Origin: Candidatus Neomarinimicrobiota bacterium | GTDB lineage: Bacteria; Fidelibacterota; Marinisomatia; Marinisomatales; TCS55 | Assembly (NCBI GenBank): GCA_018651745.1 | Contig: JABIDL010000022.1 | Location: forward strand, 1-64,000 | Reading direction: 5' to 3' | DNA: 64,000 nt | Shown: in pieces, positions 1 through 64,000 of the stretch | Layout of the letters: each line of letters begins with the position of its first letter | Position numbering within the stretch: position 1 is the stretch's first letter | Program-made: the position numbers and the translations under genes | The notes under the pieces: model-generated | What the model was told of the DNA's origin: nothing | Databases searched by the model: none | The model's input: the letters and a program-made list of their open reading frames with translations, nothing else

Positions 1-388
1 CGCTCATGGGAACTTCATAGACAACTTCGATAGATGTATCACTTAGATATTTAACATCGCCAACCTGCACCGCACCGCGAATCATTCCTCGGACCTTTGT
101 TTTGATTACATCATCAAACATGGCATCACTCATTGTGGTTTCACTATCCACAGTTATTCCGTTTACAATTTCTACGAGGTTCCTCATAGCATCTACTTTG
201 GCAATTCGTAATGCCGCTCGGCGAGCCTGCGCAGCGTTGGTCAGTGCAATATCAGGAATGGCGCCAATACCGGTTGCTTGGATCTTCCGATCTGAATAAT
301 TGATGGATCCATTGTCAAATTGCTGACCGACAAATCCTTGTCCAGCTAAAAATGATGTTATAATAACGGTAGTAAAAATTCTAATCAT
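1..388 (-). CDS. LPP20/FlgP-like secreted protein, partial (runs off window start)
   Basis: Only the first ~129 residues are inside the window; the C-terminus lies beyond base 1. The start ATG follows a good ribosome binding site (GGAGGACAAA). The N-terminus is a short hydrophobic signal peptide (MIRIFTTVIITSFLAGQ). It is followed by a region rich in the pattern 'ATGIGAIPD...NAAQARRAALRIAKVDAMRNLVE', typical of the LPP20 / FlgP / CsgG-associated family of envelope proteins, where the alanine-rich helix precedes a small beta domain. The gene starts 11 bases after the stop of the FlgT-like gene and shares its strand, so the two are probably cotranscribed. In Vibrio, FlgP (LPP20 family) and FlgT work together at the outer-membrane basal body. 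Here no flagellar genes are next to it, so the role is open. Confidence 0.6.
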   Translation of the reverse strand, partial: MIRIFTTVIITSFLAGQGFVGQQFDNGSINYSDRKIQATGIGAIPDIALTNAAQARRAALRIAKVDAMRNLVEIVNGITVDSETTMSDAMFDDVIKTKVRGMIRGAVQVGDVKYLSDTSIEVVYEVPMS

Positions 389-399
389 TTTGTCCTCCT

Positions 400-1530
400 C
401 TACTGAACAATTTCCCCTGTTAAGCGGTTTCCGGTCATGCCGGTTATTTTAAAGCTGAGACCATCTGGTGAGGTCTGACTTAATCCCATCGCTAGGTTTA
501 CAGCTTTTCCCTCAAATTCTATTTCATATTCTGCAACACCATCATCTAAACTTTTTGCGTAGGCGTTCCTAATTCCTGGTACCGTTTGCGCTTTTAGGAA
601 TGATTCAAACGCCATATAAGATCCAAAATCTACATTTTTCAGTACAAGATATACCTTGATGAAATTGGATTGCTGGGTGCTCCACTTTTCAATCAACTGA
701 CGAATAATATCACCTCCGAGAACTTGTGCGGCAGCGTTTACGGCATTAATCCCGGCCGTTGATTCTGAAATGTGTACTTTTTTACCGCGTGCCTGTGGAA
801 CAACCGCCAGAATTTCACCGGTATCCACTCGAATTATTTTTCCGTTTATATCTGCCTGACCAGAATACATATTTGATTCTCTTTTCCCAAATTTAACTTT
901 TCCGCCAGAAGAAATTTTTGCGGTTCCTAAAACCAATATTTCAGCGCCGAGTTGGCTTGCGATTTTTGCCGCTGCTGCAACATTCCCCGCCAATGCCTGA
1001 TCATAATCCGACTTCCCCTTCAATGCTGCAATCAGTTGACGATCGACAACATCAAATCCTTTATCATAAAACATTTTCAATAGTTGCGTTTCGGCAAAAT
1101 CCGTCCCAACCTGATCAATAAGATTATCTTCTTTCACAAGAAAAATGATCCTGGGGCGGTTCATACTCGTCAGTAATGTTTGGAGTGCCATCTCATCTTG
1201 CATCACTTGATCCAAAATTTGAGTTACTTGCGCTTCAATGGTAACCTCCCACAAACCATCCGGTCCTTTGGCTTCAGAAAGCACCTCAAATGTTTTTACA
1301 AAGCCTTGTGCTTTGGAGTAAATATTGTCAGAAAAAGAAGTTGCTGTCACTTCAGTTTCCGAGGATATAAATGCACCAAGCCCAACTTCTACAGCATCGC
1401 GCTTGGCTTGATCGATAGCAGCATCTTTTGTCTGCCCGTATCCGGTTCCTTTTGCAGTCTGAGACATCAACGGTGAGCCCGTCGTAATCATTAGATAAAC
1501 TGCTAATATAAATATTCGAAAATTCCTCAT
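400..1530 (-). CDS. FlgT/CsgG-like periplasmic or outer-membrane assembly protein
   Basis: A 376-residue protein with signal peptide (MRNFRIFILAVYLMITTG...). The N-terminal part (about residues 20-115) has the FlgT_N-type pattern 'GTGYGQTKDAAIDQAKRDAV...GAFISSETEV'. The middle (about 120-260) looks like the FlgT-middle/CsgG fold, with 'IASQLGAEILVLGTA' and 'DTGEILAV'. The C-terminal part is a small alpha/beta domain. An upstream ATG at 1557 would add nine residues, but only the chosen ATG has a purine-rich site (AAAGGG) just before it. It leads a two-gene unit with the LPP20-like gene. Homologues help assemble flagellar rings or curli-like exporters; many FCB genomes carry such genes without flagella. 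Exact function is not determinable here. Confidence 0.6.
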   Translation of the reverse strand: MRNFRIFILAVYLMITTGSPLMSQTAKGTGYGQTKDAAIDQAKRDAVEVGLGAFISSETEVTATSFSDNIYSKAQGFVKTFEVLSEAKGPDGLWEVTIEAQVTQILDQVMQDEMALQTLLTSMNRPRIIFLVKEDNLIDQVGTDFAETQLLKMFYDKGFDVVDRQLIAALKGKSDYDQALAGNVAAAAKIASQLGAEILVLGTAKISSGGKVKFGKRESNMYSGQADINGKIIRVDTGEILAVVPQARGKKVHISESTAGINAVNAAAQVLGGDIIRQLIEKWSTQQSNFIKVYLVLKNVDFGSYMAFESFLKAQTVPGIRNAYAKSLDDGVAEYEIEFEGKAVNLAMGLSQTSPDGLSFKITGMTGNRLTGEIVQ

Positions 1531-1709
1531 ATGCCCTTTCTTTCTCTGTTGATGCATGAAAGTAGAGTAAATTATCTATATCTCTCTAAGGATGCAATGA
1601 TAAACATTGGGTCATGTGATCTACATCAACCTGGGATGTAAGAGTGTTTCATTTAACCAAAATTACGCCTAAATTTTCGTTTCGAACGAACCAACGAGAG
1701 GAATTTCTC

Positions 1710-2834
1710 ATGAAAAAACATTTATTCTTTGCCTTACCCGTTCTTTCCCTACTCATGCTTGCAGGCTGTAGCACCAAGCCAGAAAGCGACGTCGATACAC
1801 CAGAATATCACTATAAGTCCGGTATGCGTGCTGTGGATAATGGTGATTACCAACAGGCCATTAAATCTTTCCAACGATCAGTGGATCTCGATAAGAAATT
1901 TGCAATTGGATACGGTGGATTAGGACTCGCTCACGCTCATCTTGGTAATTATAGTGAAGCAAAAAGTTATGCAGGAAAATGCGGAAGCAAAGGTAAGAAA
2001 GATCCTGAAGCTCTAGCTTTAAGTGCGCGAGTCTGGATAACTATGAGACATTCTGAAAAAAAATGGTTTAATAAAGCAGAAAAATTTCTTGAAAAAGCCT
2101 TAAAACGAGATGAAAATCATGAAGGCGCTTTATACTGGTTCGGTGTAGCACATTTGTATCATTATGATTTTTCAGTCGCTGAGTCGTATTTCCGACGAGT
2201 GGTTAGTTTTAAGGGCGAATATGCCGGAAAAGCAGACCACCAATGGCAGAGATCCCAAAAAATTGTAAGAGCAATGCCGGGGACTCCAGCCGGTAAAAAA
2301 GTTGCGCTTCAAGAACAAATATCCCGCGCAGACATGGCAGTTATTTTTGCAGAAGAATTGAAGATTGGCGAATTGATTTCTCGGTTACCAAAGCAAAACT
2401 CAGGATTCCAAACTCCATCACAAATGGCAGAACAATCATCAATATCAACGCCAACCGATGCACGCGGTCACTGGGCGGAAGCGTGGGTGAAAGATATGAT
2501 TCGTTATGGTATTTTAGATCCATTCCCTGACGGAAATTTTTATCCGAACGATGTGGTTGATCGGGCCAATTATGCTATGGCCGTTCAACGACTTTTGGTT
2601 GTTGCAACCCGTGATGCAAGCTTGGAAACACGGTACTTTGGGGAAAACCCTTCACGGTTTAGCGATGTTCCCAGCAGCCATCCGGCATACAATGCAATGG
2701 CTTTATGTAGCGAGCGCGGTATTATGCAGTCCAATGTCATGACAGGAAATTTCAATCCTGCCGGAACCGTTGGAGGTGCCGATGCGCTTCTCATTGTGCG
2801 GATTTTGCAAACATCGCTTAGGATAACTTTCTGA
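1710..2834 (+). CDS. Lipoprotein with TPR repeats and C-terminal SLH domain
   Basis: A 374-residue lipoprotein: the signal peptide ends in the lipobox LMLAGC, with Cys20 as the acylation site. Residues ~30-170 hold about three TPR units (for example 'YHYKSGMRAVDNGDYQQAI', 'GGLGLAHAHLGNYSEAK', 'EGALYWFGVAHLYHYDFS'). The C-terminal third has S-layer homology motifs: 'ARGHWAEAWVKDMIRYGIL' with 'DGNFYPNDVVDRANYAMAV', then 'FSDVPSSHPAYNAMALCSER' with 'GNFNPAGTVGGADALLIV'. SLH domains bind peptidoglycan-linked polymers, so the protein may tie the outer membrane to the wall while the TPRs bind a partner. An upstream ATG at 1644 is in frame, but the start chosen has GAGAGGA at the right distance and begins the signal peptide. 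It is divergent from the FlgT-like gene. Confidence 0.75.
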   Translation: MKKHLFFALPVLSLLMLAGCSTKPESDVDTPEYHYKSGMRAVDNGDYQQAIKSFQRSVDLDKKFAIGYGGLGLAHAHLGNYSEAKSYAGKCGSKGKKDPEALALSARVWITMRHSEKKWFNKAEKFLEKALKRDENHEGALYWFGVAHLYHYDFSVAESYFRRVVSFKGEYAGKADHQWQRSQKIVRAMPGTPAGKKVALQEQISRADMAVIFAEELKIGELISRLPKQNSGFQTPSQMAEQSSISTPTDARGHWAEAWVKDMIRYGILDPFPDGNFYPNDVVDRANYAMAVQRLLVVATRDASLETRYFGENPSRFSDVPSSHPAYNAMALCSERGIMQSNVMTGNFNPAGTVGGADALLIVRILQTSLRITF

Positions 2835-2854
2835 TTTAATAGAAAAAACCACAT

Positions 2855-4012
2855 TCATTTTAACAGCACCATTTTTTTTGTAGCTGTAAAAGAACCTGCT
2901 GACACCCGATAAATATATATACCGGAAGAAAGCTGGTTTCCGTTTGCATCTCTGGCATCCCAAAATACTGATTTCATCCCGGCACTTTGATTTTGATTTA
3001 TAAGGGTTCTGACATTACGACCAATCATATCATGTACGGTGATTTCCACATCGGTCTGTTCTGGTAAATCATAATAGATTGTTGTGGTTGGATTAAAAGG
3101 ATTCGGATAATTCTGATATACAGAATATTCGTTTGGAATCCACTCGTCTGTCAAACTCAATACTTCCCGGTAACAGGTATTGTAATATCTAATTTCAGGA
3201 GTATAATCATAACTGTAGTCCCCGGGGCATAAGTGAGTATGGTAGCGATCGACAAAATGTGTGACACTATCTTCATCCATCAAATCATGAACATGTCCAT
3301 TTTGGGCATCAAAATCATCAGCCACAGGAGTGCTTCCATTTAATTCAGTACAGCCTAAGACAATCGTTCCATCACACATAATCCCGTAAACTTCAATTTC
3401 AGCTGAATCCGGCAAAGCGTTGGTAATTAGTCCTATATTTTCTAAAACTTCCAATGGGCCTTTTGTTGATGTGTGATAGTGATACATGCCGTTGTTCGTC
3501 GGATGTGCATTATAATAATCAAATGAAAATTTTTCCTCGGCAATATCGTGTTGGGGAGCTGCCAGAGGATTAAATAGCGCCACGCCATCCAATGCAATGC
3601 CTGCTAATCCCATTGGATATTCAAAACTGCTTGAATTTACATTGCCGTCCACAAGACTCGCATCAATCGTTATTCCTAAAGAGACAGGATTGCGTGGAAT
3701 AGATAAATTGAAGTCCTGCCCGGCAATCGTGTTTGGATTCAAAAAATATCCATCGCCTTGAGACACAAAAAGTATATAATTTGGATGGCTGCTTGGGTAA
3801 TACCAGCTTTGATGCGGCGGATTACCATCAGTATGGATAACGATATAATCATCATTCACAGTAATATCGGCGCAATCAAAATATTTTTGAAAAAATGCAG
3901 GAGCATTGGAATTGATCCAAGAATCACATGAATCCAACGTGATTTCCTGCGCGTTGAATCTGGATACGCTAAGGATTAATATGATTAGAAAACGGAGTTG
4001 ATTTTGCATCAT
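2855..4012 (-). CDS. Secreted YHYH domain protein with type IX secretion sorting domain
   Basis: A 385-residue protein with signal peptide (cleavage near SVSRFNA-QE). The centre holds the YHYH signature (GMYHYHTST) plus conserved histidines further on (GHVHDLMDED, HFVDRYHTHLCPGDY), which may bind metal; YHYH proteins have no settled biochemical role. The last ~90 residues are a type A Por/T9SS sorting domain: linker 'YSVYQNYPNPFNPTTTIYYD', then an FlgD-like Ig fold, 'SSGIYIYRVSAG' and the end 'TKKMVLLK'. The protein is therefore probably exported across the outer membrane and anchored or released. Two ATGs lie in tandem at the start; the second (4009) has the better spacing from AGGA. It is convergent with the SLH lipoprotein gene, 20 bases away. 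Confidence 0.75.
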   Translation of the reverse strand: MMQNQLRFLIILILSVSRFNAQEITLDSCDSWINSNAPAFFQKYFDCADITVNDDYIVIHTDGNPPHQSWYYPSSHPNYILFVSQGDGYFLNPNTIAGQDFNLSIPRNPVSLGITIDASLVDGNVNSSSFEYPMGLAGIALDGVALFNPLAAPQHDIAEEKFSFDYYNAHPTNNGMYHYHTSTKGPLEVLENIGLITNALPDSAEIEVYGIMCDGTIVLGCTELNGSTPVADDFDAQNGHVHDLMDEDSVTHFVDRYHTHLCPGDYSYDYTPEIRYYNTCYREVLSLTDEWIPNEYSVYQNYPNPFNPTTTIYYDLPEQTDVEITVHDMIGRNVRTLINQNQSAGMKSVFWDARDANGNQLSSGIYIYRVSAGSFTATKKMVLLK

Positions 4013-4075
4013 TATTCCTATTAATTGAGTAAGTTTAGTTTAAATGACTGACCAAGTTTGCCATTAAAAGTTAAA

Positions 4076-4930
4076 ATGAAAAGAATTTTCAATCTAGTAG
4101 ATGTAACACTCCTTATTTATTTGGGGCTGTTGTCTTTTCATATATTTGCTACAGCCTCAAATTTTTCAGCGTGGAAAATTCACATCGGAATAAATTTATT
4201 AATTTTTGCTGGGATCTTTCTATTAGCCAAGGTTGACCGCACATCCAAAAATTCTGCCATTGAATTTGTGCATCTTTTTTATCCCGTTTTTCTATTGATT
4301 TGGTTATACCCACAGGTTTGTTTGTTAAGATTTACCGTCATTCCTCAAGATCTTGATCCCATTCTTATTCAATGGGACACGGCGTTATTTGGTGAGCAGG
4401 TTTACCGTCGCATTGCGGTGTCTTTAAGTTTGTTCTGGAAAGAATTTTTCCATGGTATTTATTTTTTCTACTATGTGAGCTTGGGTTTATTTGCCATGCT
4501 TGCATATCGATCTCAAAGACGGTTAGTAGATACTTATTTATTCACACTTATTTTATGTATGTGCATTCACCAGTGGGGAGTGGTTCTTTTTCCATCAGCG
4601 GGACCAATACACTTGAGAACAGAACTCATTCCGGATGGGATTCTATTTATTCCAATCATGGATTTCATTTATTACAATGTGGATAAAGGTGGAGGTGCAT
4701 TTCCAAGCTTGCATTCAGCAGCTGTTCTTGTTGTATCTATTTTTGGCGCAAGAATGTTCCCCAAATGGAAAATACCAATCTATCTATTCTGTGCGGGTGT
4801 TTTATTTTCCACCTTTGCTAACCTATACCATTACCCTATCGATACTATTGCTGGTGTATTGACAGGCAGTTTGTGTATAGTTTTCTTCCCGAAGCTTTAT
4901 GATTATATTCACAGTGATGAAGTTAAATAA
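4076..4930 (+). CDS. PAP2-family membrane phosphatase / phosphotransferase
   Basis: About 284 residues, nearly all membrane-embedded (six or more hydrophobic segments). The C-terminal half carries PAP2 superfamily motifs: 'GAFPSLHSAAVLV' (motif with the catalytic-site serine and histidine) and 'NLYHYPIDTIAGVLTG' (second histidine plus aspartate). The general layout resembles inositol phosphorylceramide synthase-like and undecaprenyl- or phosphatidate-phosphatase-like members of the family, which move or remove phosphate on lipids. The reading frame extends upstream to a TTG at 4058, but the ATG is the simpler start; neither has a strong ribosome binding site. Its end overlaps the following lipoprotein gene by 14 bases, suggesting translational coupling. 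Substrate unknown. Confidence 0.75.
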   Translation: MKRIFNLVDVTLLIYLGLLSFHIFATASNFSAWKIHIGINLLIFAGIFLLAKVDRTSKNSAIEFVHLFYPVFLLIWLYPQVCLLRFTVIPQDLDPILIQWDTALFGEQVYRRIAVSLSLFWKEFFHGIYFFYYVSLGLFAMLAYRSQRRLVDTYLFTLILCMCIHQWGVVLFPSAGPIHLRTELIPDGILFIPIMDFIYYNVDKGGGAFPSLHSAAVLVVSIFGARMFPKWKIPIYLFCAGVLFSTFANLYHYPIDTIAGVLTGSLCIVFFPKLYDYIHSDEVK

Positions 4931-5888
4931 TTCACTTCTTGGATTAGTACTGCTTTGGTTTATAAGCATCCAATGCGTGGAAACAACCATCACAATTCGC
5001 GTATTGCCAGATGCCCATTATACCATGCGATTTCACTCCAGAGGAGATTCGTCTGATATTTTTAATGATGATTTCCCACACCCTGTAGGTGAAAATTGGT
5101 CACAATCTTCAATGAAAGAGGAAAACGGTGAAAATGATACTTGGATACAAATCACCCATGGGCTGTTGTCCGGGATACAGGAATTCCCTTCAGTTATAAA
5201 ATCATTTATTCCTTTAAACCATACAATACAAGTTGAAAAAACAGATGGATGGATTGCCACACAATATAAAGTGGATTATATATTTTCCGGAAGGAAAGCC
5301 TTCCAAAAATACCCTGAATTTGCAAAGCAGATTACCGGCGTTTTCTCTGATTCAACACAATGGATTTCAGAAGTATTGACTTATATCGTATCTCGCGGGA
5401 TGGAAACCCTTCAATTACATGAAGACACCGCCATTGATCCGGATTTGGTAGAGCGATTGCAAAATCATATGCGGGGATATTTTACGCACATAAAGGAAAA
5501 GGATTTATTTGAAGAATTAGATCAGGATTTTCTCCGAAAAGCTTTTAGCCCTTTTATTGGGGATATTTCACAAAATTATCTTCAAAGTCTATCGAAGGCA
5601 ATGGCGCCTTTTGAAAAAGGACTTCGCGTTACTAGTGGACTATCTGATGACGGAATTAAGCTTCATGTTTTTTTGCCTGGACTATTAACCACACACAATG
5701 CTGATAGTGTCTTGGGCGATACGCTTCAATGGTCATTTGGATTGGACGCATTCTTAAACGACGATTATAGAATTCAAGCGAAATCAATTGTCTATTCCCA
5801 GAGACAGATTCAAGCAGTAATTTTAGGGATTACAGTACTTGTACTATTGATTATCTGGATCATTTTCAAATCAAAGAATAGAGATTAA
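4917..5888 (+). CDS. Putative lipoprotein with C-terminal membrane anchor, unknown function
   Basis: About 323 residues. The N-terminus is a lipoprotein signal (MKLNNSLLGLVLLWFISIQC, Cys20), and the C-terminus is a transmembrane helix (AVILGITVLVLLIIWIIF) followed by KSKNRD. The body is mixed alpha/beta with no family I recognise; 'ITIRVLPDAHYTMRFHSRGDS' near the front looks like the start of a beta-sandwich. An in-frame ATG six codons upstream exists, but the chosen start gives the clean signal peptide. The gene begins inside the PAP2 gene and the next gene follows two bases after its stop, so all three are probably one transcript. Confidence 0.55.
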   Translation: MKLNNSLLGLVLLWFISIQCVETTITIRVLPDAHYTMRFHSRGDSSDIFNDDFPHPVGENWSQSSMKEENGENDTWIQITHGLLSGIQEFPSVIKSFIPLNHTIQVEKTDGWIATQYKVDYIFSGRKAFQKYPEFAKQITGVFSDSTQWISEVLTYIVSRGMETLQLHEDTAIDPDLVERLQNHMRGYFTHIKEKDLFEELDQDFLRKAFSPFIGDISQNYLQSLSKAMAPFEKGLRVTSGLSDDGIKLHVFLPGLLTTHNADSVLGDTLQWSFGLDAFLNDDYRIQAKSIVYSQRQIQAVILGITVLVLLIIWIIFKSKNRD

Positions 5889-5890
5889 TT

Positions 5891-6310
5891 ATGAGAAAAA
5901 TATTACCAATAATTCTGATCAGCGCATTTGCAACAGCCGGACCAAAATTCAGCGATGATCAACTCAAGGCGATGACGCCCCATTATTTCACGCGGAACCA
6001 TACCGCACCGAAATTGCTAGGCGTTTCTATTTATAAAACCAGAACGGGAAGAGTGTACCGCGTGGACATTAAAGCAGATAGAAATCGTTCAAATGATGAT
6101 TTGAGTTTTGCCTATTCAGCCCTCACTACAATGGGACAATACGCAAAAAAGAGATTTAAGGAGTTCGTTGTTGTGATGCATTACGATGTGCGGGGTAAAA
6201 ATCCAGAAGTGTGCGTAGGGAAAGCAAAATGTACACTGAATTGCTTTGTTCATAAGCGCATCTCATATGAAAAGTGGTGGAAGGAGTGCATTACTTTTAA
6301 GGAAATGTAA
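5891..6310 (+). CDS. Small secreted protein, unknown function
   Basis: 139 residues with a signal peptide (MRKILPIILISAFATAG). The mature part has four cysteines near the C-terminus (CVGKAKC, NCFVHK, WKECITF), spaced so that two disulfides are possible in the periplasm. I see 'GVSIYKTRTGRVYRVDIKAD' and 'FVVVMHYDVRGKNPEVC', which look like alternating beta strands. No family recognised. It starts two bases after the lipoprotein gene ends, so it is likely in the same transcript as the PAP2 gene. Confidence 0.55.
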   Translation: MRKILPIILISAFATAGPKFSDDQLKAMTPHYFTRNHTAPKLLGVSIYKTRTGRVYRVDIKADRNRSNDDLSFAYSALTTMGQYAKKRFKEFVVVMHYDVRGKNPEVCVGKAKCTLNCFVHKRISYEKWWKECITFKEM

Positions 6311-6376
6311 TGAGTGAGACCTTTCCTACAGCGCCACTTTTCAACATTAATATCTCTCAATTAATATCATAATACA

Positions 6377-6829
6377 GTGCTGGGATTCCTGCCTCTACTC
6401 ATAGCCGGAACTATCTGGCAATCAGATTCATCCTTTTCTCCGGATTCGTTTTTCACGCAAACTTATTTAAACACATCGAGCGTTTTCCATACAGAACCTG
6501 AAGTATTATTTACTAACCGCCCGCAGCATATTGACCTTTTTGTAGAATTTGATAAAGAAACGCTCGAATCGGTTCGACTTTATTTTCGAACAAATTCCAC
6601 AAACATTTGGCAGGAAATTCATTTGGGATATTTTCGCGGACGGTATCGATATTTATTCGATCCAAATATTATTCCCGGAATACAACTGGAGTATTTCTTT
6701 ATTGTAACACTAAAGGATTTTTCTATATATGCAGAACCACTTGATGAAAATGGAATGCTTTCCCCAATTAAAAAGCCCTTTCTGGATCCAGTTAAATACT
6801 ACAAAGCAAAACTGAAATCAAAACAATGA
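6377..6829 (+). CDS. Small exported protein upstream of ligA, unknown function
   Basis: 150 residues from a GTG start; an in-frame stop at 6362 leaves almost no room for another start and there is no clear ribosome binding site. The N-terminus (MLGFLPLLIAGTIWQ) looks like a short signal peptide. The rest reads as a single beta-sandwich ('HIDLFVEFDKETLESVRLYF', 'GRYRYLFDPNIIPGIQLEYF'), similar in style to Ig-like or carbohydrate-binding add-on domains. Its stop overlaps the ligA start (ATGA), so the two are translationally coupled, though no functional link is obvious. Confidence 0.55.
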   Translation: MLGFLPLLIAGTIWQSDSSFSPDSFFTQTYLNTSSVFHTEPEVLFTNRPQHIDLFVEFDKETLESVRLYFRTNSTNIWQEIHLGYFRGRYRYLFDPNIIPGIQLEYFFIVTLKDFSIYAEPLDENGMLSPIKKPFLDPVKYYKAKLKSKQ

Positions 6830-8826
6830 TCAACACAAAATTGAAAATTGAAAAACTTCGGAAAGAATTGGATGATCATAATTACCGGTATTATGTATTA
6901 GACGATCCCATTATTTCTGATTCAGAGTGGGATGTTCTTTTCCGTGAATTGCAAGAATTAGAAAATGCAAATCCCCACCTCGTGTCTCCGGAATCGCCTA
7001 CCCAGCGCGTTGGCGCAGAACCGCTCTCATCCTTTGGAAATGTGACACACCGAATTCCCATGCTATCGCTTCAAAATGGTATGGATGAAGATGAGTTGAA
7101 GGCATTTGACAATCGAATGAAAAAAGGGTTGGAGTTGGATTGGGTAGAATACGCTGCGGAACCAAAACTTGATGGAGTTGCCGTTGAGTTGGTTTACGAA
7201 AATGGACACTTCGTATCTGGATCTACTCGCGGAAATGGCGTGGTTGGAGAAGATATCACTCAAAACCTGAAAACAATCCGTGGAATTCCCTTAAAACTAC
7301 GTGGTAGCGATAATCATCTTCCATCTATCCTCGAAATTCGTGGAGAAATTTTCATTAGTAACCTCGATTTTGAGAAACTTAATCAAGCGCAGGAAGCATC
7401 AGGAAAAGAAAGATTTGCAAACCCGCGCAATGCCGCTGCAGGAAGCCTTCGCCAATTAGATTCTGCTATCACCGCTAGTCGCCGTCTTTCTATTTATTGT
7501 TATCAGCCTGGATTTATCGAAGGCGAATCTTTCGAAACACAAATAGATTTTCTTAAACAAATAAAAACGTGGGGACTTCCGGTAAATCCGGAAATTGAAG
7601 TTATGGCGGGGATAGATGCTGTTTTGAACTACCATCGTAAACTTGAATCAATGCGGGAAAACCTTCCATACGAAATTGATGGAACCGTTTTTAAAGTCAA
7701 TAACCTAACATTTCAGAATGATCTCGGAATACGCAGTAGAACTCCACGGTGGGCAATCGCCGGGAAATTCAAAGCCCAGCAAGTAACAACCATTGTGAAG
7801 GATATCATTGCATCCTTGGGGCGTACCGGCGCCGTTACGCCAGTCGCCACACTCAACCCGGTTGTGGTCGGCGGAGTAACCGTTGCACATGCTACACTGC
7901 ATAATCAAGACGAAATTGATCGAAAAGACATTCGCATCGGTGATACAGTTCTCATTCAGCGGGCGGGAGATGTGATTCCAAAAATTGTTCAAGTCATCAA
8001 AAATAAACGTCCCAATAAAACATTACGCTACACCCTTCCTACATCCTGCCCGGAATGCAACCATACAGTTTACCGTCCGGAAGGTGAGGCAGTAGCGCGA
8101 TGCCAAAATCTATCCTGTCCTGCTCAAGTGAAACGAAGGATTCAGCACTTCGTATCAAAAAATGCTATGGATATAGATGGTCTTGGTGAAAAACTGGTAA
8201 ACCAACTTGTAGATGAAAAATTGGTTTCATCAATTGATACGCTCTACCATCTTACGGAAATTCAAATGTCGGAATTAGATCGCATGGGTGAGAAATCTGC
8301 TCAGAATATTTTAGCTTCATTGGAATCTTCTAAACAAACCAATTTTCACCGATTTGTATATGCGCTTGGCATTCGTAATGTTGGCGAACATGTTGCGAAC
8401 GTATTAGAAAAAGCATATCGTGGTGATATGGAGTCGTTCATGTCAGCTGAACTGGACGATCTAGAAGCAATTGATGAGATTGGACCAATCGTTGCAGAAA
8501 CCATAGTGAATTTTTGGAATGATGAACAAAACAAAACTGTGGTAAATGCCTGTTTTAATCTGGGAATTAAATTAGAGAAACTTTCATTCCAGGCTCGAGG
8601 AATACTGGATGGAAAATCTTTTGTTTTTACCGGCTCTCTTGAATCAATGACTAGAAATAAAGCAAAAAATGCCATAGAAAATCTCAGTGGACGAGTTAGT
8701 GGGTCGGTAAGTAAAAAAACAGATTTTGTCGTAGCCGGTCCGGGATCCGGAAGTAAAAAGAAAAAAGCAGAGAAACTTGGAATTAAGGTTTTAACGGAAG
8801 AAGAATTTTTAGTGATGATTACATAG
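6826..8826 (+). CDS. ligA: NAD-dependent DNA ligase LigA
   Basis: 666 residues, normal length for bacterial LigA, which seals nicks during replication and repair using NAD+. Order seen: the Ia domain that binds NMN (residues 1-~65, 'HNYRYYVLDDPIISDSEWD'); adenylation domain with the lysine nucleophile in EPKLDG (Lys114) and 'RFANPRNAAAGSLRQLD'; OB domain ('GRTGAVTPVATLNPV'); four-cysteine zinc finger (CPECNHTVYRPEG...ARCQNLSC); helix-hairpin-helix region ('GIRNVGEHVANVLE', 'EIGPIVAETIVNF'); and a C-terminal BRCT domain ('LDGKSFVFTGSLESMTR'). All key parts are intact. A hairpin follows its stop codon. Confidence 0.97.
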   Translation: MINTKLKIEKLRKELDDHNYRYYVLDDPIISDSEWDVLFRELQELENANPHLVSPESPTQRVGAEPLSSFGNVTHRIPMLSLQNGMDEDELKAFDNRMKKGLELDWVEYAAEPKLDGVAVELVYENGHFVSGSTRGNGVVGEDITQNLKTIRGIPLKLRGSDNHLPSILEIRGEIFISNLDFEKLNQAQEASGKERFANPRNAAAGSLRQLDSAITASRRLSIYCYQPGFIEGESFETQIDFLKQIKTWGLPVNPEIEVMAGIDAVLNYHRKLESMRENLPYEIDGTVFKVNNLTFQNDLGIRSRTPRWAIAGKFKAQQVTTIVKDIIASLGRTGAVTPVATLNPVVVGGVTVAHATLHNQDEIDRKDIRIGDTVLIQRAGDVIPKIVQVIKNKRPNKTLRYTLPTSCPECNHTVYRPEGEAVARCQNLSCPAQVKRRIQHFVSKNAMDIDGLGEKLVNQLVDEKLVSSIDTLYHLTEIQMSELDRMGEKSAQNILASLESSKQTNFHRFVYALGIRNVGEHVANVLEKAYRGDMESFMSAELDDLEAIDEIGPIVAETIVNFWNDEQNKTVVNACFNLGIKLEKLSFQARGILDGKSFVFTGSLESMTRNKAKNAIENLSGRVSGSVSKKTDFVVAGPGSGSKKKKAEKLGIKVLTEEEFLVMIT

Positions 8827-8830
8827 GACC

Positions 8831-8850
8831 TCAAAGTCAAGAGACTTTGA
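8831..8850 (+). terminator. Perfect hairpin after ligA, probable terminator
   Basis: TCAAAGTC-AAGA-GACTTTGA forms an eight-base-pair stem with a four-base loop, five bases after the ligA stop. The downstream T-tract is weak (ATGATCTTTTG), so it may be only a partial terminator. No other structure lies in the 77-base gap before the next gene. Confidence 0.5.
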
Positions 8851-8903
8851 TGATCTTTTGTATAATGATTTGAATAATTTTTAAGAAAATAAGGTAATCA
8901 ATT

Positions 8904-10097
8904 ATGATAAAAATATTTCTATTCCTATCCTTAATGCTGTTCGCAAAAGGAGAAGAACTGACCTCTGAATTGGTTGCTGACGGATTTTCAAAACCCGTTT
9001 ACGCCACAGCACTTCCCGGTCGTCCCGGATATATCATCGTCCTTGAACAAAAGGGTGTTATTAAACTCGCTAAAAATGGTAAAACGCTTAAAAATCCATT
9101 TTTAGATATAACAGGGCGAGTTCATTATCCACTGCCGCCACATGATGAGCGGGGTCTTTTGGGTATCGCTTTTCACCCAGAGTACAAACAGAATGGATTC
9201 CTATTTGTCAATTATGTAGATGAGCATGACGTAACACATATTTCCCGCTTTCAAATTTCGGAAAATCCGCTTAAAGCTAACCCACAATCTGAAATTATCT
9301 TGCTTACGTTGAAGCAACCATTCCCAAACCATAACGGCGGTCATTTGGGTTTCAGCCCAAAAGATGGATTCCTGTATATTTCTATTGGCGATGGCGGGGA
9401 TGGTGGCGACCCGTTTAATCATGCTCAAAATCCGGAAACCTTATTTGGGTCAATGTTGAGAATTGATGTTGATTTGGGGAACTCTTTTGGAATTCCTGAA
9501 AACAATCCATTTAAATACTTGAACAATGTACGGCCTGAAATCTGGTCAACCGGCCTCCGCAATGTTTGGCGGTTTTCTTTCGACAGAAAAACCGGCGATT
9601 TATATATGGGAGATGTCGGTCAGGATAAATGGGAAGAAATCAATTTCCAACCCGCAGAAAGCACGGGAGGAGAAAATTATGGTTGGCGGATAATGGAAGG
9701 CAATCACTGCTATAATCCGGAGACGGATTGCGATGAAAGCGAATTTGTGAAACCGATTCTGGAATATCCAAATGACGCAAATTATATGCGCGTGATCACC
9801 GGAATGGATGAACCCGAAGTTGATGGTTGTTCGGTAACCGGAGGGTATGTTTACCGAGGAAAAACAATGCCACAGTTGAACGGAACATACTTTTTTGCAG
9901 ATTATTGTTCCGGCAATATCTGGACATTTGATCTGGACAAGGGGATCCCGAAACATTTTTCAAACCGAACAGATGAAATTGCTTTAGGCGGCGGTGACTA
10001 CACTACATATATTTCATCGTTTGGAGAAGATGAGGATGGTGAACTTTTGATCGTGGATTATAGCGGAGCGGTGTATAGGATCATTCCTTCACATTAA
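8904..10097 (+). CDS. PQQ-dependent sugar dehydrogenase (soluble aldose dehydrogenase family)
   Basis: 397 residues with a signal peptide (MIKIFLFLSLMLFAKG), so periplasmic. It has the six-bladed propeller motifs of the GSDH/YliI family: 'FSKPVYATALPGRPGYIIVL', 'ERGLLGIAFHPEYKQNGFLF', the active-site histidine region 'FPNHNGGHLGFSPKDG', the calcium/PQQ-site region 'ISIGDGGDGGDPFNHAQN', and 'WSTGLRNVWRFSFD', 'GDVGQDKWEEIN'. Relatives oxidise aldose sugars with PQQ and pass electrons to an acceptor. No PQQ biosynthesis genes are in the window, so cofactor supply is unknown, and some family members may use other substrates. Confidence 0.85.
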   Translation: MIKIFLFLSLMLFAKGEELTSELVADGFSKPVYATALPGRPGYIIVLEQKGVIKLAKNGKTLKNPFLDITGRVHYPLPPHDERGLLGIAFHPEYKQNGFLFVNYVDEHDVTHISRFQISENPLKANPQSEIILLTLKQPFPNHNGGHLGFSPKDGFLYISIGDGGDGGDPFNHAQNPETLFGSMLRIDVDLGNSFGIPENNPFKYLNNVRPEIWSTGLRNVWRFSFDRKTGDLYMGDVGQDKWEEINFQPAESTGGENYGWRIMEGNHCYNPETDCDESEFVKPILEYPNDANYMRVITGMDEPEVDGCSVTGGYVYRGKTMPQLNGTYFFADYCSGNIWTFDLDKGIPKHFSNRTDEIALGGGDYTTYISSFGEDEDGELLIVDYSGAVYRIIPSH

Positions 10098-10143
10098 CGG
10101 ATCGCTGCCTAAATTCTAAGGAAAATAATAAAGGAAAATAATC

Positions 10144-10458
10144 ATGATGAAGCTAGAAAATATAATAGATGATGTTGTTCTGCTTGTGCTGGACAATCAC
10201 GAGCCACTCAAGGAACTTGGTATTGATCAAAATAAAATATACGCAAAAGTGCTGGGATACGATGATTTCGGCGTGTGGGTGTTACATCCCGGGATCAACA
10301 TTCCATCACCGGTAGGCAAAAAAAAGAAATCAAAATCGGTTGAGGCGTCTGTTTTGATTCCCTGGCCTTACATTTCTTCCGTTGTTCACTTCCCCAACGT
10401 GGAAGGATTTGATTTCCCGAATCCGTTTGAAATGAATATTGGATTTGACATCAATTAA
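10144..10458 (+). CDS. Small cytoplasmic protein, unknown function
   Basis: 104 residues with no signal peptide; a clear AAGGAAAATAATC precedes a double ATG. The sequence alternates short strands ('KIYAKVLGYDDFGVWVLHPG') with a lysine-rich loop (GKKKKSKS) and ends in 'FPNPFEMNIGFDIN'. The phrase 'EASVLIPWPYISSVVHFP' suggests an SH3-like or Sm-like small barrel, but this is a guess. It ends two bases before the ABC ATPase gene and is probably cotranscribed with it. Confidence 0.6.
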   Translation: MMKLENIIDDVVLLVLDNHEPLKELGIDQNKIYAKVLGYDDFGVWVLHPGINIPSPVGKKKKSKSVEASVLIPWPYISSVVHFPNVEGFDFPNPFEMNIGFDIN

Positions 10459-10460
10459 TA

Positions 10461-11396
10461 ATGAATCCAGCTATTCAAATCAATGAGCTGAAAAAATCGT
10501 ATAACGGATCAGAAGCATTACGCGGAGTAGACTTAACTATAGGTGAGGGAGAATTCTACGGTCTGCTTGGACCAAACGGCGCCGGAAAAACCACTACCAT
10601 CAATATCCTTACCGGGCTTGTTATTAAGGACAATGGCATAACGGAGGTCTTTGGGAAAGATACCATTAAAGACTACCGATTCACGCGAGCGCAAATTGGA
10701 ACCGCTGCACAAGAAATACCTTCGGACTGGTTTTTCCCGATTGAAAAACTGCTCTATTTTCAAGCCGGATATTTTGGTATTTCACCCCAAATTGCAAAAC
10801 CTCGGGTAGATGAACTCATTGATCGCCTTGGGTTAACTGAAAAAAAAGGATCGAGACTGCGGCAGCTTTCCGGTGGGATGAAACGACGATTTCAGCTTGC
10901 GAAAGCACTCATTCATGATCCAAAAATTTTGATTCTTGACGAACCAACTGCTGGAGTGGATGTTGAACTACGCCACGAATTGTGGGAATATTTCAGCGAA
11001 TTGCATAAAGCCGGAAAAACGATTCTCCTCACCACTCATTACATTGAGGAAGCGGAAATGCTGTGCGAAAATGTTGCCATTATACATAACGGAAAAATTA
11101 TAAAGGAGGGTTCCCCAAAAACATTGACACAGAGCCTCGGGAAAGCAGGCATTACCATTCATTTTTCGGGCTGGAGCGACAACCTTACGACAAAGCTTTC
11201 AGATTATAATTACACTCACGAAGAGGGACGGCTTCATTTTACAGTAGGTGATCCTGAAGAAGTGCTTCCACAAATCATTTCAATTCTCGCTGGAGAAAAC
11301 TGTCATATTAATTCTGTAAAAGCAGAGCAATCTTCCTTAGAGGATGTCTTCCTCTCCCTCACGGGCAAAGGCATCCACGAAGAAGATCCTATTTAA
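10461..11396 (+). CDS. ABC transporter ATP-binding protein (ABC-2 / drug or polysaccharide type)
   Basis: 311 residues. Walker A is GPNGAGKTT near residue 38, the signature is LSGGMKRRFQLAKAL, Walker B is ILILDEPTAGVD, and the switch histidine lies in LLTTHY. After the ATPase core (to ~residue 225) there is a C-terminal extension of about 85 residues like those in NodI/CcmA/DrrA proteins ('SSLEDVFLSLTGKG'). Such ATPases pair with ABC-2 permeases. A fitting permease gene lies 3 kb downstream on the same strand, on the far side of the feo operon, so the pair may have been separated by insertion. Confidence 0.85.
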   Translation: MNPAIQINELKKSYNGSEALRGVDLTIGEGEFYGLLGPNGAGKTTTINILTGLVIKDNGITEVFGKDTIKDYRFTRAQIGTAAQEIPSDWFFPIEKLLYFQAGYFGISPQIAKPRVDELIDRLGLTEKKGSRLRQLSGGMKRRFQLAKALIHDPKILILDEPTAGVDVELRHELWEYFSELHKAGKTILLTTHYIEEAEMLCENVAIIHNGKIIKEGSPKTLTQSLGKAGITIHFSGWSDNLTTKLSDYNYTHEEGRLHFTVGDPEEVLPQIISILAGENCHINSVKAEQSSLEDVFLSLTGKGIHEEDPI

Positions 11397-11513
11397 TATA
11401 ATTTGATATTCACTTTGGCTCTTTTTATAAAATTCATCGATTATTTTACAGAATATATACCTTATGTCTAAACCAAATTCATTTTGTACCTCTTTATTGA
11501 TTGTATTTATATT

Positions 11514-11528
11514 TGAGACTCAGTCTCA
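11514..11528. promoter_or_regulatory. Fur-box-like perfect palindrome in front of feoAB
   Basis: TGAGACTCAGTCTCA is a perfect 7-1-7 inverted repeat, the same geometry as the Fur operator (TGATAAT-N-ATTATCA, often TGAGAAT-N-ATTCTCA). It sits about 30 bases before the feoA ATG and overlaps a possible -35 (TTGAGA), with TAATAC 16 bases further on as a possible -10. A metal-dependent repressor bound here would block transcription when iron is plentiful. That it is Fur rather than another regulator is inferred from geometry and gene context. Confidence 0.6.
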
Positions 11529-11557
11529 TTAGATTAATACTATATTAAAATAAACCC

Positions 11558-11779
11558 ATGACCATTGGACATTTAAATCCAGGCGACAAAGCTATTGTCA
11601 AATCATTTTCCGGTGATTTGGAATTGCAGTCCAGATTAGTTGAAATGGGCATTTTACCTGGCACCGAGTTGCGCCTTGTAACGATTGCCCCCATGGGCGG
11701 AGCAATTGAATTAAAAGTCCGGAACTACTATGTATCTATTCGAAAACAAGATGCATTAAATATTATTATTGAATCATGA
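11558..11779 (+). CDS. feoA: Ferrous iron transport protein FeoA
   Basis: 73 residues forming one FeoA (SH3-like) domain: 'LNPGDKAIVKSFSGD', 'LQSRLVEMGILPGTELRLV', 'PMGGAIELKVRNYYVSIRK'. FeoA is a small cytoplasmic partner needed for ferrous iron uptake through FeoB. Its stop overlaps the FeoB start (ATGA), so the two are made together. The gene is preceded by the palindromic operator described separately. Confidence 0.93.
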   Translation: MTIGHLNPGDKAIVKSFSGDLELQSRLVEMGILPGTELRLVTIAPMGGAIELKVRNYYVSIRKQDALNIIIES

Positions 11780-13932
11780 GTTCCAATATAAACCATCAGA
11801 CAACGCCATGGATTGCATTGATCGGCAACCCAAACTCCGGGAAAACAGCCCTATTTAATTTGCTGACTGGGATGAGTCAGAAGGTGTCAAATTACCCGGG
11901 CGTCACGGTCGAAAAAAAACTTGGGCAAGGAAAATTTAATGATGGATCAGCTTACAACCTGCTGGACTTGCCGGGAACTTACAGCCTAACACCGGAATCC
12001 TTTGATGAGCGAATTATTACCGAACAGGTTATACAGTGGATACACGGCAATAACCCTCCTGCAGCAATTATTTCCGTGGTGGATGCATCAAATTTGAGCC
12101 GCAATCTTTATCTCACAACTCAGCTGTTAGATTTAGGAATTCCGGTTGTAGTCGCGCTAAATATGATGGATTTGGTAAAGCAAAATGGGCATACCATTTC
12201 CCCTTCCGTTTTGCAAAACCAGTTAGGTGCAGCAGGAGTTGTTCCAATGTCAGCATTAGAAAAATGGGGCATCAAAGAATTATGCGATGTACTTAAAACC
12301 GTCACCAGTAATCACCAAGCTTCTACCGATCCTTTTCCTCTGGAAATAGGCCCGAAACTGGACCCTATCTTGAAACCAATTTCAAATATATTTCAAAATA
12401 AATTAGGTTATTCTACTCGTTTGTCCACAGGACAGGCATTAAGACTTGTTACCCGGAAATCAACTTTAGATATTTATGGTCAGGTATATTTGAACAGCCA
12501 GCAAATTGATCCTGAGCTTCTTGAGCAATTACACAATCTGAGACAATCCGCACTTAGCAACTTGGAAAAAGAAAATGTACCACACCGCACTCTAGAAGCG
12601 ACGTTGCGCTATCAGTGGCTAGATCAAAACCTTGCTGATGTTCAAACCGAGGGTTTGCAGCAAATTGATACGCGGTCCCAAAGTGAAAAAATAGATTCTG
12701 TTCTAACCCATAAATGGTTTGGACCACTCATATTTACAGGATTGCTATATTTTATCTTTCAAGCCATTTTCAGTTGGTCAACTTCACCAATGGATTGGAT
12801 TGAGTCGGGCGTTAGCCATTTTAGTCAACTCGTGGTATCCGTTTTACCTAAAGGGATTCTGCGTGATCTTCTGGTAGATGGTGTTTTAGCCGGCGTGGGG
12901 GCGATCGTTATATTTTTACCTCAGATTTTAATTCTGATGTTCTTTTTAATCATTTTGGAAGATTCAGGTTATATGGCAAGAGTGGCATTTATGCTCGATC
13001 GGGTAATGTCTAAGGTAGGTTTACATGGACGATCAGTTTTACCCTTGATGAGTGGTTACGCATGTGCGATCCCGGGGATTATGTCCACCCGGACCATTGA
13101 TAGCTGGAAAGAACGATTAATCACCATGCTCATTCTTCCCCTCATGAGTTGCAGTGCAAGATTGCCGGTTTATGCGTTGATGATTGGCGCCTTTATTCCA
13201 TCTATAACGGTGGGATATATTTTTGGATTGCAGGGATTAACAATGGTTATTATGTATTTTTTAGGAACAATTACCGCGTTGATTTTAGCGAAAATATTCA
13301 GCTCGTGGATAAAAGTAGAGGGCAAATCGTCCTTTGTGATGGAAATGCCACCATATCGTGTGCCAATTTTGAGTTCCGTATTCAGACAGGTATTTAATCG
13401 GGGAAAATTATTTATTCTCAATGCGGGGAAAATTATTATGGCAATTTCCATCGTTCTTTGGTTTTTAGCGTCTTTCCCGAAAACAGATATTCATGGCAAT
13501 CCCGGTACGATTCACACTAGTTATGCAGGGAAAATTGGTCACTCTATCGAACCATTGATTAAACCGCTTGGCTTTGATTGGAAAGTAGGAATTGCATTAA
13601 TTACATCTTTTGCGGCCCGAGAAGTTGTGGTAAGCACCTTAGCTACTATTTATAATGTAGAAGACAGCGATGAAAATGTTGTTCAACTTTCTGTTGCGAT
13701 GAAAAATGATATTAATCCGATAACAGGTAAAGCCGTTTTTTCGCCATTGGTTGCTTTAAGCCTGATGGTATTTTACGTCTATGCGGCTCAGTGTATGGCA
13801 ACCTTTGCCATCATTCGCAGGGAAACTAACAGTTGGAAATGGCCATTTTTTATGATCGCTTACATGAATATTTTGGCTTTCTTAGCTTCGCTATTGGTAT
13901 ATCAAGGCGGTTTGTGGATGGGCTTTAGTTGA
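11776..13932 (+). CDS. feoB: Ferrous iron transporter FeoB
   Basis: 718 residues. The N-terminal G domain has G1 GNPNSGKT (residues 17-24), G3 in LLDLPGTYSL and G4 NMMD, followed by a helical GDI-like region (~170-290). The membrane part holds two Gate/FeoB_C regions: 'DSGYMARVAFMLDRVMSKVG' is the classic FeoB signature, then 'SGYACAIPGIMSTR', 'LPLMSCSARLPVY' with its conserved cysteine, and 'FAAREVVVSTLATIY'. It imports Fe2+ across the inner membrane, powered or gated by GTP. It is the central gene of a three-gene operon. Confidence 0.97.
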   Translation: MSSNINHQTTPWIALIGNPNSGKTALFNLLTGMSQKVSNYPGVTVEKKLGQGKFNDGSAYNLLDLPGTYSLTPESFDERIITEQVIQWIHGNNPPAAIISVVDASNLSRNLYLTTQLLDLGIPVVVALNMMDLVKQNGHTISPSVLQNQLGAAGVVPMSALEKWGIKELCDVLKTVTSNHQASTDPFPLEIGPKLDPILKPISNIFQNKLGYSTRLSTGQALRLVTRKSTLDIYGQVYLNSQQIDPELLEQLHNLRQSALSNLEKENVPHRTLEATLRYQWLDQNLADVQTEGLQQIDTRSQSEKIDSVLTHKWFGPLIFTGLLYFIFQAIFSWSTSPMDWIESGVSHFSQLVVSVLPKGILRDLLVDGVLAGVGAIVIFLPQILILMFFLIILEDSGYMARVAFMLDRVMSKVGLHGRSVLPLMSGYACAIPGIMSTRTIDSWKERLITMLILPLMSCSARLPVYALMIGAFIPSITVGYIFGLQGLTMVIMYFLGTITALILAKIFSSWIKVEGKSSFVMEMPPYRVPILSSVFRQVFNRGKLFILNAGKIIMAISIVLWFLASFPKTDIHGNPGTIHTSYAGKIGHSIEPLIKPLGFDWKVGIALITSFAAREVVVSTLATIYNVEDSDENVVQLSVAMKNDINPITGKAVFSPLVALSLMVFYVYAAQCMATFAIIRRETNSWKWPFFMIAYMNILAFLASLLVYQGGLWMGFS

Positions 13933-14087
13933 TGGATTGGCAGACAATTATTGTAGCAATTATTGGAGTGGTGGCGCTTCTTGCGGTAATTCGAAAATTC
14001 TACCGCCAGTTTTTTAAACCTGAGTCAGCTCCCGAGTGTGATAATTGCCCGGTTCCGGACATTCAGGAAAAAAATAGTCAATCTTAA
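13932..14087 (+). CDS. FeoB-associated Cys-rich membrane protein
   Basis: A 51-residue gene. Its ATG shares one base with the FeoB stop (TGATG). It has one N-terminal transmembrane helix (TIIVAIIGVVALLAVI), a basic stretch (RKFYRQFFK) and a CDNC motif, then a polar tail. This matches the FeoB-associated Cys-rich family found after feoB in many genomes, thought to play a FeoC-like accessory role. The cysteine pair could bind iron or another metal. Coupled translation with FeoB supports a shared function. Confidence 0.8.
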   Translation: MDWQTIIVAIIGVVALLAVIRKFYRQFFKPESAPECDNCPVPDIQEKNSQS

Positions 14088-14407
14088 ATAATATTACTCA
14101 ATACCAGAGTTGAAATTGTTATTGATTCGATATTTTATCACCCCCTTCCGCCGAAAGTCGGACACGGTGTATCCCCCACATTGGAGGAATTAAGAGGATT
14201 CCACATAAGATTAAAACAGGGATTTAAAAATGAATAACAATGCGCAAATTGAATTGTTTTAATCAAAGCCTATTCTTGACTTTCCCTGCTAGTTGTAGGA
14301 AAATTCAACACGCATGAAACCTAACATTTCTATACCAACCTGCCTCGGCTTCCGATCTGTCCAGTATTCCTTACAAACCGAGGAAGAAATTAAAAGGTGA
14401 ATGTGTA
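14088..14407. other. Intergenic stretch with degenerate palindromic repeat remnants
   Basis: No gene is visible in these 320 bases. Around 14150-14215 there are C-rich and G-rich blocks (ATCACCCCCTTCCGCCG, TATCCCCCACATTGGAGGAA) that resemble an eroded dispersed palindromic element. Near the end, CCTCGG (14342) and CCGAGG (14379) could pair upstream of the permease gene. AGGTGA, ten bases before its ATG, is a usable ribosome binding site. I see no convincing promoter. Confidence 0.4.
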
Positions 14408-15181
14408 ATGAATTGGATTGGCATGTGGACACTCATGAAACGGGAAGTCGGGCGGTTTTTTTCTGTGTACAGGCAAACCGTTATTCCCGGATTGATTTCT
14501 TCCGGACTTTATATCATGATTTTTGGCTTTACCCTCGAGCGTAGAATCCGAGAAATATCCATTGACGGCGAAGGAATTCCATACACTTTGTTTATTCTTC
14601 CCGGACTCGCTATGATGAACACTATAACTAATGCAACTGCCAATACTTCATCTTCTATGCTGCAGATGAAACTACTACAACAACTCCCGGATATATTAAC
14701 GGCTCCCCTTTCTAGCTTGGAGGTTTCCTTGGCTTATATTGTGGGCGGGGCTACTCGCGGATTCGTTAACGGAGTGCTGGTAGTTATCCTTGGTGTATTT
14801 CTCATTGATCTTCCAATCCACAGCATTCCGCTTACGCTTATGTTTTTATTTATGGTTTCTTGGGCATTTGCAAGTTTAGGACTATTACTCGGGCAACTAT
14901 CAGATTCATGGGATAATCTTGCCATGCTTCAGAATTTTTTCCTGACGCCACTCAGTTTTCTCGGAGGAATTTTCTATTCAATCCAAATGTTACCGGAATG
15001 GGCGCAGTCCTTGAGTTTCGTAAATCCGATCTATTATATGATAAATGGAATGCGCTACACAATTCTGGGCGTATCGGATTCATCGCCAGAGCTTAGTTTT
15101 TTCATGGCAGCGCTCATGACAAGTTTGTTTACACTTGCTGCAGTTTTATTGATGAAAAGCGGCAGGAAAATTAAACAATGA
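14408..15181 (+). CDS. ABC-2 type transporter permease
   Basis: 257 residues with about six transmembrane helices. It matches the NodJ/DrrB-like ABC-2 family: 'LMKREVGRFFSVYRQTVIPG' at the N-terminus, 'PYTLFILPGLAMMNTITNAT', 'PLSSLEVSLAYIVGGATRG', and the C-terminal 'FFLTPLSFLGGIFYSIQMLP' followed by 'VNPIYYMINGMRYTILG'. It would form a dimer exporting a drug, lipid or polysaccharide, powered by a separate ATPase. The likely partner is the ATPase gene ending at 11396. The permease stop overlaps the next gene's start (ATGA). Confidence 0.85.
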   Translation: MNWIGMWTLMKREVGRFFSVYRQTVIPGLISSGLYIMIFGFTLERRIREISIDGEGIPYTLFILPGLAMMNTITNATANTSSSMLQMKLLQQLPDILTAPLSSLEVSLAYIVGGATRGFVNGVLVVILGVFLIDLPIHSIPLTLMFLFMVSWAFASLGLLLGQLSDSWDNLAMLQNFFLTPLSFLGGIFYSIQMLPEWAQSLSFVNPIYYMINGMRYTILGVSDSSPELSFFMAALMTSLFTLAAVLLMKSGRKIKQ

Positions 15182-15885
15182 AACAGATAGCGTTACTTTT
15201 GGCTACGATGTCAATACTGTACAGCCACCAGGATTCGACCATAGCGTGGAAGCAATACATACGCGGCGGCGGCGTGAGGTCTGAATCCAATTCCGGTATT
15301 ACCCTGTATTACAGGCTGAAGCGAACTTCTGAATTCACATACAGAGATCTTAGGCTTTGGGGTATGGATTTGTCGGGTGGTGAATCATTTATGTACATCC
15401 GATATAAAACCAGCCAAAAATATCATTCATTCTCGAAGATGTATTCTTTTTCAACCGTTTCATATCGGCAAAACACGCGAACAGGGCTCAACCTACAATA
15501 CCATGTAAATCAGGGGCTCGGATTTTTTGTGACGTCTTATGGAAATGGCCACATTAATTCTGAATTGGGTTATGCTGCTGACGTATCTGACTATCTGAAT
15601 AATTCTGAAAAAACATCTTATGGGAAAGGCGGAATTTTTTGGGACCATGAGTTTGCTTTTGCTTCCGCCTCACTTGAAATTGAAACATTTTACCAAATTG
15701 GCGATAGAGAAACTTCAGATCTTTCCCGAACGCTTATTGAATTTGAAATGCTGAAATCTTTTAAAAATGGATTGAGGCTCATTGCTGGCGCCGAAAAAGA
15801 ATGGTACCATTCCAGCGATCAATTACAGGCCCTTTCTTTTTCTATTTCCATTGGTTGGAAAGGATCATTAAACTGGGGTTTGTGA
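15178..15885 (+). CDS. Probable outer-membrane beta-barrel protein
   Basis: 235 residues with a signal peptide (MKQIALLLATMSILYSHQ). The mature part is a run of amphipathic strands with aromatic girdles ('GITLYYRLKRTSEFTYRDL', 'FSTVSYRQNTRTGLNLQYHV', 'LSFSISIGWKGSLNWGL') and the usual short turns, as in small outer-membrane barrels of about ten strands. No closer family recognised. It is translationally coupled to the permease, which hints that the ABC pair and this barrel may serve one export path. Confidence 0.55.
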   Translation: MKQIALLLATMSILYSHQDSTIAWKQYIRGGGVRSESNSGITLYYRLKRTSEFTYRDLRLWGMDLSGGESFMYIRYKTSQKYHSFSKMYSFSTVSYRQNTRTGLNLQYHVNQGLGFFVTSYGNGHINSELGYAADVSDYLNNSEKTSYGKGGIFWDHEFAFASASLEIETFYQIGDRETSDLSRTLIEFEMLKSFKNGLRLIAGAEKEWYHSSDQLQALSFSISIGWKGSLNWGL

Positions 15886-15933
15886 TATTCATCACCTCCA
15901 TAGAATTCTCACCGGTGTAACTTTGAATCTTTT

Positions 15934-17379
15934 ATGAAACGCATTTTCTACATTCTTATTGCCCTGCATTCTTTTGGTTTATCTCAGGACAAAGTTGCCG
16001 CTGATATTACAGAAGAACGTCAGCGACTTCTGATCCTTCCATCCGAGTACACGGACAACCCAAAAGCACCGGTCAATAAAATAACGGCAATTTTGGCGAC
16101 TCAGGCCGGAAGTATGAAGCGCTACATTGTGATAGATAGAACACAAATGGTATCCATCCTCAATGAACAAGCAATTCAGATGAGCGGTGTTGTGAATGAT
16201 TCCGATATGGTCAAGTTTGGTCAATTAGCCGGCGCTAAAGATGCATTGACTGTGAATATGACTCATTATAGTCAGAAGGGTGTGCCTCCAAAAGACCAAG
16301 ATGACGATGATGGTGATGAAAAAGGTGCAAACTTTTTTGATGCTGTTATTGCCATCGCGAAAGCTTCTTCAGAATCAAAAGAAAAAGAACGCTACGCCAA
16401 CAATATGCAAACGGTGATCAACTTCACGATTACCAAACTCGATTTAGAAACGGGGCAAACTTTAGATTCAAAATATTTTGATGTAGAACATACCGGCGGG
16501 AATCGTGGAAAATCTCTTACCCAGGCAATGAATAAAGTCCGTCGCGCGATCAGCAGAGAACTTAGAAAAATGTTTCTACTGACTTCCGAGATTCTAGAAG
16601 TTGACGGAGATAATGTTTTGCTTTATCTCGGTTCAGATATGGGAATCGAAAACGGGTCTGTTTACGAAATTAATAGTTTGGGAACGAAGCGGACGATAAG
16701 AGGAAAAGAAATCATCGTACCCGGAAAATCGGTTGCTATGGTACAGGTTGTGGATGTTAGCGGAGACGCCAGCCGAGCGGTTGTCGTACGAAAGTGGGGT
16801 AAGATTGAGCCGGGTTTCGAAGCGCTGGAACGCATGGCCTTTTTAAATGCAACCGGATTCAAATTTGATTATGGGCAAACTACCGGTGATTTTGATATTG
16901 AATTTGTAGGATCCATCCGGTCGCTTCGTCGTTTTGGCGGTTTTTTCAATTTCGGAATTGGAAATATCAAGGATAGCCGAGACAATCTAGACTTCACATT
17001 TTCGGGTGGAGGAGGGTTTCACGCCAATCTCATTCAGTCATCCCGTATTCGGATTGGCGGAGTTGTATCCGTTGAGGGAAAACTTGTTTTTCGGCATGAC
17101 GATGAAAACAATCGGGTTACTGCCGGACTTTTTTATCCCATGGTGGGGATTCAAACTTCTATCATGATGACAAAAAACATTGATCTTGTTTGTTCTGCTG
17201 ATTGGGTAATATCAAGTGCCGGTGGGCGAAATTGGCAGTACACTGAACAGGCGGAGGATGAGGAGGATGAATCAAAAACCTATTCAGGGAAATGGAATCC
17301 GGATCATCCGCTCGGTAACCCGACAGTTAGAGCTGAAGGAATATTCTTTTCAGTCGGACTGCGTTTCTACAGTTTTTAA
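15934..17379 (+). CDS. CsgG/FlgT-like N-terminal domain with C-terminal barrel
   Basis: 481 residues with a signal peptide (MKRIFYILIALHSFGLSQ). Residues ~30-215 look like a CsgG-type domain: 'RLLILPSEYTDNPKAPVNKI', 'VIDRTQMVSILNEQAIQMSG', 'LAGAKDALTVNMTHYS'. A FlgT_C-like segment follows ('LLYLGSDMGIENGSVYEINS'). From ~290 the sequence switches to beta strands ('FGGFFNFGIGNIKDSRDNLD', 'RIRIGGVVSVEGKLVFRHDD') and ends 'GIFFSVGLRFYSF', a typical outer-membrane barrel terminus with phenylalanine. An acidic loop (DQDDDDGDE) interrupts the CsgG part. CsgG relatives form export pores or act in envelope assembly; the exact role is unknown. Confidence 0.6.
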   Translation: MKRIFYILIALHSFGLSQDKVAADITEERQRLLILPSEYTDNPKAPVNKITAILATQAGSMKRYIVIDRTQMVSILNEQAIQMSGVVNDSDMVKFGQLAGAKDALTVNMTHYSQKGVPPKDQDDDDGDEKGANFFDAVIAIAKASSESKEKERYANNMQTVINFTITKLDLETGQTLDSKYFDVEHTGGNRGKSLTQAMNKVRRAISRELRKMFLLTSEILEVDGDNVLLYLGSDMGIENGSVYEINSLGTKRTIRGKEIIVPGKSVAMVQVVDVSGDASRAVVVRKWGKIEPGFEALERMAFLNATGFKFDYGQTTGDFDIEFVGSIRSLRRFGGFFNFGIGNIKDSRDNLDFTFSGGGGFHANLIQSSRIRIGGVVSVEGKLVFRHDDENNRVTAGLFYPMVGIQTSIMMTKNIDLVCSADWVISSAGGRNWQYTEQAEDEEDESKTYSGKWNPDHPLGNPTVRAEGIFFSVGLRFYSF

Positions 17380-17383
17380 AACT

Positions 17384-17502
17384 AACAACTCATCCCCTGA
17401 CCCCTTCTCTTTCAAGATAAGGGGAACCATAAAACAGTTTTAGGATTTCCAACTTTAGGTGTCACTCCCCTCTCTCCTTAAGAGAGGATCCGGGGGTGAG
17501 TT
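17384..17502. repeat. Two inverted copies of a palindromic intergenic repeat between convergent genes
   Basis: Two related blocks lie between the stops. The first (about 17386-17430) reads CTCATCCCCTGACCCCTTCTC followed by CAAGATAAGGGGA. The second (about 17464-17500) reads CTCCCCTCTCTCC-TTAA-GAGAGGATCCGGGGG TGAG and is in the opposite orientation. The second can fold into a strong hairpin and probably ends transcription from both sides. The pattern is typical of dispersed palindromic repeats. Confidence 0.55.
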
Positions 17503-17507
17503 ACAAT

Positions 17508-18707
17508 TTATTCCCTTAATAAATCCCGAACGGCATCCAAGTTGCCATCAATTCCATCGTAGGGCGTTAACCCCAAAATGTGCGCCACTAGCGGATACAC
17601 ATGAATATTCGCAAATGTTTCCCTGAGGTATCCATCTTTGAACGCGGGTCCATCTGCGACAAAAATAGCGTGCATACTTTTTAATTCATTGTCATAGCCA
17701 TGATCACCTTTTGGATAGGAATTTCTACCCAATGGCTTAATCCACCATCCTTCATCGGCAACCACCAAAATATCAGGAATACGAACGTGGTCACGGTAAT
17801 GCCAGCGGTCCGGAATGTCCTTTTTATAGAATACTTGCATATGCGGAATGGTTTGGAGTTTTGAATAAACTGAGTTTAGCTCTTTCTCAGAATCTGAGGA
17901 TATAAACATTTTTGGGCCGGAGCCTTCTACTTGCACATTTGTAAGATCTGCAAGCTTAGAAATATCGAGCATCTTTTCTTCGCTGACTTCTGCCATGCCG
18001 TGATCACTTGTAACAATAATATTTAATTTATCCGCTATCGGAAGTTGAGCGGCTTTCTTTAGAATGCTTCCTAGTACTGCGTCCATTTCCTGTACTTTTT
18101 TTAATGTGTTTGAACTTTTTGGCCCCTCGCCGTGGCCAGTCCAATCCGGTTCATGAAAATACAGCATAATAAGTCGCGGACGATCTTGATCCGGCAACAA
18201 AAACCATTTCATTACAGAGTCCACCCTAGCTTCAAAAGTTACTTTTTGATCATACCGCTTCCAAATAGACGGTCGTTGTCCTTTGGCTTCTGAACCGACC
18301 CAATAAAATGATGCCGCTTTGAGTCCCTGATTTTCCGCTGTCATCCAAATAGGCTCACCACCATAAAACCTGCCATCTTCCACTTTAGATCGATCTCTGA
18401 TAGAATAATGTTCGCCTAAATCCGGAGCATAAAACGAATTCCCTATTAAACCATGGTTTTCCGCATACATACCGGTTGCAAGACTATAATGATTGGGGAA
18501 CGTTTTAGAAACAAAAATCGGTTTCAGACTCTTCGCTTTAACACCGTCATTGGCAAGCTTGTCAAAGTTTGGCGTGTCTGTCCTGTCCAAATAATCTGCA
18601 CGAAAACCGTCCATGGAAATCATTAGAACATAGAAATCTTGGTTTTGCGACCATCCAAGCGATACTAGGATAATACATAAACCAATTCGTTTTAATTGTT
18701 TTATCAT
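17508..18707 (-). CDS. Secreted nucleotide pyrophosphatase/phosphodiesterase (NPP, alkaline phosphatase superfamily)
   Basis: 399 residues with a signal peptide (MIKQLKRIGLCIILVSLGWSQ). Metal ligands and nucleophile fit the ENPP family: 'LMISMDGFRADYLDR' (first aspartate), 'SKTFPNHYSLATGMYAENHG' with the threonine nucleophile, 'HEPDWTGHGEGP' (Asp and His), 'VTSDHGMAEV' (Asp-His) and 'PKGDHGYDN' (last His). Family members hydrolyse nucleotide or phospholipid phosphodiesters outside the cell, giving phosphate or nucleosides. Length is normal. No regulatory site was seen; the gene stands alone. Confidence 0.88.
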   Translation of the reverse strand: MIKQLKRIGLCIILVSLGWSQNQDFYVLMISMDGFRADYLDRTDTPNFDKLANDGVKAKSLKPIFVSKTFPNHYSLATGMYAENHGLIGNSFYAPDLGEHYSIRDRSKVEDGRFYGGEPIWMTAENQGLKAASFYWVGSEAKGQRPSIWKRYDQKVTFEARVDSVMKWFLLPDQDRPRLIMLYFHEPDWTGHGEGPKSSNTLKKVQEMDAVLGSILKKAAQLPIADKLNIIVTSDHGMAEVSEEKMLDISKLADLTNVQVEGSGPKMFISSDSEKELNSVYSKLQTIPHMQVFYKKDIPDRWHYRDHVRIPDILVVADEGWWIKPLGRNSYPKGDHGYDNELKSMHAIFVADGPAFKDGYLRETFANIHVYPLVAHILGLTPYDGIDGNLDAVRDLLRE

Positions 18708-18719
18708 CGGGTTTGAAGT

Positions 18720-18881
18720 TTAACTCTTTGAGGAATGTAAGGACAAATCATGAATTGCCCTTTTCAATTCCCCCACATTAATTGTGCCATGATCATTCCT
18801 GATCGTGGATTTCATCCATTCTCTTTGCTGCGTTTTGTCACCAAAATCCCAGCTAGAAATAATGGTTGGAGATTGCCGCAG
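18720..18881 (-). pseudogene. Possible degraded gene end (53 codons, no start)
   Basis: A 53-codon open stretch between a TGA and a TAA, with 'PTIISSWDFGDKTQQREW' and 'NDHGTINVGELKRAIHDLSL', looks protein-like but has no start codon or ribosome binding site. It directly abuts the repeat described next. It may be the remaining 3' end of a lost gene; chance cannot be excluded. Family not recognised. Confidence 0.25.
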
Positions 18882-18976
18882 TCACTCCGAGCGAGTCCCA
18901 GCGGGACGAGGATGAATCTAGAATAGAAGAGCTCGCTTTACTGGTGAAGATTCCTCACGCTTCGGTTCGGAATGAC
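18881..18976. repeat. Large imperfect inverted repeat (dispersed-element type)
   Basis: The left arm GTCACTCCGAGCGAG...GAGGATGAATCT and the reverse complement of the right arm (GTCATTCCGAACCGAAGC, then GTGAGGAATCTTC) match over most of about 30 bases, with ~25 bases between. The left arm also contains its own small hairpin (GTCCC-AGC-GGGAC). The ends GTCA...TGAC and internal 'GAGGAATCT' are familiar from palindromic elements scattered in FCB genomes. It lies between two gene relics in a gene-poor strip. Confidence 0.6.
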
Positions 18977-19001
18977 AAAACTCTTTGAGCGAACCAAAGC
19001 T

Positions 19002-19103
19002 TTATTTCATCAGGATCAGTTTTTTAACCTGTACTGCTTCTCCATTCGTCAAGACTGAGAAATACATTCCAGAAGCGGCGGCCTTTCGTAAAGGTCTCGG
19101 ATG
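19002..19103 (-). pseudogene. Relic of a type IX secretion (Por) C-terminal sorting domain
   Basis: Read on the minus strand, the ~34 codons before the stop translate to 'AAASGMYFSVLTNGEAVQVK' then 'KLILMK' and stop. This is the standard end of a type A Por/T9SS sorting domain (S-G-x-Y-F ... K-K-L-x-L-x-K; compare SSGIYIYRVSAG...KKMVLLK in the YHYH protein). Upstream the frame loses meaning and there is no start. It is best read as the last piece of a deleted secreted-protein gene. Confidence 0.6.
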
Positions 19104-19134
19104 GTAAAAAGTTAAAATTTCTTAATTACAAGAC

Positions 19135-19162
19135 TTGACGCATTGGTTTATAGATGTATATT
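19135..19162 (+). promoter_or_regulatory. Sigma-70-like promoter upstream of rpe
   Basis: TTGACG, a 16-base spacer and TATATT match the -35 and -10 consensus well (5 of 6 and 5 of 6). Transcription would begin near 19169, 227 bases before the rpe start codon, and would read through the structured region described next. It is the clearest promoter-like sequence I see in the window. Confidence 0.55.
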
Positions 19163-19168
19163 TACACC

Positions 19169-19306
19169 ATTAAGGCAGGGAACATTTGAAAGAATTGAAA
19201 ACATAGTTTCCCTCTTCCCCTTCGACATACTAAATGCCGAGGTAGCAACAAAGCGGATATGAGCATTAAAAGCCGTACCAATGGTTTGGACGGCTTTCGT
19301 ATTTTT
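19169..19306 (+). ncRNA. Candidate structured leader or small RNA upstream of rpe
   Basis: The ~138-base stretch after the promoter can fold into three elements in series: GGGAA/TTCCC (19178-19182 with 19208-19212), AATGC/GCATT (19233-19237 with 19263-19267), and a final terminator-like hairpin. No protein-like frame fills it. It is either a free small RNA or a terminating leader controlling rpe-tkt. It does not match a riboswitch class that I can recall. Only the pairing is directly visible; function is inferred. Confidence 0.4.
19269..19306 (+). terminator. Intrinsic terminator/attenuator before rpe
   Basis: AAAGCCGT (19269-19276) pairs perfectly with ACGGCTTT (19290-19297), the loop holds a smaller ACC/GGT pairing, and CGTATTTTT follows. 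This is a standard rho-independent terminator, about 90 bases before rpe and on its strand. It would stop the transcript from the promoter at 19135 unless read through. Confidence 0.65.
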
Positions 19307-19395
19307 ACAGCTTTCCCCCCAAAAGTGTTTAACGAAGTCTTTACTTGATTATTCATTGATAATGGGTTTGTTCAAAAGCTAACTTCGATTCCCTC

Positions 19396-20076
19396 ATGAC
19401 TTCGGATTTTAAACTTGCGCCTTCTATTTTATCGGCAGATTTCTCTGATTTCCGATCTGCTTTAGAACTGTGCGATACAGGCGGTGCTCATTGGATTCAT
19501 ATTGATGTCATGGATAATCAGTTTGTTCCTAATCTTACGCTAGGTCCGCCTATCCTTAAGAAACTTCGGCCCCACTCTCAACTGTTTTTTGATGTTCATA
19601 TGATGGTCATCAATCCGGAAAGTTTGGTAGAACCTTTTGCTTCGGCCGGTGCAGACAATATCACATTTCATATCGAAGCATCAGAAAACCCGGACCACGT
19701 CATTAACCAGATAAAATCCTGTGGTAAAAAAGTCGGCATTTCTCTTAAACCCAATACGCCCGTTTCCGATATAGAACCATGGCTTGATAAAGTTGATCTT
19801 ATTTTAGTAATGAGCGTAGAACCCGGCTTTGGCGGACAAGGTTATCTCAATGGATCATCGGAGCGCATTGCAAACATTCGAAAAATTCTTATTCAAAAAG
19901 GTATTCAAGATCAAGTCAAGATCGAGGTAGATGGCGGCGTCAAACTTCATAATGCAAAAGAAATCCTGAATGCGGGGGCAGATATTCTTGTTGCAGGATC
20001 CGAAGTGTTTGGCGCAAAAGATCCAATCCAGGTTATTAAATCATTTTATCAATTAGGTAATCATGAGATCATTTAA
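19396..20076 (+). CDS. rpe: Ribulose-phosphate 3-epimerase
   Basis: 226 residues, a full-length TIM barrel. Landmarks are 'LAPSILSADFSDF' (metal-site/substrate region), 'WIHIDVMDNQFVPNLTLGP' (His and Asp ligands), 'FFDVHMMVINPE' (second metal His), 'VMSVEPGFGGQGYL' (phosphate loop and Met cap) and 'IEVDGGVKLHNAKEILNAGA' (catalytic Asp). It interconverts ribulose-5-phosphate and xylulose-5-phosphate in the pentose phosphate pathway. It overlaps the transketolase gene by 14 bases, and that enzyme uses its product, so the pair forms a functional operon. Confidence 0.96.
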   Translation: MTSDFKLAPSILSADFSDFRSALELCDTGGAHWIHIDVMDNQFVPNLTLGPPILKKLRPHSQLFFDVHMMVINPESLVEPFASAGADNITFHIEASENPDHVINQIKSCGKKVGISLKPNTPVSDIEPWLDKVDLILVMSVEPGFGGQGYLNGSSERIANIRKILIQKGIQDQVKIEVDGGVKLHNAKEILNAGADILVAGSEVFGAKDPIQVIKSFYQLGNHEII

Positions 20077-22084
20077 AGAACTCAATTCTTTTAATGATTG
20101 GTCACAAGAAGAACAAGATCAATTCACTGTAAATGTAATTAAAATGCTCGTGCTTGATGGGGTTCGCAACGCGAATTCCGGCCATTCGGGAGGACCGCTG
20201 TCTTCCGCAGATTTTACCTACATCCTTTTTAAAGAATATCTGAATTTTGACCCGGATGATGATTCTTGGTTCAATCGGGACCGTTTTGTTTTATCAGCCG
20301 GTCATGAATCGATGTTGTTATATGCTAACCTGCTTTTTTTAGGTTGGCTTGAAATGGAAGATTTAAAAAATTTCCGCCAACTCAATAGTAAAACCCCCGG
20401 TCATCCGGAGGTTGAATTAAAAGGAGTTGAGGCAACGACCGGTCCCTTGGGGCAAGGAGTATGCATGGGCGCTGGTATGGCCATCGCAGAAACAATGCTT
20501 TGTGAATTATTCAAAGCGCAAACGAATGATGCAGAAAAATTAAGTGATCATTTTACCTATGTTCTCTGCGGGGATGGCGATTTACAGGAACCTGTCGCAT
20601 TGGGGGCTGCTGCGTTGGCCGGGCATTGGGGACTTTCAAAACTTATCATGTATTATGATTCCAATCAGGCTCAGATTTCCGGAAATACTGAACGCTCTGA
20701 TTCCACAAATATTGCAACAGTATTTGAAGGGTTAAATTGGCATGTAGAAATTATTGACGGTCACAATCATCAGGCCATACGGAATGCTATTGAAATAGGA
20801 CACGTTAGAGAAAAGCCCAGCCTCATTATTGGAAATACAATAATGGCCCACAGCACCGCCACTATGGAAAAAAATCATGAAACGCATGGCGCACCACTCC
20901 CGCAAGAAGAAATTGACGCTTCGAAAGAAAAGCTACGGCTTCCTCCTGATTCTTTTTATGCGCCTCAAGAATGCATCAACCATTTTCAATCTCGATTTAA
21001 TGATCTAAGAGAAAATATATCGAATTGGAAATCATTATTATCCGACGCGGAAAATAATGAAGCTTTCAAATCTTTGTGGGAAATGACAGTTCTGGATGAA
21101 CTGCCTGAATTGAATTATCCGCAGTTTGAAGCCGGAAGTTCGGTGGCAACGCGGAAAGCATTTGGGTCAACTTTGGATGAGTTTGCCAAGCAACTTCCGC
21201 ATTTGGTGGGTGGTTCTGCAGATCTAGAACCTTCAAACTATACCGGAAATTTTGCACAAACGTATGGTGATTTTTTGAAAGAAAATCCCGGAGGAAGAAA
21301 TTTTGCTTTTGGGGTACGGGAATTTCCGATGGCAGCTATTATGAATGGATTAAGTCTCCATGGCGGAGTCATTCCCTTTGGCGGAACTTTTTTAGTATTC
21401 GCCGATTATTCACGTCCGGCGCTAAGACTGGGAGCAATCCAAAAAATTAGAGCTATCCACGAGTTTACACATGATTCCTTTTATGTGGGAGAAGATGGCC
21501 CCACGCATCAGCCCATTGAACATGCTATGGCTTTGCGGACTATCCCGGATTTTTATGTTTTCAGACCAGCAGATGCAAAAGAAACAGTAGCCTGTTTTGA
21601 AAAATCTCTACATTTGTCAGCACCATCTGCACTGCTTTTAACTCGTCAAGGCGTTCCTGTTTCTAACCACTCCATGGACATAATCAAAACTGGAATAGAA
21701 AAAGGCGGATATATTTATCGAGATTGCAATGGTCAGCCGGAACTCATTTTTATCGCTACCGGCTCCGAAGTTTCGTTAGCAATGTCAACCGCAAAACGAA
21801 TGGAAGATATACGGATTAGAATTGTTAGTCTGCCGTGTTGGAAATTGTTCATGCAACAACCACAAGAATACAAACAGGCTGTCATTCCTCCGCAAGGATC
21901 TGTGAAAGTTTCAATGGAGGCGGGTACCACATTTGGGTGGGAGCGTTTTGTTGGCGATCATGGCCTATCGATAGGAATTGATCATTTTGGCGCATCCGCA
22001 CCGGGAAATATTTTAGCCGAAAAATTCGGATTCACGCCAGAAAAAGTGGAAGCCAAAATCAGAGCACATTTGAAGGAATCTTAA
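20063..22084 (+). CDS. tkt: Transketolase
   Basis: 673 residues, full length. The thiamine diphosphate domain has 'ANSGHSGGPLSSADFTYIL' near residue 33 and the GDG motif 'CGDGDLQEP', followed by 'YYDSNQAQISG'. The Pyr domain has 'VGGSADLEPSNYTG' and 'FGVREFPMAAIMNG', with the conserved glutamate. It ends with 'GIDHFGASAPGNILAEKFGF', typical of the C-terminal domain. It transfers two-carbon units in the non-oxidative pentose phosphate pathway and works directly with Rpe. Its stop shares TTAA with the stop of the convergent neighbour. Confidence 0.97.
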   Translation: MRSFKELNSFNDWSQEEQDQFTVNVIKMLVLDGVRNANSGHSGGPLSSADFTYILFKEYLNFDPDDDSWFNRDRFVLSAGHESMLLYANLLFLGWLEMEDLKNFRQLNSKTPGHPEVELKGVEATTGPLGQGVCMGAGMAIAETMLCELFKAQTNDAEKLSDHFTYVLCGDGDLQEPVALGAAALAGHWGLSKLIMYYDSNQAQISGNTERSDSTNIATVFEGLNWHVEIIDGHNHQAIRNAIEIGHVREKPSLIIGNTIMAHSTATMEKNHETHGAPLPQEEIDASKEKLRLPPDSFYAPQECINHFQSRFNDLRENISNWKSLLSDAENNEAFKSLWEMTVLDELPELNYPQFEAGSSVATRKAFGSTLDEFAKQLPHLVGGSADLEPSNYTGNFAQTYGDFLKENPGGRNFAFGVREFPMAAIMNGLSLHGGVIPFGGTFLVFADYSRPALRLGAIQKIRAIHEFTHDSFYVGEDGPTHQPIEHAMALRTIPDFYVFRPADAKETVACFEKSLHLSAPSALLLTRQGVPVSNHSMDIIKTGIEKGGYIYRDCNGQPELIFIATGSEVSLAMSTAKRMEDIRIRIVSLPCWKLFMQQPQEYKQAVIPPQGSVKVSMEAGTTFGWERFVGDHGLSIGIDHFGASAPGNILAEKFGFTPEKVEAKIRAHLKES

Positions 22085-25059
22085 AAGGGATTAATAAGAG
22101 ACAGCCTTGCATAATAATTTGGATTATTTCCATCCTGCCATTCGCTAATACGTTGTGCTTCACCAATACCAAATATAAAAATGGGAGCAGACCCTAATTT
22201 GAGGGCAACCTTTAGTTCGTATCCCGCGGTTGTAATTAAATCTGTTTGTTCATCCACCCACACATTCCCAAAGTCCGTAAACAAAGCGCCGGTCATTGAT
22301 CCTAAAGTAAATCCAAGGACATTAATCGGAAGTTCTGAAATAAATGGAAACCTAAATTCTGCAGTACCAAATATCAGTTTATTCCCCATCCTTACTCCAT
22401 CCCAACCGCGGATATTATGCGTTTCTGGAAATGAAACCGCCCCTCCCATCAAAGATGTTCTTCCTCCGGGAAAGTATAAAGAATTATCTTTTGTGAGTGC
22501 AAGCGTATCCTGCGCGGGCGGATCTCCAAACATTGCCATTCCTTTCGTGCGGAGAAAAAGGGCCGTCGGTCCGAGCGGTACATTTACAAATGCATCTAAT
22601 GTAACTCGCTGGTAATCAAAATCGCTTAAGAATGCTTTGTTGGCGATGTCGAGTCGCGTTAAAAGTCCAAATCCCTGTTTCGGCAGAAAAATGTTCGAAG
22701 CATTCGGCCGGCGATTGAGCCATGCATACTGTAAGGAAACAATTCCTTCCTTCCCGCTTTCTGGCATGGGCAAATCTGTAAACCCAAAGGTTGAAGTTTG
22801 CAAGATTTCACCCGTTTCGGGATTGAGGCTGTCTCCAATGGCCGCCTGCCTGTTGTGCATTTCAAGGCTAACACCAAAGAAATGGGATGAACTTAGGTTG
22901 TCTCCAAAATTGTATGGAACAGTCATATTAAAAATGACCCCATCCAAAGTTTCACGAAGACCCGATTTGCTTTTGTCGTATTCCCGAATATCCCACCGGA
23001 AATTGTGATTATACACAAGTGACCACACCGGTCCGTGTTCCGCATTGATGTAAGCAAGTCCGTACGCCGGTTTTGTTCCGCCAGACCAGTCATACACAAC
23101 AGTTCCTTGAAATAAATGGCGGCCTGTCCCATCTGTAAAAGACGTAATTCCAAAACTAGAACCATCCGGGAATGGTAAGGCAAAACTCATGAAATGTTTG
23201 ATGTTCTTGTAAAACTTGTACGGCTCATTACGGTTTATGGATGGCGGAATGGATACATCCACTTCATCTAATACAATTGGCGGCATAGTGGTACGCCAAC
23301 GGGTGAATTCATCTCTCATGGTTAGTGGAGTTGTGGTGCTTTCACGTGACGGGTCCACTTCTATCACGCGATTGGAATCCACATCGCCAATGGTTCGAGC
23401 AAATATTTTATCACCACCGGGAACCCACTGCACTCCCCACAATGCGTCGGCAACATCCGTATTTTGAATCTGATTCCCACTCGTAAGATCAACTGTATGA
23501 AGGTTTGGTGTAGATCCGCGGTGGGACGTAAATGTAATTTGTTTTCCGTCCGGATGCCAGATCGGAAGATAATCTACAGATGGATTATCCGTAACTCGGG
23601 ACATTTCTCCGGTAGCGATTGAATGAGTATAAATATCCATATTCCCGTCCGGCCCCGCCTTTGCCATAGCAATTGAATTCCCATCTGGCGACCAAGCAAG
23701 AGACATAATTTGAGTGTCATTATTAAAATCAGTCAGCTTTTTTTGACCAGTTCCATCCGTATTAATAGTGTACAAATTGCTTATGTTGTTTTGGTGCGCA
23801 ACTAATGCAATTTTCTCACCATCGGGCGACCAGGCAGGGTGACTCGCTCTCATAGATTCGGTAATCCACCGACCTTTGCCTGTTTCAATCTCAACCACAC
23901 GGATATCCCACACAATAGATTGATAATCACTAAAATGATATTTTGCATACGTTAATTCTTTGCTATCTGGTGACCAACTTATTGCCGAATGCATTGCGCC
24001 ATAATCAATTTCTTCGAGATCATAAATAGGTTTTGGATTAGAAGCAGTTTCGGTGGTGTCTTCATCGTCTCCAAAAAGATTCGTAAAAAATAATTCAAAA
24101 CTACTTGTATCCGGTTTTGAGGTATCTCGAGTGGCAATGTATAAAGACATATCCAATTGATCTTCATTATCGTAACCGGTAATTGCAATTCTGAGACTAT
24201 CCGGGGATAAAACATATCTTACTGCTTTCATAATGGGTAATGATGTAATTGTTCCTACTTCATCAAGCGATTCCTTTTGGCTTCGGTAACCATAATAATA
24301 GGTGTTCATGTGCCGTCGCCAATCTTCTTCAAACTGATCCAAATCCACACTTGTTGCTTTTTTGAATCCTTCTTCAAAATCAAATATTTTCCAATCGTTT
24401 CTATAATGAAGCGTTTTCGCAATAGTAGAATCGCCAAATCTGTCCGACCAGTATTTCATTTTAGAAAATCCATCATGATGCGGATCCATTGAATCCATCT
24501 TGTTGGTCATTACATGATATTTATGAGAAATATCCGCGCGCCACGGACGCCAGCGTTCTGTATAATATTCTGCAGTACCCTCCACAAACCAGCCGGGCAT
24601 CCCGGAAATAATAAAAGAGCCAAAAGGTTCCGGAACCCACGATCTCGCACCATGAAGCAACACAATATGTTGCAGTTCATGGGATAAAACTTGGAACAAC
24701 CATTTATCGTCTTCAAGCCAAAGAGCAGCATCATTTTGATCCACCCAGATAAAAGTTTGATACGTCCACAACGCATATCCATTCATTATCTCATCCTGAG
24801 TGGTAAAAATAATATCAATCCGCGGGATTGTATCCATATCGAGCTGTTCTAACAATAGCGGCCAAACTTGTTCAGCAATGGACGCACCGCGCTCTGCGAT
24901 GTCTTCAATTCCATTATGATAATGCACATTGTAATGATCTGTCTCAAGCGTGAACCAATCCAACTCTGAGTGAGATCGTCCCGTCAATTGCCACGGTCCC
25001 TGCGCGCCTAGATGCACAGTCACAAACAGACAAAAAATGATATTTGTAAAATGTTTCAT
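22081..25059 (-). CDS. Metallopeptidase-like / TolB-type propeller / outer-membrane barrel fusion
   Basis: 992 residues after a signal peptide start with AAAGGA at the right distance (an upstream in-frame ATG at 25125 has none). Three parts follow one another. Residues ~25-230 form a gluzincin-like domain with the zinc motif HELQH (127-131) and a third-ligand region 'GWFVEGTAEYYTERW' (~157-170). Residues ~270-590 carry PD40/TolB repeats ('ISWSPDSKELTYAKY', 'PAWSPDGEKIALVAH', 'LAWSPDGNSIAMAKA', 'PIWHPDGKQITFTSH'). Residues ~620-992 form a D15/surface-antigen-like beta-barrel ('LPKQGFGLLTRLDIA', 'LYFPGGRTSLMGG', 'GTAEFRFPFISELPIN', end 'YARLSLINPF'). It probably sits in the outer membrane with a periplasmic peptidase or binding head. 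Confidence 0.75.
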   Translation of the reverse strand: MKHFTNIIFCLFVTVHLGAQGPWQLTGRSHSELDWFTLETDHYNVHYHNGIEDIAERGASIAEQVWPLLLEQLDMDTIPRIDIIFTTQDEIMNGYALWTYQTFIWVDQNDAALWLEDDKWLFQVLSHELQHIVLLHGARSWVPEPFGSFIISGMPGWFVEGTAEYYTERWRPWRADISHKYHVMTNKMDSMDPHHDGFSKMKYWSDRFGDSTIAKTLHYRNDWKIFDFEEGFKKATSVDLDQFEEDWRRHMNTYYYGYRSQKESLDEVGTITSLPIMKAVRYVLSPDSLRIAITGYDNEDQLDMSLYIATRDTSKPDTSSFELFFTNLFGDDEDTTETASNPKPIYDLEEIDYGAMHSAISWSPDSKELTYAKYHFSDYQSIVWDIRVVEIETGKGRWITESMRASHPAWSPDGEKIALVAHQNNISNLYTINTDGTGQKKLTDFNNDTQIMSLAWSPDGNSIAMAKAGPDGNMDIYTHSIATGEMSRVTDNPSVDYLPIWHPDGKQITFTSHRGSTPNLHTVDLTSGNQIQNTDVADALWGVQWVPGGDKIFARTIGDVDSNRVIEVDPSRESTTTPLTMRDEFTRWRTTMPPIVLDEVDVSIPPSINRNEPYKFYKNIKHFMSFALPFPDGSSFGITSFTDGTGRHLFQGTVVYDWSGGTKPAYGLAYINAEHGPVWSLVYNHNFRWDIREYDKSKSGLRETLDGVIFNMTVPYNFGDNLSSSHFFGVSLEMHNRQAAIGDSLNPETGEILQTSTFGFTDLPMPESGKEGIVSLQYAWLNRRPNASNIFLPKQGFGLLTRLDIANKAFLSDFDYQRVTLDAFVNVPLGPTALFLRTKGMAMFGDPPAQDTLALTKDNSLYFPGGRTSLMGGAVSFPETHNIRGWDGVRMGNKLIFGTAEFRFPFISELPINVLGFTLGSMTGALFTDFGNVWVDEQTDLITTAGYELKVALKLGSAPIFIFGIGEAQRISEWQDGNNPNYYARLSLINPF

Positions 25060-25081
25060 GAAGCTGTTCCTTTGTATTTGG

Positions 25082-25927
25082 TTATTTGATTGGTTGATAT
25101 AAAAGTGATGAGCCGGCGTTTTCATCGTCCGTAGCGCAGATCAGCCTTCCGTTTTCCAGCGTGATTGCTTCAATCTTGTGACCTTTATAAATCTTAAATA
25201 GTTGTCCGTTATTTTCAGGAATAAATTTAAGGGCTGTACCGTCCAACTTAAACTGCCCCAGCCGATAAACGGCGCTGTCAAACGGACCATCGTCTCCGGG
25301 ATCTGAAGCGGACGATACCCAGCATGTTCCATCTTTCGCGATGTCCATATCGGACAAATGCCGTACATCTGATTCGGGGAATGACACAGTAAATGAATGA
25401 GATCCCGAGGGCTCAACTTTTGAATTGTAAACATTCAGCCGACCCCAATATAGTGTTGCCGGGAATTGATTTTTTCCTCGATCGCCCCATGCTATCCACG
25501 TGTTTCCGCTTAGGGTGAAAATGGCAATCCCCTCGAGATTCATTGGCTTTTTTACTCCGGGGATTTGGAATTCATTTTTTAGGATTAACCTATTATTTCG
25601 TGGATTGTATCGCAGTTGGTAACATTTCCCGGAACTTTCCATTGCGATGAATTGATTGGTCTTTCCGGGATAAATATCAAGCGCTTCTAAGTCAAATGGA
25701 AGTGAAGCTGTAGGCCAATTCAATTGCTCATAGTAATTGTCATCGGAAATAAATCCGATTCTGGCTTGATCAGCTTGTTTGTTATCGTGAACCACCACCA
25801 TTCCTTTGCTCAATTGGCCAATGCCGCTGATAGAATACTCTCTTTCAAGACTGATTAATTCCCACCTGTCGGAATCTTGTGCAGATAGAATTGAAAATGC
25901 ACAAATCAGTGAAATGGTGAAGGACAA
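25082..25927 (-). CDS. Secreted phytase-like / esterase-like beta-propeller protein
   Basis: 281 residues from a TTG start; an in-frame stop seven codons upstream leaves no ATG, and the N-terminus (SFTISLICAFSILSAQ) is a good signal peptide, so the unusual start is likely right. The sequence reads as a propeller: 'SLPFDLEALDIYPGKTNQFI', 'KPMNLEGIAIFTLSGNTWIA', 'SDMDIAKDGTCWVSSASDPG', 'GHKIEAITLENGRLICATDD'. The repeated 'LE(A/G)(L/I)' acidic positions resemble the 'esterase-like activity of phytase' family. It lies 15 bases after the M24 peptidase gene and 22 bases before the large fusion gene, so all three may be one transcript. Confidence 0.6.
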   Translation of the reverse strand: MSFTISLICAFSILSAQDSDRWELISLEREYSISGIGQLSKGMVVVHDNKQADQARIGFISDDNYYEQLNWPTASLPFDLEALDIYPGKTNQFIAMESSGKCYQLRYNPRNNRLILKNEFQIPGVKKPMNLEGIAIFTLSGNTWIAWGDRGKNQFPATLYWGRLNVYNSKVEPSGSHSFTVSFPESDVRHLSDMDIAKDGTCWVSSASDPGDDGPFDSAVYRLGQFKLDGTALKFIPENNGQLFKIYKGHKIEAITLENGRLICATDDENAGSSLLYQPIK

Positions 25928-25941
25928 ATTTCTATAGATCT

Positions 25942-27024
25942 TTAATTAAGGATAATTAAATCTTTGGTCGTCTGATTTAATACTTCGCAGCTGTCTTTAC
26001 GAATAATAACATCATCTTCGATGCGGACGCCTCCCCAGCCGGGGATATAAACACCTGGCTCAATGGTCATAACATAATTTTCTTCTACAACATCATTGCT
26101 TATTTCGCTGAACCTGGGCCATGTATGAATTTCGAGACCAATCCCGTGTCCGGTGCCGTGAATAAAATATTTTCCGTAACCTTTGCTGTTAATATAATCT
26201 CTACAGGCAGTATCAACTGCTTTGCAGGAAACACTCGCTTTAGCGGCGTCTATTCCGCGCTGTTGCGATTCTTTCACAATTTGGTATACTTCGTGATGTT
26301 TTTCTGTTGCTTCTCCCACTACCGGCGTTCGCGTCATGTCCGCGTGGTATCCGGCATATTTTGCTGCAGCGTCAATCACAATAAAATCACCCTTCTCAAA
26401 GGGTCTTTCTGAAGGCTGTGCATGGGGCAACGCTCCGTTAGGGCCGCCGGCTACAATTGGCGAATATGCTTCACCATCACCATGTTTCATATAAAAAGAT
26501 GATAATGTGCTCGCCACCTGTTTTTCCGTCGTCCCAGGTTTTAGCATTGGTATAATAGATTCATACGCTTTATCAGTTATTTCTACCGCGGTGCGCAAAA
26601 CATCAATTTCTATTTTATCTTTTACAGCAGCTAATTTTTCAAGAACCAGTGATGTTCCTTGCCATTTTGTTTTTGGGAGCAGACTCTGAATAATATCATA
26701 CTGACCCACTGTAACTCTGTCTTTTTCAAATGCAAGATTCAACCCGTCGGGAATGAGACCTTCGTTTTTTGCGGTTTGAAAATGATTGTGTGTCCCAATG
26801 TGAATGGTGCATCCCTTTACTTCTTGATTTGCCTGCTCTGTATAACGGCCGTCTGATAAAAAATAACTTCCATCAGGTGTGACCAGGCACGAACCAGCCG
26901 AGCCGGTAAATCCGCAAATATATCGAACATTCGTTAAATGAGTGATGAATATTCCATCAAGGCCATCACTCGCCAATTTTGATTTTAGGACTTCCTGCCG
27001 GCGGATAAAATGAGACTCACTCAT
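25942..27024 (-). CDS. M24 family metallopeptidase (Xaa-Pro aminopeptidase type)
   Basis: 360 residues. The creatinase-like N-terminal domain (1-~130) has 'THLTNVRYICGFTGSAG' and 'YFLSDGRYTEQA'. The pita-bread catalytic domain has the metal ligands 'FIVIDAAAKYAGYHADMTRT' (two Asp), 'HGTGHGIGLEIH' (His), 'VMTIEPGVYIPG' (Glu) and 'GGVRIEDDV' (Glu). It removes N-terminal residues next to proline from small peptides in the cytoplasm. It overlaps the TPR gene by eight bases. The length fits the PepQ/YpdF-like group rather than the longer PepP. Confidence 0.92.
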   Translation of the reverse strand: MSESHFIRRQEVLKSKLASDGLDGIFITHLTNVRYICGFTGSAGSCLVTPDGSYFLSDGRYTEQANQEVKGCTIHIGTHNHFQTAKNEGLIPDGLNLAFEKDRVTVGQYDIIQSLLPKTKWQGTSLVLEKLAAVKDKIEIDVLRTAVEITDKAYESIIPMLKPGTTEKQVASTLSSFYMKHGDGEAYSPIVAGGPNGALPHAQPSERPFEKGDFIVIDAAAKYAGYHADMTRTPVVGEATEKHHEVYQIVKESQQRGIDAAKASVSCKAVDTACRDYINSKGYGKYFIHGTGHGIGLEIHTWPRFSEISNDVVEENYVMTIEPGVYIPGWGGVRIEDDVIIRKDSCEVLNQTTKDLIILN

Positions 27025-27673
27025 TTGTTTCTCCCTGAATGGCTATTCGTTCTTTTGTGATGCGTTCCAAATCTTCTCCCTTGGCTTCGAGCATATTCAA
27101 AACATCCAAAGCCTGGTCATTTAATCCCTGATTTCTAAGAATGGTTACCATGGTAAATGTTGCAAGCCTGGGGCTAATAGAAAACGGTGCAGATGCTGTG
27201 GGCTTTGGCTGTGCAGGGAGTGCCACAATTATTGGCTCGGGTATTACCGGGTCCGGTGTTGCTGGAAGATCAGATGGATTTTTCTCTTCAAAATATTGGA
27301 GCGCTTCTTCATGGGTCGGGTCCAATTTTTTAACCGTTTTCCAAGCACGCGTAAGAGTTCCGCCAGCTCTGCCTAATTCTGTTTGAATTTTCGCTAGAGC
27401 AATGGCTGCATTTAAATGATCAGGACATTCCTTTAGTACGGCTTTAAATCCTTTTTCAGATGTTTCGATATTCCCGTCAGCACGATCTACTTCAGCTAAA
27501 ATAAATAAACCGTCCGGTTGGGTAGGGTGTTGTTTTAAGCCGATGTCACATACTTTCCGGGCTCGTGGTGCATCGCCACCCTTCAAATATGCGTCTGCTA
27601 AAACGGGAAACAAAATTGTATTAAAATTATCCGCGAAATACAATTCCAATTCTGTTTTATTGGATAGATTCAT
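27017..27673 (-). CDS. TPR-repeat protein with proline-rich linker
   Basis: About 218 residues. I chose the ATG that overlaps the stop of the B12-binding gene (ATGA); an ATG seven codons earlier (27694) lies within that gene. Residues ~15-130 form three TPR-like units ('[20 protein letters not shown]', '[20 protein letters not shown]', '[20 protein letters not shown]'). A proline-rich linker follows ([20 protein letters not shown]), then a last TPR-like pair ('[20 protein letters not shown]'). No signal peptide. It is probably a scaffold; its role is unknown. Confidence 0.65.
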
Positions 27674-28074
27674 CGCCGATTTTCTTCGACCCATCCGGAA
27701 ATATAATCAATTGTTTCCTGCACAGGCGTTCCGGGTCCAAACAAAGTTCCCACACCAATATCTGCAAGGGACTGTTTGTCCTTTTGGGGAATAATTCCAC
27801 CACCTGTAAGTAATACATCATTCATGTTTTTTTCCTGCATCAGTTCATATACTTTCGGGAAAATCGTCATGTGGGCGTTATTCATGCTGGATAACGCAAT
27901 CACATCCGCATCTTCCTGTAAGGCTGCTGAAACTATCATTTCCGGCGTTTGCCGAAGCCCTAAATAAATGACTTCCATCCCAGCATCGCGATATGCAGCA
28001 GCAAGTACTTTAATACCGCGGTCGTGTCCATCCAGCCCGGGCTTGGCCATAACAATTCTGATTTTTCTTTCCAT
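27670..28074 (-). CDS. Cobalamin-binding protein (methylmalonyl-CoA mutase C-terminal domain, stand-alone)
   Basis: 134 residues, corresponding to only the B12-binding (small-chain-like) domain of methylmalonyl-CoA mutase. The cobalamin signature DxHxxG is in '[20 protein letters not shown]', followed by the SxL region '[18 protein letters not shown]' and the GG region '[13 protein letters not shown]'. Such stand-alone domains usually pair with a separate large mutase chain, which is not in this window. Start ATG and length match family members well. The overlapping TPR gene downstream is coupled in translation. Confidence 0.88.
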
Positions 28075-28130
28075 AAGGTAAAATTTACAACCTGTTGTTT
28101 AAATAATCACACCGATAGAATTTTCAATGC

Positions 28131-28574
28131 TCAGGGTTTACCCTCCAATACAAATGTGACCGGGCCGTCGTTTACCAATGATATTTCCATCATGGCACCA
28201 AATTCGCCGGACGCAACCGGGATGTCTTCTTTTTTCATTCCATCTATAAAATATTCATAAAGTCTTTCTCCGATTTCGGGAGAAGCAGCGTTGAGGAAAC
28301 TCGGTCGTCGTCCTTTGCTCGTATCTCCGCATAAAGTAAACTGGCTTACTACTAAAGCAGATCCATTTTTATCTTTAATTGAGAGATTCATTTTTTCATT
28401 TTCATCATTAAATAATCGAAGACGGGTAATTTTGTTAATAAGATAATCTGCGTCCGATTCTTTGTCAGATTTTTGAACCCCAAGAAAAATTACCAAACCA
28501 GTATCAATTTCCCCAACAACATTTTTTAAAACAATTGCTTTTCCATGGGAACATCTTTGAATGACAGCCTTCAT
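28131..28574 (-). CDS. dtd: D-aminoacyl-tRNA deacylase
   Basis: 147 residues, full length. It has the family's two signatures: 'ALVVSQFTLCGDTSKGRRPS' (SQFTL with the active-site threonine) and 'VNDGPVTFVLEG' (Gly-cisPro replaced by the DGPVT form), which form the cross-subunit active site. It removes D-amino acids, and glycine mischarged on tRNA-Ala, in the cytoplasm. It follows the dnaE gene by 12 bases on the same strand, so they are likely cotranscribed. Confidence 0.95.
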   Translation of the reverse strand: MKAVIQRCSHGKAIVLKNVVGEIDTGLVIFLGVQKSDKESDADYLINKITRLRLFNDENEKMNLSIKDKNGSALVVSQFTLCGDTSKGRRPSFLNAASPEIGERLYEYFIDGMKKEDIPVASGEFGAMMEISLVNDGPVTFVLEGKP

Positions 28575-28586
28575 GTTCTAATCTAA

Positions 28587-31500
28587 TTATTCAACCCAAA
28601 TGTTGTCTTTTCCATACGTGTCTCTAAGCTTCCCTAAAAAATCTTTACTTGAAGATACTTTTATGTTATGAGCAAAAACTTTCTGCTTACGACCATTTTT
28701 GCCAACCATGTGAAATACTAATCCACATTTTCCCCGGAAATTAGAAGACAACTCAAACAGTGCATCAATATCGTCCGGTTTCATCCGATCTGTTTCTACT
28801 TGAATATTGACTCGTTTCGAATAATAATCTCTAGCCAACTCAATTGGAATGATTTCATCTACAATCAGTTTTAAATCGCTAAAATCTGATTTGTCAGTCG
28901 GGCGTCCGGATAGAATGACAATTGAATCTCTCTTAATTAAATCACGATATTTCTCGAACGTATCTGCAAAAGCTAGGATCTCTGCATGCCCTCCTATGCA
29001 TTCAAGCTGGAAGAAAGCCATTTGCCGATTCTTTTTATCAAAATGTTTTTTGATTTCTCCAACCATTCCGCCCAAACGAATTTTTTCTTGAATTACATTT
29101 TCGGTGCCATCCGAAAAATCAAATGTGCTCATATCTTCTAATTCAGCTGCGTATTTTAACAAAGGGTGACCGGATACATACATTCCAGTAACTTCTTTTT
29201 CATATTCAAGTCTATCGCTTTCCGGCCATTTTTCTTTCCTCGGGATGACCGGAACCAAGGTGCTTGTTCCATCGGTTGCCCCCGAACCAAAAAGATCAAC
29301 TTGTTTTCTACGTTTGTTTTCTTGCACATTTTGACCATACCTCAAAGCAAGATCAATTCCGGAATATTTCGTTGCTCGGTTACCATCCAAAGAATCCATC
29401 GCACCTGACTTAATAAGGCTTTCCAATACCTTTCGGTTTACACTCCCAAGATCAAACCCTGCGCAAAAATCGAATAGCGACTTACAAGATTTATTGTTTT
29501 TTCGTCCCGCCAAAATATTTTCTAACGCCTTTGAACCAACATTTTTAATTGCATTCAGACCAAATGAAATCGTTTTTTTATCCACAGGTTTGAAATGAAT
29601 TTCTGATACATTAATATCTGGAGGATCCACCTTAATTCCGAGCTTTCTGCATTCATTGATTAGAATAACAACACGATCCGTGTTCCCCATTTCGCTTGTG
29701 AGATTTGCTGCCATAAATTCTGCAGGATGATGTGCTTTTAACCAAGCGGTTTGATAAGCAATAATGGCGTATGCCGTTGAGTGGCTTTTATTAAACCCAT
29801 ATTGAGCAAACTTTTCAATTAAACCAAAGATTTCGTCTGCAGCATTTTTTTCAAAACCATTTTCTTGTGCGCCTGTTATAAATTTTACCTTTTGCTCTTT
29901 CATCAGACTTTTAATTTTTTTACCCATTGCTCGTCGCATTATATCCGCTTCTGCAAGCGAATATCCGGCAATCTCATTGGCAATCTGCATCACCTGCTCC
30001 TGATAAACGATAATACCGTAGGTTTCTTTAAGAATAGGTTCAAGAGATTCATGCAAATAGGTTATTTTTGTTTTACCATGCTTCCGTTTAATAAAATTAT
30101 CAATATTTTGCATGGGGCCGGGACGATATAAAGCATTCATGGCAATCAAATCTTCTATTTGAGTCGGTTTCAGCTTTTTCAAAAATTCACGCATGCCAGA
30201 AGATTCAAATTGAAACACCCCAATTGTCAAACCTTTTGCAAAGATTTTATACACTTTTGTATCATCAAGCGGAAGTTTATTAATGTCAACTTTTTCACCC
30301 TTATCTTGGATTAGTTTTACAGCTTGATCTATAACCGTCAAATTCCTGAGGCCCAAAAAATCCATTTTTAATAAACCGAGCGATTCGAGTCCTTTCATAT
30401 CATATTGAGAGGTTACGTCGCCCTGCGGTGATTTATAGAGCGGAACGAAATCCGTAAGATCGCTGGGAGCAATAACTACGCCGGCGGCATGCGTAGAGGC
30501 ATGACGATTCATCCCTTCTAACACCAGCGCATGTTCAATCACATCTTTATAATCCCCTTCGGCCGCTTCTTTTAATTCTTTGCTTTGATCAATAGACTCT
30601 CCCAATGTAACGCCGGGACCAAATGGAATCATTTTAGCCAAGCGATCCATTTCTGAAAAAGAGCGACCCAGAACTCTGCCAACATCTCGCACAACTTGTT
30701 TCGCTTTCAATTTCCCAAAAGTAATAATCTGAGTTACAGATTTTTCACCATATTGATCGCGGATATAATCAATAACTTCTCCTCGTCGTTCAACGCAAAA
30801 ATCAATATCAATATCAGGCAGGCTTGATCGTTCAGGATTTAAAAACCGTTCGAAAAGTAGATTGTACCGAATAGGATCAACGGTAGTAATGCCCAACGCA
30901 TAAGCAACAATGCTTCCTGCGGCAGAACCACGCCCCGGACCAACTGGCACACCATTATCTTTTGCATATTTCACAAAATCCATTGTGATTAAAAAATATC
31001 CAGCAAAACCCATTTTCTTTATTACAGATAATTCATGGTCTAACCGATGTTGTAATTCTGGAGTGATTGTGCCATATAGTTTATTGATCCCCACAGTAGA
31101 AACTTGTCTGAGATAATAATCCGGATCGGAAGAAGATCCATTTTCGGGAATCGGGAAATGGGGGAGATGGTATTCCCCAAGCGGAATATTAATATCAATA
31201 CTTTCAGCAATTCGGCGTGTATTTTCAATCGCTCCCGGCACATGTTTAAACAATGCATGCATTTCATCCTGAGTTTTAAAATAAAATTCAGATGTGGCGT
31301 ATCGAAGACGATTTGGATCATTTTGCTCTTTCCCGGTTCCAAGGCAAATCAAAATATCGTGAGCTTGCGAATGTTCTTGGCGAGCATAGTGTGCATCATT
31401 TGTAGCAACGAGTGGTAAATCTAATTCCTTGGCAAGTTTTACCATGTTTTCAATATTTAGAGACTCTTCTTCGATTCCGTGGTTTTGTACCTCTAAATAA

Positions 31501-32018
31501 TATCTTCCGGGAAATATTTCAGCAAATTGTAATGCCGTCGCTTTTGCGCCATCCCAATCCCCTTTTAACATTTTTTCAGGGACATCGCCCTTCAAGCACC
31601 CGGAACAACAAATAATTCCCTCACTATGTTCCTTTAACAAATCCATGTCAATACGCGGTCGATAATAAAATCCTTCGAGATACCCATATGTCACCAATTT
31701 CATTAAATTTTTATAACCGGTATAATTTTGCGCAAGCAATAATAAATGGTTGTTCCCCCAGCCGCCTTCCGCTTTCGGCTTTTTGTCAAATCGGCTTCCC
31801 TGCGCAACATATATTTCACAACCAATAATTGGATTGATTCCTGTTTCAGCTGCTTTTTTATAAAAGGGAATCGTGCTAAACATATTGCCATGTTCAGTTA
31901 AAGCTACCGAATCCATACCTAAATCATCAATAGTATTAACCAGCGTCGAAACCGTTTGGGCGCCATCAAGCAGACTATAATCTGAATGGTTATGTAAATG
32001 GACGAATTCAGATGGCAT
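28587..32018 (-). CDS. dnaE: DNA polymerase III alpha subunit DnaE
   Basis: 1143 residues, the normal size for DnaE1, the replicative polymerase. The PHP domain starts at 'FVHLHNHSDYSLLDGA'. The palm holds the catalytic aspartates in 'SSLPDIDIDFCVERRGEVID' and 'GPGRGSAAGSIVAYALGITT'. The fingers and beta-binding region include 'YNLLFERFLNPERSS' and 'RASTHAAGVV'-like text, followed by 'MGKKIKSLMKEQ'. OB-fold sequence 'KIRLGGMVGEIKKHFDKKNR' lies near the C-terminus. A TTG twelve bases earlier is possible, but the ATG has GGAA before it. It starts 11 bases inside the end of the UbiA gene. Confidence 0.97.
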   Translation of the reverse strand: MPSEFVHLHNHSDYSLLDGAQTVSTLVNTIDDLGMDSVALTEHGNMFSTIPFYKKAAETGINPIIGCEIYVAQGSRFDKKPKAEGGWGNNHLLLLAQNYTGYKNLMKLVTYGYLEGFYYRPRIDMDLLKEHSEGIICCSGCLKGDVPEKMLKGDWDGAKATALQFAEIFPGRYYLEVQNHGIEEESLNIENMVKLAKELDLPLVATNDAHYARQEHSQAHDILICLGTGKEQNDPNRLRYATSEFYFKTQDEMHALFKHVPGAIENTRRIAESIDINIPLGEYHLPHFPIPENGSSSDPDYYLRQVSTVGINKLYGTITPELQHRLDHELSVIKKMGFAGYFLITMDFVKYAKDNGVPVGPGRGSAAGSIVAYALGITTVDPIRYNLLFERFLNPERSSLPDIDIDFCVERRGEVIDYIRDQYGEKSVTQIITFGKLKAKQVVRDVGRVLGRSFSEMDRLAKMIPFGPGVTLGESIDQSKELKEAAEGDYKDVIEHALVLEGMNRHASTHAAGVVIAPSDLTDFVPLYKSPQGDVTSQYDMKGLESLGLLKMDFLGLRNLTVIDQAVKLIQDKGEKVDINKLPLDDTKVYKIFAKGLTIGVFQFESSGMREFLKKLKPTQIEDLIAMNALYRPGPMQNIDNFIKRKHGKTKITYLHESLEPILKETYGIIVYQEQVMQIANEIAGYSLAEADIMRRAMGKKIKSLMKEQKVKFITGAQENGFEKNAADEIFGLIEKFAQYGFNKSHSTAYAIIAYQTAWLKAHHPAEFMAANLTSEMGNTDRVVILINECRKLGIKVDPPDINVSEIHFKPVDKKTISFGLNAIKNVGSKALENILAGRKNNKSCKSLFDFCAGFDLGSVNRKVLESLIKSGAMDSLDGNRATKYSGIDLALRYGQNVQENKRRKQVDLFGSGATDGTSTLVPVIPRKEKWPESDRLEYEKEVTGMYVSGHPLLKYAAELEDMSTFDFSDGTENVIQEKIRLGGMVGEIKKHFDKKNRQMAFFQLECIGGHAEILAFADTFEKYRDLIKRDSIVILSGRPTDKSDFSDLKLIVDEIIPIELARDYYSKRVNIQVETDRMKPDDIDALFELSSNFRGKCGLVFHMVGKNGRKQKVFAHNIKVSSSKDFLGKLRDTYGKDNIWVE

Positions 32019-32856
32019 AAAGCATTCCAAAGTACAAGGCAGACAAACCCATAATTGTACTAAATTTTAAAATCCGGGCAGAACGGATTGCGGTGGAAAT
32101 TGCAGGATTGTTCACTAGTAAAGCTACGGAGGTCATCATTGGAATCTCAACGCCAAAAACTAAAATAATGAGATAAATATTTCCATAGATGCCAAACCAA
32201 TACGGTAAAAGAGCACCAAGTCCGGTTACCATTGCAAGAAAAACAGATAGCGATACTGCATTTCGTAAACCTGCCATAATCGGGAATGTTTGCATTAACG
32301 CATTTTTATCCCCTTCCATATCCGAAATATCTTTGACCAATTCCCGCACAAGGGTAAGTCCAAAAGCAAGAGCCGCAGGAATAAGTATATGCTGAAAACC
32401 ATCAAAAACATATCCGCAAAATATAAAAGTGAGTCCTAGCAATAACGAAACAGTTACGTTGCCAATGAGCGGTAGTTTTTTTAATCGCAAACTGTAAAGA
32501 ACTAATAATGGCAGCGCAATTCCAATGGCCACCACTTTTGCTTCAAACAAAAGCGAAAAGGCACATACAGTTCCAATCCCAAACAAAACAATAGACATTA
32601 TCAAAGCGGCCCGGCGATTCACTTTGCCTGAACTTATTGGGCGATCCGGTCGGTTCACTGCATCCGATTCATAATCCATATAATCATTTAATGCGTTGCC
32701 TGCTGCATTATATGACAGCACAACTGCCATGGCGATGAGAACAAGAATCCAGTTCCCAAGATATCCAAGTGCATGAGCAATCATAAAAACAGTTAAAGCA
32801 GAAATGAAAAGGTTTAATGGACGAAGCAACCGAATATGCACAACGAGTTTATCCAC
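32008..32856 (-). CDS. UbiA-family prenyltransferase, DGGGP-synthase-like
   Basis: 282 residues with about eight to nine transmembrane helices. The two aspartate-rich motifs of UbiA enzymes are present: 'NALNDYMDYESDAVNRPDRP' (NDxxDxxxD) and 'LVRELVKDISDMEGDK' (second DxxxD). The short N-terminus ('HIRLLRPLNLFISALTVFMI') and the RPDRPISSG form look more like archaeal digeranylgeranylglyceryl phosphate synthase than UbiA or MenA. Such enzymes add a second isoprenoid chain to glycerol-phosphate; some FCB bacteria encode them. The exact acceptor is inferred. The gene overlaps prmC by eight bases and dnaE by 11. Confidence 0.8.
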   Translation of the reverse strand: MDKLVVHIRLLRPLNLFISALTVFMIAHALGYLGNWILVLIAMAVVLSYNAAGNALNDYMDYESDAVNRPDRPISSGKVNRRAALIMSIVLFGIGTVCAFSLLFEAKVVAIGIALPLLVLYSLRLKKLPLIGNVTVSLLLGLTFIFCGYVFDGFQHILIPAALAFGLTLVRELVKDISDMEGDKNALMQTFPIMAGLRNAVSLSVFLAMVTGLGALLPYWFGIYGNIYLIILVFGVEIPMMTSVALLVNNPAISTAIRSARILKFSTIMGLSALYFGMLYAI

Positions 32857-33730
32857 AATACTGCACTTTCAATATTCTGTCATCTCCATTGTAATCCTTG
32901 ATTAGCTCACAATGCTGAAATGCAGAATGAGCAAAGAGATTATAGACCTTTTCGCTATGATTTCCTCCGCCAACTTCAAAAATCATCCACCCACCGGGAA
33001 CAAGAATCAAGGGTGCTAATTGTATATATCTTTTATAAAACATTAAACCATCAGAACCGTCAGTTAACGCAGATCGTGGTTCAAATTCCCTTACATCGGA
33101 CATAATTCCGCTCATTTCATCTACAGAGATATATGGTGGATTTGAAACCATTATATCAAATATTCCATCGGGATGGTGAGTTAGAACATCCAGACAAATG
33201 CACATAAAATTTTCACTTTTGTGTAAAATTTTATTCTCTTCGGCAACTGCAACCGCTTCCTTCGAAACCTCCACTCCCACAATAGTGGATTCAGGAAGTT
33301 CTTTTGCCAACGTAATAGCAATATTCCCCGACCCTACTCCAATATCGATAATCTTTGGGCGGTTAAATAATCTAGTCATTGGAATTGTTTCGGAAATAAG
33401 ACGTTCTGTTTCCGGTCTTGGAATTAGTACAGATGGATTTACTTTAAAAGAACGGCCGTAAAATTCCATTTCACCTATAATATATTGCGGAGGCTCTCCT
33501 TTAATTCTTCTATTAACTGCTTGTTGAAACTTATTGTGCTGTTCAGAAGAAAGTAGCTTGTCGGGGTGCAGGAAAAAATCAGATCGGGAACAGTGGATGA
33601 TAGACATCATCAACCATTCGGCATCATTGGCAGGATGATCAAGACCATGAGTACTAAAAGTAGATTTTGCATCATCTACTACATCTTTGACTCTTGCTGT
33701 TGCAACTGAAGCAACGGAGTCGGTATTCAT
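32849..33730 (-). CDS. prmC: Peptide chain release factor N5-glutamine methyltransferase PrmC
   Basis: About 293 residues. The N-terminal helical domain (1-~90) is followed by the SAM-binding fold: 'IIDIGVGSGNIAITLAKELP' (motif I), 'DIMVSNPPYISVDEM' (NPPY, binds the target glutamine), 'YKRYIQLAPLILVPGGWMIF' and 'EVGGG'. It methylates the glutamine in the GGQ motif of release factors. An upstream TTG would add 17 residues, but this ATG sits one base after the prfA stop. Its neighbour, prfA, is its substrate, an expected pairing. Confidence 0.95.
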   Translation of the reverse strand: MNTDSVASVATARVKDVVDDAKSTFSTHGLDHPANDAEWLMMSIIHCSRSDFFLHPDKLLSSEQHNKFQQAVNRRIKGEPPQYIIGEMEFYGRSFKVNPSVLIPRPETERLISETIPMTRLFNRPKIIDIGVGSGNIAITLAKELPESTIVGVEVSKEAVAVAEENKILHKSENFMCICLDVLTHHPDGIFDIMVSNPPYISVDEMSGIMSDVREFEPRSALTDGSDGLMFYKRYIQLAPLILVPGGWMIFEVGGGNHSEKVYNLFAHSAFQHCELIKDYNGDDRILKVQYCG

Positions 33731-33731
33731 T

Positions 33732-34793
33732 TTATTCTGAGTCCAACAGGGATTGTTGTTCTGCCAACTGAAGGGATTCAATCATTTCAAATAAGTCACC
33801 ATCTAAATTTTCTTCTAAGCGATAGGATGTATAGTTAATTCTATGATCCGTAATTCTTCCTTGGGGAAAATTGTAAGTGCGAATTTTTGCAGATCGATCG
33901 CCAGTGGAAACCATCGACTTCCTTTCAACCGCACGTTCTTTAGCTTGCCGTTCTTGTTCGGCGGCAAGAAGACGAGCACGCAAAACCTTTAATGCTGCTG
34001 CTTTATTTTTATGTTGAGATTTTTCATCCTGGCAGGTTACCACTAATCCGGTTGGTAAATGGGTAATTCGAATAGCAGATTCTGTTTTATTCACATGCTG
34101 GCCGCCTGCACCGCTCGCCCTATATGTATCAATTTTTAAATCCTGATCTAGGACTTCAATATCAACCTCTTCTGCTTCTGGAAGAACTGCAACTGTTGCG
34201 GCGGAGGTGTGAACCCGCCCGCTTGTTTCCGTTTTTGGAATTCTTTGAACCCGATGAACACCGCCTTCAAATTTCATGAGGCCATAGCAACCTTCGCCTT
34301 TTAGAGAAAAAGTTACTTCTTTGAATCCTCCAATGCCCGTTTCGCTAATACCAATAGCCTCTTTGGTCCATTGATTTCTTTCCGAAAACCGTTCATACAT
34401 CCGATACAAATCTGCAACAAACAATCCGGCTTCATCTCCACCTGTTCCTGCACGAATTTCAATAATGGTGTTTTTATCGTCATTAGGATCTTTGGGGATA
34501 AGCATCACTTTTAAAGCTTCCTCAGAGTCTTTTTTATTTTCTTGAAGCGTTTTTAATTCAGCTTGAGCGATCGATTTTAATTCTTCATCACTTCCTTTGA
34601 GAATTTCAAGGTCATCATTTATTTGCTCAATTAAAGCAAGATATTTATCGCCCTCTAACACAATGGGCGATAAATGACGATGTTCGCGTGCAACCTCTTT
34701 TAATTTATCTGAATTAGATAAAACAGCTTGTTCTGTCATCAGTTGTTCTAATTCCCCATGGCGCGCAATAACGGATATAATTTTATCTTTCAT
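33732..34793 (-). CDS. prfA: Peptide chain release factor 1
   Basis: 353 residues, full length for RF1, which reads UAA and UAG. The GGQ motif for peptide release is in 'YRASGAGGQHVNKTESAIRI'. Domain 2 codon-recognition text includes 'RVQRIPKTETSGRVHTSAAT', which fits RF1. The rest matches: 'EIRAGTGGDEAGLFVADLYR', 'KSMVSTGDRSAKIRTYNFPQ' and 'RITDHRINYTSYRLEENLDG'. It is followed directly by prmC, whose product modifies the GGQ glutamine. It begins 89 bases after the rpmE stop. Confidence 0.97.
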   Translation of the reverse strand: MKDKIISVIARHGELEQLMTEQAVLSNSDKLKEVAREHRHLSPIVLEGDKYLALIEQINDDLEILKGSDEELKSIAQAELKTLQENKKDSEEALKVMLIPKDPNDDKNTIIEIRAGTGGDEAGLFVADLYRMYERFSERNQWTKEAIGISETGIGGFKEVTFSLKGEGCYGLMKFEGGVHRVQRIPKTETSGRVHTSAATVAVLPEAEEVDIEVLDQDLKIDTYRASGAGGQHVNKTESAIRITHLPTGLVVTCQDEKSQHKNKAAALKVLRARLLAAEQERQAKERAVERKSMVSTGDRSAKIRTYNFPQGRITDHRINYTSYRLEENLDGDLFEMIESLQLAEQQSLLDSE

Positions 34794-34882
34794 TTGAAAG
34801 TGTTTCTATGTAATTCCTCCCATACATAAAAATGACCCTTGGCTTCCGATAGTCGAAAGAACAAAGGTCATTGTAAGATTGG

Positions 34883-35089
34883 TTATTGAGTCTTTTCGCC
34901 GTATTTCTTTTTGAATTTTTCAATACGACCTGCCGTATCAACCAGCTTTTGCTTTCCGGTAAAAAACGGATGGCAGACTGAACAAATTTCAATCCGCTGG
35001 TCGCCAACGGTACTAAACACTTCAAAGGTGTGTCCGCAAGCGCAGTGAACTGTTCCTTTTTTATAATCCGGATGGATGTCTGTTTTCAT
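34883..35089 (-). CDS. rpmE: 50S ribosomal protein L31 (zinc form)
   Basis: 68 residues matching bacterial L31: '[20 protein letters not shown]', '[20 protein letters not shown]', then a basic tail ([10 protein letters not shown]). Four cysteines (two in HCAC, two in CSVC) are present, so this is the zinc-binding type rather than the cysteine-free paralogue made under zinc starvation. The start has AGGAGAA-type spacing. It sits between the aminotransferase and prfA genes, the common rpmE-prfA-prmC order. Confidence 0.96.
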
Positions 35090-35101
35090 GATTTTCTCCT
35101 A

Positions 35102-36301
35102 TCAATTCAGTTTTAATAATGCTGTTTTAATTCTTTTCATACCATCTTTAATTGTTTTCGAATTGGTGGCAAACGAGAGCCGAATATGCCCGGGAGCGCC
35201 AAAACCATCACCTGGGACGGTAACAACACGTGCAGTTTCCAATAAATAATCACATAAATCAAATGAATCATTCATCGTTTTTCCATTGATTTTCTTACCC
35301 AGATAATGCGAGAAATCAGGAAAAACATAAAAAGCGCCATTGGGTACAACGCAGGATATATGCGGGATTTCTTTTAATAGTTCTAGCATTAAATCACGCC
35401 GTCTTAGAAACGTTGTGCGCATTTCACTCACAGCGGATTGATCCCCGTTAAGCGCTTCTACAGCGGCCTTTTGCCCAATAGAATTTGCGCAGGATGTAGC
35501 CTGACCCTGAATTTTTGACATCGCTTTAATAATAGTTTTATTCCCCGCAGCATATCCAATTCGCCATCCGGTCATTGCATAAGTCTTTGATAAGCTCATA
35601 CACGTTAGAACCTCAACATTGTTATGATTTAAAGTTTGCGTACTTGTGAATTCGTCATTAAAAACAAGGCGCTCATAACATTCGTCAGAAATAATAACCC
35701 AGTGATGTTTGGCGGCAAGATCGAGCAACATTTTTACCGCTTCGTTTGACCAAACTCCGCCTGTAGGATTAGAAGGCGAATTCATGATGACGCCCTTAAT
35801 GTTGCTGTTTATTTTTGACTCAAGTTCATCAAAATTGGGTTCAAACTGTTTATCCGGGTTCGTACCAATAATGATCGGCTCTGCCTCTGACAGAGTCACA
35901 AATTCCGGAAAAGAAACCCAATAGGGTGAAAAAATAATGACCTGATCACCCTCCTGAAATAACACCTGACACGCAAGGTAGAGACTTTGTTTTTCACCAT
36001 TGGATACAAGAATTTGATCTGGCGTGTATTCAAGATGGTTTTCACGATTTAATTTTTTACAAATCGCTTCCCTCAAATCAATCATGCCTGCGCCAGATGT
36101 GTATTTCGTAAACCCTGCGTCCATAGCTTCCTTTGCAGCATTGCGAATATTCTCCGGCGTATTGAAATCAGGTTCCCCAACACTAAAATTGACAATATTA
36201 ACTCCTTGGGCACGGAGCTCGGCTGCCTTGCTAGTCATTTCAAGAGTGAACGACGGTTTAACGCGGGTCACTCGATCGGCTAATTGAACAGATTTGGTCA
36301 T
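35102..36301 (-). CDS. aspC: Pyridoxal-phosphate aminotransferase (aspartate aminotransferase, class I)
   Basis: 399 residues. Class I fold with 'SVGEPDFNTPENIRNAAKEA', 'GFTKYTSGAGMIDLREAICK', 'NSPSNPTGGVWSNEA' (cofactor contact Asn), and the lysine that binds pyridoxal phosphate in 'CMSLSKTYAMTGWRIGYAAG'. A C-terminal arginine lies in 'GHIRLSFATN'. This is the Ib subgroup that includes bacterial aspartate and prephenate aminotransferases. It converts aspartate and 2-oxoglutarate to oxaloacetate and glutamate; a wider substrate range is possible. It ends 12 bases before rpmE and starts two bases after the Cas6b-like gene. Confidence 0.9.
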   Translation of the reverse strand: MTKSVQLADRVTRVKPSFTLEMTSKAAELRAQGVNIVNFSVGEPDFNTPENIRNAAKEAMDAGFTKYTSGAGMIDLREAICKKLNRENHLEYTPDQILVSNGEKQSLYLACQVLFQEGDQVIIFSPYWVSFPEFVTLSEAEPIIIGTNPDKQFEPNFDELESKINSNIKGVIMNSPSNPTGGVWSNEAVKMLLDLAAKHHWVIISDECYERLVFNDEFTSTQTLNHNNVEVLTCMSLSKTYAMTGWRIGYAAGNKTIIKAMSKIQGQATSCANSIGQKAAVEALNGDQSAVSEMRTTFLRRRDLMLELLKEIPHISCVVPNGAFYVFPDFSHYLGKKINGKTMNDSFDLCDYLLETARVVTVPGDGFGAPGHIRLSFATNSKTIKDGMKRIKTALLKLN

Positions 36302-36303
36302 AT

Positions 36304-37329
36304 TTAAAGATCGTGCCTTTTTTTATGATATTCATCCGAATTGAAATTTCCTTCAGATGATTTGTTCGGTTTTTGTGCCGGTTTCCTGCGCACTTGAGGC
36401 TTACGCTTTTTGGGGGGTTCAACTTTTCCTGACATATACTCATCCTCTACGATGTCAAATTCTTCGGATAACACCTTCTTTGCTCTTTTTACTTTGGGCT
36501 TGGGCTTTTTTCGTGCTGATCTCTGTCTTGGTTTGGGAACTTCTTCTAAATTGACCGCCTCAACTTCAGACTCGGTAACCGTTTCTTCCATATCCGGAAT
36601 TGGTTCTCCAACTTTTTCCATCTCCTTTTTATTGAATTGAAACATATCAGGATTAAATAGACCAAACACAGCACCATAACCTCTTGTGATTCCGTTACCT
36701 ATTCCCATATAATTAGGAAGAAGAAAATTGGTTCGAAATTCTCCTGTAAAGGCACCCCAACCATTTTCGTCAACCGGTTTAGGAAACAAAGACTTCAATG
36801 CAACTTTTGTGAATAAATTTTCCCCTAAATCAATATCCATCTCCCGCGCCAAAAAAACAAGATTTTGACCTAAAAGGCGGTTAAGAAAATGTACACGTTC
36901 TGGAGCGTTTGGGAGAAATCGGTACCGTCCACCGGTTGTTTGGTTTAAAGCAACCCATGGAGTGATAAACCTGTATCGAATCAGACGGCTAATTGGTTGA
37001 AAATGATCATCGTGTAATTCATTTTCTGAATCAAGAACTTCAAATGTTATGTTGCCAAAATCTAAATCTTTCATTTTTTCTACGACCGATAAAATCGGAT
37101 CCACTCCTTCTTTGACTCCAACAAGATAAATTTGCTCATTCAAAATTTTAACCTGAACACGTGGATAAAGAAATCTATCGCGATATTGTCCATTTAGCAT
37201 AGGAACAATCTCCTCGTCAGGAAAGGTTTTCATAATAACGCCTTTTACTTGATAGGGAGTTTTACGAACGGGTTTATCGGTGGCCAATCGCGCTGTGATT
37301 GTGCGAATACCAATATTATTAGAATCCAT
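36304..37329 (-). CDS. Orphan Cas6b-like RAMP protein with basic C-terminal tail
   Basis: 341 residues. The first ~225 residues look like Cas6b: the N-terminal ferredoxin-like half has 'YQVKGVIMKTFPDEEIVPML' followed by 'RFLYPRVQVKILNEQIYLVG' and 'VKEG'. The C-terminal half ends in the Cas6 glycine-rich loop GIGNGITRGYG (209-219), exactly the GhGxxxxxGhG pattern. In Cas6b enzymes the 'LLHNH' segment supplies the cleaving histidines; here it reads 'VPMLNGQ' and there is no histidine before residue 106. Residues ~230-341 are a disordered, acidic then strongly basic tail (PKPRQRSARKKPKPKVKRAK, KKRKPQVRRKPAQK). No CRISPR array or other cas gene is nearby. It lies between rho and the aminotransferase. 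A noncleaving RNA-binding role is inferred. Confidence 0.65.
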   Translation of the reverse strand: MDSNNIGIRTITARLATDKPVRKTPYQVKGVIMKTFPDEEIVPMLNGQYRDRFLYPRVQVKILNEQIYLVGVKEGVDPILSVVEKMKDLDFGNITFEVLDSENELHDDHFQPISRLIRYRFITPWVALNQTTGGRYRFLPNAPERVHFLNRLLGQNLVFLAREMDIDLGENLFTKVALKSLFPKPVDENGWGAFTGEFRTNFLLPNYMGIGNGITRGYGAVFGLFNPDMFQFNKKEMEKVGEPIPDMEETVTESEVEAVNLEEVPKPRQRSARKKPKPKVKRAKKVLSEEFDIVEDEYMSGKVEPPKKRKPQVRRKPAQKPNKSSEGNFNSDEYHKKRHDL

Positions 37330-37380
37330 ATTTATACCTCATGTTAGCTAACTGTACTAATTTGCTGAATCAATTTACAT

Positions 37381-38628
37381 TTACTGACTCATTGTATCTA
37401 AAAATTCTTCATTCGTTTTGCTTCGTCTCATTCGTTCCTGTAAAAATTCCATAGCTTCAACTACATTCATTTCGTTTAGTAATTTTCGAAGAATCCACAT
37501 CCTGGAAAGCGTTTTCTTTCCCAATAGCAATTCTTCTTTGCGGGTTCCTGATCGAATAAGGTCAAATGATGGAAAAATCCTTCTGTCTGCTAATCTCCTA
37601 TCAAGAACCAACTCCATATTCCCCGTACCTTTAAACTCTTCAAAAATAACTTCATCCATTCTACTTCCCGTGTCAATAAGGGCCGTAGCAACAATAGTGA
37701 GAGAACCTTTTTCTTCGGTGTTCCGGGCTGACCCAAAAAATTGTTTTGGTTTTTTTAGAGCATTGGCATCTACTCCACCAGATAAAATCTTTCCGCTATG
37801 GGGAATAACAGCATTGTGTGCCCTTGCAAGTCTCGTAAGGCTATCAAGGAGAATAACTACATCGTGTCCGTATTCAACCATTCTCCGTGCTTTTTGTAGA
37901 GCCATGTCAGCTACCGCTACATGTCTTTCCGGCGGTTCGTCAAAGGTAGAGCTTACCACTTCTGCATTTACGTGGCGTTTCATATCTGTTACTTCTTCCG
38001 GACGTTCATCAATCAGCAAAATGAGCATTTTTGTTTCCGAATGATTCGCTAAGATAGCATTTGCAATTTTTTGAAGCAGAATTGTTTTACCGGTTTTCGG
38101 CTGAGCAACAATTAACCCACGCTGTCCTTTCCCAATAGGAGCAATTAAATTAAGAATGCGCATAGATAGATTCTTTGATTCAACCTCTAAATTGAATTTT
38201 TCTTCGGGATAAAGTGGCGTAAGGTTATCAAAAAGTATGGTTCGTTTAATCTTTTCAACAGATTCCCCGTTCACCACATCCACCTTTAGCATAGCATAAA
38301 ACCGCTCTTTTGCTTTTGGTGGGCGGATTTCACCGGAAACTTCATGTCCCGTACGTAATCCAAAACGCTTGATTTGAGATGGGCTTACATAAATATCATC
38401 CGGACCGGGAAGATAATTAAAATCCGGGCTCCGTAAAAAACCGTATCCTTCCTGCAAAACCTCTAGCACTCCCCGCGCAGTTACATTGCCGGCTTTTTCC
38501 TTTTGGGCTGCTAAAATCTGAACAATTAATTCTTGTTTATTCAGCCCTGATAAATCTTGAATTTCAAGTTTACTGGCCATTTCGGTGAGTTTATTTATGT
38601 TTAACGCTTGTAGTTCATTAACATCCAT
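37381..38628 (-). CDS. rho: Transcription termination factor Rho
   Basis: 415 residues. The N-terminal helical domain ('[20 protein letters not shown]') precedes the RNA-binding OB fold ('[20 protein letters not shown]', '[20 protein letters not shown]'). The ATPase core has Walker A '[12 protein letters not shown]', Walker B '[17 protein letters not shown]', the Q loop '[20 protein letters not shown]' and the R loop '[20 protein letters not shown]'. All parts needed for RNA-driven translocation are present. The following gene encodes the Cas6b-like protein, another probable RNA binder, 51 bases downstream. Confidence 0.97.
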
Positions 38629-38722
38629 ACATTATATACCTTTTGAATTTTATTGGGTCTTCTATAGAAAATAGCTCTCGCGAGGAACAATTTTGGGAGA
38701 ACACTCTTGTAGATAAATTACA

Positions 38723-40000
38723 CTATTTTAAACCATTCCCAAAAGAAAAATCATATTCATTGTACACCTTATCTGCAATATAATGTGAACCAAAAATCAA
38801 TAGACACCGATTTGCTCCGATAAGGCTTTGACCTTTCTTCATTGCAGTTTCAAAATGTGGTATCTCGTTCGACATAATTCCATTTTTGAGTAACGCCTCC
38901 TTTAAAACGTTTGAAGGATATAAACCTAATCCAGATATGCTTGTTACAATCAATGATTTAAACCGAGACTTGATCTTTTTGGAAATATGTGAAATATTTT
39001 TTCCATCTTTCAACACCATGACTCCAATGGGACGCATTCTATATAATGATGCAATAGTCTGTAACGTTACGCCAATGCTTTGAGGATTATGAGCTACATC
39101 ATAATAAATATTAAATTTGTCAGAAATTTTTTCTAATCTGCCTTTCCACCCAGCTTGTTGGATGCCATTTCGAATACTATGCTTATTTATTCCAGTATCA
39201 AATGACCGAACAGTTTCAATTGCCAGTGCGGCATTCTCACATTGATGCAATCCATTCAAAGAAATGTTATATTTTTCCTCTTTGTACAAAAAATAGCTCC
39301 TTTCATTCTCAATACAATGTTCTAAAACTTTCCCACGAAGAATGAATGGCGCGGAGTGTTTTTCGGCTTCTTCTTGAATTACACTTAAAGCTGTCTCGTT
39401 TTTCTGTGAAACCAAAACCGGGGTGTTTTTCTTAATAATTCCTGCTTTCTCTCGAGCAATCTGAGAAATAGTTTCCCCAAGACGATCACAGTGATCCAAG
39501 CCTATGGGAGTAATTACGCTCACATCTGGTAATAAAACATTGGTAGAATCTAATCTGCCACCCAACCCGGTTTCCACAACAGCAACATCTACATTATTAT
39601 TTTTAAAATACCAAAATGCCAATGCTGTTGTCGTCTCGTAAAAGGTGGATTTTATTTTAGCAATTTCTGTATCAAATTTTAAAAAAAACGAGGCAATATC
39701 CTGATTTGGAATTAAACGACCATTGATACTTATTCTTTCATTAAAGGAAATCAAATGAGGAGACGTATATAGTCCAACTTTATATCCTGCCTCTTGTAAA
39801 ATAGATGCAATAAATGTAGCCGTAGAACCTTTTCCATTGGTTCCAGCAATATGAATAGAACGAAAATATTTATGGGGATTTCCACAACATTCTAACAGCT
39901 TTATTGTATGATCAAGCCCAAGTTTAATTCCAAGACGTGAAAGACCAAAAAGGCGATCTAAAATGGGTTGAATATCAGTGGAGCGTGACGGTTGAGACAT
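38723..40000 (-). CDS. folC: Bifunctional folylpolyglutamate synthase / dihydrofolate synthase
   Basis: 425 residues, normal length. The ATP-binding P-loop is in 'HIAGTNGKGSTATFIASILQ', followed by the omega-loop region 'YTSPHLISFNERISINGRLI' and the Mur ligase-like 'VVETGLGGRLDSTNVLLPDV' and 'ITPIGLDHCDRLGETISQIA', with 'REKAGIIK' (the carbamylated-lysine type region). The C-terminal Rossmann part has 'YDVAHNPQSIGVTLQ'. It adds glutamate to dihydropteroate and to folates. It overlaps murI by 26 bases. Confidence 0.95.
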   Translation of the reverse strand: MSQPSRSTDIQPILDRLFGLSRLGIKLGLDHTIKLLECCGNPHKYFRSIHIAGTNGKGSTATFIASILQEAGYKVGLYTSPHLISFNERISINGRLIPNQDIASFFLKFDTEIAKIKSTFYETTTALAFWYFKNNNVDVAVVETGLGGRLDSTNVLLPDVSVITPIGLDHCDRLGETISQIAREKAGIIKKNTPVLVSQKNETALSVIQEEAEKHSAPFILRGKVLEHCIENERSYFLYKEEKYNISLNGLHQCENAALAIETVRSFDTGINKHSIRNGIQQAGWKGRLEKISDKFNIYYDVAHNPQSIGVTLQTIASLYRMRPIGVMVLKDGKNISHISKKIKSRFKSLIVTSISGLGLYPSNVLKEALLKNGIMSNEIPHFETAMKKGQSLIGANRCLLIFGSHYIADKVYNEYDFSFGNGLK

Positions 40001-40778
40001 GTGCTATGGGAGACCCAAGAAACTGGTGCGCTAACATTTCGAACCTAAGAGGCACGTCGGTTACAAAACTTTCCAACTTGCCTTGGGCGCTAATTTCTGT
40101 GATTAAATCGTTTTTTTGTAATACCTGTTTCACCTCCGTGGCTACAGCTTCTGCAGAATCAATCAGTATTGTATCACCGTTAGCGGAAGATTGGATAATT
40201 TCTTTAAGCAATGGATAGTGGGTGCATCCCAGAATAATTGTATCAACTTGGTCTGCATTCATTCCCTTCAAATACGTTTTAGCAACCATTTTCGGAACAT
40301 CTCCTGTTATCCATCCTTCTTCAACAAGAGGAACGAATAGAGGACATGGCTGATTTAATACAATCACATTTTCATTTTTGTTTTTTAGGGCAATCTCATA
40401 TGCATCAGACTTAATAGTTGCAACAGTACCAATAACACCTATATGCCCGTTTTTCGATGTGGAAATTGCCATATTAACGCCTGGCTCAATGACGCCGATA
40501 ACTGGGATCGGGAACGTCTTCTGCAAAACTTCTAGTGCCTGAGCAGATGCGGTATTACAAGCAACAACAAACGCTTTACATTTTTTCTCATAAAGGAAAG
40601 AACTGATTTGTGTCGAGTATAATTCAATCAGATTTTTACTTTTATTCCCGTAGGGTACTCTGGCGGTGTCTCCAAAATACAAAATAGATTCTGATGGTAA
40701 TAATTTTTGCAATGCTTTGACCACAGTTAACCCACCAAGCCCGGAATCAAAAACACCAATAGGACGATTATCAGCCAC
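39975..40778 (-). CDS. murI: Glutamate racemase
   Basis: 267 residues. Both catalytic cysteines are in place: 'VVACNTASAQALEVLQ' (Cys near residue 73) and 'IILGCTHYPLLKEII' (Cys near 184). The N-terminal 'PIGVFDSGLGGLTVVKAL' and 'ILYFGDTARVPYGNKSK' are family signatures. It makes D-glutamate for peptidoglycan. It lies between the amidase and folC genes with a two-base gap and a 26-base overlap, so they form a tight operon. Confidence 0.96.
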   Translation of the reverse strand: MADNRPIGVFDSGLGGLTVVKALQKLLPSESILYFGDTARVPYGNKSKNLIELYSTQISSFLYEKKCKAFVVACNTASAQALEVLQKTFPIPVIGVIEPGVNMAISTSKNGHIGVIGTVATIKSDAYEIALKNKNENVIVLNQPCPLFVPLVEEGWITGDVPKMVAKTYLKGMNADQVDTIILGCTHYPLLKEIIQSSANGDTILIDSAEAVATEVKQVLQKNDLITEISAQGKLESFVTDVPLRFEMLAHQFLGSPIAHVSTVTLH

Positions 40779-40780
40779 CC

Positions 40781-42271
40781 TTATCCCTCGGCTAAAACTT
40801 TTTCTCTGGATTTTTTAAACTTAAGAATTGCTGAGTAAATCCCTTTAGCGATCTTTTGTCTATATTCAGGTTTTTTCATATTTTTTTCTTCAATTGAATT
40901 CGAAAGAAATCCTGTTTCAATCAGCACATTCGTCATACTTGCACCAATTAATACATAAAACCCTGCTTGTTTCACCCCACGATTTGGGGATGACAATCTG
41001 TCGTCCAGTTCGTTTTGAATGATAGATGCCAATTCTTCACTTTCTTTCAAATACATACTTTGAGCCATTGTAGCCATTATTAGACTTTCTCCGGAAGATT
41101 TACCATACTTCTTTTGGGCTCTGTCTTCGAGTTTGATTACCGCATTTTCTCTTGCAGCTACTGCGATAGCATCATCTGTTTTCCCCGGTCGAAGTAAATA
41201 GGTTTCAAATCCTCTTACGCGTCGGTTTGGGTTTGCATTAACATGAATGCTGACAAATATTTTTCCGTTTGATTCGTTCGCAATTTTGGTTCTTTTCTTC
41301 AATGGCACAAACACGTCTTCATCTCTAGTAAGGACTACTCGAATTCGTGTATTTTTTTCAAGTAATCTCGCCACCCTTTTAGCAATGTCTAATGTTATAT
41401 CTTTTTCTTTCGTTCCTTTTCGACCAACAGTTCCACCATCCTTGCCTCCATGCCCAGCGTCGAGCACAATCGTATTAAGTCGCCATTTATCCCGAACATC
41501 TTTAATGCGGTCCACACTTTTAGACAGGGGAGTTCTTAATGTTATAACTATTTCATTAGGATTGTTCCCCTGATACACCTCATGCCCTTCAATTTGCGAC
41601 CGAAGGTTAAATGCCAATTGTACAGACTCGTCAAGTTGATCAACTGTAATCCGTCGCACCACTCCTCGTGTTTCACTTCGGATGATTTCAGAGCTATCAA
41701 CTAACCCACCGGAAACAGTTAAATAAAACCAACCATTTTCATTGACAAATGAACTAATATTTTTCTCAGGAAATCGTTCGCGTGTGTGAATGCGTAGAAT
41801 GGTTCCATTGGCTTTTTCATTTATAGTTAATCCAGTAATATTAAAATCAACTTTGTCTATATCTAATAGTTCTTTCCGTGCATCATAAATAATCCTCGGC
41901 ATGATCGTATGGCGTAAAATCAAAAAAAAGGGTTCGGCGGGAAGATACAAATCATCGTTTTCAACCCGGACGGGAGTGGGTAAGTGGTATACTTTCTCAT
42001 TGATAATTATAAAACTTGTCTTACCGGAAATTTTTACTCTGTGGTTCATAATATATAAAACCATCTTATGTCGCTCAGAATTCAGAAAAGGGTCCCGCAT
42101 TCCTAACATTCTTGATAAATCTCTTGCAGATACATAGGTACCCGGACCGGATTCCATCGTTCGTAATTCATCTTCGGTTTGACTGATTCGGTTTAATACA
42201 CGAATCGATGCCAATCCGGGAGATTGAATCAAAACAATGGTTATTATAATCGCTATTATTCTGAAAATCAT
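40781..42271 (-). CDS. N-acetylmuramoyl-L-alanine amidase (AmiC type, Amidase_3)
   Basis: About 496 residues with a signal peptide (MIFRIIAIIITIVLIQSPGL). The N-terminal ~250 residues contain a copper-amine-oxidase-like (Cu_amine_oxid N1) strand region ('YVSARDLSRMLGMRDPFLNS') and an AMIN-like domain ('FNITGLTINEKANGTILRIH'). The catalytic domain has zinc ligands in 'TIVLDAGHGGKDGGTVGRKG' (His), 'RDEDVFVPLKKRTKIAN' (Glu region) and 'IFVSIHVNANPN' (His), and the catalytic glutamate in 'NVLIETGFLSNSIEE'. It cuts the stem peptide from peptidoglycan during division. Upstream TTGs exist, but this ATG begins the signal peptide. Confidence 0.9.
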   Translation of the reverse strand: MIFRIIAIIITIVLIQSPGLASIRVLNRISQTEDELRTMESGPGTYVSARDLSRMLGMRDPFLNSERHKMVLYIMNHRVKISGKTSFIIINEKVYHLPTPVRVENDDLYLPAEPFFLILRHTIMPRIIYDARKELLDIDKVDFNITGLTINEKANGTILRIHTRERFPEKNISSFVNENGWFYLTVSGGLVDSSEIIRSETRGVVRRITVDQLDESVQLAFNLRSQIEGHEVYQGNNPNEIVITLRTPLSKSVDRIKDVRDKWRLNTIVLDAGHGGKDGGTVGRKGTKEKDITLDIAKRVARLLEKNTRIRVVLTRDEDVFVPLKKRTKIANESNGKIFVSIHVNANPNRRVRGFETYLLRPGKTDDAIAVAARENAVIKLEDRAQKKYGKSSGESLIMATMAQSMYLKESEELASIIQNELDDRLSSPNRGVKQAGFYVLIGASMTNVLIETGFLSNSIEEKNMKKPEYRQKIAKGIYSAILKFKKSREKVLAEG

Positions 42272-42316
42272 TGAAATGAAATTATTGGTCAATACCTCAG
42301 AGCGCAAGGAAACAAA

Positions 42317-44137
42317 TTACACGGAAGCACTTATAAAAATACCGGCCGATGGCGAAAAATTCCCAGACAGAGAAAGACCATCCCATTTCATCCGGTATCT
42401 AACTCCGCTATACCATCTGCCTCGTTTGTTGTAAACAATTTTTAATCCAATTGAGGATGCGTCTTGAGAATACATAGTTGATCTCATTTCGCCGGGAAGA
42501 TTTACATCCCAAAAATATACTCGCGAATCAAAATCTTCAACTTTTGCGCCCACTAAATCCATCTCAAAAACCCACCGATTGAGGTTGAGCCAAATTCGGG
42601 CGGTAGCACCCTGTCCAATCAAAATAATTTCTGCACTTTGTGCTGTTGTCTGTTGCGCCTGAAATCGCATTTTAATAGACGGGTTAACCTGAAAATCATA
42701 TACATATTTAAATGTCTGTTTACTTGTATAATGATTATCCGAGCTAAGCAGAAATCCCGGATCGTCCTCAACCGTTTTTCTTTCGCTAGACCACTGTAAA
42801 CGAGTTTTCGCACGTTTTTGTTTGAAAATCCAGCGGATCCCTGTTTCAAATCCATTTACGGGGGATACCATGTTCAAATCGGATTGAATCCTACCGTATA
42901 AATCCCCATAAAAAACGATTGTATTTTGAGACCATCTAAATTTTAGAGACTGAAAAACACCGCGTTCTCCTTCGTCCCGGGATGACCATTCGGAAACAGG
43001 ATTAGCGCGAAAAGATTCGAACCCACGACTGTAATATCGTCCATGTATCAAATATCTCAAGTTCTTAAAACTAAATCCATATCCTGCAATTGCGCCAAAA
43101 CTGTTATGATATCCAATTGCAACTTCTGTGAAGAAGTGCGAGGCATTCAATTTTTTTGATAAATATATTGAACCAGATTCTCGTCTTAGTTTGTCAAAAT
43201 CACCCGTCCACCATGTTTTTGAATAAACGGTTCCAAAGGCAAGACCTTCTAATTTGCGACTCCAAACAACTGTGAATGAAGACTCATCTAGTATGGGTGA
43301 GCTTAACTTGGTTAACGGGTGCATTCCTGTTTCATTTACCTTTATTATCCCCGTTGAATCTATTGTTCCATCCCAAGAATTATGCCCCAGCGAAATAGTC
43401 CAATCCCCAACAGAAGAATTAATGGTTACTGCGGCTCCTCTTATTTTCCAAAATTCATGAGAAGACCTATAAGGTTTTAATCCGGACCCACTTCTTTGCA
43501 AAGATGATAATACATCAAACCCTCTTCGGGTAGATGAATTGCGCCACACAGATAAACCATATCCTGCCAATATTTGATGGTCACCAATTATCCATCTCAT
43601 TGAACCGGATTCCCTTTCTATATAAATAGAACCATAGTCAATTACATTCCTTTCCGTTGGGTCCCTTTCTAAAATAAATCCAACTTGAGAACCTCCAACA
43701 TCCACAATTCCTTTCCATCTGTACCGAATATCATCAGAAAGTGTCATCATTTGTTCAAGATGAACACTGCGAACGGAATTGATTGCTGGAGTCTTAAGCC
43801 GCTCAAGTACGGATTTTAGTTCTCGAGAAAGAGCTTTGTTCAGCAAAATACTAGTGGGATCAGGAGACAATGAATAAGTGCTCAAAATAGAAACATCTTC
43901 CTCGGAGAATATGGACACTCTTGACAAGTTTAGTAAATTCAATTTGGAAAGCCCGTTCCCATTAAGAAATACATCATTCAACAGGATTAAATCTTCCTCC
44001 GGTAATGGATCCTCTTCATCCCGTCCAAAATCAACAACAATATTTGAACCTGATTGGGATCGAACAGGATTATTCAGCAACATAGCCCATGCCAAACCAA
44101 TGAGAAAGGCCCAGCTCGGGATGCGTAGAAGTACCAT
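42317..44137 (-). CDS. Outer-membrane beta-barrel protein with helical N-terminal domain (possibly helix-hairpin-helix)
   Basis: About 606 residues with a signal peptide (MVLLRIPSWAFLIGLAWAML). Residues ~50-130 are helical and leucine-rich ('LSKLNLLNLSRVSIFSEEDV'), resembling a degenerate helix-hairpin-helix array of the type found in ComEA-like FCB proteins; this is inference. From ~140 to the end there are long amphipathic strands ('GSIYIERESGSMRWIIGDHQ', 'RWYSGVRYRMKWDGLSLSGN', ending in 'SAGIFISASV') as in a large outer-membrane barrel. An upstream TTG is possible, but the ATG follows TTGGAATTT. It begins 68 bases inside the preceding gene's end. Confidence 0.6.
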   Translation of the reverse strand: MVLLRIPSWAFLIGLAWAMLLNNPVRSQSGSNIVVDFGRDEEDPLPEEDLILLNDVFLNGNGLSKLNLLNLSRVSIFSEEDVSILSTYSLSPDPTSILLNKALSRELKSVLERLKTPAINSVRSVHLEQMMTLSDDIRYRWKGIVDVGGSQVGFILERDPTERNVIDYGSIYIERESGSMRWIIGDHQILAGYGLSVWRNSSTRRGFDVLSSLQRSGSGLKPYRSSHEFWKIRGAAVTINSSVGDWTISLGHNSWDGTIDSTGIIKVNETGMHPLTKLSSPILDESSFTVVWSRKLEGLAFGTVYSKTWWTGDFDKLRRESGSIYLSKKLNASHFFTEVAIGYHNSFGAIAGYGFSFKNLRYLIHGRYYSRGFESFRANPVSEWSSRDEGERGVFQSLKFRWSQNTIVFYGDLYGRIQSDLNMVSPVNGFETGIRWIFKQKRAKTRLQWSSERKTVEDDPGFLLSSDNHYTSKQTFKYVYDFQVNPSIKMRFQAQQTTAQSAEIILIGQGATARIWLNLNRWVFEMDLVGAKVEDFDSRVYFWDVNLPGEMRSTMYSQDASSIGLKIVYNKRGRWYSGVRYRMKWDGLSLSGNFSPSAGIFISASV

Positions 44138-44897
44138 AATAAATTCCAAAGTTATTTATGTGAATCGAAATTCCACCGGTTCCTTGCCCCGGGTTTGACA
44201 CAAATCCTGCCGAAATATCCATCCATGGAAATACTTGATATGCCGTTCCAAATTTAAACCTTCCTGAATATTCTGTGTCCTGTTCCCAGCCAAAAACAGT
44301 TGTAACATTAGTGTAAGGGACCAAAGACATACCGGTATGAATGATTTGTGGAAGGGGATCGGATGAAGCCCCTATGGTAGGTGCGTTAAGATTTTGAAGT
44401 GACCCAGACCAGTTTAAAAAATCATTTAATTGTATTTGCCAAGATGTTGTGATTCCCAGTGCGGTTGCAGATCCATAATCTTTTATACTCAAATTGTATC
44501 CAGCAATACTGATGCCAAGATTTATTCGTTCTTTTATGGATTTTCCTGCTGCAAGATAGGTGATAGACTCTCGATACAATGAATTTCCGAATTGCGAATA
44601 ACCAAAATTTAATCCCATATCAAATGCAAAAATATTAACACTTGCAGATTGGTGACCTAAATCTTTGATACCATATCTATTCCCCCATAAAATCGATCCT
44701 TCGAGTGATTTCATTCGTGCCAACGCAGATGGAAACCTTAATCCATCAGTGGGATGAACATTCGATGTGAGAACCAAATGTCCCATACCTATGGATTGAG
44801 GAGAGCTCGGGAAATGATCAAAAGCGGCATGAATGGGGTTGATCGCAAAGATCAATAAATAAGAAAATTTTATTATATACCGGCGAAGCAGAAACAT
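44070..44897 (-). CDS. Outer-membrane beta-barrel protein, PorV/PorQ-like style
   Basis: 275 residues with a signal peptide (FSYLLIFAINPIHA). 'SSPQSIGMGHLVLTSNVHPT' followed by 'GLRFPSALARMKSLEGSILW' is the kind of 'GMG...N-P-A' N-terminus seen in PorV/PorQ and UPF0164-type barrels of FCB bacteria, some of which carry T9SS cargo. The rest is strand-rich ('ALGITTSWQIQLNDFLNWSG', 'ISIHINNFGIYYGTSTHPEL'). The end overlaps the following barrel gene by 68 bases, an unusually long overlap, so the two are probably made together. The specific role is unknown. Confidence 0.6.
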   Translation of the reverse strand: MFLLRRYIIKFSYLLIFAINPIHAAFDHFPSSPQSIGMGHLVLTSNVHPTDGLRFPSALARMKSLEGSILWGNRYGIKDLGHQSASVNIFAFDMGLNFGYSQFGNSLYRESITYLAAGKSIKERINLGISIAGYNLSIKDYGSATALGITTSWQIQLNDFLNWSGSLQNLNAPTIGASSDPLPQIIHTGMSLVPYTNVTTVFGWEQDTEYSGRFKFGTAYQVFPWMDISAGFVSNPGQGTGGISIHINNFGIYYGTSTHPELGLSHWFGMGYVAE

Positions 44898-44928
44898 TTT
44901 TTCCGGCGAGGTATAAACGATAAACTAA

Positions 44929-44953
44929 TGCGCCCCACAAAATGTGGGGCGCA
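44929..44953 (-). terminator. Perfect hairpin after the tandem small membrane protein genes
   Basis: TGCGCCCCACA-AAA-TGTGGGGCGCA is an 11-base-pair perfect stem with a three-base loop, 21 bases after the stop of the 70-residue gene. On the minus strand it is followed by TTAGTTTATC, so the T-tract is modest. It very likely ends this transcript or stabilises its 3' end. Confidence 0.65.
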
Positions 44954-44973
44954 AAAGCATTTACCTGATATAG

Positions 44974-45186
44974 TTACTTCTTATACCAGGTCACAATCAA
45001 GACTAGCGCTAACAAACCTGCTAGTCCTGCATCACCGAATTGTGCCATAAGGGCGCCAATCCCGCCAATTACCCCGAAGTAATCATTAAATAAAATTCCG
45101 ATGACTATTCCGAGGATAAGAAGCTTACTTAGCAGATCAGTAATATTGCTGATCCACTCAGTGATGGTGTCAAAGGCATTCTTCAT
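44974..45186 (-). CDS. Small membrane protein B, unknown family
   Basis: 70 residues, with a very strong ribosome binding site (TTAGGAGGAATAC) just before the ATG, unlike most genes here. It has an amphipathic start ('MKNAFDTITEWISNITDLLS'), a first membrane helix ('KLLILGIVIGILFNDYFG'), a glycine-rich turn ('VIGGIGALMAQF'), and a second helix ('DAGLAGLLALVLIVTW') ending KK. It is similar in layout and C-terminus to the neighbouring 68-residue protein, so the two look like diverged tandem copies. The expected abundance is high. Function unknown; the pattern is like small holin-like or pore-lining proteins, but that is speculation. Confidence 0.65.
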   Translation of the reverse strand: MKNAFDTITEWISNITDLLSKLLILGIVIGILFNDYFGVIGGIGALMAQFGDAGLAGLLALVLIVTWYKK

Positions 45187-45207
45187 GTATTCCTCCTAAG
45201 GAATTGC

Positions 45208-45250
45208 TCAGGATACTGAGCCCCACACGGGACACAGTAAACTATCCTGA
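45208..45250 (-). promoter_or_regulatory. Long intercistronic hairpin between the two small genes
   Basis: Four bases after the stop of the upstream 68-residue gene, on the minus strand: TCAGGAT...ATCCTGA (7 bp) encloses ACTG...CAGT and GTCCC-GTGT-GGGGC, with a five-base bulge. It ends ten bases before the ribosome binding site of the next gene. It could act as a partial terminator, a stability element or a site that sets the ratio of the two proteins. Confidence 0.5.
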
Positions 45251-45253
45251 TGT

Positions 45254-45460
45254 TTATAGGAATGAAACAAGAAGTAACAGTGCCAACAGACCTGCAAAGC
45301 CTCCGTCTAGGAAAGCTCCTACAAGGTCTATGATTCCGCCAACAGGATCAAATCCGGTTGGGTAGATGATGTTTGCAAATACAAACAGAACTACAAGCCC
45401 TTTAACTAGGCTTACAACTCCACCTACTACACTGTTTACGGTTGAACTGACATCAGCCAT
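45254..45460 (-). CDS. Small membrane protein A, paralogue of the next gene
   Basis: 68 residues with the strongest ribosome binding site in the window (CAAGGAGGAACAC). Layout: a short amphipathic start ('MADVSSTVNSVVGGVV'), a hydrophobic helix ('SLVKGLVVLFVFANIIY'), a turn with Pro and Gly ('PTGFDPVGGIIDLVGAFL'), and a second helix ('DGGFAGLLALLLLVSFL') ending at the C-terminus. The last 20 residues align with the 70-residue neighbour (DAGLAGLLALVLIVTWYKK), so they are paralogues. It leads a two-gene transcript with structured RNA before each gene. No homologue recognised. Confidence 0.65.
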   Translation of the reverse strand: MADVSSTVNSVVGGVVSLVKGLVVLFVFANIIYPTGFDPVGGIIDLVGAFLDGGFAGLLALLLLVSFL

Positions 45461-45487
45461 GTGTTCCTCCTTGGTTGTTTAATGTGA

Positions 45488-45514
45488 AACAGGGACAGCT
45501 ATCCCATCCCCGTT
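45488..45514 (-). promoter_or_regulatory. Hairpin in the 5' leader of small membrane protein A
   Basis: On the minus strand, AACGGGGA pairs with TCCCTGTT (eight pairs including one G-T) around an 11-base loop. It lies about 15 bases before the ribosome binding site. With the similar element before the second gene, it suggests post-transcriptional control or protection of the 5' end. Confidence 0.4.
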
Positions 45515-45520
45515 CTTTAC

Positions 45521-45547
45521 TATTATGGTATGTATTATGATGGTATG
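45521..45547. repeat. Tandem direct repeats upstream of the small-protein operon
   Basis: TATTATGGTATG and TATTATGATGGTATG lie back to back (the second has a three-base insertion, ATG). On the minus strand they read CATACCATCATAATA then CATACCATAATA, so CATAAT-like -10 boxes are included. They may be a regulator's tandem site or overlapping promoters. The remaining ~150 bases up to the glycosyltransferase gene are AT-rich with no gene. Confidence 0.4.
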
Positions 45548-45695
45548 TGGTTTGTTCATCATTGGGTTATTGTTACCCTTTGCACAAATTTAAGGACTTT
45601 TTTTAAAAAATCAATATTTTTCTTGTAATGCTAATATTTGACTAAATTTTGGATTCCATAAGCATTATTATCGTCGAGAACCGGATATCTGACAA

Positions 45696-46595
45696 TCATT
45701 TATTTGAATTTCTCGCACCTTTAATAACACTATAAATCACTTGATAGCGTACCAACAAATAGCTATTAATAAACCTATCTAAAATGGGTACCAAAATCCC
45801 AATAATGGGGTTGAAAAACAGATAGCCTTTCATGGTATTAATCCAATCGCCTCCTAACTGTTTTTTGTACTTCGGAAAAGCATTTATCAGACGAGGAAAA
45901 TTGGTTTCTCCATAATATTCCATTGTTTGTAAAAAATCCTTTAAACTACGCTGGTGGTGATGCTCGCTGAATGCGTTTGCAGAGGTCCTCAATCCATTGG
46001 GAAAGGATTCCCAAATGCGAATTGCGAGTTCAGTATCTTCACCTCCATAAGAGACGTAATCCTCGTTAAATAACCCAACTTTTTCAATAACAAATCTTCT
46101 CAAGGCCGTATTGTTGAAGAGAAACCATTGAAAACCCAAAATGGCTTCTTTGGAAAATTGACGTGCGCCACGGATCGACGAATAAAAATAATGATCAAGT
46201 TTATTGGGTTTTACATCAGCGGGCAAGCGGCAATCTCCAACAACGCCAACGATAGATTTATCTTCAAAACGATTGCGGAATATTTCCAACCACGTTGATC
46301 CAACTGTCATATCACTATCAAGGAAACAAAGAATTGAACCATTAGATACGCTAATCCCTGTATTTCTTGCTACAGAAAGTCCGCGATTATTTTCTAAGGA
46401 TTGAATCAAAACATTCGGATGATTTGCAAATTCCATAATCTTAGAGCTGGTACTATCTGTTGACCCGTCATCCACCAATATCACTTCAAATGTCTCTTTA
46501 TCAATGGATTGGTTTAAGACACTTTTGATGCATGGCTCTATTGTATTTTGAACATTGTAGCAGGGAATTATAATAGAAAAAGTGACTTTTCTCAT
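45696..46595 (-). CDS. Family 2 glycosyltransferase
   Basis: About 299 residues. GT-A fold with the donor-binding start 'FSIIIPCYNVQNTIEPCIKS', 'EVILVDDGSTDSTSSKIME' (VDDGS), 'NNRGLSVARNTGISVSNGSI', and DSD-like metal motif 'CFLDSDMTVGSTW'; 'YGGEDTELAIRIWES' resembles the acceptor-side ED motif. A C-terminal hydrophobic stretch ('GYLFFNPIIGILVPILDRF') suggests membrane contact. It starts inside the preceding glycosyltransferase gene's stop (ATGA). It is the last gene of the glycan locus. Donor and acceptor sugars unknown. Confidence 0.88.
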   Translation of the reverse strand: MRKVTFSIIIPCYNVQNTIEPCIKSVLNQSIDKETFEVILVDDGSTDSTSSKIMEFANHPNVLIQSLENNRGLSVARNTGISVSNGSILCFLDSDMTVGSTWLEIFRNRFEDKSIVGVVGDCRLPADVKPNKLDHYFYSSIRGARQFSKEAILGFQWFLFNNTALRRFVIEKVGLFNEDYVSYGGEDTELAIRIWESFPNGLRTSANAFSEHHHQRSLKDFLQTMEYYGETNFPRLINAFPKYKKQLGGDWINTMKGYLFFNPIIGILVPILDRFINSYLLVRYQVIYSVIKGARNSNK

Positions 46596-47680
46596 TTGAT
46601 CCACCCTTGTTCTTCATAAAAGGTATAAAGCATATCCGTGGTTTTAAATAAGTCGTGGTGATTAATAACCCAATCCTGTCCATGTTTTTTATGATCCATT
46701 ATTTTTTGAGGATTTTGAAGTAATCCTTTTAGCGTAGTATAAAGTGAGTCACCCGTAACATTGACGAATGGATGGTCTGGAATAAAATCCACATATTCCG
46801 GAACAAGCTCGGTAACGCAGCAAAGCCCCATTGACAATCCCTCTACAGAGTTCATACCATAACCCCAGCCTCCCCTGTTGTGGACCTGATCAATCAATAT
46901 ATCACAGTTTTGTTTTTCCTTCAGCACTGTTTCATTTGGAAGATTTTCCAACAAAATAAATTCAATACCTTCTTCCTTTTCGAGTTGCCTGCAAATGGGG
47001 ATAATAGTCTCGCTACCTTTGTAATATCGATTTGTTGGAGCATGGCATATTTTTATTGGTTCATTAATCTCAAGCGTGGGATAAAACTTGGCCGTATCAA
47101 ATGGAAGATAAAGATAGTGAATATCCGGATGTTTTTTCAACAAATCTAATTCGCTTGTTAGGTTGAGTTTGCTCATTTTATCAATGGGGGATATAACGCC
47201 CCGAGTCCTTAAATCTTGCCCGTGGTACGTACAAACGATTGGAATGCCTTTTTCCGATATTTTTTTTACAAATCGCCCATCTCGATAAAACTCCAATCCC
47301 CATTCAAGATGAACAATGTCAAAATCAAGAAGATTAAACTTCGCAATGGCGGGTTCTACCCAAAAATGCCAAAGCCAATCTCTAAATTTGAAATAAAGTT
47401 TTTCCATCTTAGAATTTGGCGACCATTCGGGAGGATATCCAATTTTCTCTTCGTAATCTCCGGCGTCACCACGAACTTTTTTATAATACTGATGCCTTCC
47501 CTCCATATACCATTTATTCGCTGCAACTAAAGGCAAGTTTAAACAAATACCGGGGTCATACTCGCCTCTAGTGGGATATAGCGTTACGAAAGTGCATTCG
47601 TTTCCTCGAGATTCGTGTGCTCGTTTCCACAAATTTAATGTGCCAACTGTATTTTCTGGAGCGATGTATAATATTTTCAT
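46592..47680 (-). CDS. Glycosyltransferase (GT4-like, GT-B fold)
   Basis: 362 residues. GT-B features: 'MKILYIAPENTVGTLNLWKR' at the start, 'FDIVHLEWGLEFYRDGRFVK' and 'IPIVCTYHGQDLRTRG' in the first half, and 'PIKICHAPTNRYYKGSETII' plus 'GMNSVEGLSMGLCCVTELVP' (the nucleotide-sugar E-x(7)-E-like region) in the second. Coupled to the GT2 gene by a four-base overlap. It is divergent from the LTA-synthase-like gene. Sugar specificity is unknown. Confidence 0.8.
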   Translation of the reverse strand: MKILYIAPENTVGTLNLWKRAHESRGNECTFVTLYPTRGEYDPGICLNLPLVAANKWYMEGRHQYYKKVRGDAGDYEEKIGYPPEWSPNSKMEKLYFKFRDWLWHFWVEPAIAKFNLLDFDIVHLEWGLEFYRDGRFVKKISEKGIPIVCTYHGQDLRTRGVISPIDKMSKLNLTSELDLLKKHPDIHYLYLPFDTAKFYPTLEINEPIKICHAPTNRYYKGSETIIPICRQLEKEEGIEFILLENLPNETVLKEKQNCDILIDQVHNRGGWGYGMNSVEGLSMGLCCVTELVPEYVDFIPDHPFVNVTGDSLYTTLKGLLQNPQKIMDHKKHGQDWVINHHDLFKTTDMLYTFYEEQGWIK

Positions 47681-47745
47681 TTTTAATTATTGTTTTCCAA
47701 GAAACAATGTGCAGAGTTCAATTAGAGCGTGTAAAATTAGATAAT

Positions 47746-49500
47746 ATGTTTGGAAAACTATACCAGAAGATCGCGATTTTTTTTGCGCCCATTAAACTAT
47801 TTTTTTCAACGAAGCAGTTTTTTGGTTTTTTTCCGATAATAATATCCAATGTATTATTTGTGTCCGAAATAGTTGATTTGGTCGGTTACAATGCTTTGCG
47901 GGTTGTCTTTTCAATTGTTGCCTTTTCAAATTGCTGCTTGTTACTACTTGTGCTTGTTCAAAATTACGGGTTGCGTATTTTAGGAATTGCTATTTATATC
48001 CTGTTACTCTGGTCTAATGTATTGCATTTCAGGTATTTTGGTTCCACAATACAATTAGGCTCTCTACTGAATTTTGAGTTTCTGCCTTACTTGGGTTCTC
48101 AAATTCAATTGTTAATGCAATGGTCTGATTATATTTATTTACTAACATTTATTGTAAGTGCGGTTTGTTTCAGTGACACTGGGAAACTATCTAAAAAAAA
48201 TCGAATCCCCACAATCATTTTATTCACAACTATTTGGCTAGGACTTCAGATATTTCAGTATTTTGCTGAAACGCAAAGCCCGCTTAACTCTGCCCGAAAA
48301 TTCAATGAACCATACACACGCTGGGATATCTATAAAGAAATTCGGTTTGAAAGCCGAAATCATTCCGGAAGTATCTTACAGTTTGGATTTTTATGGACAT
48401 ATGCGATGGATTTTTATCGATTAAACAATTATAGAGATTCTGGAAAAATAATATCAAAAGAAAATTTCCTGATTGATATTCCTAAAAATAGTCGAAGAAA
48501 CATTGTTGTTATCCAAGTTGAATCTCTTGATAAACGTGTAATTAATCACGCTGTTAATGGCAAGCTGGTCATGCCCTTTATGTCTCGTTTAACAAAGCAG
48601 TCATTTTATTTTTCTAAGGTATTTGCACAACATTCAAGCGCTGGCGGGACATCCGATGCTGAGCTCTGTCTGCTTACTTCACAATATCCTCTTGGATTTA
48701 AAGGTGCTTTCTTTGCCAATAATTTAGAAAAACTTCCTTCCATCCCGACTATCTTAAACAGAAATGATTATGTTACATTAGCTTTCCACGGCAATTCGGG
48801 CGCATATTTTAACCGCAAACAAGGATTCCTGAAATTGGGATTTCAGAAAACTTTCTTTAAAAATGATTTCGTGATTAATGACCCAGATAAGTGGCATGCA
48901 TTAAAAGATTTAGATTTTTTGCGCCAAGTTCAACAAACACTTACCGCAACTAAATCCCCTTATTTTGCCTACATTCTTACTCTAACCAGTCACACACCAT
49001 TTGATCTCATTGCTGAAAAAGATTATGTAAGTGACTTTCAATTAGAAGATAGGGTCGTGCAAAATTATTTTAATTCCATGGCCTATGTGGATAAAGCATT
49101 GGAAGAATTCATATCTACTATTCAAAAAATGGATCCAAATACGCTTATCGTTCTTTTTGGTGATCATTGCGCGAATATCCATGAAGCGGAATATAAATCC
49201 TACAAATTCAAAGGACTGGAGCCGATCCCCCTAATTATAATAGACCAGAGAATAGAAAATAAAAAAGATATTTTGACTGCGGGCTCTACCCTTGATATTG
49301 GCCCCACCTTATTTGATTACCTTGGAATTCAGGATCCAGAATTCTGGCAGGGGAAATCATTGCTCAATGAAAACAATAGCGAAAACACTTTCATTTTTGG
49401 TTCCCCTTATTATTTTGACAACGAGGGTAAACAGAGAAAATTAGCAGATCATAACGTTGATACTGAAGCATTATACAGAATTCGGGAATACGTCTGGTGA
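47746..49500 (+). CDS. LTA-synthase-like sulfatase-family membrane phosphotransferase
   Basis: About 584 residues. Five or so transmembrane helices fill the first ~200 residues; the rest is an extracytoplasmic sulfatase-fold domain. Landmarks: 'RNIVVIQVESLDKRVINHAV' (metal Glu), 'HSSAGGTSDAELCLLTSQYP' with the threonine nucleophile, 'LAFHGNSGAYFNRKQGFLKL', 'ILTLTSHTPFDLI', and 'LIVLFGDHCANIHEAEY' (metal Asp-His). Relatives transfer phosphoglycerol to lipid or glucan (LtaS, MdoB). ATGs upstream at 47707 and 47617 are in frame; the latter would overlap the divergent gene. It is the only plus-strand gene in the glycan locus and is visibly AT-rich. Confidence 0.85.
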   Translation: MFGKLYQKIAIFFAPIKLFFSTKQFFGFFPIIISNVLFVSEIVDLVGYNALRVVFSIVAFSNCCLLLLVLVQNYGLRILGIAIYILLLWSNVLHFRYFGSTIQLGSLLNFEFLPYLGSQIQLLMQWSDYIYLLTFIVSAVCFSDTGKLSKKNRIPTIILFTTIWLGLQIFQYFAETQSPLNSARKFNEPYTRWDIYKEIRFESRNHSGSILQFGFLWTYAMDFYRLNNYRDSGKIISKENFLIDIPKNSRRNIVVIQVESLDKRVINHAVNGKLVMPFMSRLTKQSFYFSKVFAQHSSAGGTSDAELCLLTSQYPLGFKGAFFANNLEKLPSIPTILNRNDYVTLAFHGNSGAYFNRKQGFLKLGFQKTFFKNDFVINDPDKWHALKDLDFLRQVQQTLTATKSPYFAYILTLTSHTPFDLIAEKDYVSDFQLEDRVVQNYFNSMAYVDKALEEFISTIQKMDPNTLIVLFGDHCANIHEAEYKSYKFKGLEPIPLIIIDQRIENKKDILTAGSTLDIGPTLFDYLGIQDPEFWQGKSLLNENNSENTFIFGSPYYFDNEGKQRKLADHNVDTEALYRIREYVW

Positions 49501-49507
49501 GTGGGCA

Positions 49508-50620
49508 TTATATATTTTGAATCAACGATGTGTAAACATCGAATAACTGGGTTTCCTGTGCTTCCCAATGAAATTTTTCAAGGAAGGCTTTGTAACCATT
49601 TTCACTATATAATTCATATTGATCCTCATTTTCAAATAGTTGAATAATTCCTTTTGCCAAAGCTTCATAGGAATCTACTTCTACACAAATTCCGCAATTT
49701 ATGCTATCAATGTATTTTCTTGATGGTGGAAGATCAAACGATAGGATTGGCAATTTGCACGCGCTGAATTCAAACATCTTAATCACAATGTTATTCCGGA
49801 ATTTGTCAATATTGTAAAAAGGCAAAAGCCCAATCGCACTTTGAGAAATCCGTTGGGGGATTTCTGTATGCGAAATCGGCGCAGAAATATTTACATTTTG
49901 CGATAAATCATATTCTTTTACAATTTTATGAACTTGCTCTTCTTCCTCAGGATAAGAAAAGTGCCCTACCAAATCAAGAGATGCATCAGGATATTTTTCT
50001 ACAACCAGATTTATCGCATCAATCATTAAAAACAATCCTCTTTCTTTGCGCAATTGGCCGTGATGCACACAGGATAAAGGTCGGCGATTTATTGCGCTGT
50101 CGTCCATGATGAAAATATCTTTATTGGGATAATTATAAATTAGAGCACAAGAACCTTTAGCTTGATAATAATCATATAGCCAATCATCGCTGGCAATGAA
50201 AAAATCTACATGAGGCAAAAACCAATTTTCCAACTGACGAATACCCAAACCCAATATTTGCGGAATAGGAATTGGCTTTCTTGAAAATTCCCGGTACAAA
50301 GCACTCCAATCTTCCGCTGGGTCATAAATAATTTTTACACTATTGTCAGATTTGTATTTAACAGCGGGTGGCAATAAAAGCGGTTCGGTTACTTGAATGA
50401 TGTCGGGTTTAATACTTTTTAGTTGATTAAAAATCCACGCGGAGTCTTTGGTTTGATCTTCGCGGTTTTTCCCAATAATGTTAACATCGTTAATCGTTTC
50501 TTTTTGAATGCGGGGATTTATAATTGAAATATTTGCAACCTTATTAATTGACCGGGCAAGCTTATAATAAATACGATCATCGTAAGGATTAGGATTAGTC
50601 GTTAATAAGCAAATGTTCAT
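49508..50620 (-). CDS. Glycosyltransferase family 4
   Basis: 370 residues, GT-B fold. 'MNICLLTTNPNPYDDRIYYK' starts the acceptor domain, with 'IKPDIIQVTEPLLLPPAVKY' and 'VKIIYDPAEDWSALYREFSR'. The donor domain shows 'PLSCVHHGQLRKERGLFLMI', 'ASLDLVGHFSYPEEEEQVHK', and 'NNIVIKMFEFSACKLPILSF' (the E-F-S variant of the E-x(7)-E motif). It overlaps the flippase stop by four bases. It probably adds a sugar to a lipid-linked glycan in the cytoplasm before export. Confidence 0.85.
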   Translation of the reverse strand: MNICLLTTNPNPYDDRIYYKLARSINKVANISIINPRIQKETINDVNIIGKNREDQTKDSAWIFNQLKSIKPDIIQVTEPLLLPPAVKYKSDNSVKIIYDPAEDWSALYREFSRKPIPIPQILGLGIRQLENWFLPHVDFFIASDDWLYDYYQAKGSCALIYNYPNKDIFIMDDSAINRRPLSCVHHGQLRKERGLFLMIDAINLVVEKYPDASLDLVGHFSYPEEEEQVHKIVKEYDLSQNVNISAPISHTEIPQRISQSAIGLLPFYNIDKFRNNIVIKMFEFSACKLPILSFDLPPSRKYIDSINCGICVEVDSYEALAKGIIQLFENEDQYELYSENGYKAFLEKFHWEAQETQLFDVYTSLIQNI

Positions 50621-52062
50621 TTTTTCAAACCTATTCGCGATTGTAAAAACTGTTTTTCATCTTGCGTGAAAAATCCAGAAACCCATAATAATACAGGAAA
50701 TAATCCGAGATTTAGTAAACCGATCTGCCACGTTTCCCCGGTTCCCATCCAGCTGAAGAAAAGAACGCTGCCAACAAGAACAATCCGTAGCAATCTTTTC
50801 CATTCCCAGTAGAGCGGGTAGAACCGCACGACCACCAAATACTGAAGAACAACCATCGTAAAATATCCTGCGAGCGTTGCAACAGCTGCAGATTTATATC
50901 CATACTTTGGTATCAATATCAGGTTAATTATAATGTTGATGACAGCCGCACAACCATTTAAAACCGGTATCCATTTATTTTTCTTTTTTATATAAATCCC
51001 AGGTAGCTGCACCAAAAACGCTCCCAAAAAAATATAAGCGAGCAATATGATCGGAACAATACTGAGACCGTCCCAATAAATCGGGCTTATAATCGGTTTC
51101 CCATAAATTGGAATGCGAACCAAATATTCTATAAAAAAGGATAAAAACAGAAACAGAAAAGTAGTAACCAAAATTAAATATGTTCCTGCGCGAGCAAATA
51201 ATTTAGGAGCATCTTCTTTGTCTGCTTGGCTCAAATAATATGGTTGCCAAGCAAATTTAAATGCCATCACAATAATGAGCATAAAAATCCCTAGGCGATA
51301 ACTGGCGCTATATAAACCAACAGCATTTTCATTAACTAACCATTTTATCATATATCTGTCTATCAGTTCATTCAGAATACTGGCCAATCCCGATGGAATA
51401 TATGGCAGGGCAAAAATGAACAATTCATTCCACCATTTTTTATGAAAATGAAACTCTAGAGATTTTATAATTGTAGGTAAAACAAAAACAAAAACTGCCG
51501 CTGATGCAATTAGATTGCTGATCAAAATAAATTGAAGATCTAAGTGCAAGATGCCAATCCACCAAACATTTAAACCAAGAACAATTAATACATGGATCAA
51601 TTCTACTGAAACAAATTTGAACGGTTTGTTTTCTAATCGAAAAAGTACTTTGGGTAAGGAAATCAGAGTATCAAAGGCAAGAATACCAACCGAGAGCTGA
51701 ATTAATTTTACATATTCAACTCCCACAGTAATGCTTGCGATCGAAGTTCTGAAAAAATAAAGGGTGAATCCCAACACTGAAGTTGTGAAAAGAAGCCAGA
51801 TAAAGCTGGTAGAAAATATTGATTTTTTATGATCATTATATTTTTCCATCCCCCGAAACCGCATAAATGCGACATCCATTCCATGAGTAAAAATGATATT
51901 GGTAAAGGCAATAAAAGCATACACAAGTGAGACAACGCCGAATTCTTCAGGCGATAACCGGTGTGTGTAAAGCGGCAATAATAAAAAATTTATAAACCGA
52001 GTAAAGAAATGCCCAAACCCGTAAACAATTGACTGTTTGCCTAATTTAAGTAAAGATGACAT
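50617..52062 (-). CDS. Polysaccharide flippase (Wzx/MVF-like)
   Basis: 481 residues with 12-14 hydrophobic segments. It has the polysaccharide biosynthesis protein signature near the N-terminus ('SIVYGFGHFFTRFINFLLLP', 'YTHRLSPEEFGVVSLVYAF') and 'DRYMIKWLVNENAVGLYSAS', a conserved loop of the family. It probably moves lipid-linked oligosaccharide across the inner membrane. It starts 18 bases after the FemAB-like gene's stop and overlaps the next glycosyltransferase by four bases. Confidence 0.9.
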   Translation of the reverse strand: MSSLLKLGKQSIVYGFGHFFTRFINFLLLPLYTHRLSPEEFGVVSLVYAFIAFTNIIFTHGMDVAFMRFRGMEKYNDHKKSIFSTSFIWLLFTTSVLGFTLYFFRTSIASITVGVEYVKLIQLSVGILAFDTLISLPKVLFRLENKPFKFVSVELIHVLIVLGLNVWWIGILHLDLQFILISNLIASAAVFVFVLPTIIKSLEFHFHKKWWNELFIFALPYIPSGLASILNELIDRYMIKWLVNENAVGLYSASYRLGIFMLIIVMAFKFAWQPYYLSQADKEDAPKLFARAGTYLILVTTFLFLFLSFFIEYLVRIPIYGKPIISPIYWDGLSIVPIILLAYIFLGAFLVQLPGIYIKKKNKWIPVLNGCAAVINIIINLILIPKYGYKSAAVATLAGYFTMVVLQYLVVVRFYPLYWEWKRLLRIVLVGSVLFFSWMGTGETWQIGLLNLGLFPVLLWVSGFFTQDEKQFLQSRIGLKK

Positions 52063-52080
52063 ATCAATGATTAATTGAAA

Positions 52081-53043
52081 CTACAAACGAATTGCAAGCG
52101 TATCTCGGAAGACGCCGCTGGCGCCAAAATTTTCCTTAAATCGGGCCAATCCTCTGTTGGGCGCTCCGTTCACAGTAAATGTGCCAAAATCAAAAGTAGT
52201 AATACCGTTATTAATCGCCCATTTAAAAATGGAAAAAAATAACAAATTAATAGGCCTATGCTCTTGAAAAGATTCATCATGACAAATATAAAACGCAAGG
52301 GCGACATTCTTCTTTACAAGGAAATTGACCACGCCCGCGATCATATCATTGCCCAAGTATGCGCCGAATAAAACAATTTTGTCAGGGAAAAATTCTGCGA
52401 GCACCTTTAATTCTTTAAGTGAATGGGTCGGTGAAACATTATGTCTAATGCTCAGATTTTTTTCAAGAATGCCGTAAAAAATATCCCAATCGTTGCTTGG
52501 TCTAATTTTAACACCTGATTTTTCAGCCTTCCGAACCGCAGTGCGGTGGGTCGGTTTGAACTTTTTTAATATCAATTCTTCTGATGATTCTAATTCAAGA
52601 ATGCTGGTCACATTCCTTTGATCATATTCAAATCCTTTTGACAGGAGACAAAAATTCATGTACTCAGATGGACTCTCAAGGTAAATCATGGGAGGAGGTG
52701 TGAGTCGAATACCATCAAATCCAGTCGATTTTGCATACTCAATTAATGTATCGGTAATTTCTTCAGCATCAGAAAATGTTAATCCGCTTTGAACAATCAA
52801 CGATCCAAAGGATGCCCCAGGGTGTGAATGAAGAAATCTGCCAGAATCGTTAATAACTTCGGCAGCGGGAAATAACGCTATTGGAATTCCCTTTTTCAAA
52901 AGAATCAGGCTATGATCCTTGAATCGTCCAGATGGATGATAGCTTAAAAACTTTCGCGTATGGAACAAAGTTCCGTTATTGGACTGGGATATAAAATTAT
53001 CCCACGACTTTGCGTCCTTCTCGTTATAGGGTTTGATATTCAT
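52081..53043 (-). CDS. FemAB-like GNAT-superfamily acyltransferase
   Basis: About 320 residues with the double-GNAT layout of FemX/FemAB-type enzymes: 'NIKPYNEKDAKSWDNFISQS', 'GTLFHTRKFLSYHPSGRFKD', then 'KFKPTHRTAVRKAEKSGVKI' (the family's basic helix), 'LFGAYLGNDMIAGVVNFLVK', and 'RPINLLFFSIFKWAINNGIT' with 'FDFGTFTVNGAPNRGLARFK'. Relatives transfer amino acids from tRNA to peptidoglycan, or act on exopolysaccharide. Here the context favours glycan or wall decoration. I start at MNIKPYN, as in relatives; an ATG 15 codons earlier is possible. Confidence 0.75.
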   Translation of the reverse strand: MNIKPYNEKDAKSWDNFISQSNNGTLFHTRKFLSYHPSGRFKDHSLILLKKGIPIALFPAAEVINDSGRFLHSHPGASFGSLIVQSGLTFSDAEEITDTLIEYAKSTGFDGIRLTPPPMIYLESPSEYMNFCLLSKGFEYDQRNVTSILELESSEELILKKFKPTHRTAVRKAEKSGVKIRPSNDWDIFYGILEKNLSIRHNVSPTHSLKELKVLAEFFPDKIVLFGAYLGNDMIAGVVNFLVKKNVALAFYICHDESFQEHRPINLLFFSIFKWAINNGITTFDFGTFTVNGAPNRGLARFKENFGASGVFRDTLAIRL

Positions 53044-53166
53044 CAATTTATTCGAAATGAAACTAATAATGCCGAGGGTTAGTTCCATAGATAAACAGTT
53101 GTTTCAATCTAACTTGTATCTCGGGAACAGTCCCATTAATTTGATATCCTAGCTTTAAGGCAAACA

Positions 53167-54444
53167 ATGGCAGAAATCCTTATACAAAACGTTATAGCAA
53201 GATCTATCCTTGATTCTCGAGGAAATCCGACAGTGGAAGTGGATGTCATTTTATCTGACGGAACTCTGGGACGCGCTGCGGTTCCATCCGGTGCATCTAC
53301 CGGGACCTACGAAGCTGTAGAAATACGGGATAAAAATCCAAAAAAATACTTAGGGGAAAGTGTTGATATTGCTATACAAAATGTCATATCCCATTTATCG
53401 CCTGCTGTTATTGGACTCGATCCTAATAACCAATCGAAGCTAGATAAAGCATTAATTGATGCTGACGGTACAGACAATAAATCAAATTTAGGTGCAAATT
53501 CAATTTTAGGTGTTTCGATTGCAGCCGCAAAAGCATCCGCTACGAGCAAGGGTATTCCTCTTTACAAACATTTATCAAGCGGTTTAAATCCTCTCCTTCC
53601 CATTCCAATGATGAATATCCTTAACGGTGGAACCCACGCCGACAACAATGTAGACATACAGGAGTTCATGGTGTTCCCCGTAGAAGCCCATTCATTTTCA
53701 GAGGCGCTACAAATGGGCACAGAAACATTCCATCATTTGAAATCCGTCTTAAAAAAGCGCGGGTTAAATACGTCGGTGGGAGACGAAGGTGGCTTTGCAC
53801 CTAACTTGCGTTCTAACGAGGAAGCTGTGGAAATCATTTTAGAAGCGACTGAGCAGGCAGGGCATTCTCAATTGCCGCTCGCTTTGGATGTTGCGGCTAA
53901 TGAAATATATGAAGATGGAAAATATCAGCTCAGATCTGAAAATAAGTCGTTATCCTCAGAAGAAATGGTGGTTTATTTAAGTGATTTAGTAAACCAATAT
54001 CCTATCATTTCAATAGAAGATGGGTTGAACGAGGATGATTGGGGCGGCTGGAAATTGCTAACGGAAGAGCTCGGTGGAAAAATCCAAATAATTGGAGACG
54101 ACCTCACCGTAACCAATCCTAAACGACTTGACCGGGCCATTAACGAAAATTCAATGAATGGAATCTTAATAAAATTGAATCAAATTGGAACACTTACCGA
54201 AACTTTGGCAGTCATTGAACAAGCCAAAAATGCAGGTTATAGCGCCGTTATTTCTCACCGATCCGGCGAGACCGAAGATACAACTATTGCCGATGTTGCC
54301 GTAGCAACCGCTGTCGGACAAATTAAAACGGGATCGGCGTCAAGAACAGATAGAACTGCAAAATACAATCAATTGATTCGGATTGAAGAAGAACTTGGTA
54401 GTGACGCTATTTTCGCCGGTATGAATGTGTTGGGAAAGTCATGA
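53167..54444 (+). CDS. eno: Enolase
   Basis: 425 residues, full length. Landmarks: '[20 protein letters not shown]', '[20 protein letters not shown]' (loop 1), '[20 protein letters not shown]' (catalytic His region), '[20 protein letters not shown]' (Glu), '[20 protein letters not shown]', '[15 protein letters not shown]' (metal Asp), '[16 protein letters not shown]' (catalytic Lys) and '[20 protein letters not shown]' (signature). It converts 2-phosphoglycerate to phosphoenolpyruvate. It is followed by ftsB with a four-base overlap, an order also common in proteobacteria. Confidence 0.98.
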
Positions 54445-54785
54445 GGAGGCGACAAAAAATAAGAACGGCGAACAGAAATAAATCATCCGCAAATTTGCAA
54501 AGAAAAATCATTCGGGCTTTTCTAATCCTTGGCGGCGTAGCGCTTTTAATAATTTTTATTTTCGGGGACCATGGCGTTCTGCAACTTTACCAATTACGCA
54601 ATGAACGCGCAGAAACTCAAGAACAGATTAATTCACTTCGGAATCAAAGAATTAAATTAGAAAGTGAAAAACACAGGCTGGAAACTGATTATGATTATAT
54701 TGAACAACTAGCCCGTGAAAAATTCAGAATGGCGAAAAAAGGTGAAAAAGTATTTAAAGTAATCGAGAAAGATTCAGGATCTTAA
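54441..54785 (+). CDS. ftsB: Septum formation initiator FtsB/DivIC family
   Basis: 114 residues. Short basic cytoplasmic start, one transmembrane helix ('[17 protein letters not shown]'), then a coiled coil with heptad spacing ('[20 protein letters not shown]', '[20 protein letters not shown]') and the conserved end '[19 protein letters not shown]'. It links divisome proteins FtsQ and FtsL at mid-cell. It overlaps eno by four bases. Its TAA stop shares TTAA with the convergent gene. Confidence 0.9.
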
Positions 54786-55372
54786 AACCCAAGAGAGAAA
54801 TACACTCGATCGCCACCCATTTTCCCGGTACACATTAATTCAACCCCTTTTGGTTTTGATTTAAAATCATAAATCAATTCTGCCATCACAGATTTTTTGG
54901 GCCCGATAATTGCAAGGTCTTGATGTTTACCCTCAAATGGATTTAACTCGCCTTTCCTTTCTCCGGACTCTTTTAATTTTATGAGAGCCATCGCCGAAAA
55001 ATCTAAATCCTTAGATTGGTGAGTATTGGTAATTTTTAGCTTTAACTTAATGCGTTTCCCATTTTTATCGGCACTTATTAGTTTATATTTTGCATTATCT
55101 GCGGACTGTTCTTCTCCGATTGCTAGCGCTACCCGCCCTTCCTCTAGATATTCAATAGGGATATAAAATTCTAATGTTGCTTTTACAAATTTCCCCGATC
55201 TGTCTTTCTTTAGTTTTATAATTTTTGTTCCGGGATAAATTTGCCCAACTGCAGATTTTTTATTTACTCTTGGGTTTGGATAAACGCCTGTTTTTTTAAT
55301 TACTTCTGTTTCCTGCCCTTGAATCATCCAAAAGGAAGCTGTAAAACAGAGGATAGTTTTTTTCCAAAACAT
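54782..55372 (-). CDS. Secreted protein with SH3-like and beta-sandwich domains, unknown function
   Basis: 196 residues with a signal peptide (MFWKKTILCFTASFWMIQG). Residues ~28-75 look like a bacterial SH3-type fold ('GVYPNPRVNKKSAVGQIYPG', 'KFVKATLEFYIPIEYLEEGR'). Residues ~95-190 look like a DUF4352-type beta-sandwich ('YKLISADKNGKRIKLKLKIT', 'NTHQSKDLDFSAMALIKLKE'). The gene starts three bases after motB, so it is probably cotranscribed with motAB and may be a periplasmic partner of the stator or wall. That link is inference. Confidence 0.6.
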   Translation of the reverse strand: MFWKKTILCFTASFWMIQGQETEVIKKTGVYPNPRVNKKSAVGQIYPGTKIIKLKKDRSGKFVKATLEFYIPIEYLEEGRVALAIGEEQSADNAKYKLISADKNGKRIKLKLKITNTHQSKDLDFSAMALIKLKESGERKGELNPFEGKHQDLAIIGPKKSVMAELIYDFKSKPKGVELMCTGKMGGDRVYFSLGF

Positions 55373-55375
55373 ATC

Positions 55376-56101
55376 TTATAGCGTAAGTGTATTTGTTTTT
55401 ATAAAAGCATCAAGATATATCTCAACGCGTCTGTTTTTTGCCCTCGCATCTAACAGTTCTCCATTTGCTTTCCCCATACCGTTAATATCCACAGCAGGCC
55501 GAAATTCGCCATACCCCATTGCTGAAAATTTACTTTCTTCTATACGTGAAAAGTCGGATAACAATTTTACAATATTCAAAGCTCTGGATGTGGAAAGATC
55601 CCAATTGGATTTAAATTTTGCACGGGCGGGTAGCGACAAATCGTCCGTATGCCCCTCACATCGTATTTCTACATTCAGGTAGCCTCCGCGTTTTTCAATA
55701 GCAGATAAAAGATTTACGTATTTATCATCATCGTAAACATTTAACACTTTTGATACACGAATAATTCCGCCTATCTGCCTTAGCAAAGGATAGACAATCG
55801 GCTGCACTTCAGCATCCATAGATTGAAAAAGTTTGCCACTAGCCATGGTGATTTTGACTCCTTTTGTTACTCTATCAACTGACACATAAGATGATTCCAC
55901 ATTTTCTTTGAGTTGAATATATGTTTCGTCTAATAACATATTTATAACTCTATCAATGTGTTTTTCAGCATCGTTAAGGATAACGAGTAATAAAATGAAG
56001 AATGTTAATAACAGCGTAACAAGATCAGCATATGTTATCGCCCATGAAGTGCTTTGAGCCTTGGCCTCTTTTGCCGTGGTACCGTAATCGCCGGAGCTCA
56101 T
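55376..56101 (-). CDS. motB: MotB-like stator protein (OmpA domain)
   Basis: 241 residues. The single N-terminal membrane helix follows 'STSWAITYADLVTLLLTFFI', with the proton-carrying Asp at residue 26. After a plug-like region ('QLKENVESSYVSVDRVTKG') comes the OmpA peptidoglycan-binding domain: 'VEIRCEGHTDDLSLPARAKF', 'SNWDLSTSRALNIVKLLSDF', 'SAMGYGEFRPAVDI', 'RAKNRRVEIYL'. With MotA it forms an ion-driven stator anchored to the wall. No flagellar genes are in the window. Confidence 0.88.
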   Translation of the reverse strand: MSSGDYGTTAKEAKAQSTSWAITYADLVTLLLTFFILLLVILNDAEKHIDRVINMLLDETYIQLKENVESSYVSVDRVTKGVKITMASGKLFQSMDAEVQPIVYPLLRQIGGIIRVSKVLNVYDDDKYVNLLSAIEKRGGYLNVEIRCEGHTDDLSLPARAKFKSNWDLSTSRALNIVKLLSDFSRIEESKFSAMGYGEFRPAVDINGMGKANGELLDARAKNRRVEIYLDAFIKTNTLTL

Positions 56102-56104
56102 TTA

Positions 56105-56911
56105 TCAATCCTCATCTTGTCGTATAGATCTAGGAACAAACGTCATAAGTTTTTCACGCATTAGAATGGGGTGTTCTTTGGCATGAATACTTATAATTCC
56201 TTCAACAACAATATTTTTAAGCATTATTTCTTCTTGAGATTTACGTGTCAGTTTTCCACCAATCGGCAAAAAAAGAAGATTTGCAAGAAGCACTCCATAA
56301 AAAGTTGTAATGAGTGCTAGCCCCATTCCACCTAGAAGTTCTGCAAATTTTTGAGCGACATCAAAATTCATACTGTCCACCTCACCGGAACCTCCAAAAT
56401 TATTCATCATCACAATAAGTCCCATTACAGTCCCCAACATTCCAAACGCTGGCGCATACGCTCCCATGTAGAAAAATATTTCCTGTCCCATGCCGTGACG
56501 TTGTTGAATGTTATTCATTTCCAGGTTTAAGTAATTCCTTAATCGGCCCGGATCGCGTTCGTTAATGGCAAGCTCAATCCCGCTCTTTAAAAAATGATCC
56601 TCAATTGTTGGTAAATCCGCTTCCAAAGAAAGAACACCATTTTTCCGTGCTTTTTCTCCTTTTTCAACTAATTCGGTAATTGTACCAAGATAATCATGAT
56701 TATCAGCTATGAAAACATTCTTGAATACTTTAAACAGCCCCAAAACATTTTTTAGTGGATAATTAACGAGAGTGGCTGCAAGGGTTCCACCCAATACTAT
56801 TAATATCGAATTTCCATTGAAAAACCAGTAGAGATCTCCACCTCCACGAAGCACACCAACCACAATGATGGCTATACCTGATAAAAGTCCTATTGCTGTC
56901 CCAAAATCCAT
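56105..56911 (-). CDS. motA: MotA-like stator protein
   Basis: 268 residues with four transmembrane helices. Family text: 'TAIGLLSGIAIIVVGVLRGG', 'NSILIVLGGTLAATLVNYPL', the cytoplasmic loop 'LVEKGEKARKNGVLSLEADL' and 'ALERDPG'-like 'INERDPGRLRNYLNLEM', then 'APAFGMLGTVMGLIVMMNNF' and 'LLGGMGLALITTFYGVLLAN', the third and fourth helices with the ion-path residues. It partners the following MotB. In the absence of visible flagellar genes it may drive gliding, another rotary device, or a flagellum encoded elsewhere. Confidence 0.9.
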   Translation of the reverse strand: MDFGTAIGLLSGIAIIVVGVLRGGGDLYWFFNGNSILIVLGGTLAATLVNYPLKNVLGLFKVFKNVFIADNHDYLGTITELVEKGEKARKNGVLSLEADLPTIEDHFLKSGIELAINERDPGRLRNYLNLEMNNIQQRHGMGQEIFFYMGAYAPAFGMLGTVMGLIVMMNNFGGSGEVDSMNFDVAQKFAELLGGMGLALITTFYGVLLANLLFLPIGGKLTRKSQEEIMLKNIVVEGIISIHAKEHPILMREKLMTFVPRSIRQDED

Positions 56912-56979
56912 TTTCGCTCCAAACTAATCATGTTTTGAATTATTTACGTTATGATATTGCAGAAGAGTCGGGCAAGATA

Positions 56980-57804
56980 TCAATCTTTTTTCTCTTCCTC
57001 GGATAAGAGTTGGCTAATTTCTTGCAGTCTTTCTTTTTCGTAGTCGCCGAGGCCCTGATACCCAGATTGATTCATTTTATCAAGGATTTGGTTCATTTCT
57101 TGTTTTAACATGGTTCGGCGCTGTTCTTTTCGTTCCTCTACTTGAGATTTAATATTGACTACTTTTCGCCTAAAGTTAATAGACAATCCTTTCCAATAGT
57201 GTGAATATTTTAAATATATATATCCAATAGCCATTCCGGACAAATGGGCTAAATGACTAATATTTGATGTGGCTGTCATTGAAGATAGGAACGCAACTAC
57301 TCCCAAAAATATTACAAGCCATTTCACTTTTACAGGAATAATAAAATATAAAAGAACGGTGCGGTTGGGAAACATGAGTCCGTAAGCAAGCAATACACCA
57401 TATACCGCACCACTCGCGCCAATAAGGATTATTGCGGAGTTTCCTGCGTTTACTAATAACCAAATCAATCCTGATCCAACTCCCGTAAGAAAATAATATT
57501 TGAGAAATTCCGACCGCCCCCAGATATTTTCCATTTCTGACCCAAACATCCATAAAACAAACATATTGATAGCCACATGCATAAATCCACCATGAATAAA
57601 CATGTAGGTAATCGGTTGCCAGATTTTTGGCCAAACGGTGCCGGGGGATAATCCAAATATTGTACTTAAGTCAATTTGATTTTGACCAAACGTAGATAGT
57701 GCCCACAATCCCAGATTAATTGCAATCAAGGTTTTAATTGCATCTGTAAACATTCGTGGTCGATGCGGAATATTCCCATGTTCAGATTGAAATTGATATC
57801 TCAT
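56980..57804 (-). CDS. Rhomboid-family intramembrane serine protease
   Basis: 274 residues. Six transmembrane helices with 'WQPITYMFIHGGFMHVAINM' (the conserved HxxxN region), the catalytic serine in 'ILIGASGAVYGVLLAYG' and the catalytic histidine in 'ISHLAHLSGMAIGYIYLKY'. A charged coiled C-terminal tail ('KSQVEERKEQRRTMLKQEMN', 'EKERLQEISQLLSEEEKKD') follows. It cuts single-pass membrane proteins within the bilayer. Its ATG overlaps the previous gene's stop (ATGA). Confidence 0.92.
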   Translation of the reverse strand: MRYQFQSEHGNIPHRPRMFTDAIKTLIAINLGLWALSTFGQNQIDLSTIFGLSPGTVWPKIWQPITYMFIHGGFMHVAINMFVLWMFGSEMENIWGRSEFLKYYFLTGVGSGLIWLLVNAGNSAIILIGASGAVYGVLLAYGLMFPNRTVLLYFIIPVKVKWLVIFLGVVAFLSSMTATSNISHLAHLSGMAIGYIYLKYSHYWKGLSINFRRKVVNIKSQVEERKEQRRTMLKQEMNQILDKMNQSGYQGLGDYEKERLQEISQLLSEEEKKD

Positions 57805-58673
57805 TGGGCAAGTAAGGTTAGTGATTTTTTTAGTTTATTTTTGTTAAGGGGATTCAATAAAGGCGTCATTGCGCTTGGTGAAGCCTCCGGAACATTAAGC
57901 TGAGGCATCGTGAAAAGTTCTACGCTAATACCTAGTTTTTCCTTGGACATGAGCGCTCCATATAGCGTACTCACAAAAAAATCTCTCGGTAAAAAACCTG
58001 AAATATTGTCAATGCCGTATTCAATGAGCCCATCACGAATAATGGTTGCGCAACTGCGATTCCAAAACTTGAAGTCCCTATATTTTTCTGGATGCTTCGG
58101 GTCAGTTGGGGTAGAATGTATGGTTTTAAGTTCGCGATGGTAAATGCCTGCTAATTTATCTGTATCTATTCCGGTAAGTCTCAATACATGAATCGTTCGC
58201 ATGAAGTTCCTACCAAATTTATCATAATAATCTCGACCATCCACATCCAACTCAAACATTCCACTTTCGGGAGAGGGAGCAAATTCTCCCAAGGCAGGGC
58301 GATAAAAATATTCCTCACTAGTGATAACTTCATTTTCATTTAACAAGTGCGAAAAGTTAAATATTTCGCCATTCACGCTTATGGCATTATGACCAAAGGT
58401 TGATGTCCGATATTTAACCAACCGTTCATTATAATATAAATCAACTACCGGATTAGCGGGGTCGGGGTCGTCCGGCCACATAATGATAATAGGCTCTTCG
58501 CGCATATAATCTTTTTGCGAAAGTTCGCGAGCGAAAACCCGCTTATCTTTCCAATGAGATAAATATCCATCCCATATTATCCTGTCTTTATAGTATTTTT
58601 CTCCATCTGACCCTTCCACAAATGTTTCAGAATCCGAATGGCGTAAAATACCCCTAATGGTTTTCTCACTCAT
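57801..58673 (-). CDS. Putative two-domain protein with papain-like His/Cys pair, unknown function
   Basis: 290 residues, no signal peptide. The first ~60 residues form a small beta domain ('IRGILRHSDSETFVEGSDGE'). The rest has 'YRTSTFGHNAISVNGEIFNF' (His95) and 'FKFWNRSCATIIRDGLIEYG' (Cys208) 113 residues later. The order His then Cys, with 'GHxAIxV' and 'NxxCATxxxDGL', resembles circularly permuted papain-like folds (NlpC/P60-like, LRAT-like, DUF4105-like). I do not recognise the family, so the hydrolase idea is inference. Coupled to the rhomboid gene downstream and one base from recO upstream. Confidence 0.5.
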   Translation of the reverse strand: MSEKTIRGILRHSDSETFVEGSDGEKYYKDRIIWDGYLSHWKDKRVFARELSQKDYMREEPIIIMWPDDPDPANPVVDLYYNERLVKYRTSTFGHNAISVNGEIFNFSHLLNENEVITSEEYFYRPALGEFAPSPESGMFELDVDGRDYYDKFGRNFMRTIHVLRLTGIDTDKLAGIYHRELKTIHSTPTDPKHPEKYRDFKFWNRSCATIIRDGLIEYGIDNISGFLPRDFFVSTLYGALMSKEKLGISVELFTMPQLNVPEASPSAMTPLLNPLNKNKLKKSLTLLAQ

Positions 58674-58674
58674 T

Positions 58675-59379
58675 TTATTGGACTATTTGTCTCATCACTT
58701 TGATTGCATTTAGTTCTCCCAAACCGTCAAAGTGAATCCGAAAATGGGTAGTGAGGTAGTTACTTATCGCTTTGCGATCGCTTGCCGGGATTTTGAAAGA
58801 TTCAATTTCTTTGACAAATGAACTCTCCGAAATTCGGGTGGTCTGTAAATAGGTTAATATATTCATAGCATTGTCTGATTTTACCAAACCTGAAGAAGTA
58901 GATATAATAAACTTATCTGCTTTAAGATCCGGTTTGAAACCCAAAATTTCCAGCAACTTTAATTGATAATACCAAAACACCATATTCAACCTGATTGGTT
59001 GTGTGTCCACCAATCTAAGAACGTGAATCATTTCTTCAAATAAATCTATGTGAGGATCTTCTCCAGTGAGTGTTTTATCAGTTATTTCGAGTATAGCCAT
59101 TCCATAAGATATTTTTTTCATATCATCCTGAATCATCGACCATCTCTCACGGAACCCTATTTTAGACATGGTATGCAAATCTCTGTTAGGCTTATGATAA
59201 AACATCAAATCTAGATAAGACAACGGCTGAAGATGGGCAGAAGATGTTGACTTTTTTCTGCGCGCACCTCGAGCAATAATACTGATCTTCCCATAGTCCT
59301 TTGTAAAACATCTGGCAATGATGCTGGTATCACCATAGGGAAATCGTTTTAAGACAACAGCCGGCGTGGAAACAATCAT
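58675..59379 (-). CDS. recO: DNA repair protein RecO
   Basis: 234 residues. The N-terminal OB fold is clear: 'STPAVVLKRFPYGDTSIIAR', 'CFTKDYGKISIIARGARRKK', 'LQPLSYLDLMFYHKPNRDLH'. The helical domain follows ('MVFWYYQLKLLEILGFKPDL'). RecO anneals single strands and loads RecA with RecR. The cysteine cluster that binds zinc after 'LGFxPDL' in many RecO proteins is absent here ('KADKFIISTSSGLV'); the only cysteine is near residue 24. Zinc-free RecO proteins are known. Confidence 0.88.
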   Translation of the reverse strand: MIVSTPAVVLKRFPYGDTSIIARCFTKDYGKISIIARGARRKKSTSSAHLQPLSYLDLMFYHKPNRDLHTMSKIGFRERWSMIQDDMKKISYGMAILEITDKTLTGEDPHIDLFEEMIHVLRLVDTQPIRLNMVFWYYQLKLLEILGFKPDLKADKFIISTSSGLVKSDNAMNILTYLQTTRISESSFVKEIESFKIPASDRKAISNYLTTHFRIHFDGLGELNAIKVMRQIVQ

Positions 59380-59419
59380 GCGCGGGCTTTATCCGACGCT
59401 ATCCAATTAGAATTAATTG

Positions 59420-60886
59420 CTAATATGCCTTTGCAAAAACAACTTCATGTTTTGCCGGTTCCCCGGAATAAATACAATTCAATCCCTTTGGATTACTATC
59501 AATAGGAATACAGCGAATTGTAGCTTTGGTTTCGGTTTTTATGGCCATTTCTGTTTCTTCGGTGCCATCCCATCCACATCTTACAAAACCACCGCTATCT
59601 TTAATAAAGGATTTAAATTCATCATATGAATTAATTTTTTGTGTGTTTTCATTTCGGAAAGATAGAGCCTGCTGATATAAACCATTTTGAATTTCATCAA
59701 GAAGCTGAGAAATGGTCGCTAAAATAATTTCTGATTTAATGGATGTTTTATCTCCGGTATCTCGCCGAGCTAATACAACCGTGCCGCCTGCAACATCTCT
59801 TGGACCAACTTCCAGCCGAAGTGGGACACCTTTCATTTCCCAATCGTTAAATTTAAACCCCGGGCTTTCTTCTCTATTATCAACTTCCACCCGAACACCA
59901 CATTTTAATAGCGTTGCAACGATAGGTTTAATAAAGGTACCCACAGTCGTTTTATCTTGATCTGTTTTTCCAATCGGAATAACAATGACCTGAACAGGTG
60001 CAATTTTTGGCGGAAGTCGAAGCCCCTTATCGTCACCATGTGCCATAATAATTGCGCCAATTAATCTAGTACTCACTCCCCAACTTGTTGCATACACAAG
60101 CTCTTCTTTATTGTCCTTTGTTTGGAATGTGACACCAAATGCTTTAGCAAAATTTTGTCCCAAGTTATGTGATGTTCCTGCCTGCAATGCGCGCTTATCC
60201 CCCATCATTGCTTCTATGCAATACGTTCTATCGGCTCCGGCAAATTTTTCCGATTCAGACTTTATTCCTGTCAACACAGGTAATGCTAAAAAATCTTCCG
60301 CAAGTTTTCGGTAAATCTCAAGAATCTTCAGAGTCTCATCCTCCGCTTCTTCTGGGGTAGCGTGGGCAGTATGACCTTCCTGCCATAAAAATTCAGTCGT
60401 GCGAAGAAAAAGCCTAGTTCGCATTTCCCACCTTACAATATTCGCCCATTGATTGATTAATATTGGGAGATCGCGGTACGATTGAATCCACTTTTTATAC
60501 ATCGACCAAATTACCGTTTCTGACGTAGGACGAACGATAATCTCTTCTTCTAACTTTGAGTCCGGATCCACAACCAGATCATCATCAATCATTTTCAAAC
60601 GAGTATGAGTTACCACGGCGCACTCTTTTGCAAACCCTTCGACATGTTCTGCTTCTTGTGCTAAAAATGATTTTGGAATGAAAAGTGGGAAATAGGCGTT
60701 TTGATGCCCAGTTTCTGACAACATATTATCTAAAGATTGCTTAATATGCTCCCAAAGAGAAAAACCGTACGGCTTAATAACCATAGTTCCTTTTACGGGA
60801 CCATAATCTGCAAGCCCGGCTTTAATTACCACATCGGTGTACCATGTGGCATAATCATTACTTTGTGGGGTAACTCCTTTAGACAT
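59420..60886 (-). CDS. proS: Proline--tRNA ligase, archaeal/eukaryotic type
   Basis: 488 residues. Class II synthetase with '[20 protein letters not shown]', '[20 protein letters not shown]', '[20 protein letters not shown]' (motif 2 region), '[20 protein letters not shown]' and '[20 protein letters not shown]' (motif 3). The anticodon domain follows ('[20 protein letters not shown]'), then a C-terminal zinc-like or Tyr-ending extension ('[18 protein letters not shown]'). No editing insert is present, so it is the short ProS type 3. An upstream frame reaches 61063 but is out of register with the family; MSKGVTPQ is the right start. Confidence 0.95.
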
Positions 60887-60986
60887 AAAAAACTTTTTTT
60901 TCTTTTGATGATAAGTTCTGAAATTAGTAGGGTTCAATAAACCAATCAAAGGAATTGTACCCTCTTTATTACAATGGGAAAAACAC

Positions 60987-62576
60987 ATGAAACTAATATT
61001 AATTTTACTTAATCTGATGATGATGTCAGCACAACCTACAATTCTTTTTAAAAATTGCAACATCTACGAAAACCCGGACGTGAAACAAATTTTTGTAAAA
61101 GATGGTAAAATAATTTCATTCAATAATAGTGAGGGGTTTGATCCGGATATTGTTTTTGATTTGCAGGGAGGATTTGTATATCCAGGGTTTGCAGATGCCC
61201 ATTTACATTTAGCCGGGCTCGGTGCATCTTTAGAACAAATAAACCTTGTAGGTACAACAAGTCCAGAGGAAATCTTAACGTTGCTAGACAATCACCTAGT
61301 TGATGATGATCATTGGATTTCGGGCCGAGGTTGGGATCAGAATGATTGGATAAATAACGAATTCCCAACCAAAGAAATGTTGGATTCGATCGTACCAAAT
61401 ATTCCGGTTTTCCTACGGAGAATCGATGGTCATGCTGCATGGGTCAATTCTAAGGCGCTAGAGATTGCCGGGATTACAAACGAAACACTTAGTCCAAAAG
61501 GCGGGCGAATTCTAAAAAACAACCGTGGAAATCCAACAGGGATTTTCATTGACAACGCAATAGATCTTATTTCTTCACATATTCCAAAAGATGATATCAA
61601 TGATAAAAAAAGGCAAATTATAAAATCACAAGATTTTCTCATTAGCCTAGGAATTACTTCAGTTCATGAACCTGGAGTAAGCGCCTCAGTTATCGAAGCT
61701 TTAAAGCAACTGCGGGATGAAAAATTAATGAAAATTAGAGTTTATGCTATGCTGGATGATAATCCAAAAGTGGTCAATCCATTCCTGCAATCCGGCCCTG
61801 AAATTTGTAATTTTCTTCAATTCAGATCCATAAAAATTTATTTCGATGGAGCGCTCGGATCACGAGGTGCTGCATTAATTGAACCTTATTCAGATGATGG
61901 GTTAAACAGAGGATTATTTCTAACTGATCCGGATTCCATTAGGACGAAAGTAGCACAATTTAACGCAGCTGGATTTCAGGCAAATATCCACTGTATTGGA
62001 GATCGAGCAAACCGGGAAGCTTTAGATATTTTTGAGATCAATGGAACGCCAGAATTGCGAAACAGAATTGAGCATGCACAGATTATTCACCCTGACGACA
62101 TTCCCCGTTTCAGGCGCCTTGGGGTAATTCCATCTATGCAACCAACACATTGCACCAGTGACATGCCTTGGGCCGAACTGAGACTTGGACCTCATCGGTT
62201 AAAGGGTGCGTATGCTTGGCAGTCTTTGATACAGGCAGGGTCTATGGTCCCCGCAGGATCAGATGCTCCGGTTGAACATCCGGATCCTCTTGCTGGAATT
62301 TATGCGGCTATCTCACGACAGAATAAGTATGGCGAACCAAAATCTGGATGGATTCCGAAAGAGCGGATGACTATAAAACAGGCTATTTCAGCATTTACTG
62401 AGTGGCCCGCTTATGCATCTTTTCAAGAAAATAGTTTGGGGAAAATAGAAGCAGGGTTTTTTGCTGATTTTACCGTACTGTCTCAACCGATTGAATCATT
62501 AAATAGTACCGAAATTTTATCAACAGATGTTTTATTTACAATTGTGAGCGGAACGATTGTTTACACAAAACCTTAA
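60987..62576 (+). CDS. Amidohydrolase family protein (YtcJ-like, amidohydrolase 3)
   Basis: 529 residues with a signal peptide ([16 protein letters not shown]), so probably periplasmic. Metal-site motifs: '[20 protein letters not shown]' (HxH), '[20 protein letters not shown]', '[20 protein letters not shown]' (His), and '[20 protein letters not shown]' (Asp). '[19 protein letters not shown]' is typical of the YtcJ/exoenzyme subgroup, whose members cleave formamide or other C-N bonds of small molecules. It lies divergent from proS and 14 bases before the M20 hydrolase gene. Confidence 0.88.
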
Positions 62577-62590
62577 TAAAGGATAATACC

Positions 62591-64000
62591 ATGCTTATAA
62601 AGAAATACATACCAAGAATTGCAGTAATATTTATGTTGTTCCATTTGGGTATGGCGGAAGATACTGTTTTGCAATTTCTGGATGGAAAATCCGAAAAATA
62701 TGCGGCAATGTCCTATACAATCTGGAGTTGGGCTGAGGTTGGATATCAGGAAGAGAAAACAACGGAGCTCATGCAAGCCCATCTACGCGATGAAGGATTT
62801 TCAATAAACGCTGGTGTAGCAGATATCCCAACAGCTTTTATTGCCAGCTACGGTACCGGAAAACCGGTCATCGCCATTTTAGCCGAAATGGATGCGCTAC
62901 CTGGATTGTCGCAATCGGCACAGCCAGAGAGGTTACCCATAAAAGAAGAAATGCCGGGACATGCCTGCGGACACCATTTGTTCGGAACCGGATCTATAGC
63001 CGCTGCTGTAGCAGTAAAAAACTGGATGGATGTAACTGGTGCAAGCGGAACCGTTCGGCTGTACGGCACACCTGCAGAGGAGGGCGGGTCGGGGAAAGTG
63101 TATATGGTTCGCGCTGGGTTGTTTAACGACGTCGATGCTGTTTTACACTGGCATCCATCCGACCGTAATGATGCAAGTCCCTCATCTTCTTTGGCTAACA
63201 AATCTGCAAAATTTCGCTTTAAAGGTCGAGCGGCTCATGCTGCGGGCGCGCCGGAAATGGGAAGATCAGCTTTGGACGCCGTTGAAAGTATGAACTATAT
63301 GGTGAACCTCATGCGGGAACATTTACCGGAACCTGCGCGGATTCATTATATTATTACCAAAGGCGGAGATGCCCCTAACATCGTCCCCGAAAATGCTGAA
63401 GTATATTATTATGTGAGGCACCCACAAGTGGAAGAAATGGAAAAGATTTGGGACAGAGTCATTAAAACAGCAGAAGCAGCGGCAATCGGGACTGAAACTT
63501 CCCTTCAATACGAAGTTATGCATGGAAATCGTCCATTACTGCCAAATCACCCTTTAGCCAATGTAGTATTGGAAAAATTAACTCAAGTTGGAGGTGTGTA
63601 TTATTCTGAAGATGAAACTGCATTTGCTAAATCCATAAGGGCTACTCTTGATAATCCCTGGCGTGAATTGGGAAGTGAAAAAGAGATTCAGCCGTTTGAA
63701 GAAAAAACCGGACGGGGATCTACTGATGTTGGTGGAGTATCGTGGGTTGTGCCGACAGCCGGGCTCAGAACGGCAACTTGGGCGCCGGGGACACCAGCAC
63801 ATTCTTGGCAAGCTGTAGCGTGCGGGGGAATGAGCATTGGACATAAAGGAATGATTAATGCAGCGAAGGTGCTCGCACTAAGCGCTGTACACCTCTATCA
63901 AAACCCAGCACTCATTCAAGACGCCTGGAAAGATCTTAACGATCGCCGTGGGCCTAATTTTGAATATTATCCTCTGTTAGGCGATCGCGATCCTCCGCTC
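62591..64000 (+). CDS. M20-family amidohydrolase, AbgB-like, partial (runs off window end)
   Basis: 470 codons are inside the window with no stop. After a signal peptide (MLIKKYIPRIAVIFMLFHLG) it shows 'VIAILAEMDALPGLSQSAQP' (metal Asp), 'EEMPGHACGHHLFGTGSIAA' (His), 'VRLYGTPAEEGGSGKVYMVR' (metal Glu and catalytic Glu), 'AVLHWHPSDRNDASPSSSLA' and 'GRGSTDVGGVSWVVPTAGLR' with 'PGTPAHSWQAVACGGMSIGH', which match p-aminobenzoyl-glutamate hydrolase subunit B (AbgB) and related indole-acetyl-amino-acid hydrolases. It cleaves an amide in a small substrate. AAGGATAATACC precedes the ATG. Probably cotranscribed with the preceding amidohydrolase. Confidence 0.9.
   Translation, partial: MLIKKYIPRIAVIFMLFHLGMAEDTVLQFLDGKSEKYAAMSYTIWSWAEVGYQEEKTTELMQAHLRDEGFSINAGVADIPTAFIASYGTGKPVIAILAEMDALPGLSQSAQPERLPIKEEMPGHACGHHLFGTGSIAAAVAVKNWMDVTGASGTVRLYGTPAEEGGSGKVYMVRAGLFNDVDAVLHWHPSDRNDASPSSSLANKSAKFRFKGRAAHAAGAPEMGRSALDAVESMNYMVNLMREHLPEPARIHYIITKGGDAPNIVPENAEVYYYVRHPQVEEMEKIWDRVIKTAEAAAIGTETSLQYEVMHGNRPLLPNHPLANVVLEKLTQVGGVYYSEDETAFAKSIRATLDNPWRELGSEKEIQPFEEKTGRGSTDVGGVSWVVPTAGLRTATWAPGTPAHSWQAVACGGMSIGHKGMINAAKVLALSAVHLYQNPALIQDAWKDLNDRRGPNFEYYPLLGDRDPPL

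Follow-up and report, generated by a model that had tools for sequence, protein, structure and literature searches.

Directly behind the transcription termination gene rho, in a 64-kb window (the whole stretch of DNA analysed) from a member of the phylum Fidelibacterota (Neomarinimicrobiota), lies a gene that very probably encodes a domesticated, CRISPR-independent Cas6b, devoid of catalytic residues and belonging to the rho operon. The host phylum consists of mostly marine bacteria, mostly without CRISPR, and the evidence assembled here suggests that the Cas6b-like protein is an RNA-binding partner of Rho or of the rho operon. We propose the name rho-linked Cas6b (Rlc6), and refer to the following features of the window:

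37381..38628, minus strand: rho, transcription termination factor (TIGR00767), directly upstream of the Cas6b-like gene; adjacent in 109/109 loci
37330..37380: spacer of 51 nt between rho and the Cas6b-like gene
36304..37329, minus strand: rho-linked Cas6b-like gene, 341 aa (Pfam, PADLOC and PDB matches; AlphaFold and Foldseek)
36655..37329, minus strand: Cas6b core, residues 1-225, two predicted RAMP (ferredoxin-like) domains (Pfam stretches 8-102 and 115-221; pLDDT mostly 92-98 over 11-220)
37186..37209, minus strand: site aligned with the catalytic HNH of Cas6b, occupied by IVPMLNGQ, residues 41-48 (alignment to 4z7k; H38 and H40 absent in 107/107 rho-linked copies)
36673..36705, minus strand: glycine-rich loop GIGNGITRGYG, residues 209-219, with N where Cas6b enzymes have K/R (alignment)
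36307..36654, minus strand: charged tail predicted to be disordered, residues 226-341 (low pLDDT over most; charge blocks)
36307..36345, minus strand: conserved C-terminal peptide FNSDEYHKKRHDL, residues 329-341, predicted helix 332-339 (motif in 78/84 members of the order)
35102..36301, minus strand: aminotransferase gene (labelled aspB), 2 nt downstream of the Cas6b-like gene; directly behind rho in several lineages without the Cas6b-like gene

A Cas6b fold without the Cas6b catalytic histidines

An earlier note, made from the letters of this DNA, had read the open reading frame at 36304-37329 as a Cas6b-like protein. The coordinates are correct, the frame lying on the minus strand and encoding 341 aa, and the identity is borne out by profile and structure matches. 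The protein matched Pfam Cas6b_C (1e-22) and Cas6b_N (3.9e-11), both above the curated cut-offs, as well as the PADLOC Cas6b profile (4.7e-37) and, over residues 27-222, the solved Methanococcus maripaludis Cas6b (4z7k; E 4e-23). As judged from these sequence matches, the homology is real and far above chance. The structure comparison proposed in that note pointed the same way. AlphaFold2, run on 52 aligned sequences from the window and the loci, returned a confident core (pLDDT mostly 92-98, residues 11-220) followed by a largely disordered tail, and Foldseek placed Cas6b on top for this core (E 2e-17, TM 0.81 on target 4z7k) and other Cas6 proteins next, with TM scores of 0.79-0.85 to other Cas6b chains, normalised by target. 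Since the modelled core is confident and Cas6b ranks first, the predicted Cas6b RAMP fold is beyond doubt, and the protein joins both domains of the family, Cas6b_N and Cas6b_C, to that fold. A single-sequence model of one tailless member reached a pLDDT of 35, too low to be informative.

The catalytic histidines are missing from this core. The HNH of 4z7k aligns with P-M-gap in the window protein, and phmmer's own alignment sets VHNH of 4z7k opposite VPML, so that both catalytic histidines are gone, as had been claimed. Two histidines are important in the M. maripaludis enzyme (PMC3652601), and neither is retained in any of the 107 rho-linked copies; the window protein therefore lacks the histidine pair of a Cas6b endoribonuclease. 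The further observation that its first 105 residues contain no histidine holds for the window protein, as read from its sequence, but not for the family, in which only 36/107 relatives share it; the alignments indicate that the family trait is the loss of two catalytic positions and not of all histidines. The GhGxxxxxGhG loop that the note had picked out is present as GIGNGITRGYG at residues 209-219. At its K/R position, rho-linked copies carry N in 103/107 cases and C or S in the remainder, compared with K in 9/9 copies of the phylum located away from rho and R in 4z7k. Other residues, including R57, F159, E163, N212 and I214, are conserved in the rho-linked copies but not in the cas-type copies.

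The gene occupies a fixed slot behind rho

The neighbouring gene at 37381-38628, called rho in the earlier note, matches TIGR00767, and in the neighbourhood survey suggested there, run across Fidelibacterota, the adjacency held throughout this lineage. In all 109 loci that hold both genes (a count that includes some genomes twice, reached through two collections), rho is the immediate upstream neighbour, transcribed from the same strand, with a median gap of 39 nt, and these loci were chosen by similarity to the Cas6b-like protein without reference to rho. Only two gaps exceed 300 nt, one with a run of N inside (L052) and one where rho was called in two pieces (L100). A RAMP/Cas6b protein captured from CRISPR, without catalytic histidines and tied to rho, is strongly supported, and the tie to rho is much firmer than a single window could reveal. 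The other neighbours vary: aspB is missing from several loci, the order in family f23 is rho, Cas6b-like, ubiA, dnaE (L152-L154; L215), and elsewhere the operon context includes rpmE, prfA and prmC. Lineages without the gene keep an otherwise identical operon, several of them with aspB following rho (L180, L190, L192, L189, L181, L183), and the Cas6b-like gene is therefore a clean presence/absence between rho and the next gene. Part of the rho linkage is nevertheless explained by operon inertia, since the neighbouring genes are also well conserved.

Several further features of the locus were considered. A 680-aa open frame that resembled a rho-Cas6b fusion (G065) resolved into two separate ORFs. 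Rho residue N71, a candidate for tracking gene presence, is N in three gene-less lineages and S or H in several holders, and so follows ancestry; no Rho residue was found to track gene presence independently of ancestry. One genome bin with 5% contamination (G124) holds the complete rho operon twice, each time with the Cas6b-like gene (L171 and L172), reflecting either a duplication or a mixed bin. The window ORF at 34783-35025 lies where relatives encode rpmE (ribosomal protein L31), and appears to be an out-of-frame reading of that gene.

Upstream, the leader between folC and rho has a median length of 96.5 nt, tends to form hairpins and opens with a conserved TGTAAnTT in most members of the window genome's order; in the window, the folC-rho spacer (38629-38722) carries this word as TGTAATTT right after folC. 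The spacer often contains a short C-rich-loop hairpin of variable sequence. The idea that TGTAAnTT serves as a promoter word throughout the window was rejected, since it has fewer matches there than chance.

Two kinds of Cas6b in the phylum

The nine copies read away from rho are of the ordinary Cas6b type, with the second histidine in 8/8 full-length copies and both in 7/8. The HNH copies of the phylum (L160, L164, L166, L167, L170 and others) share the fold family and Pfam domains of the window protein, to which they are ~30% identical, but keep the histidines and a GIGKQxARG loop. Several reside in cas8b-cas7-cas5-cas3 loci, and ordinary type I-B genes surround them: Cas8b (Cas_TM1802) and Cas7 in L160 and L167, Cas5 in L160, and Cas3 in L164 and L167, the last two also with arrays.

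In the tree, the rho-linked copies form one side of a branch with support of 96/95, and their inner order follows taxonomy; core distances correlate with Rho distances (r = 0.80, 98 loci). The simplest history has the gene captured once, near the base of the phylum, then inherited vertically and lost several times; a further transfer into the slot behind rho is a conceivable alternative. Between the window genome and two congeners, the core has a dN of 0.05-0.07 and rho 0.04-0.05, compared with 0.11-0.12 for prfA, 0.12-0.14 for aspB, 0.12-0.13 for murI and 0.29-0.33 for folC, a comparison in which synonymous sites approach saturation. The core thus evolves about as slowly as Rho. This low core dN, together with dN/dS values of 0.02-0.30 in closer pairs with moderate dS (0.09 to 0.64), demonstrates that the gene is under purifying selection.

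Two copies away from rho deserve mention. One, beside a glmS-like gene in a genome without Cas1 (L159, G003:C18:62000-74717, 7244-7900), is a second, solo Cas6b that reads NNH, not HNH, and has lost half of the catalytic pair; it is possibly another Cas6b leaving CRISPR. The other is an intact-looking HNH Cas6b directly beside a gene with an ORF6N domain, a phage-type domain, and with no adjoining cas gene identified (L162, G051:C148:1-9000, 873-1571).

Distribution independent of CRISPR

A profile built from deep members detects a Cas6b-like protein in 130/245 genomes of the phylum; in four of them (G081, G083, G209, G218) the one copy detected was not beside rho, so that 126/245 hold the rho-linked kind. 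Among near relatives, 54/61 carry the gene and 3/61 carry Cas1. The window genome's order accounts for 130 of the genomes analysed, 106 of them outside the reduced-genome family f15, and the gene is found in 99/106. In six of the seven exceptions the assembly has no full rho either, and the locus is therefore probably simply absent from it; the seventh is G026. Many lineages of the phylum keep rho without the gene, which is thus not essential to Rho. Family f15 itself (0.4-1.0 Mb, e.g. G060 and G050) lacks the gene throughout and keeps rho in most genomes, a natural deletion experiment.

CRISPR machinery is rare among the holders: Cas1 occurs in 12/126 and type I-B Cas7 in 4/126, and within the window genome's order the counts are 5/99 and 0/99. 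As the earlier note had reported, no CRISPR-like array was found within the 64-kb window, and its statement that other cas genes are absent there agrees with the whole genome (1.86 Mb, 96% complete), where protein searches found no Cas1, no type I-B Cas7 and no Cas6b_C match other than the one described here. The other cas genes that would mark a type I-B component were thus missing both next to the gene and genome-wide in these searches. The window yielded no known RNA families, and no relatives of the protein were found in viral contigs.

A charged tail and C-terminal peptide specific to one order

In other orders, only 2-32 residues follow the core. Members of the window genome's order add 70-161 residues (median 117), poorly conserved except at the very end, and the alternation of acidic and basic blocks described in the earlier note is evident in the tail of the window protein. 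The tail was added late, in one order, and does not belong to the ancestral protein. Its end carries the motif FN[ST]xx[YFH]HKKQHx[LFIV] or a near variant in 78/84 members of the order. No other ORF in the loci read, which covered about half of the pattern matches, had the peptide near its end; that search did not cover arginine codons AGR at the fourth residue. Docking motifs are usually built in this way, as a conserved peptide at the tip of a flexible linker, and the peptide probably docks on a fixed protein partner.

Possible roles and alternative explanations

Taken together, the best-supported mechanism would be RNA binding without cleavage, linked to Rho or to the rho transcript. An ancient, domesticated Cas6b paralogue took its place behind rho early in the history of Fidelibacterota; both catalytic histidines disappeared, and the gene has been inherited with rho since, with several losses. 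Its RAMP core would most likely still bind RNA, as a hairpin or short sequence in the manner of Cas6b, without cutting it, and the protein would serve as an RNA-binding co-factor of Rho, steering termination or RNA loading; in the window genome's order, a flexible charged linker would end in the conserved peptide that docks on a fixed partner. As a whole, this picture of a domesticated Cas6b paralogue acting as a non-cleaving RNA binder that works with Rho has about an even chance of being correct, while the co-factor role, considered by itself and supported by linkage and co-inheritance with Rho, is a tentative proposal that falls somewhat short of even. Several results speak against the picture: no RNA target was found, the rho leader showing no shared structure; no Rho residue tracks the gene independently of ancestry; many lineages keep rho without the gene; and operon inertia accounts for part of the linkage.

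The position of the gene could also be understood if the protein made no contact with Rho and instead bound an element of the rho-operon transcript, in the leader or spacer, to tune the synthesis of Rho and of downstream products. The same-strand rho neighbour found everywhere across a short spacer, and a leader that is hairpin-prone and starts with TGTAAnTT in most members of the order, are consistent with such an autogenous regulator. Yet a search for a shared RNA element with RNAalifold recovered no consensus structure from 29 leaders, and the leaders differ greatly in sequence among lineages that share the gene; we consider this explanation unlikely. The presence of rpmE, prfA and prmC in the operon, along with the basic blocks of the tail, would fit an RNA-binding protein linked to the ribosome or translation, with a basic tail contacting rRNA and an operon position that is merely historical; we consider this slightly less likely still, since the tight link is to rho and not to translation genes, as the f23 gene order illustrates, and the basic tail is absent from members of the class and phylum outside the order.

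Missing histidines alone are no proof of missing cleavage, since a Sulfolobus Cas6 cleaves without the canonical histidine (PMC3652601), and the protein could be an active ribonuclease whose unusual active site serves to process one specific host RNA. In favour of this reading, Y55, K61 and R/K216 are conserved in the rho-linked lineage, where R57 is new and 95% conserved. Against this, both histidines and the loop lysine are gone in all members over a great divergence, while the non-rho copies of the phylum keep them, and we regard cleavage as improbable. Finally, Cas1 in 12/126 holders is the one observation favouring a CRISPR component acting in trans with distant arrays, or a defence or anti-defence protein. 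This reading is largely refuted and retains very little probability: Cas1 is absent in 114/126 and type I-B Cas7 in 122/126 holders, the type I-B systems read carry their own HNH Cas6b, and viral contigs contained no relative.

Relation to known Cas6 proteins and significance

The rho-linked protein shares two RAMP domains, Cas6b_N plus Cas6b_C, and a glycine-rich loop with M. maripaludis Cas6b, the type I-B crRNA endoribonuclease (4z7k/4z7l). It differs in the loss of HNH, in the loop change from K/R to N, in having no array in the window and no cas operon, in its fixed place behind rho and, in one order, in its charged tail and C-terminal peptide. Pyrococcus 3ufc and 3qjj, which we take to be proteins of the Cas6 fold that are relatives of the main Cas6 enzyme or bind RNA separately from it, are distant (13-17% identity in the structural match). 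Sulfolobus solfataricus Cas6 (Sso1437) is likewise a RAMP Cas6 without the canonical histidine, but it acts on CRISPR repeats, still cleaves, and has no described rho linkage (PMC3652601). In papers drawn mostly from outside subscription journals and preprints, searches for standalone, orphan or inactive Cas6, or for Cas6 in connection with Marinimicrobia or Rho termination, brought up no description of a protein like this one. Reviews present exapted CRISPR components chiefly as reduced systems, many of them on mobile elements (PMC6452270, PMC12669027). The recent CRISPR classification mentions exaptation, notably by mobile elements, and a term search of it for solo or isolated cas genes returned nothing (PMC12669027).

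In the present case, one Cas protein seems to have turned into a housekeeping gene that is passed on vertically across much of a phylum, within the rho operon. An annotation as 'Cas6' in these genomes does not imply that a CRISPR system is present. Rho is a near-universal termination factor, and a once-only, early conversion of a CRISPR crRNA-processing protein into a standing, non-cleaving Rho partner is a possibility we hold at a little less than even. If true, this would be the first Cas6 known to serve housekeeping alone, and it would define a new class of factors in Rho-dependent termination. Rho-linked Cas6b offers a direct handle on two questions: what proteins with the Cas6 fold bind when they act outside CRISPR, and by what means Rho is targeted in bacteria distant from E. 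coli.
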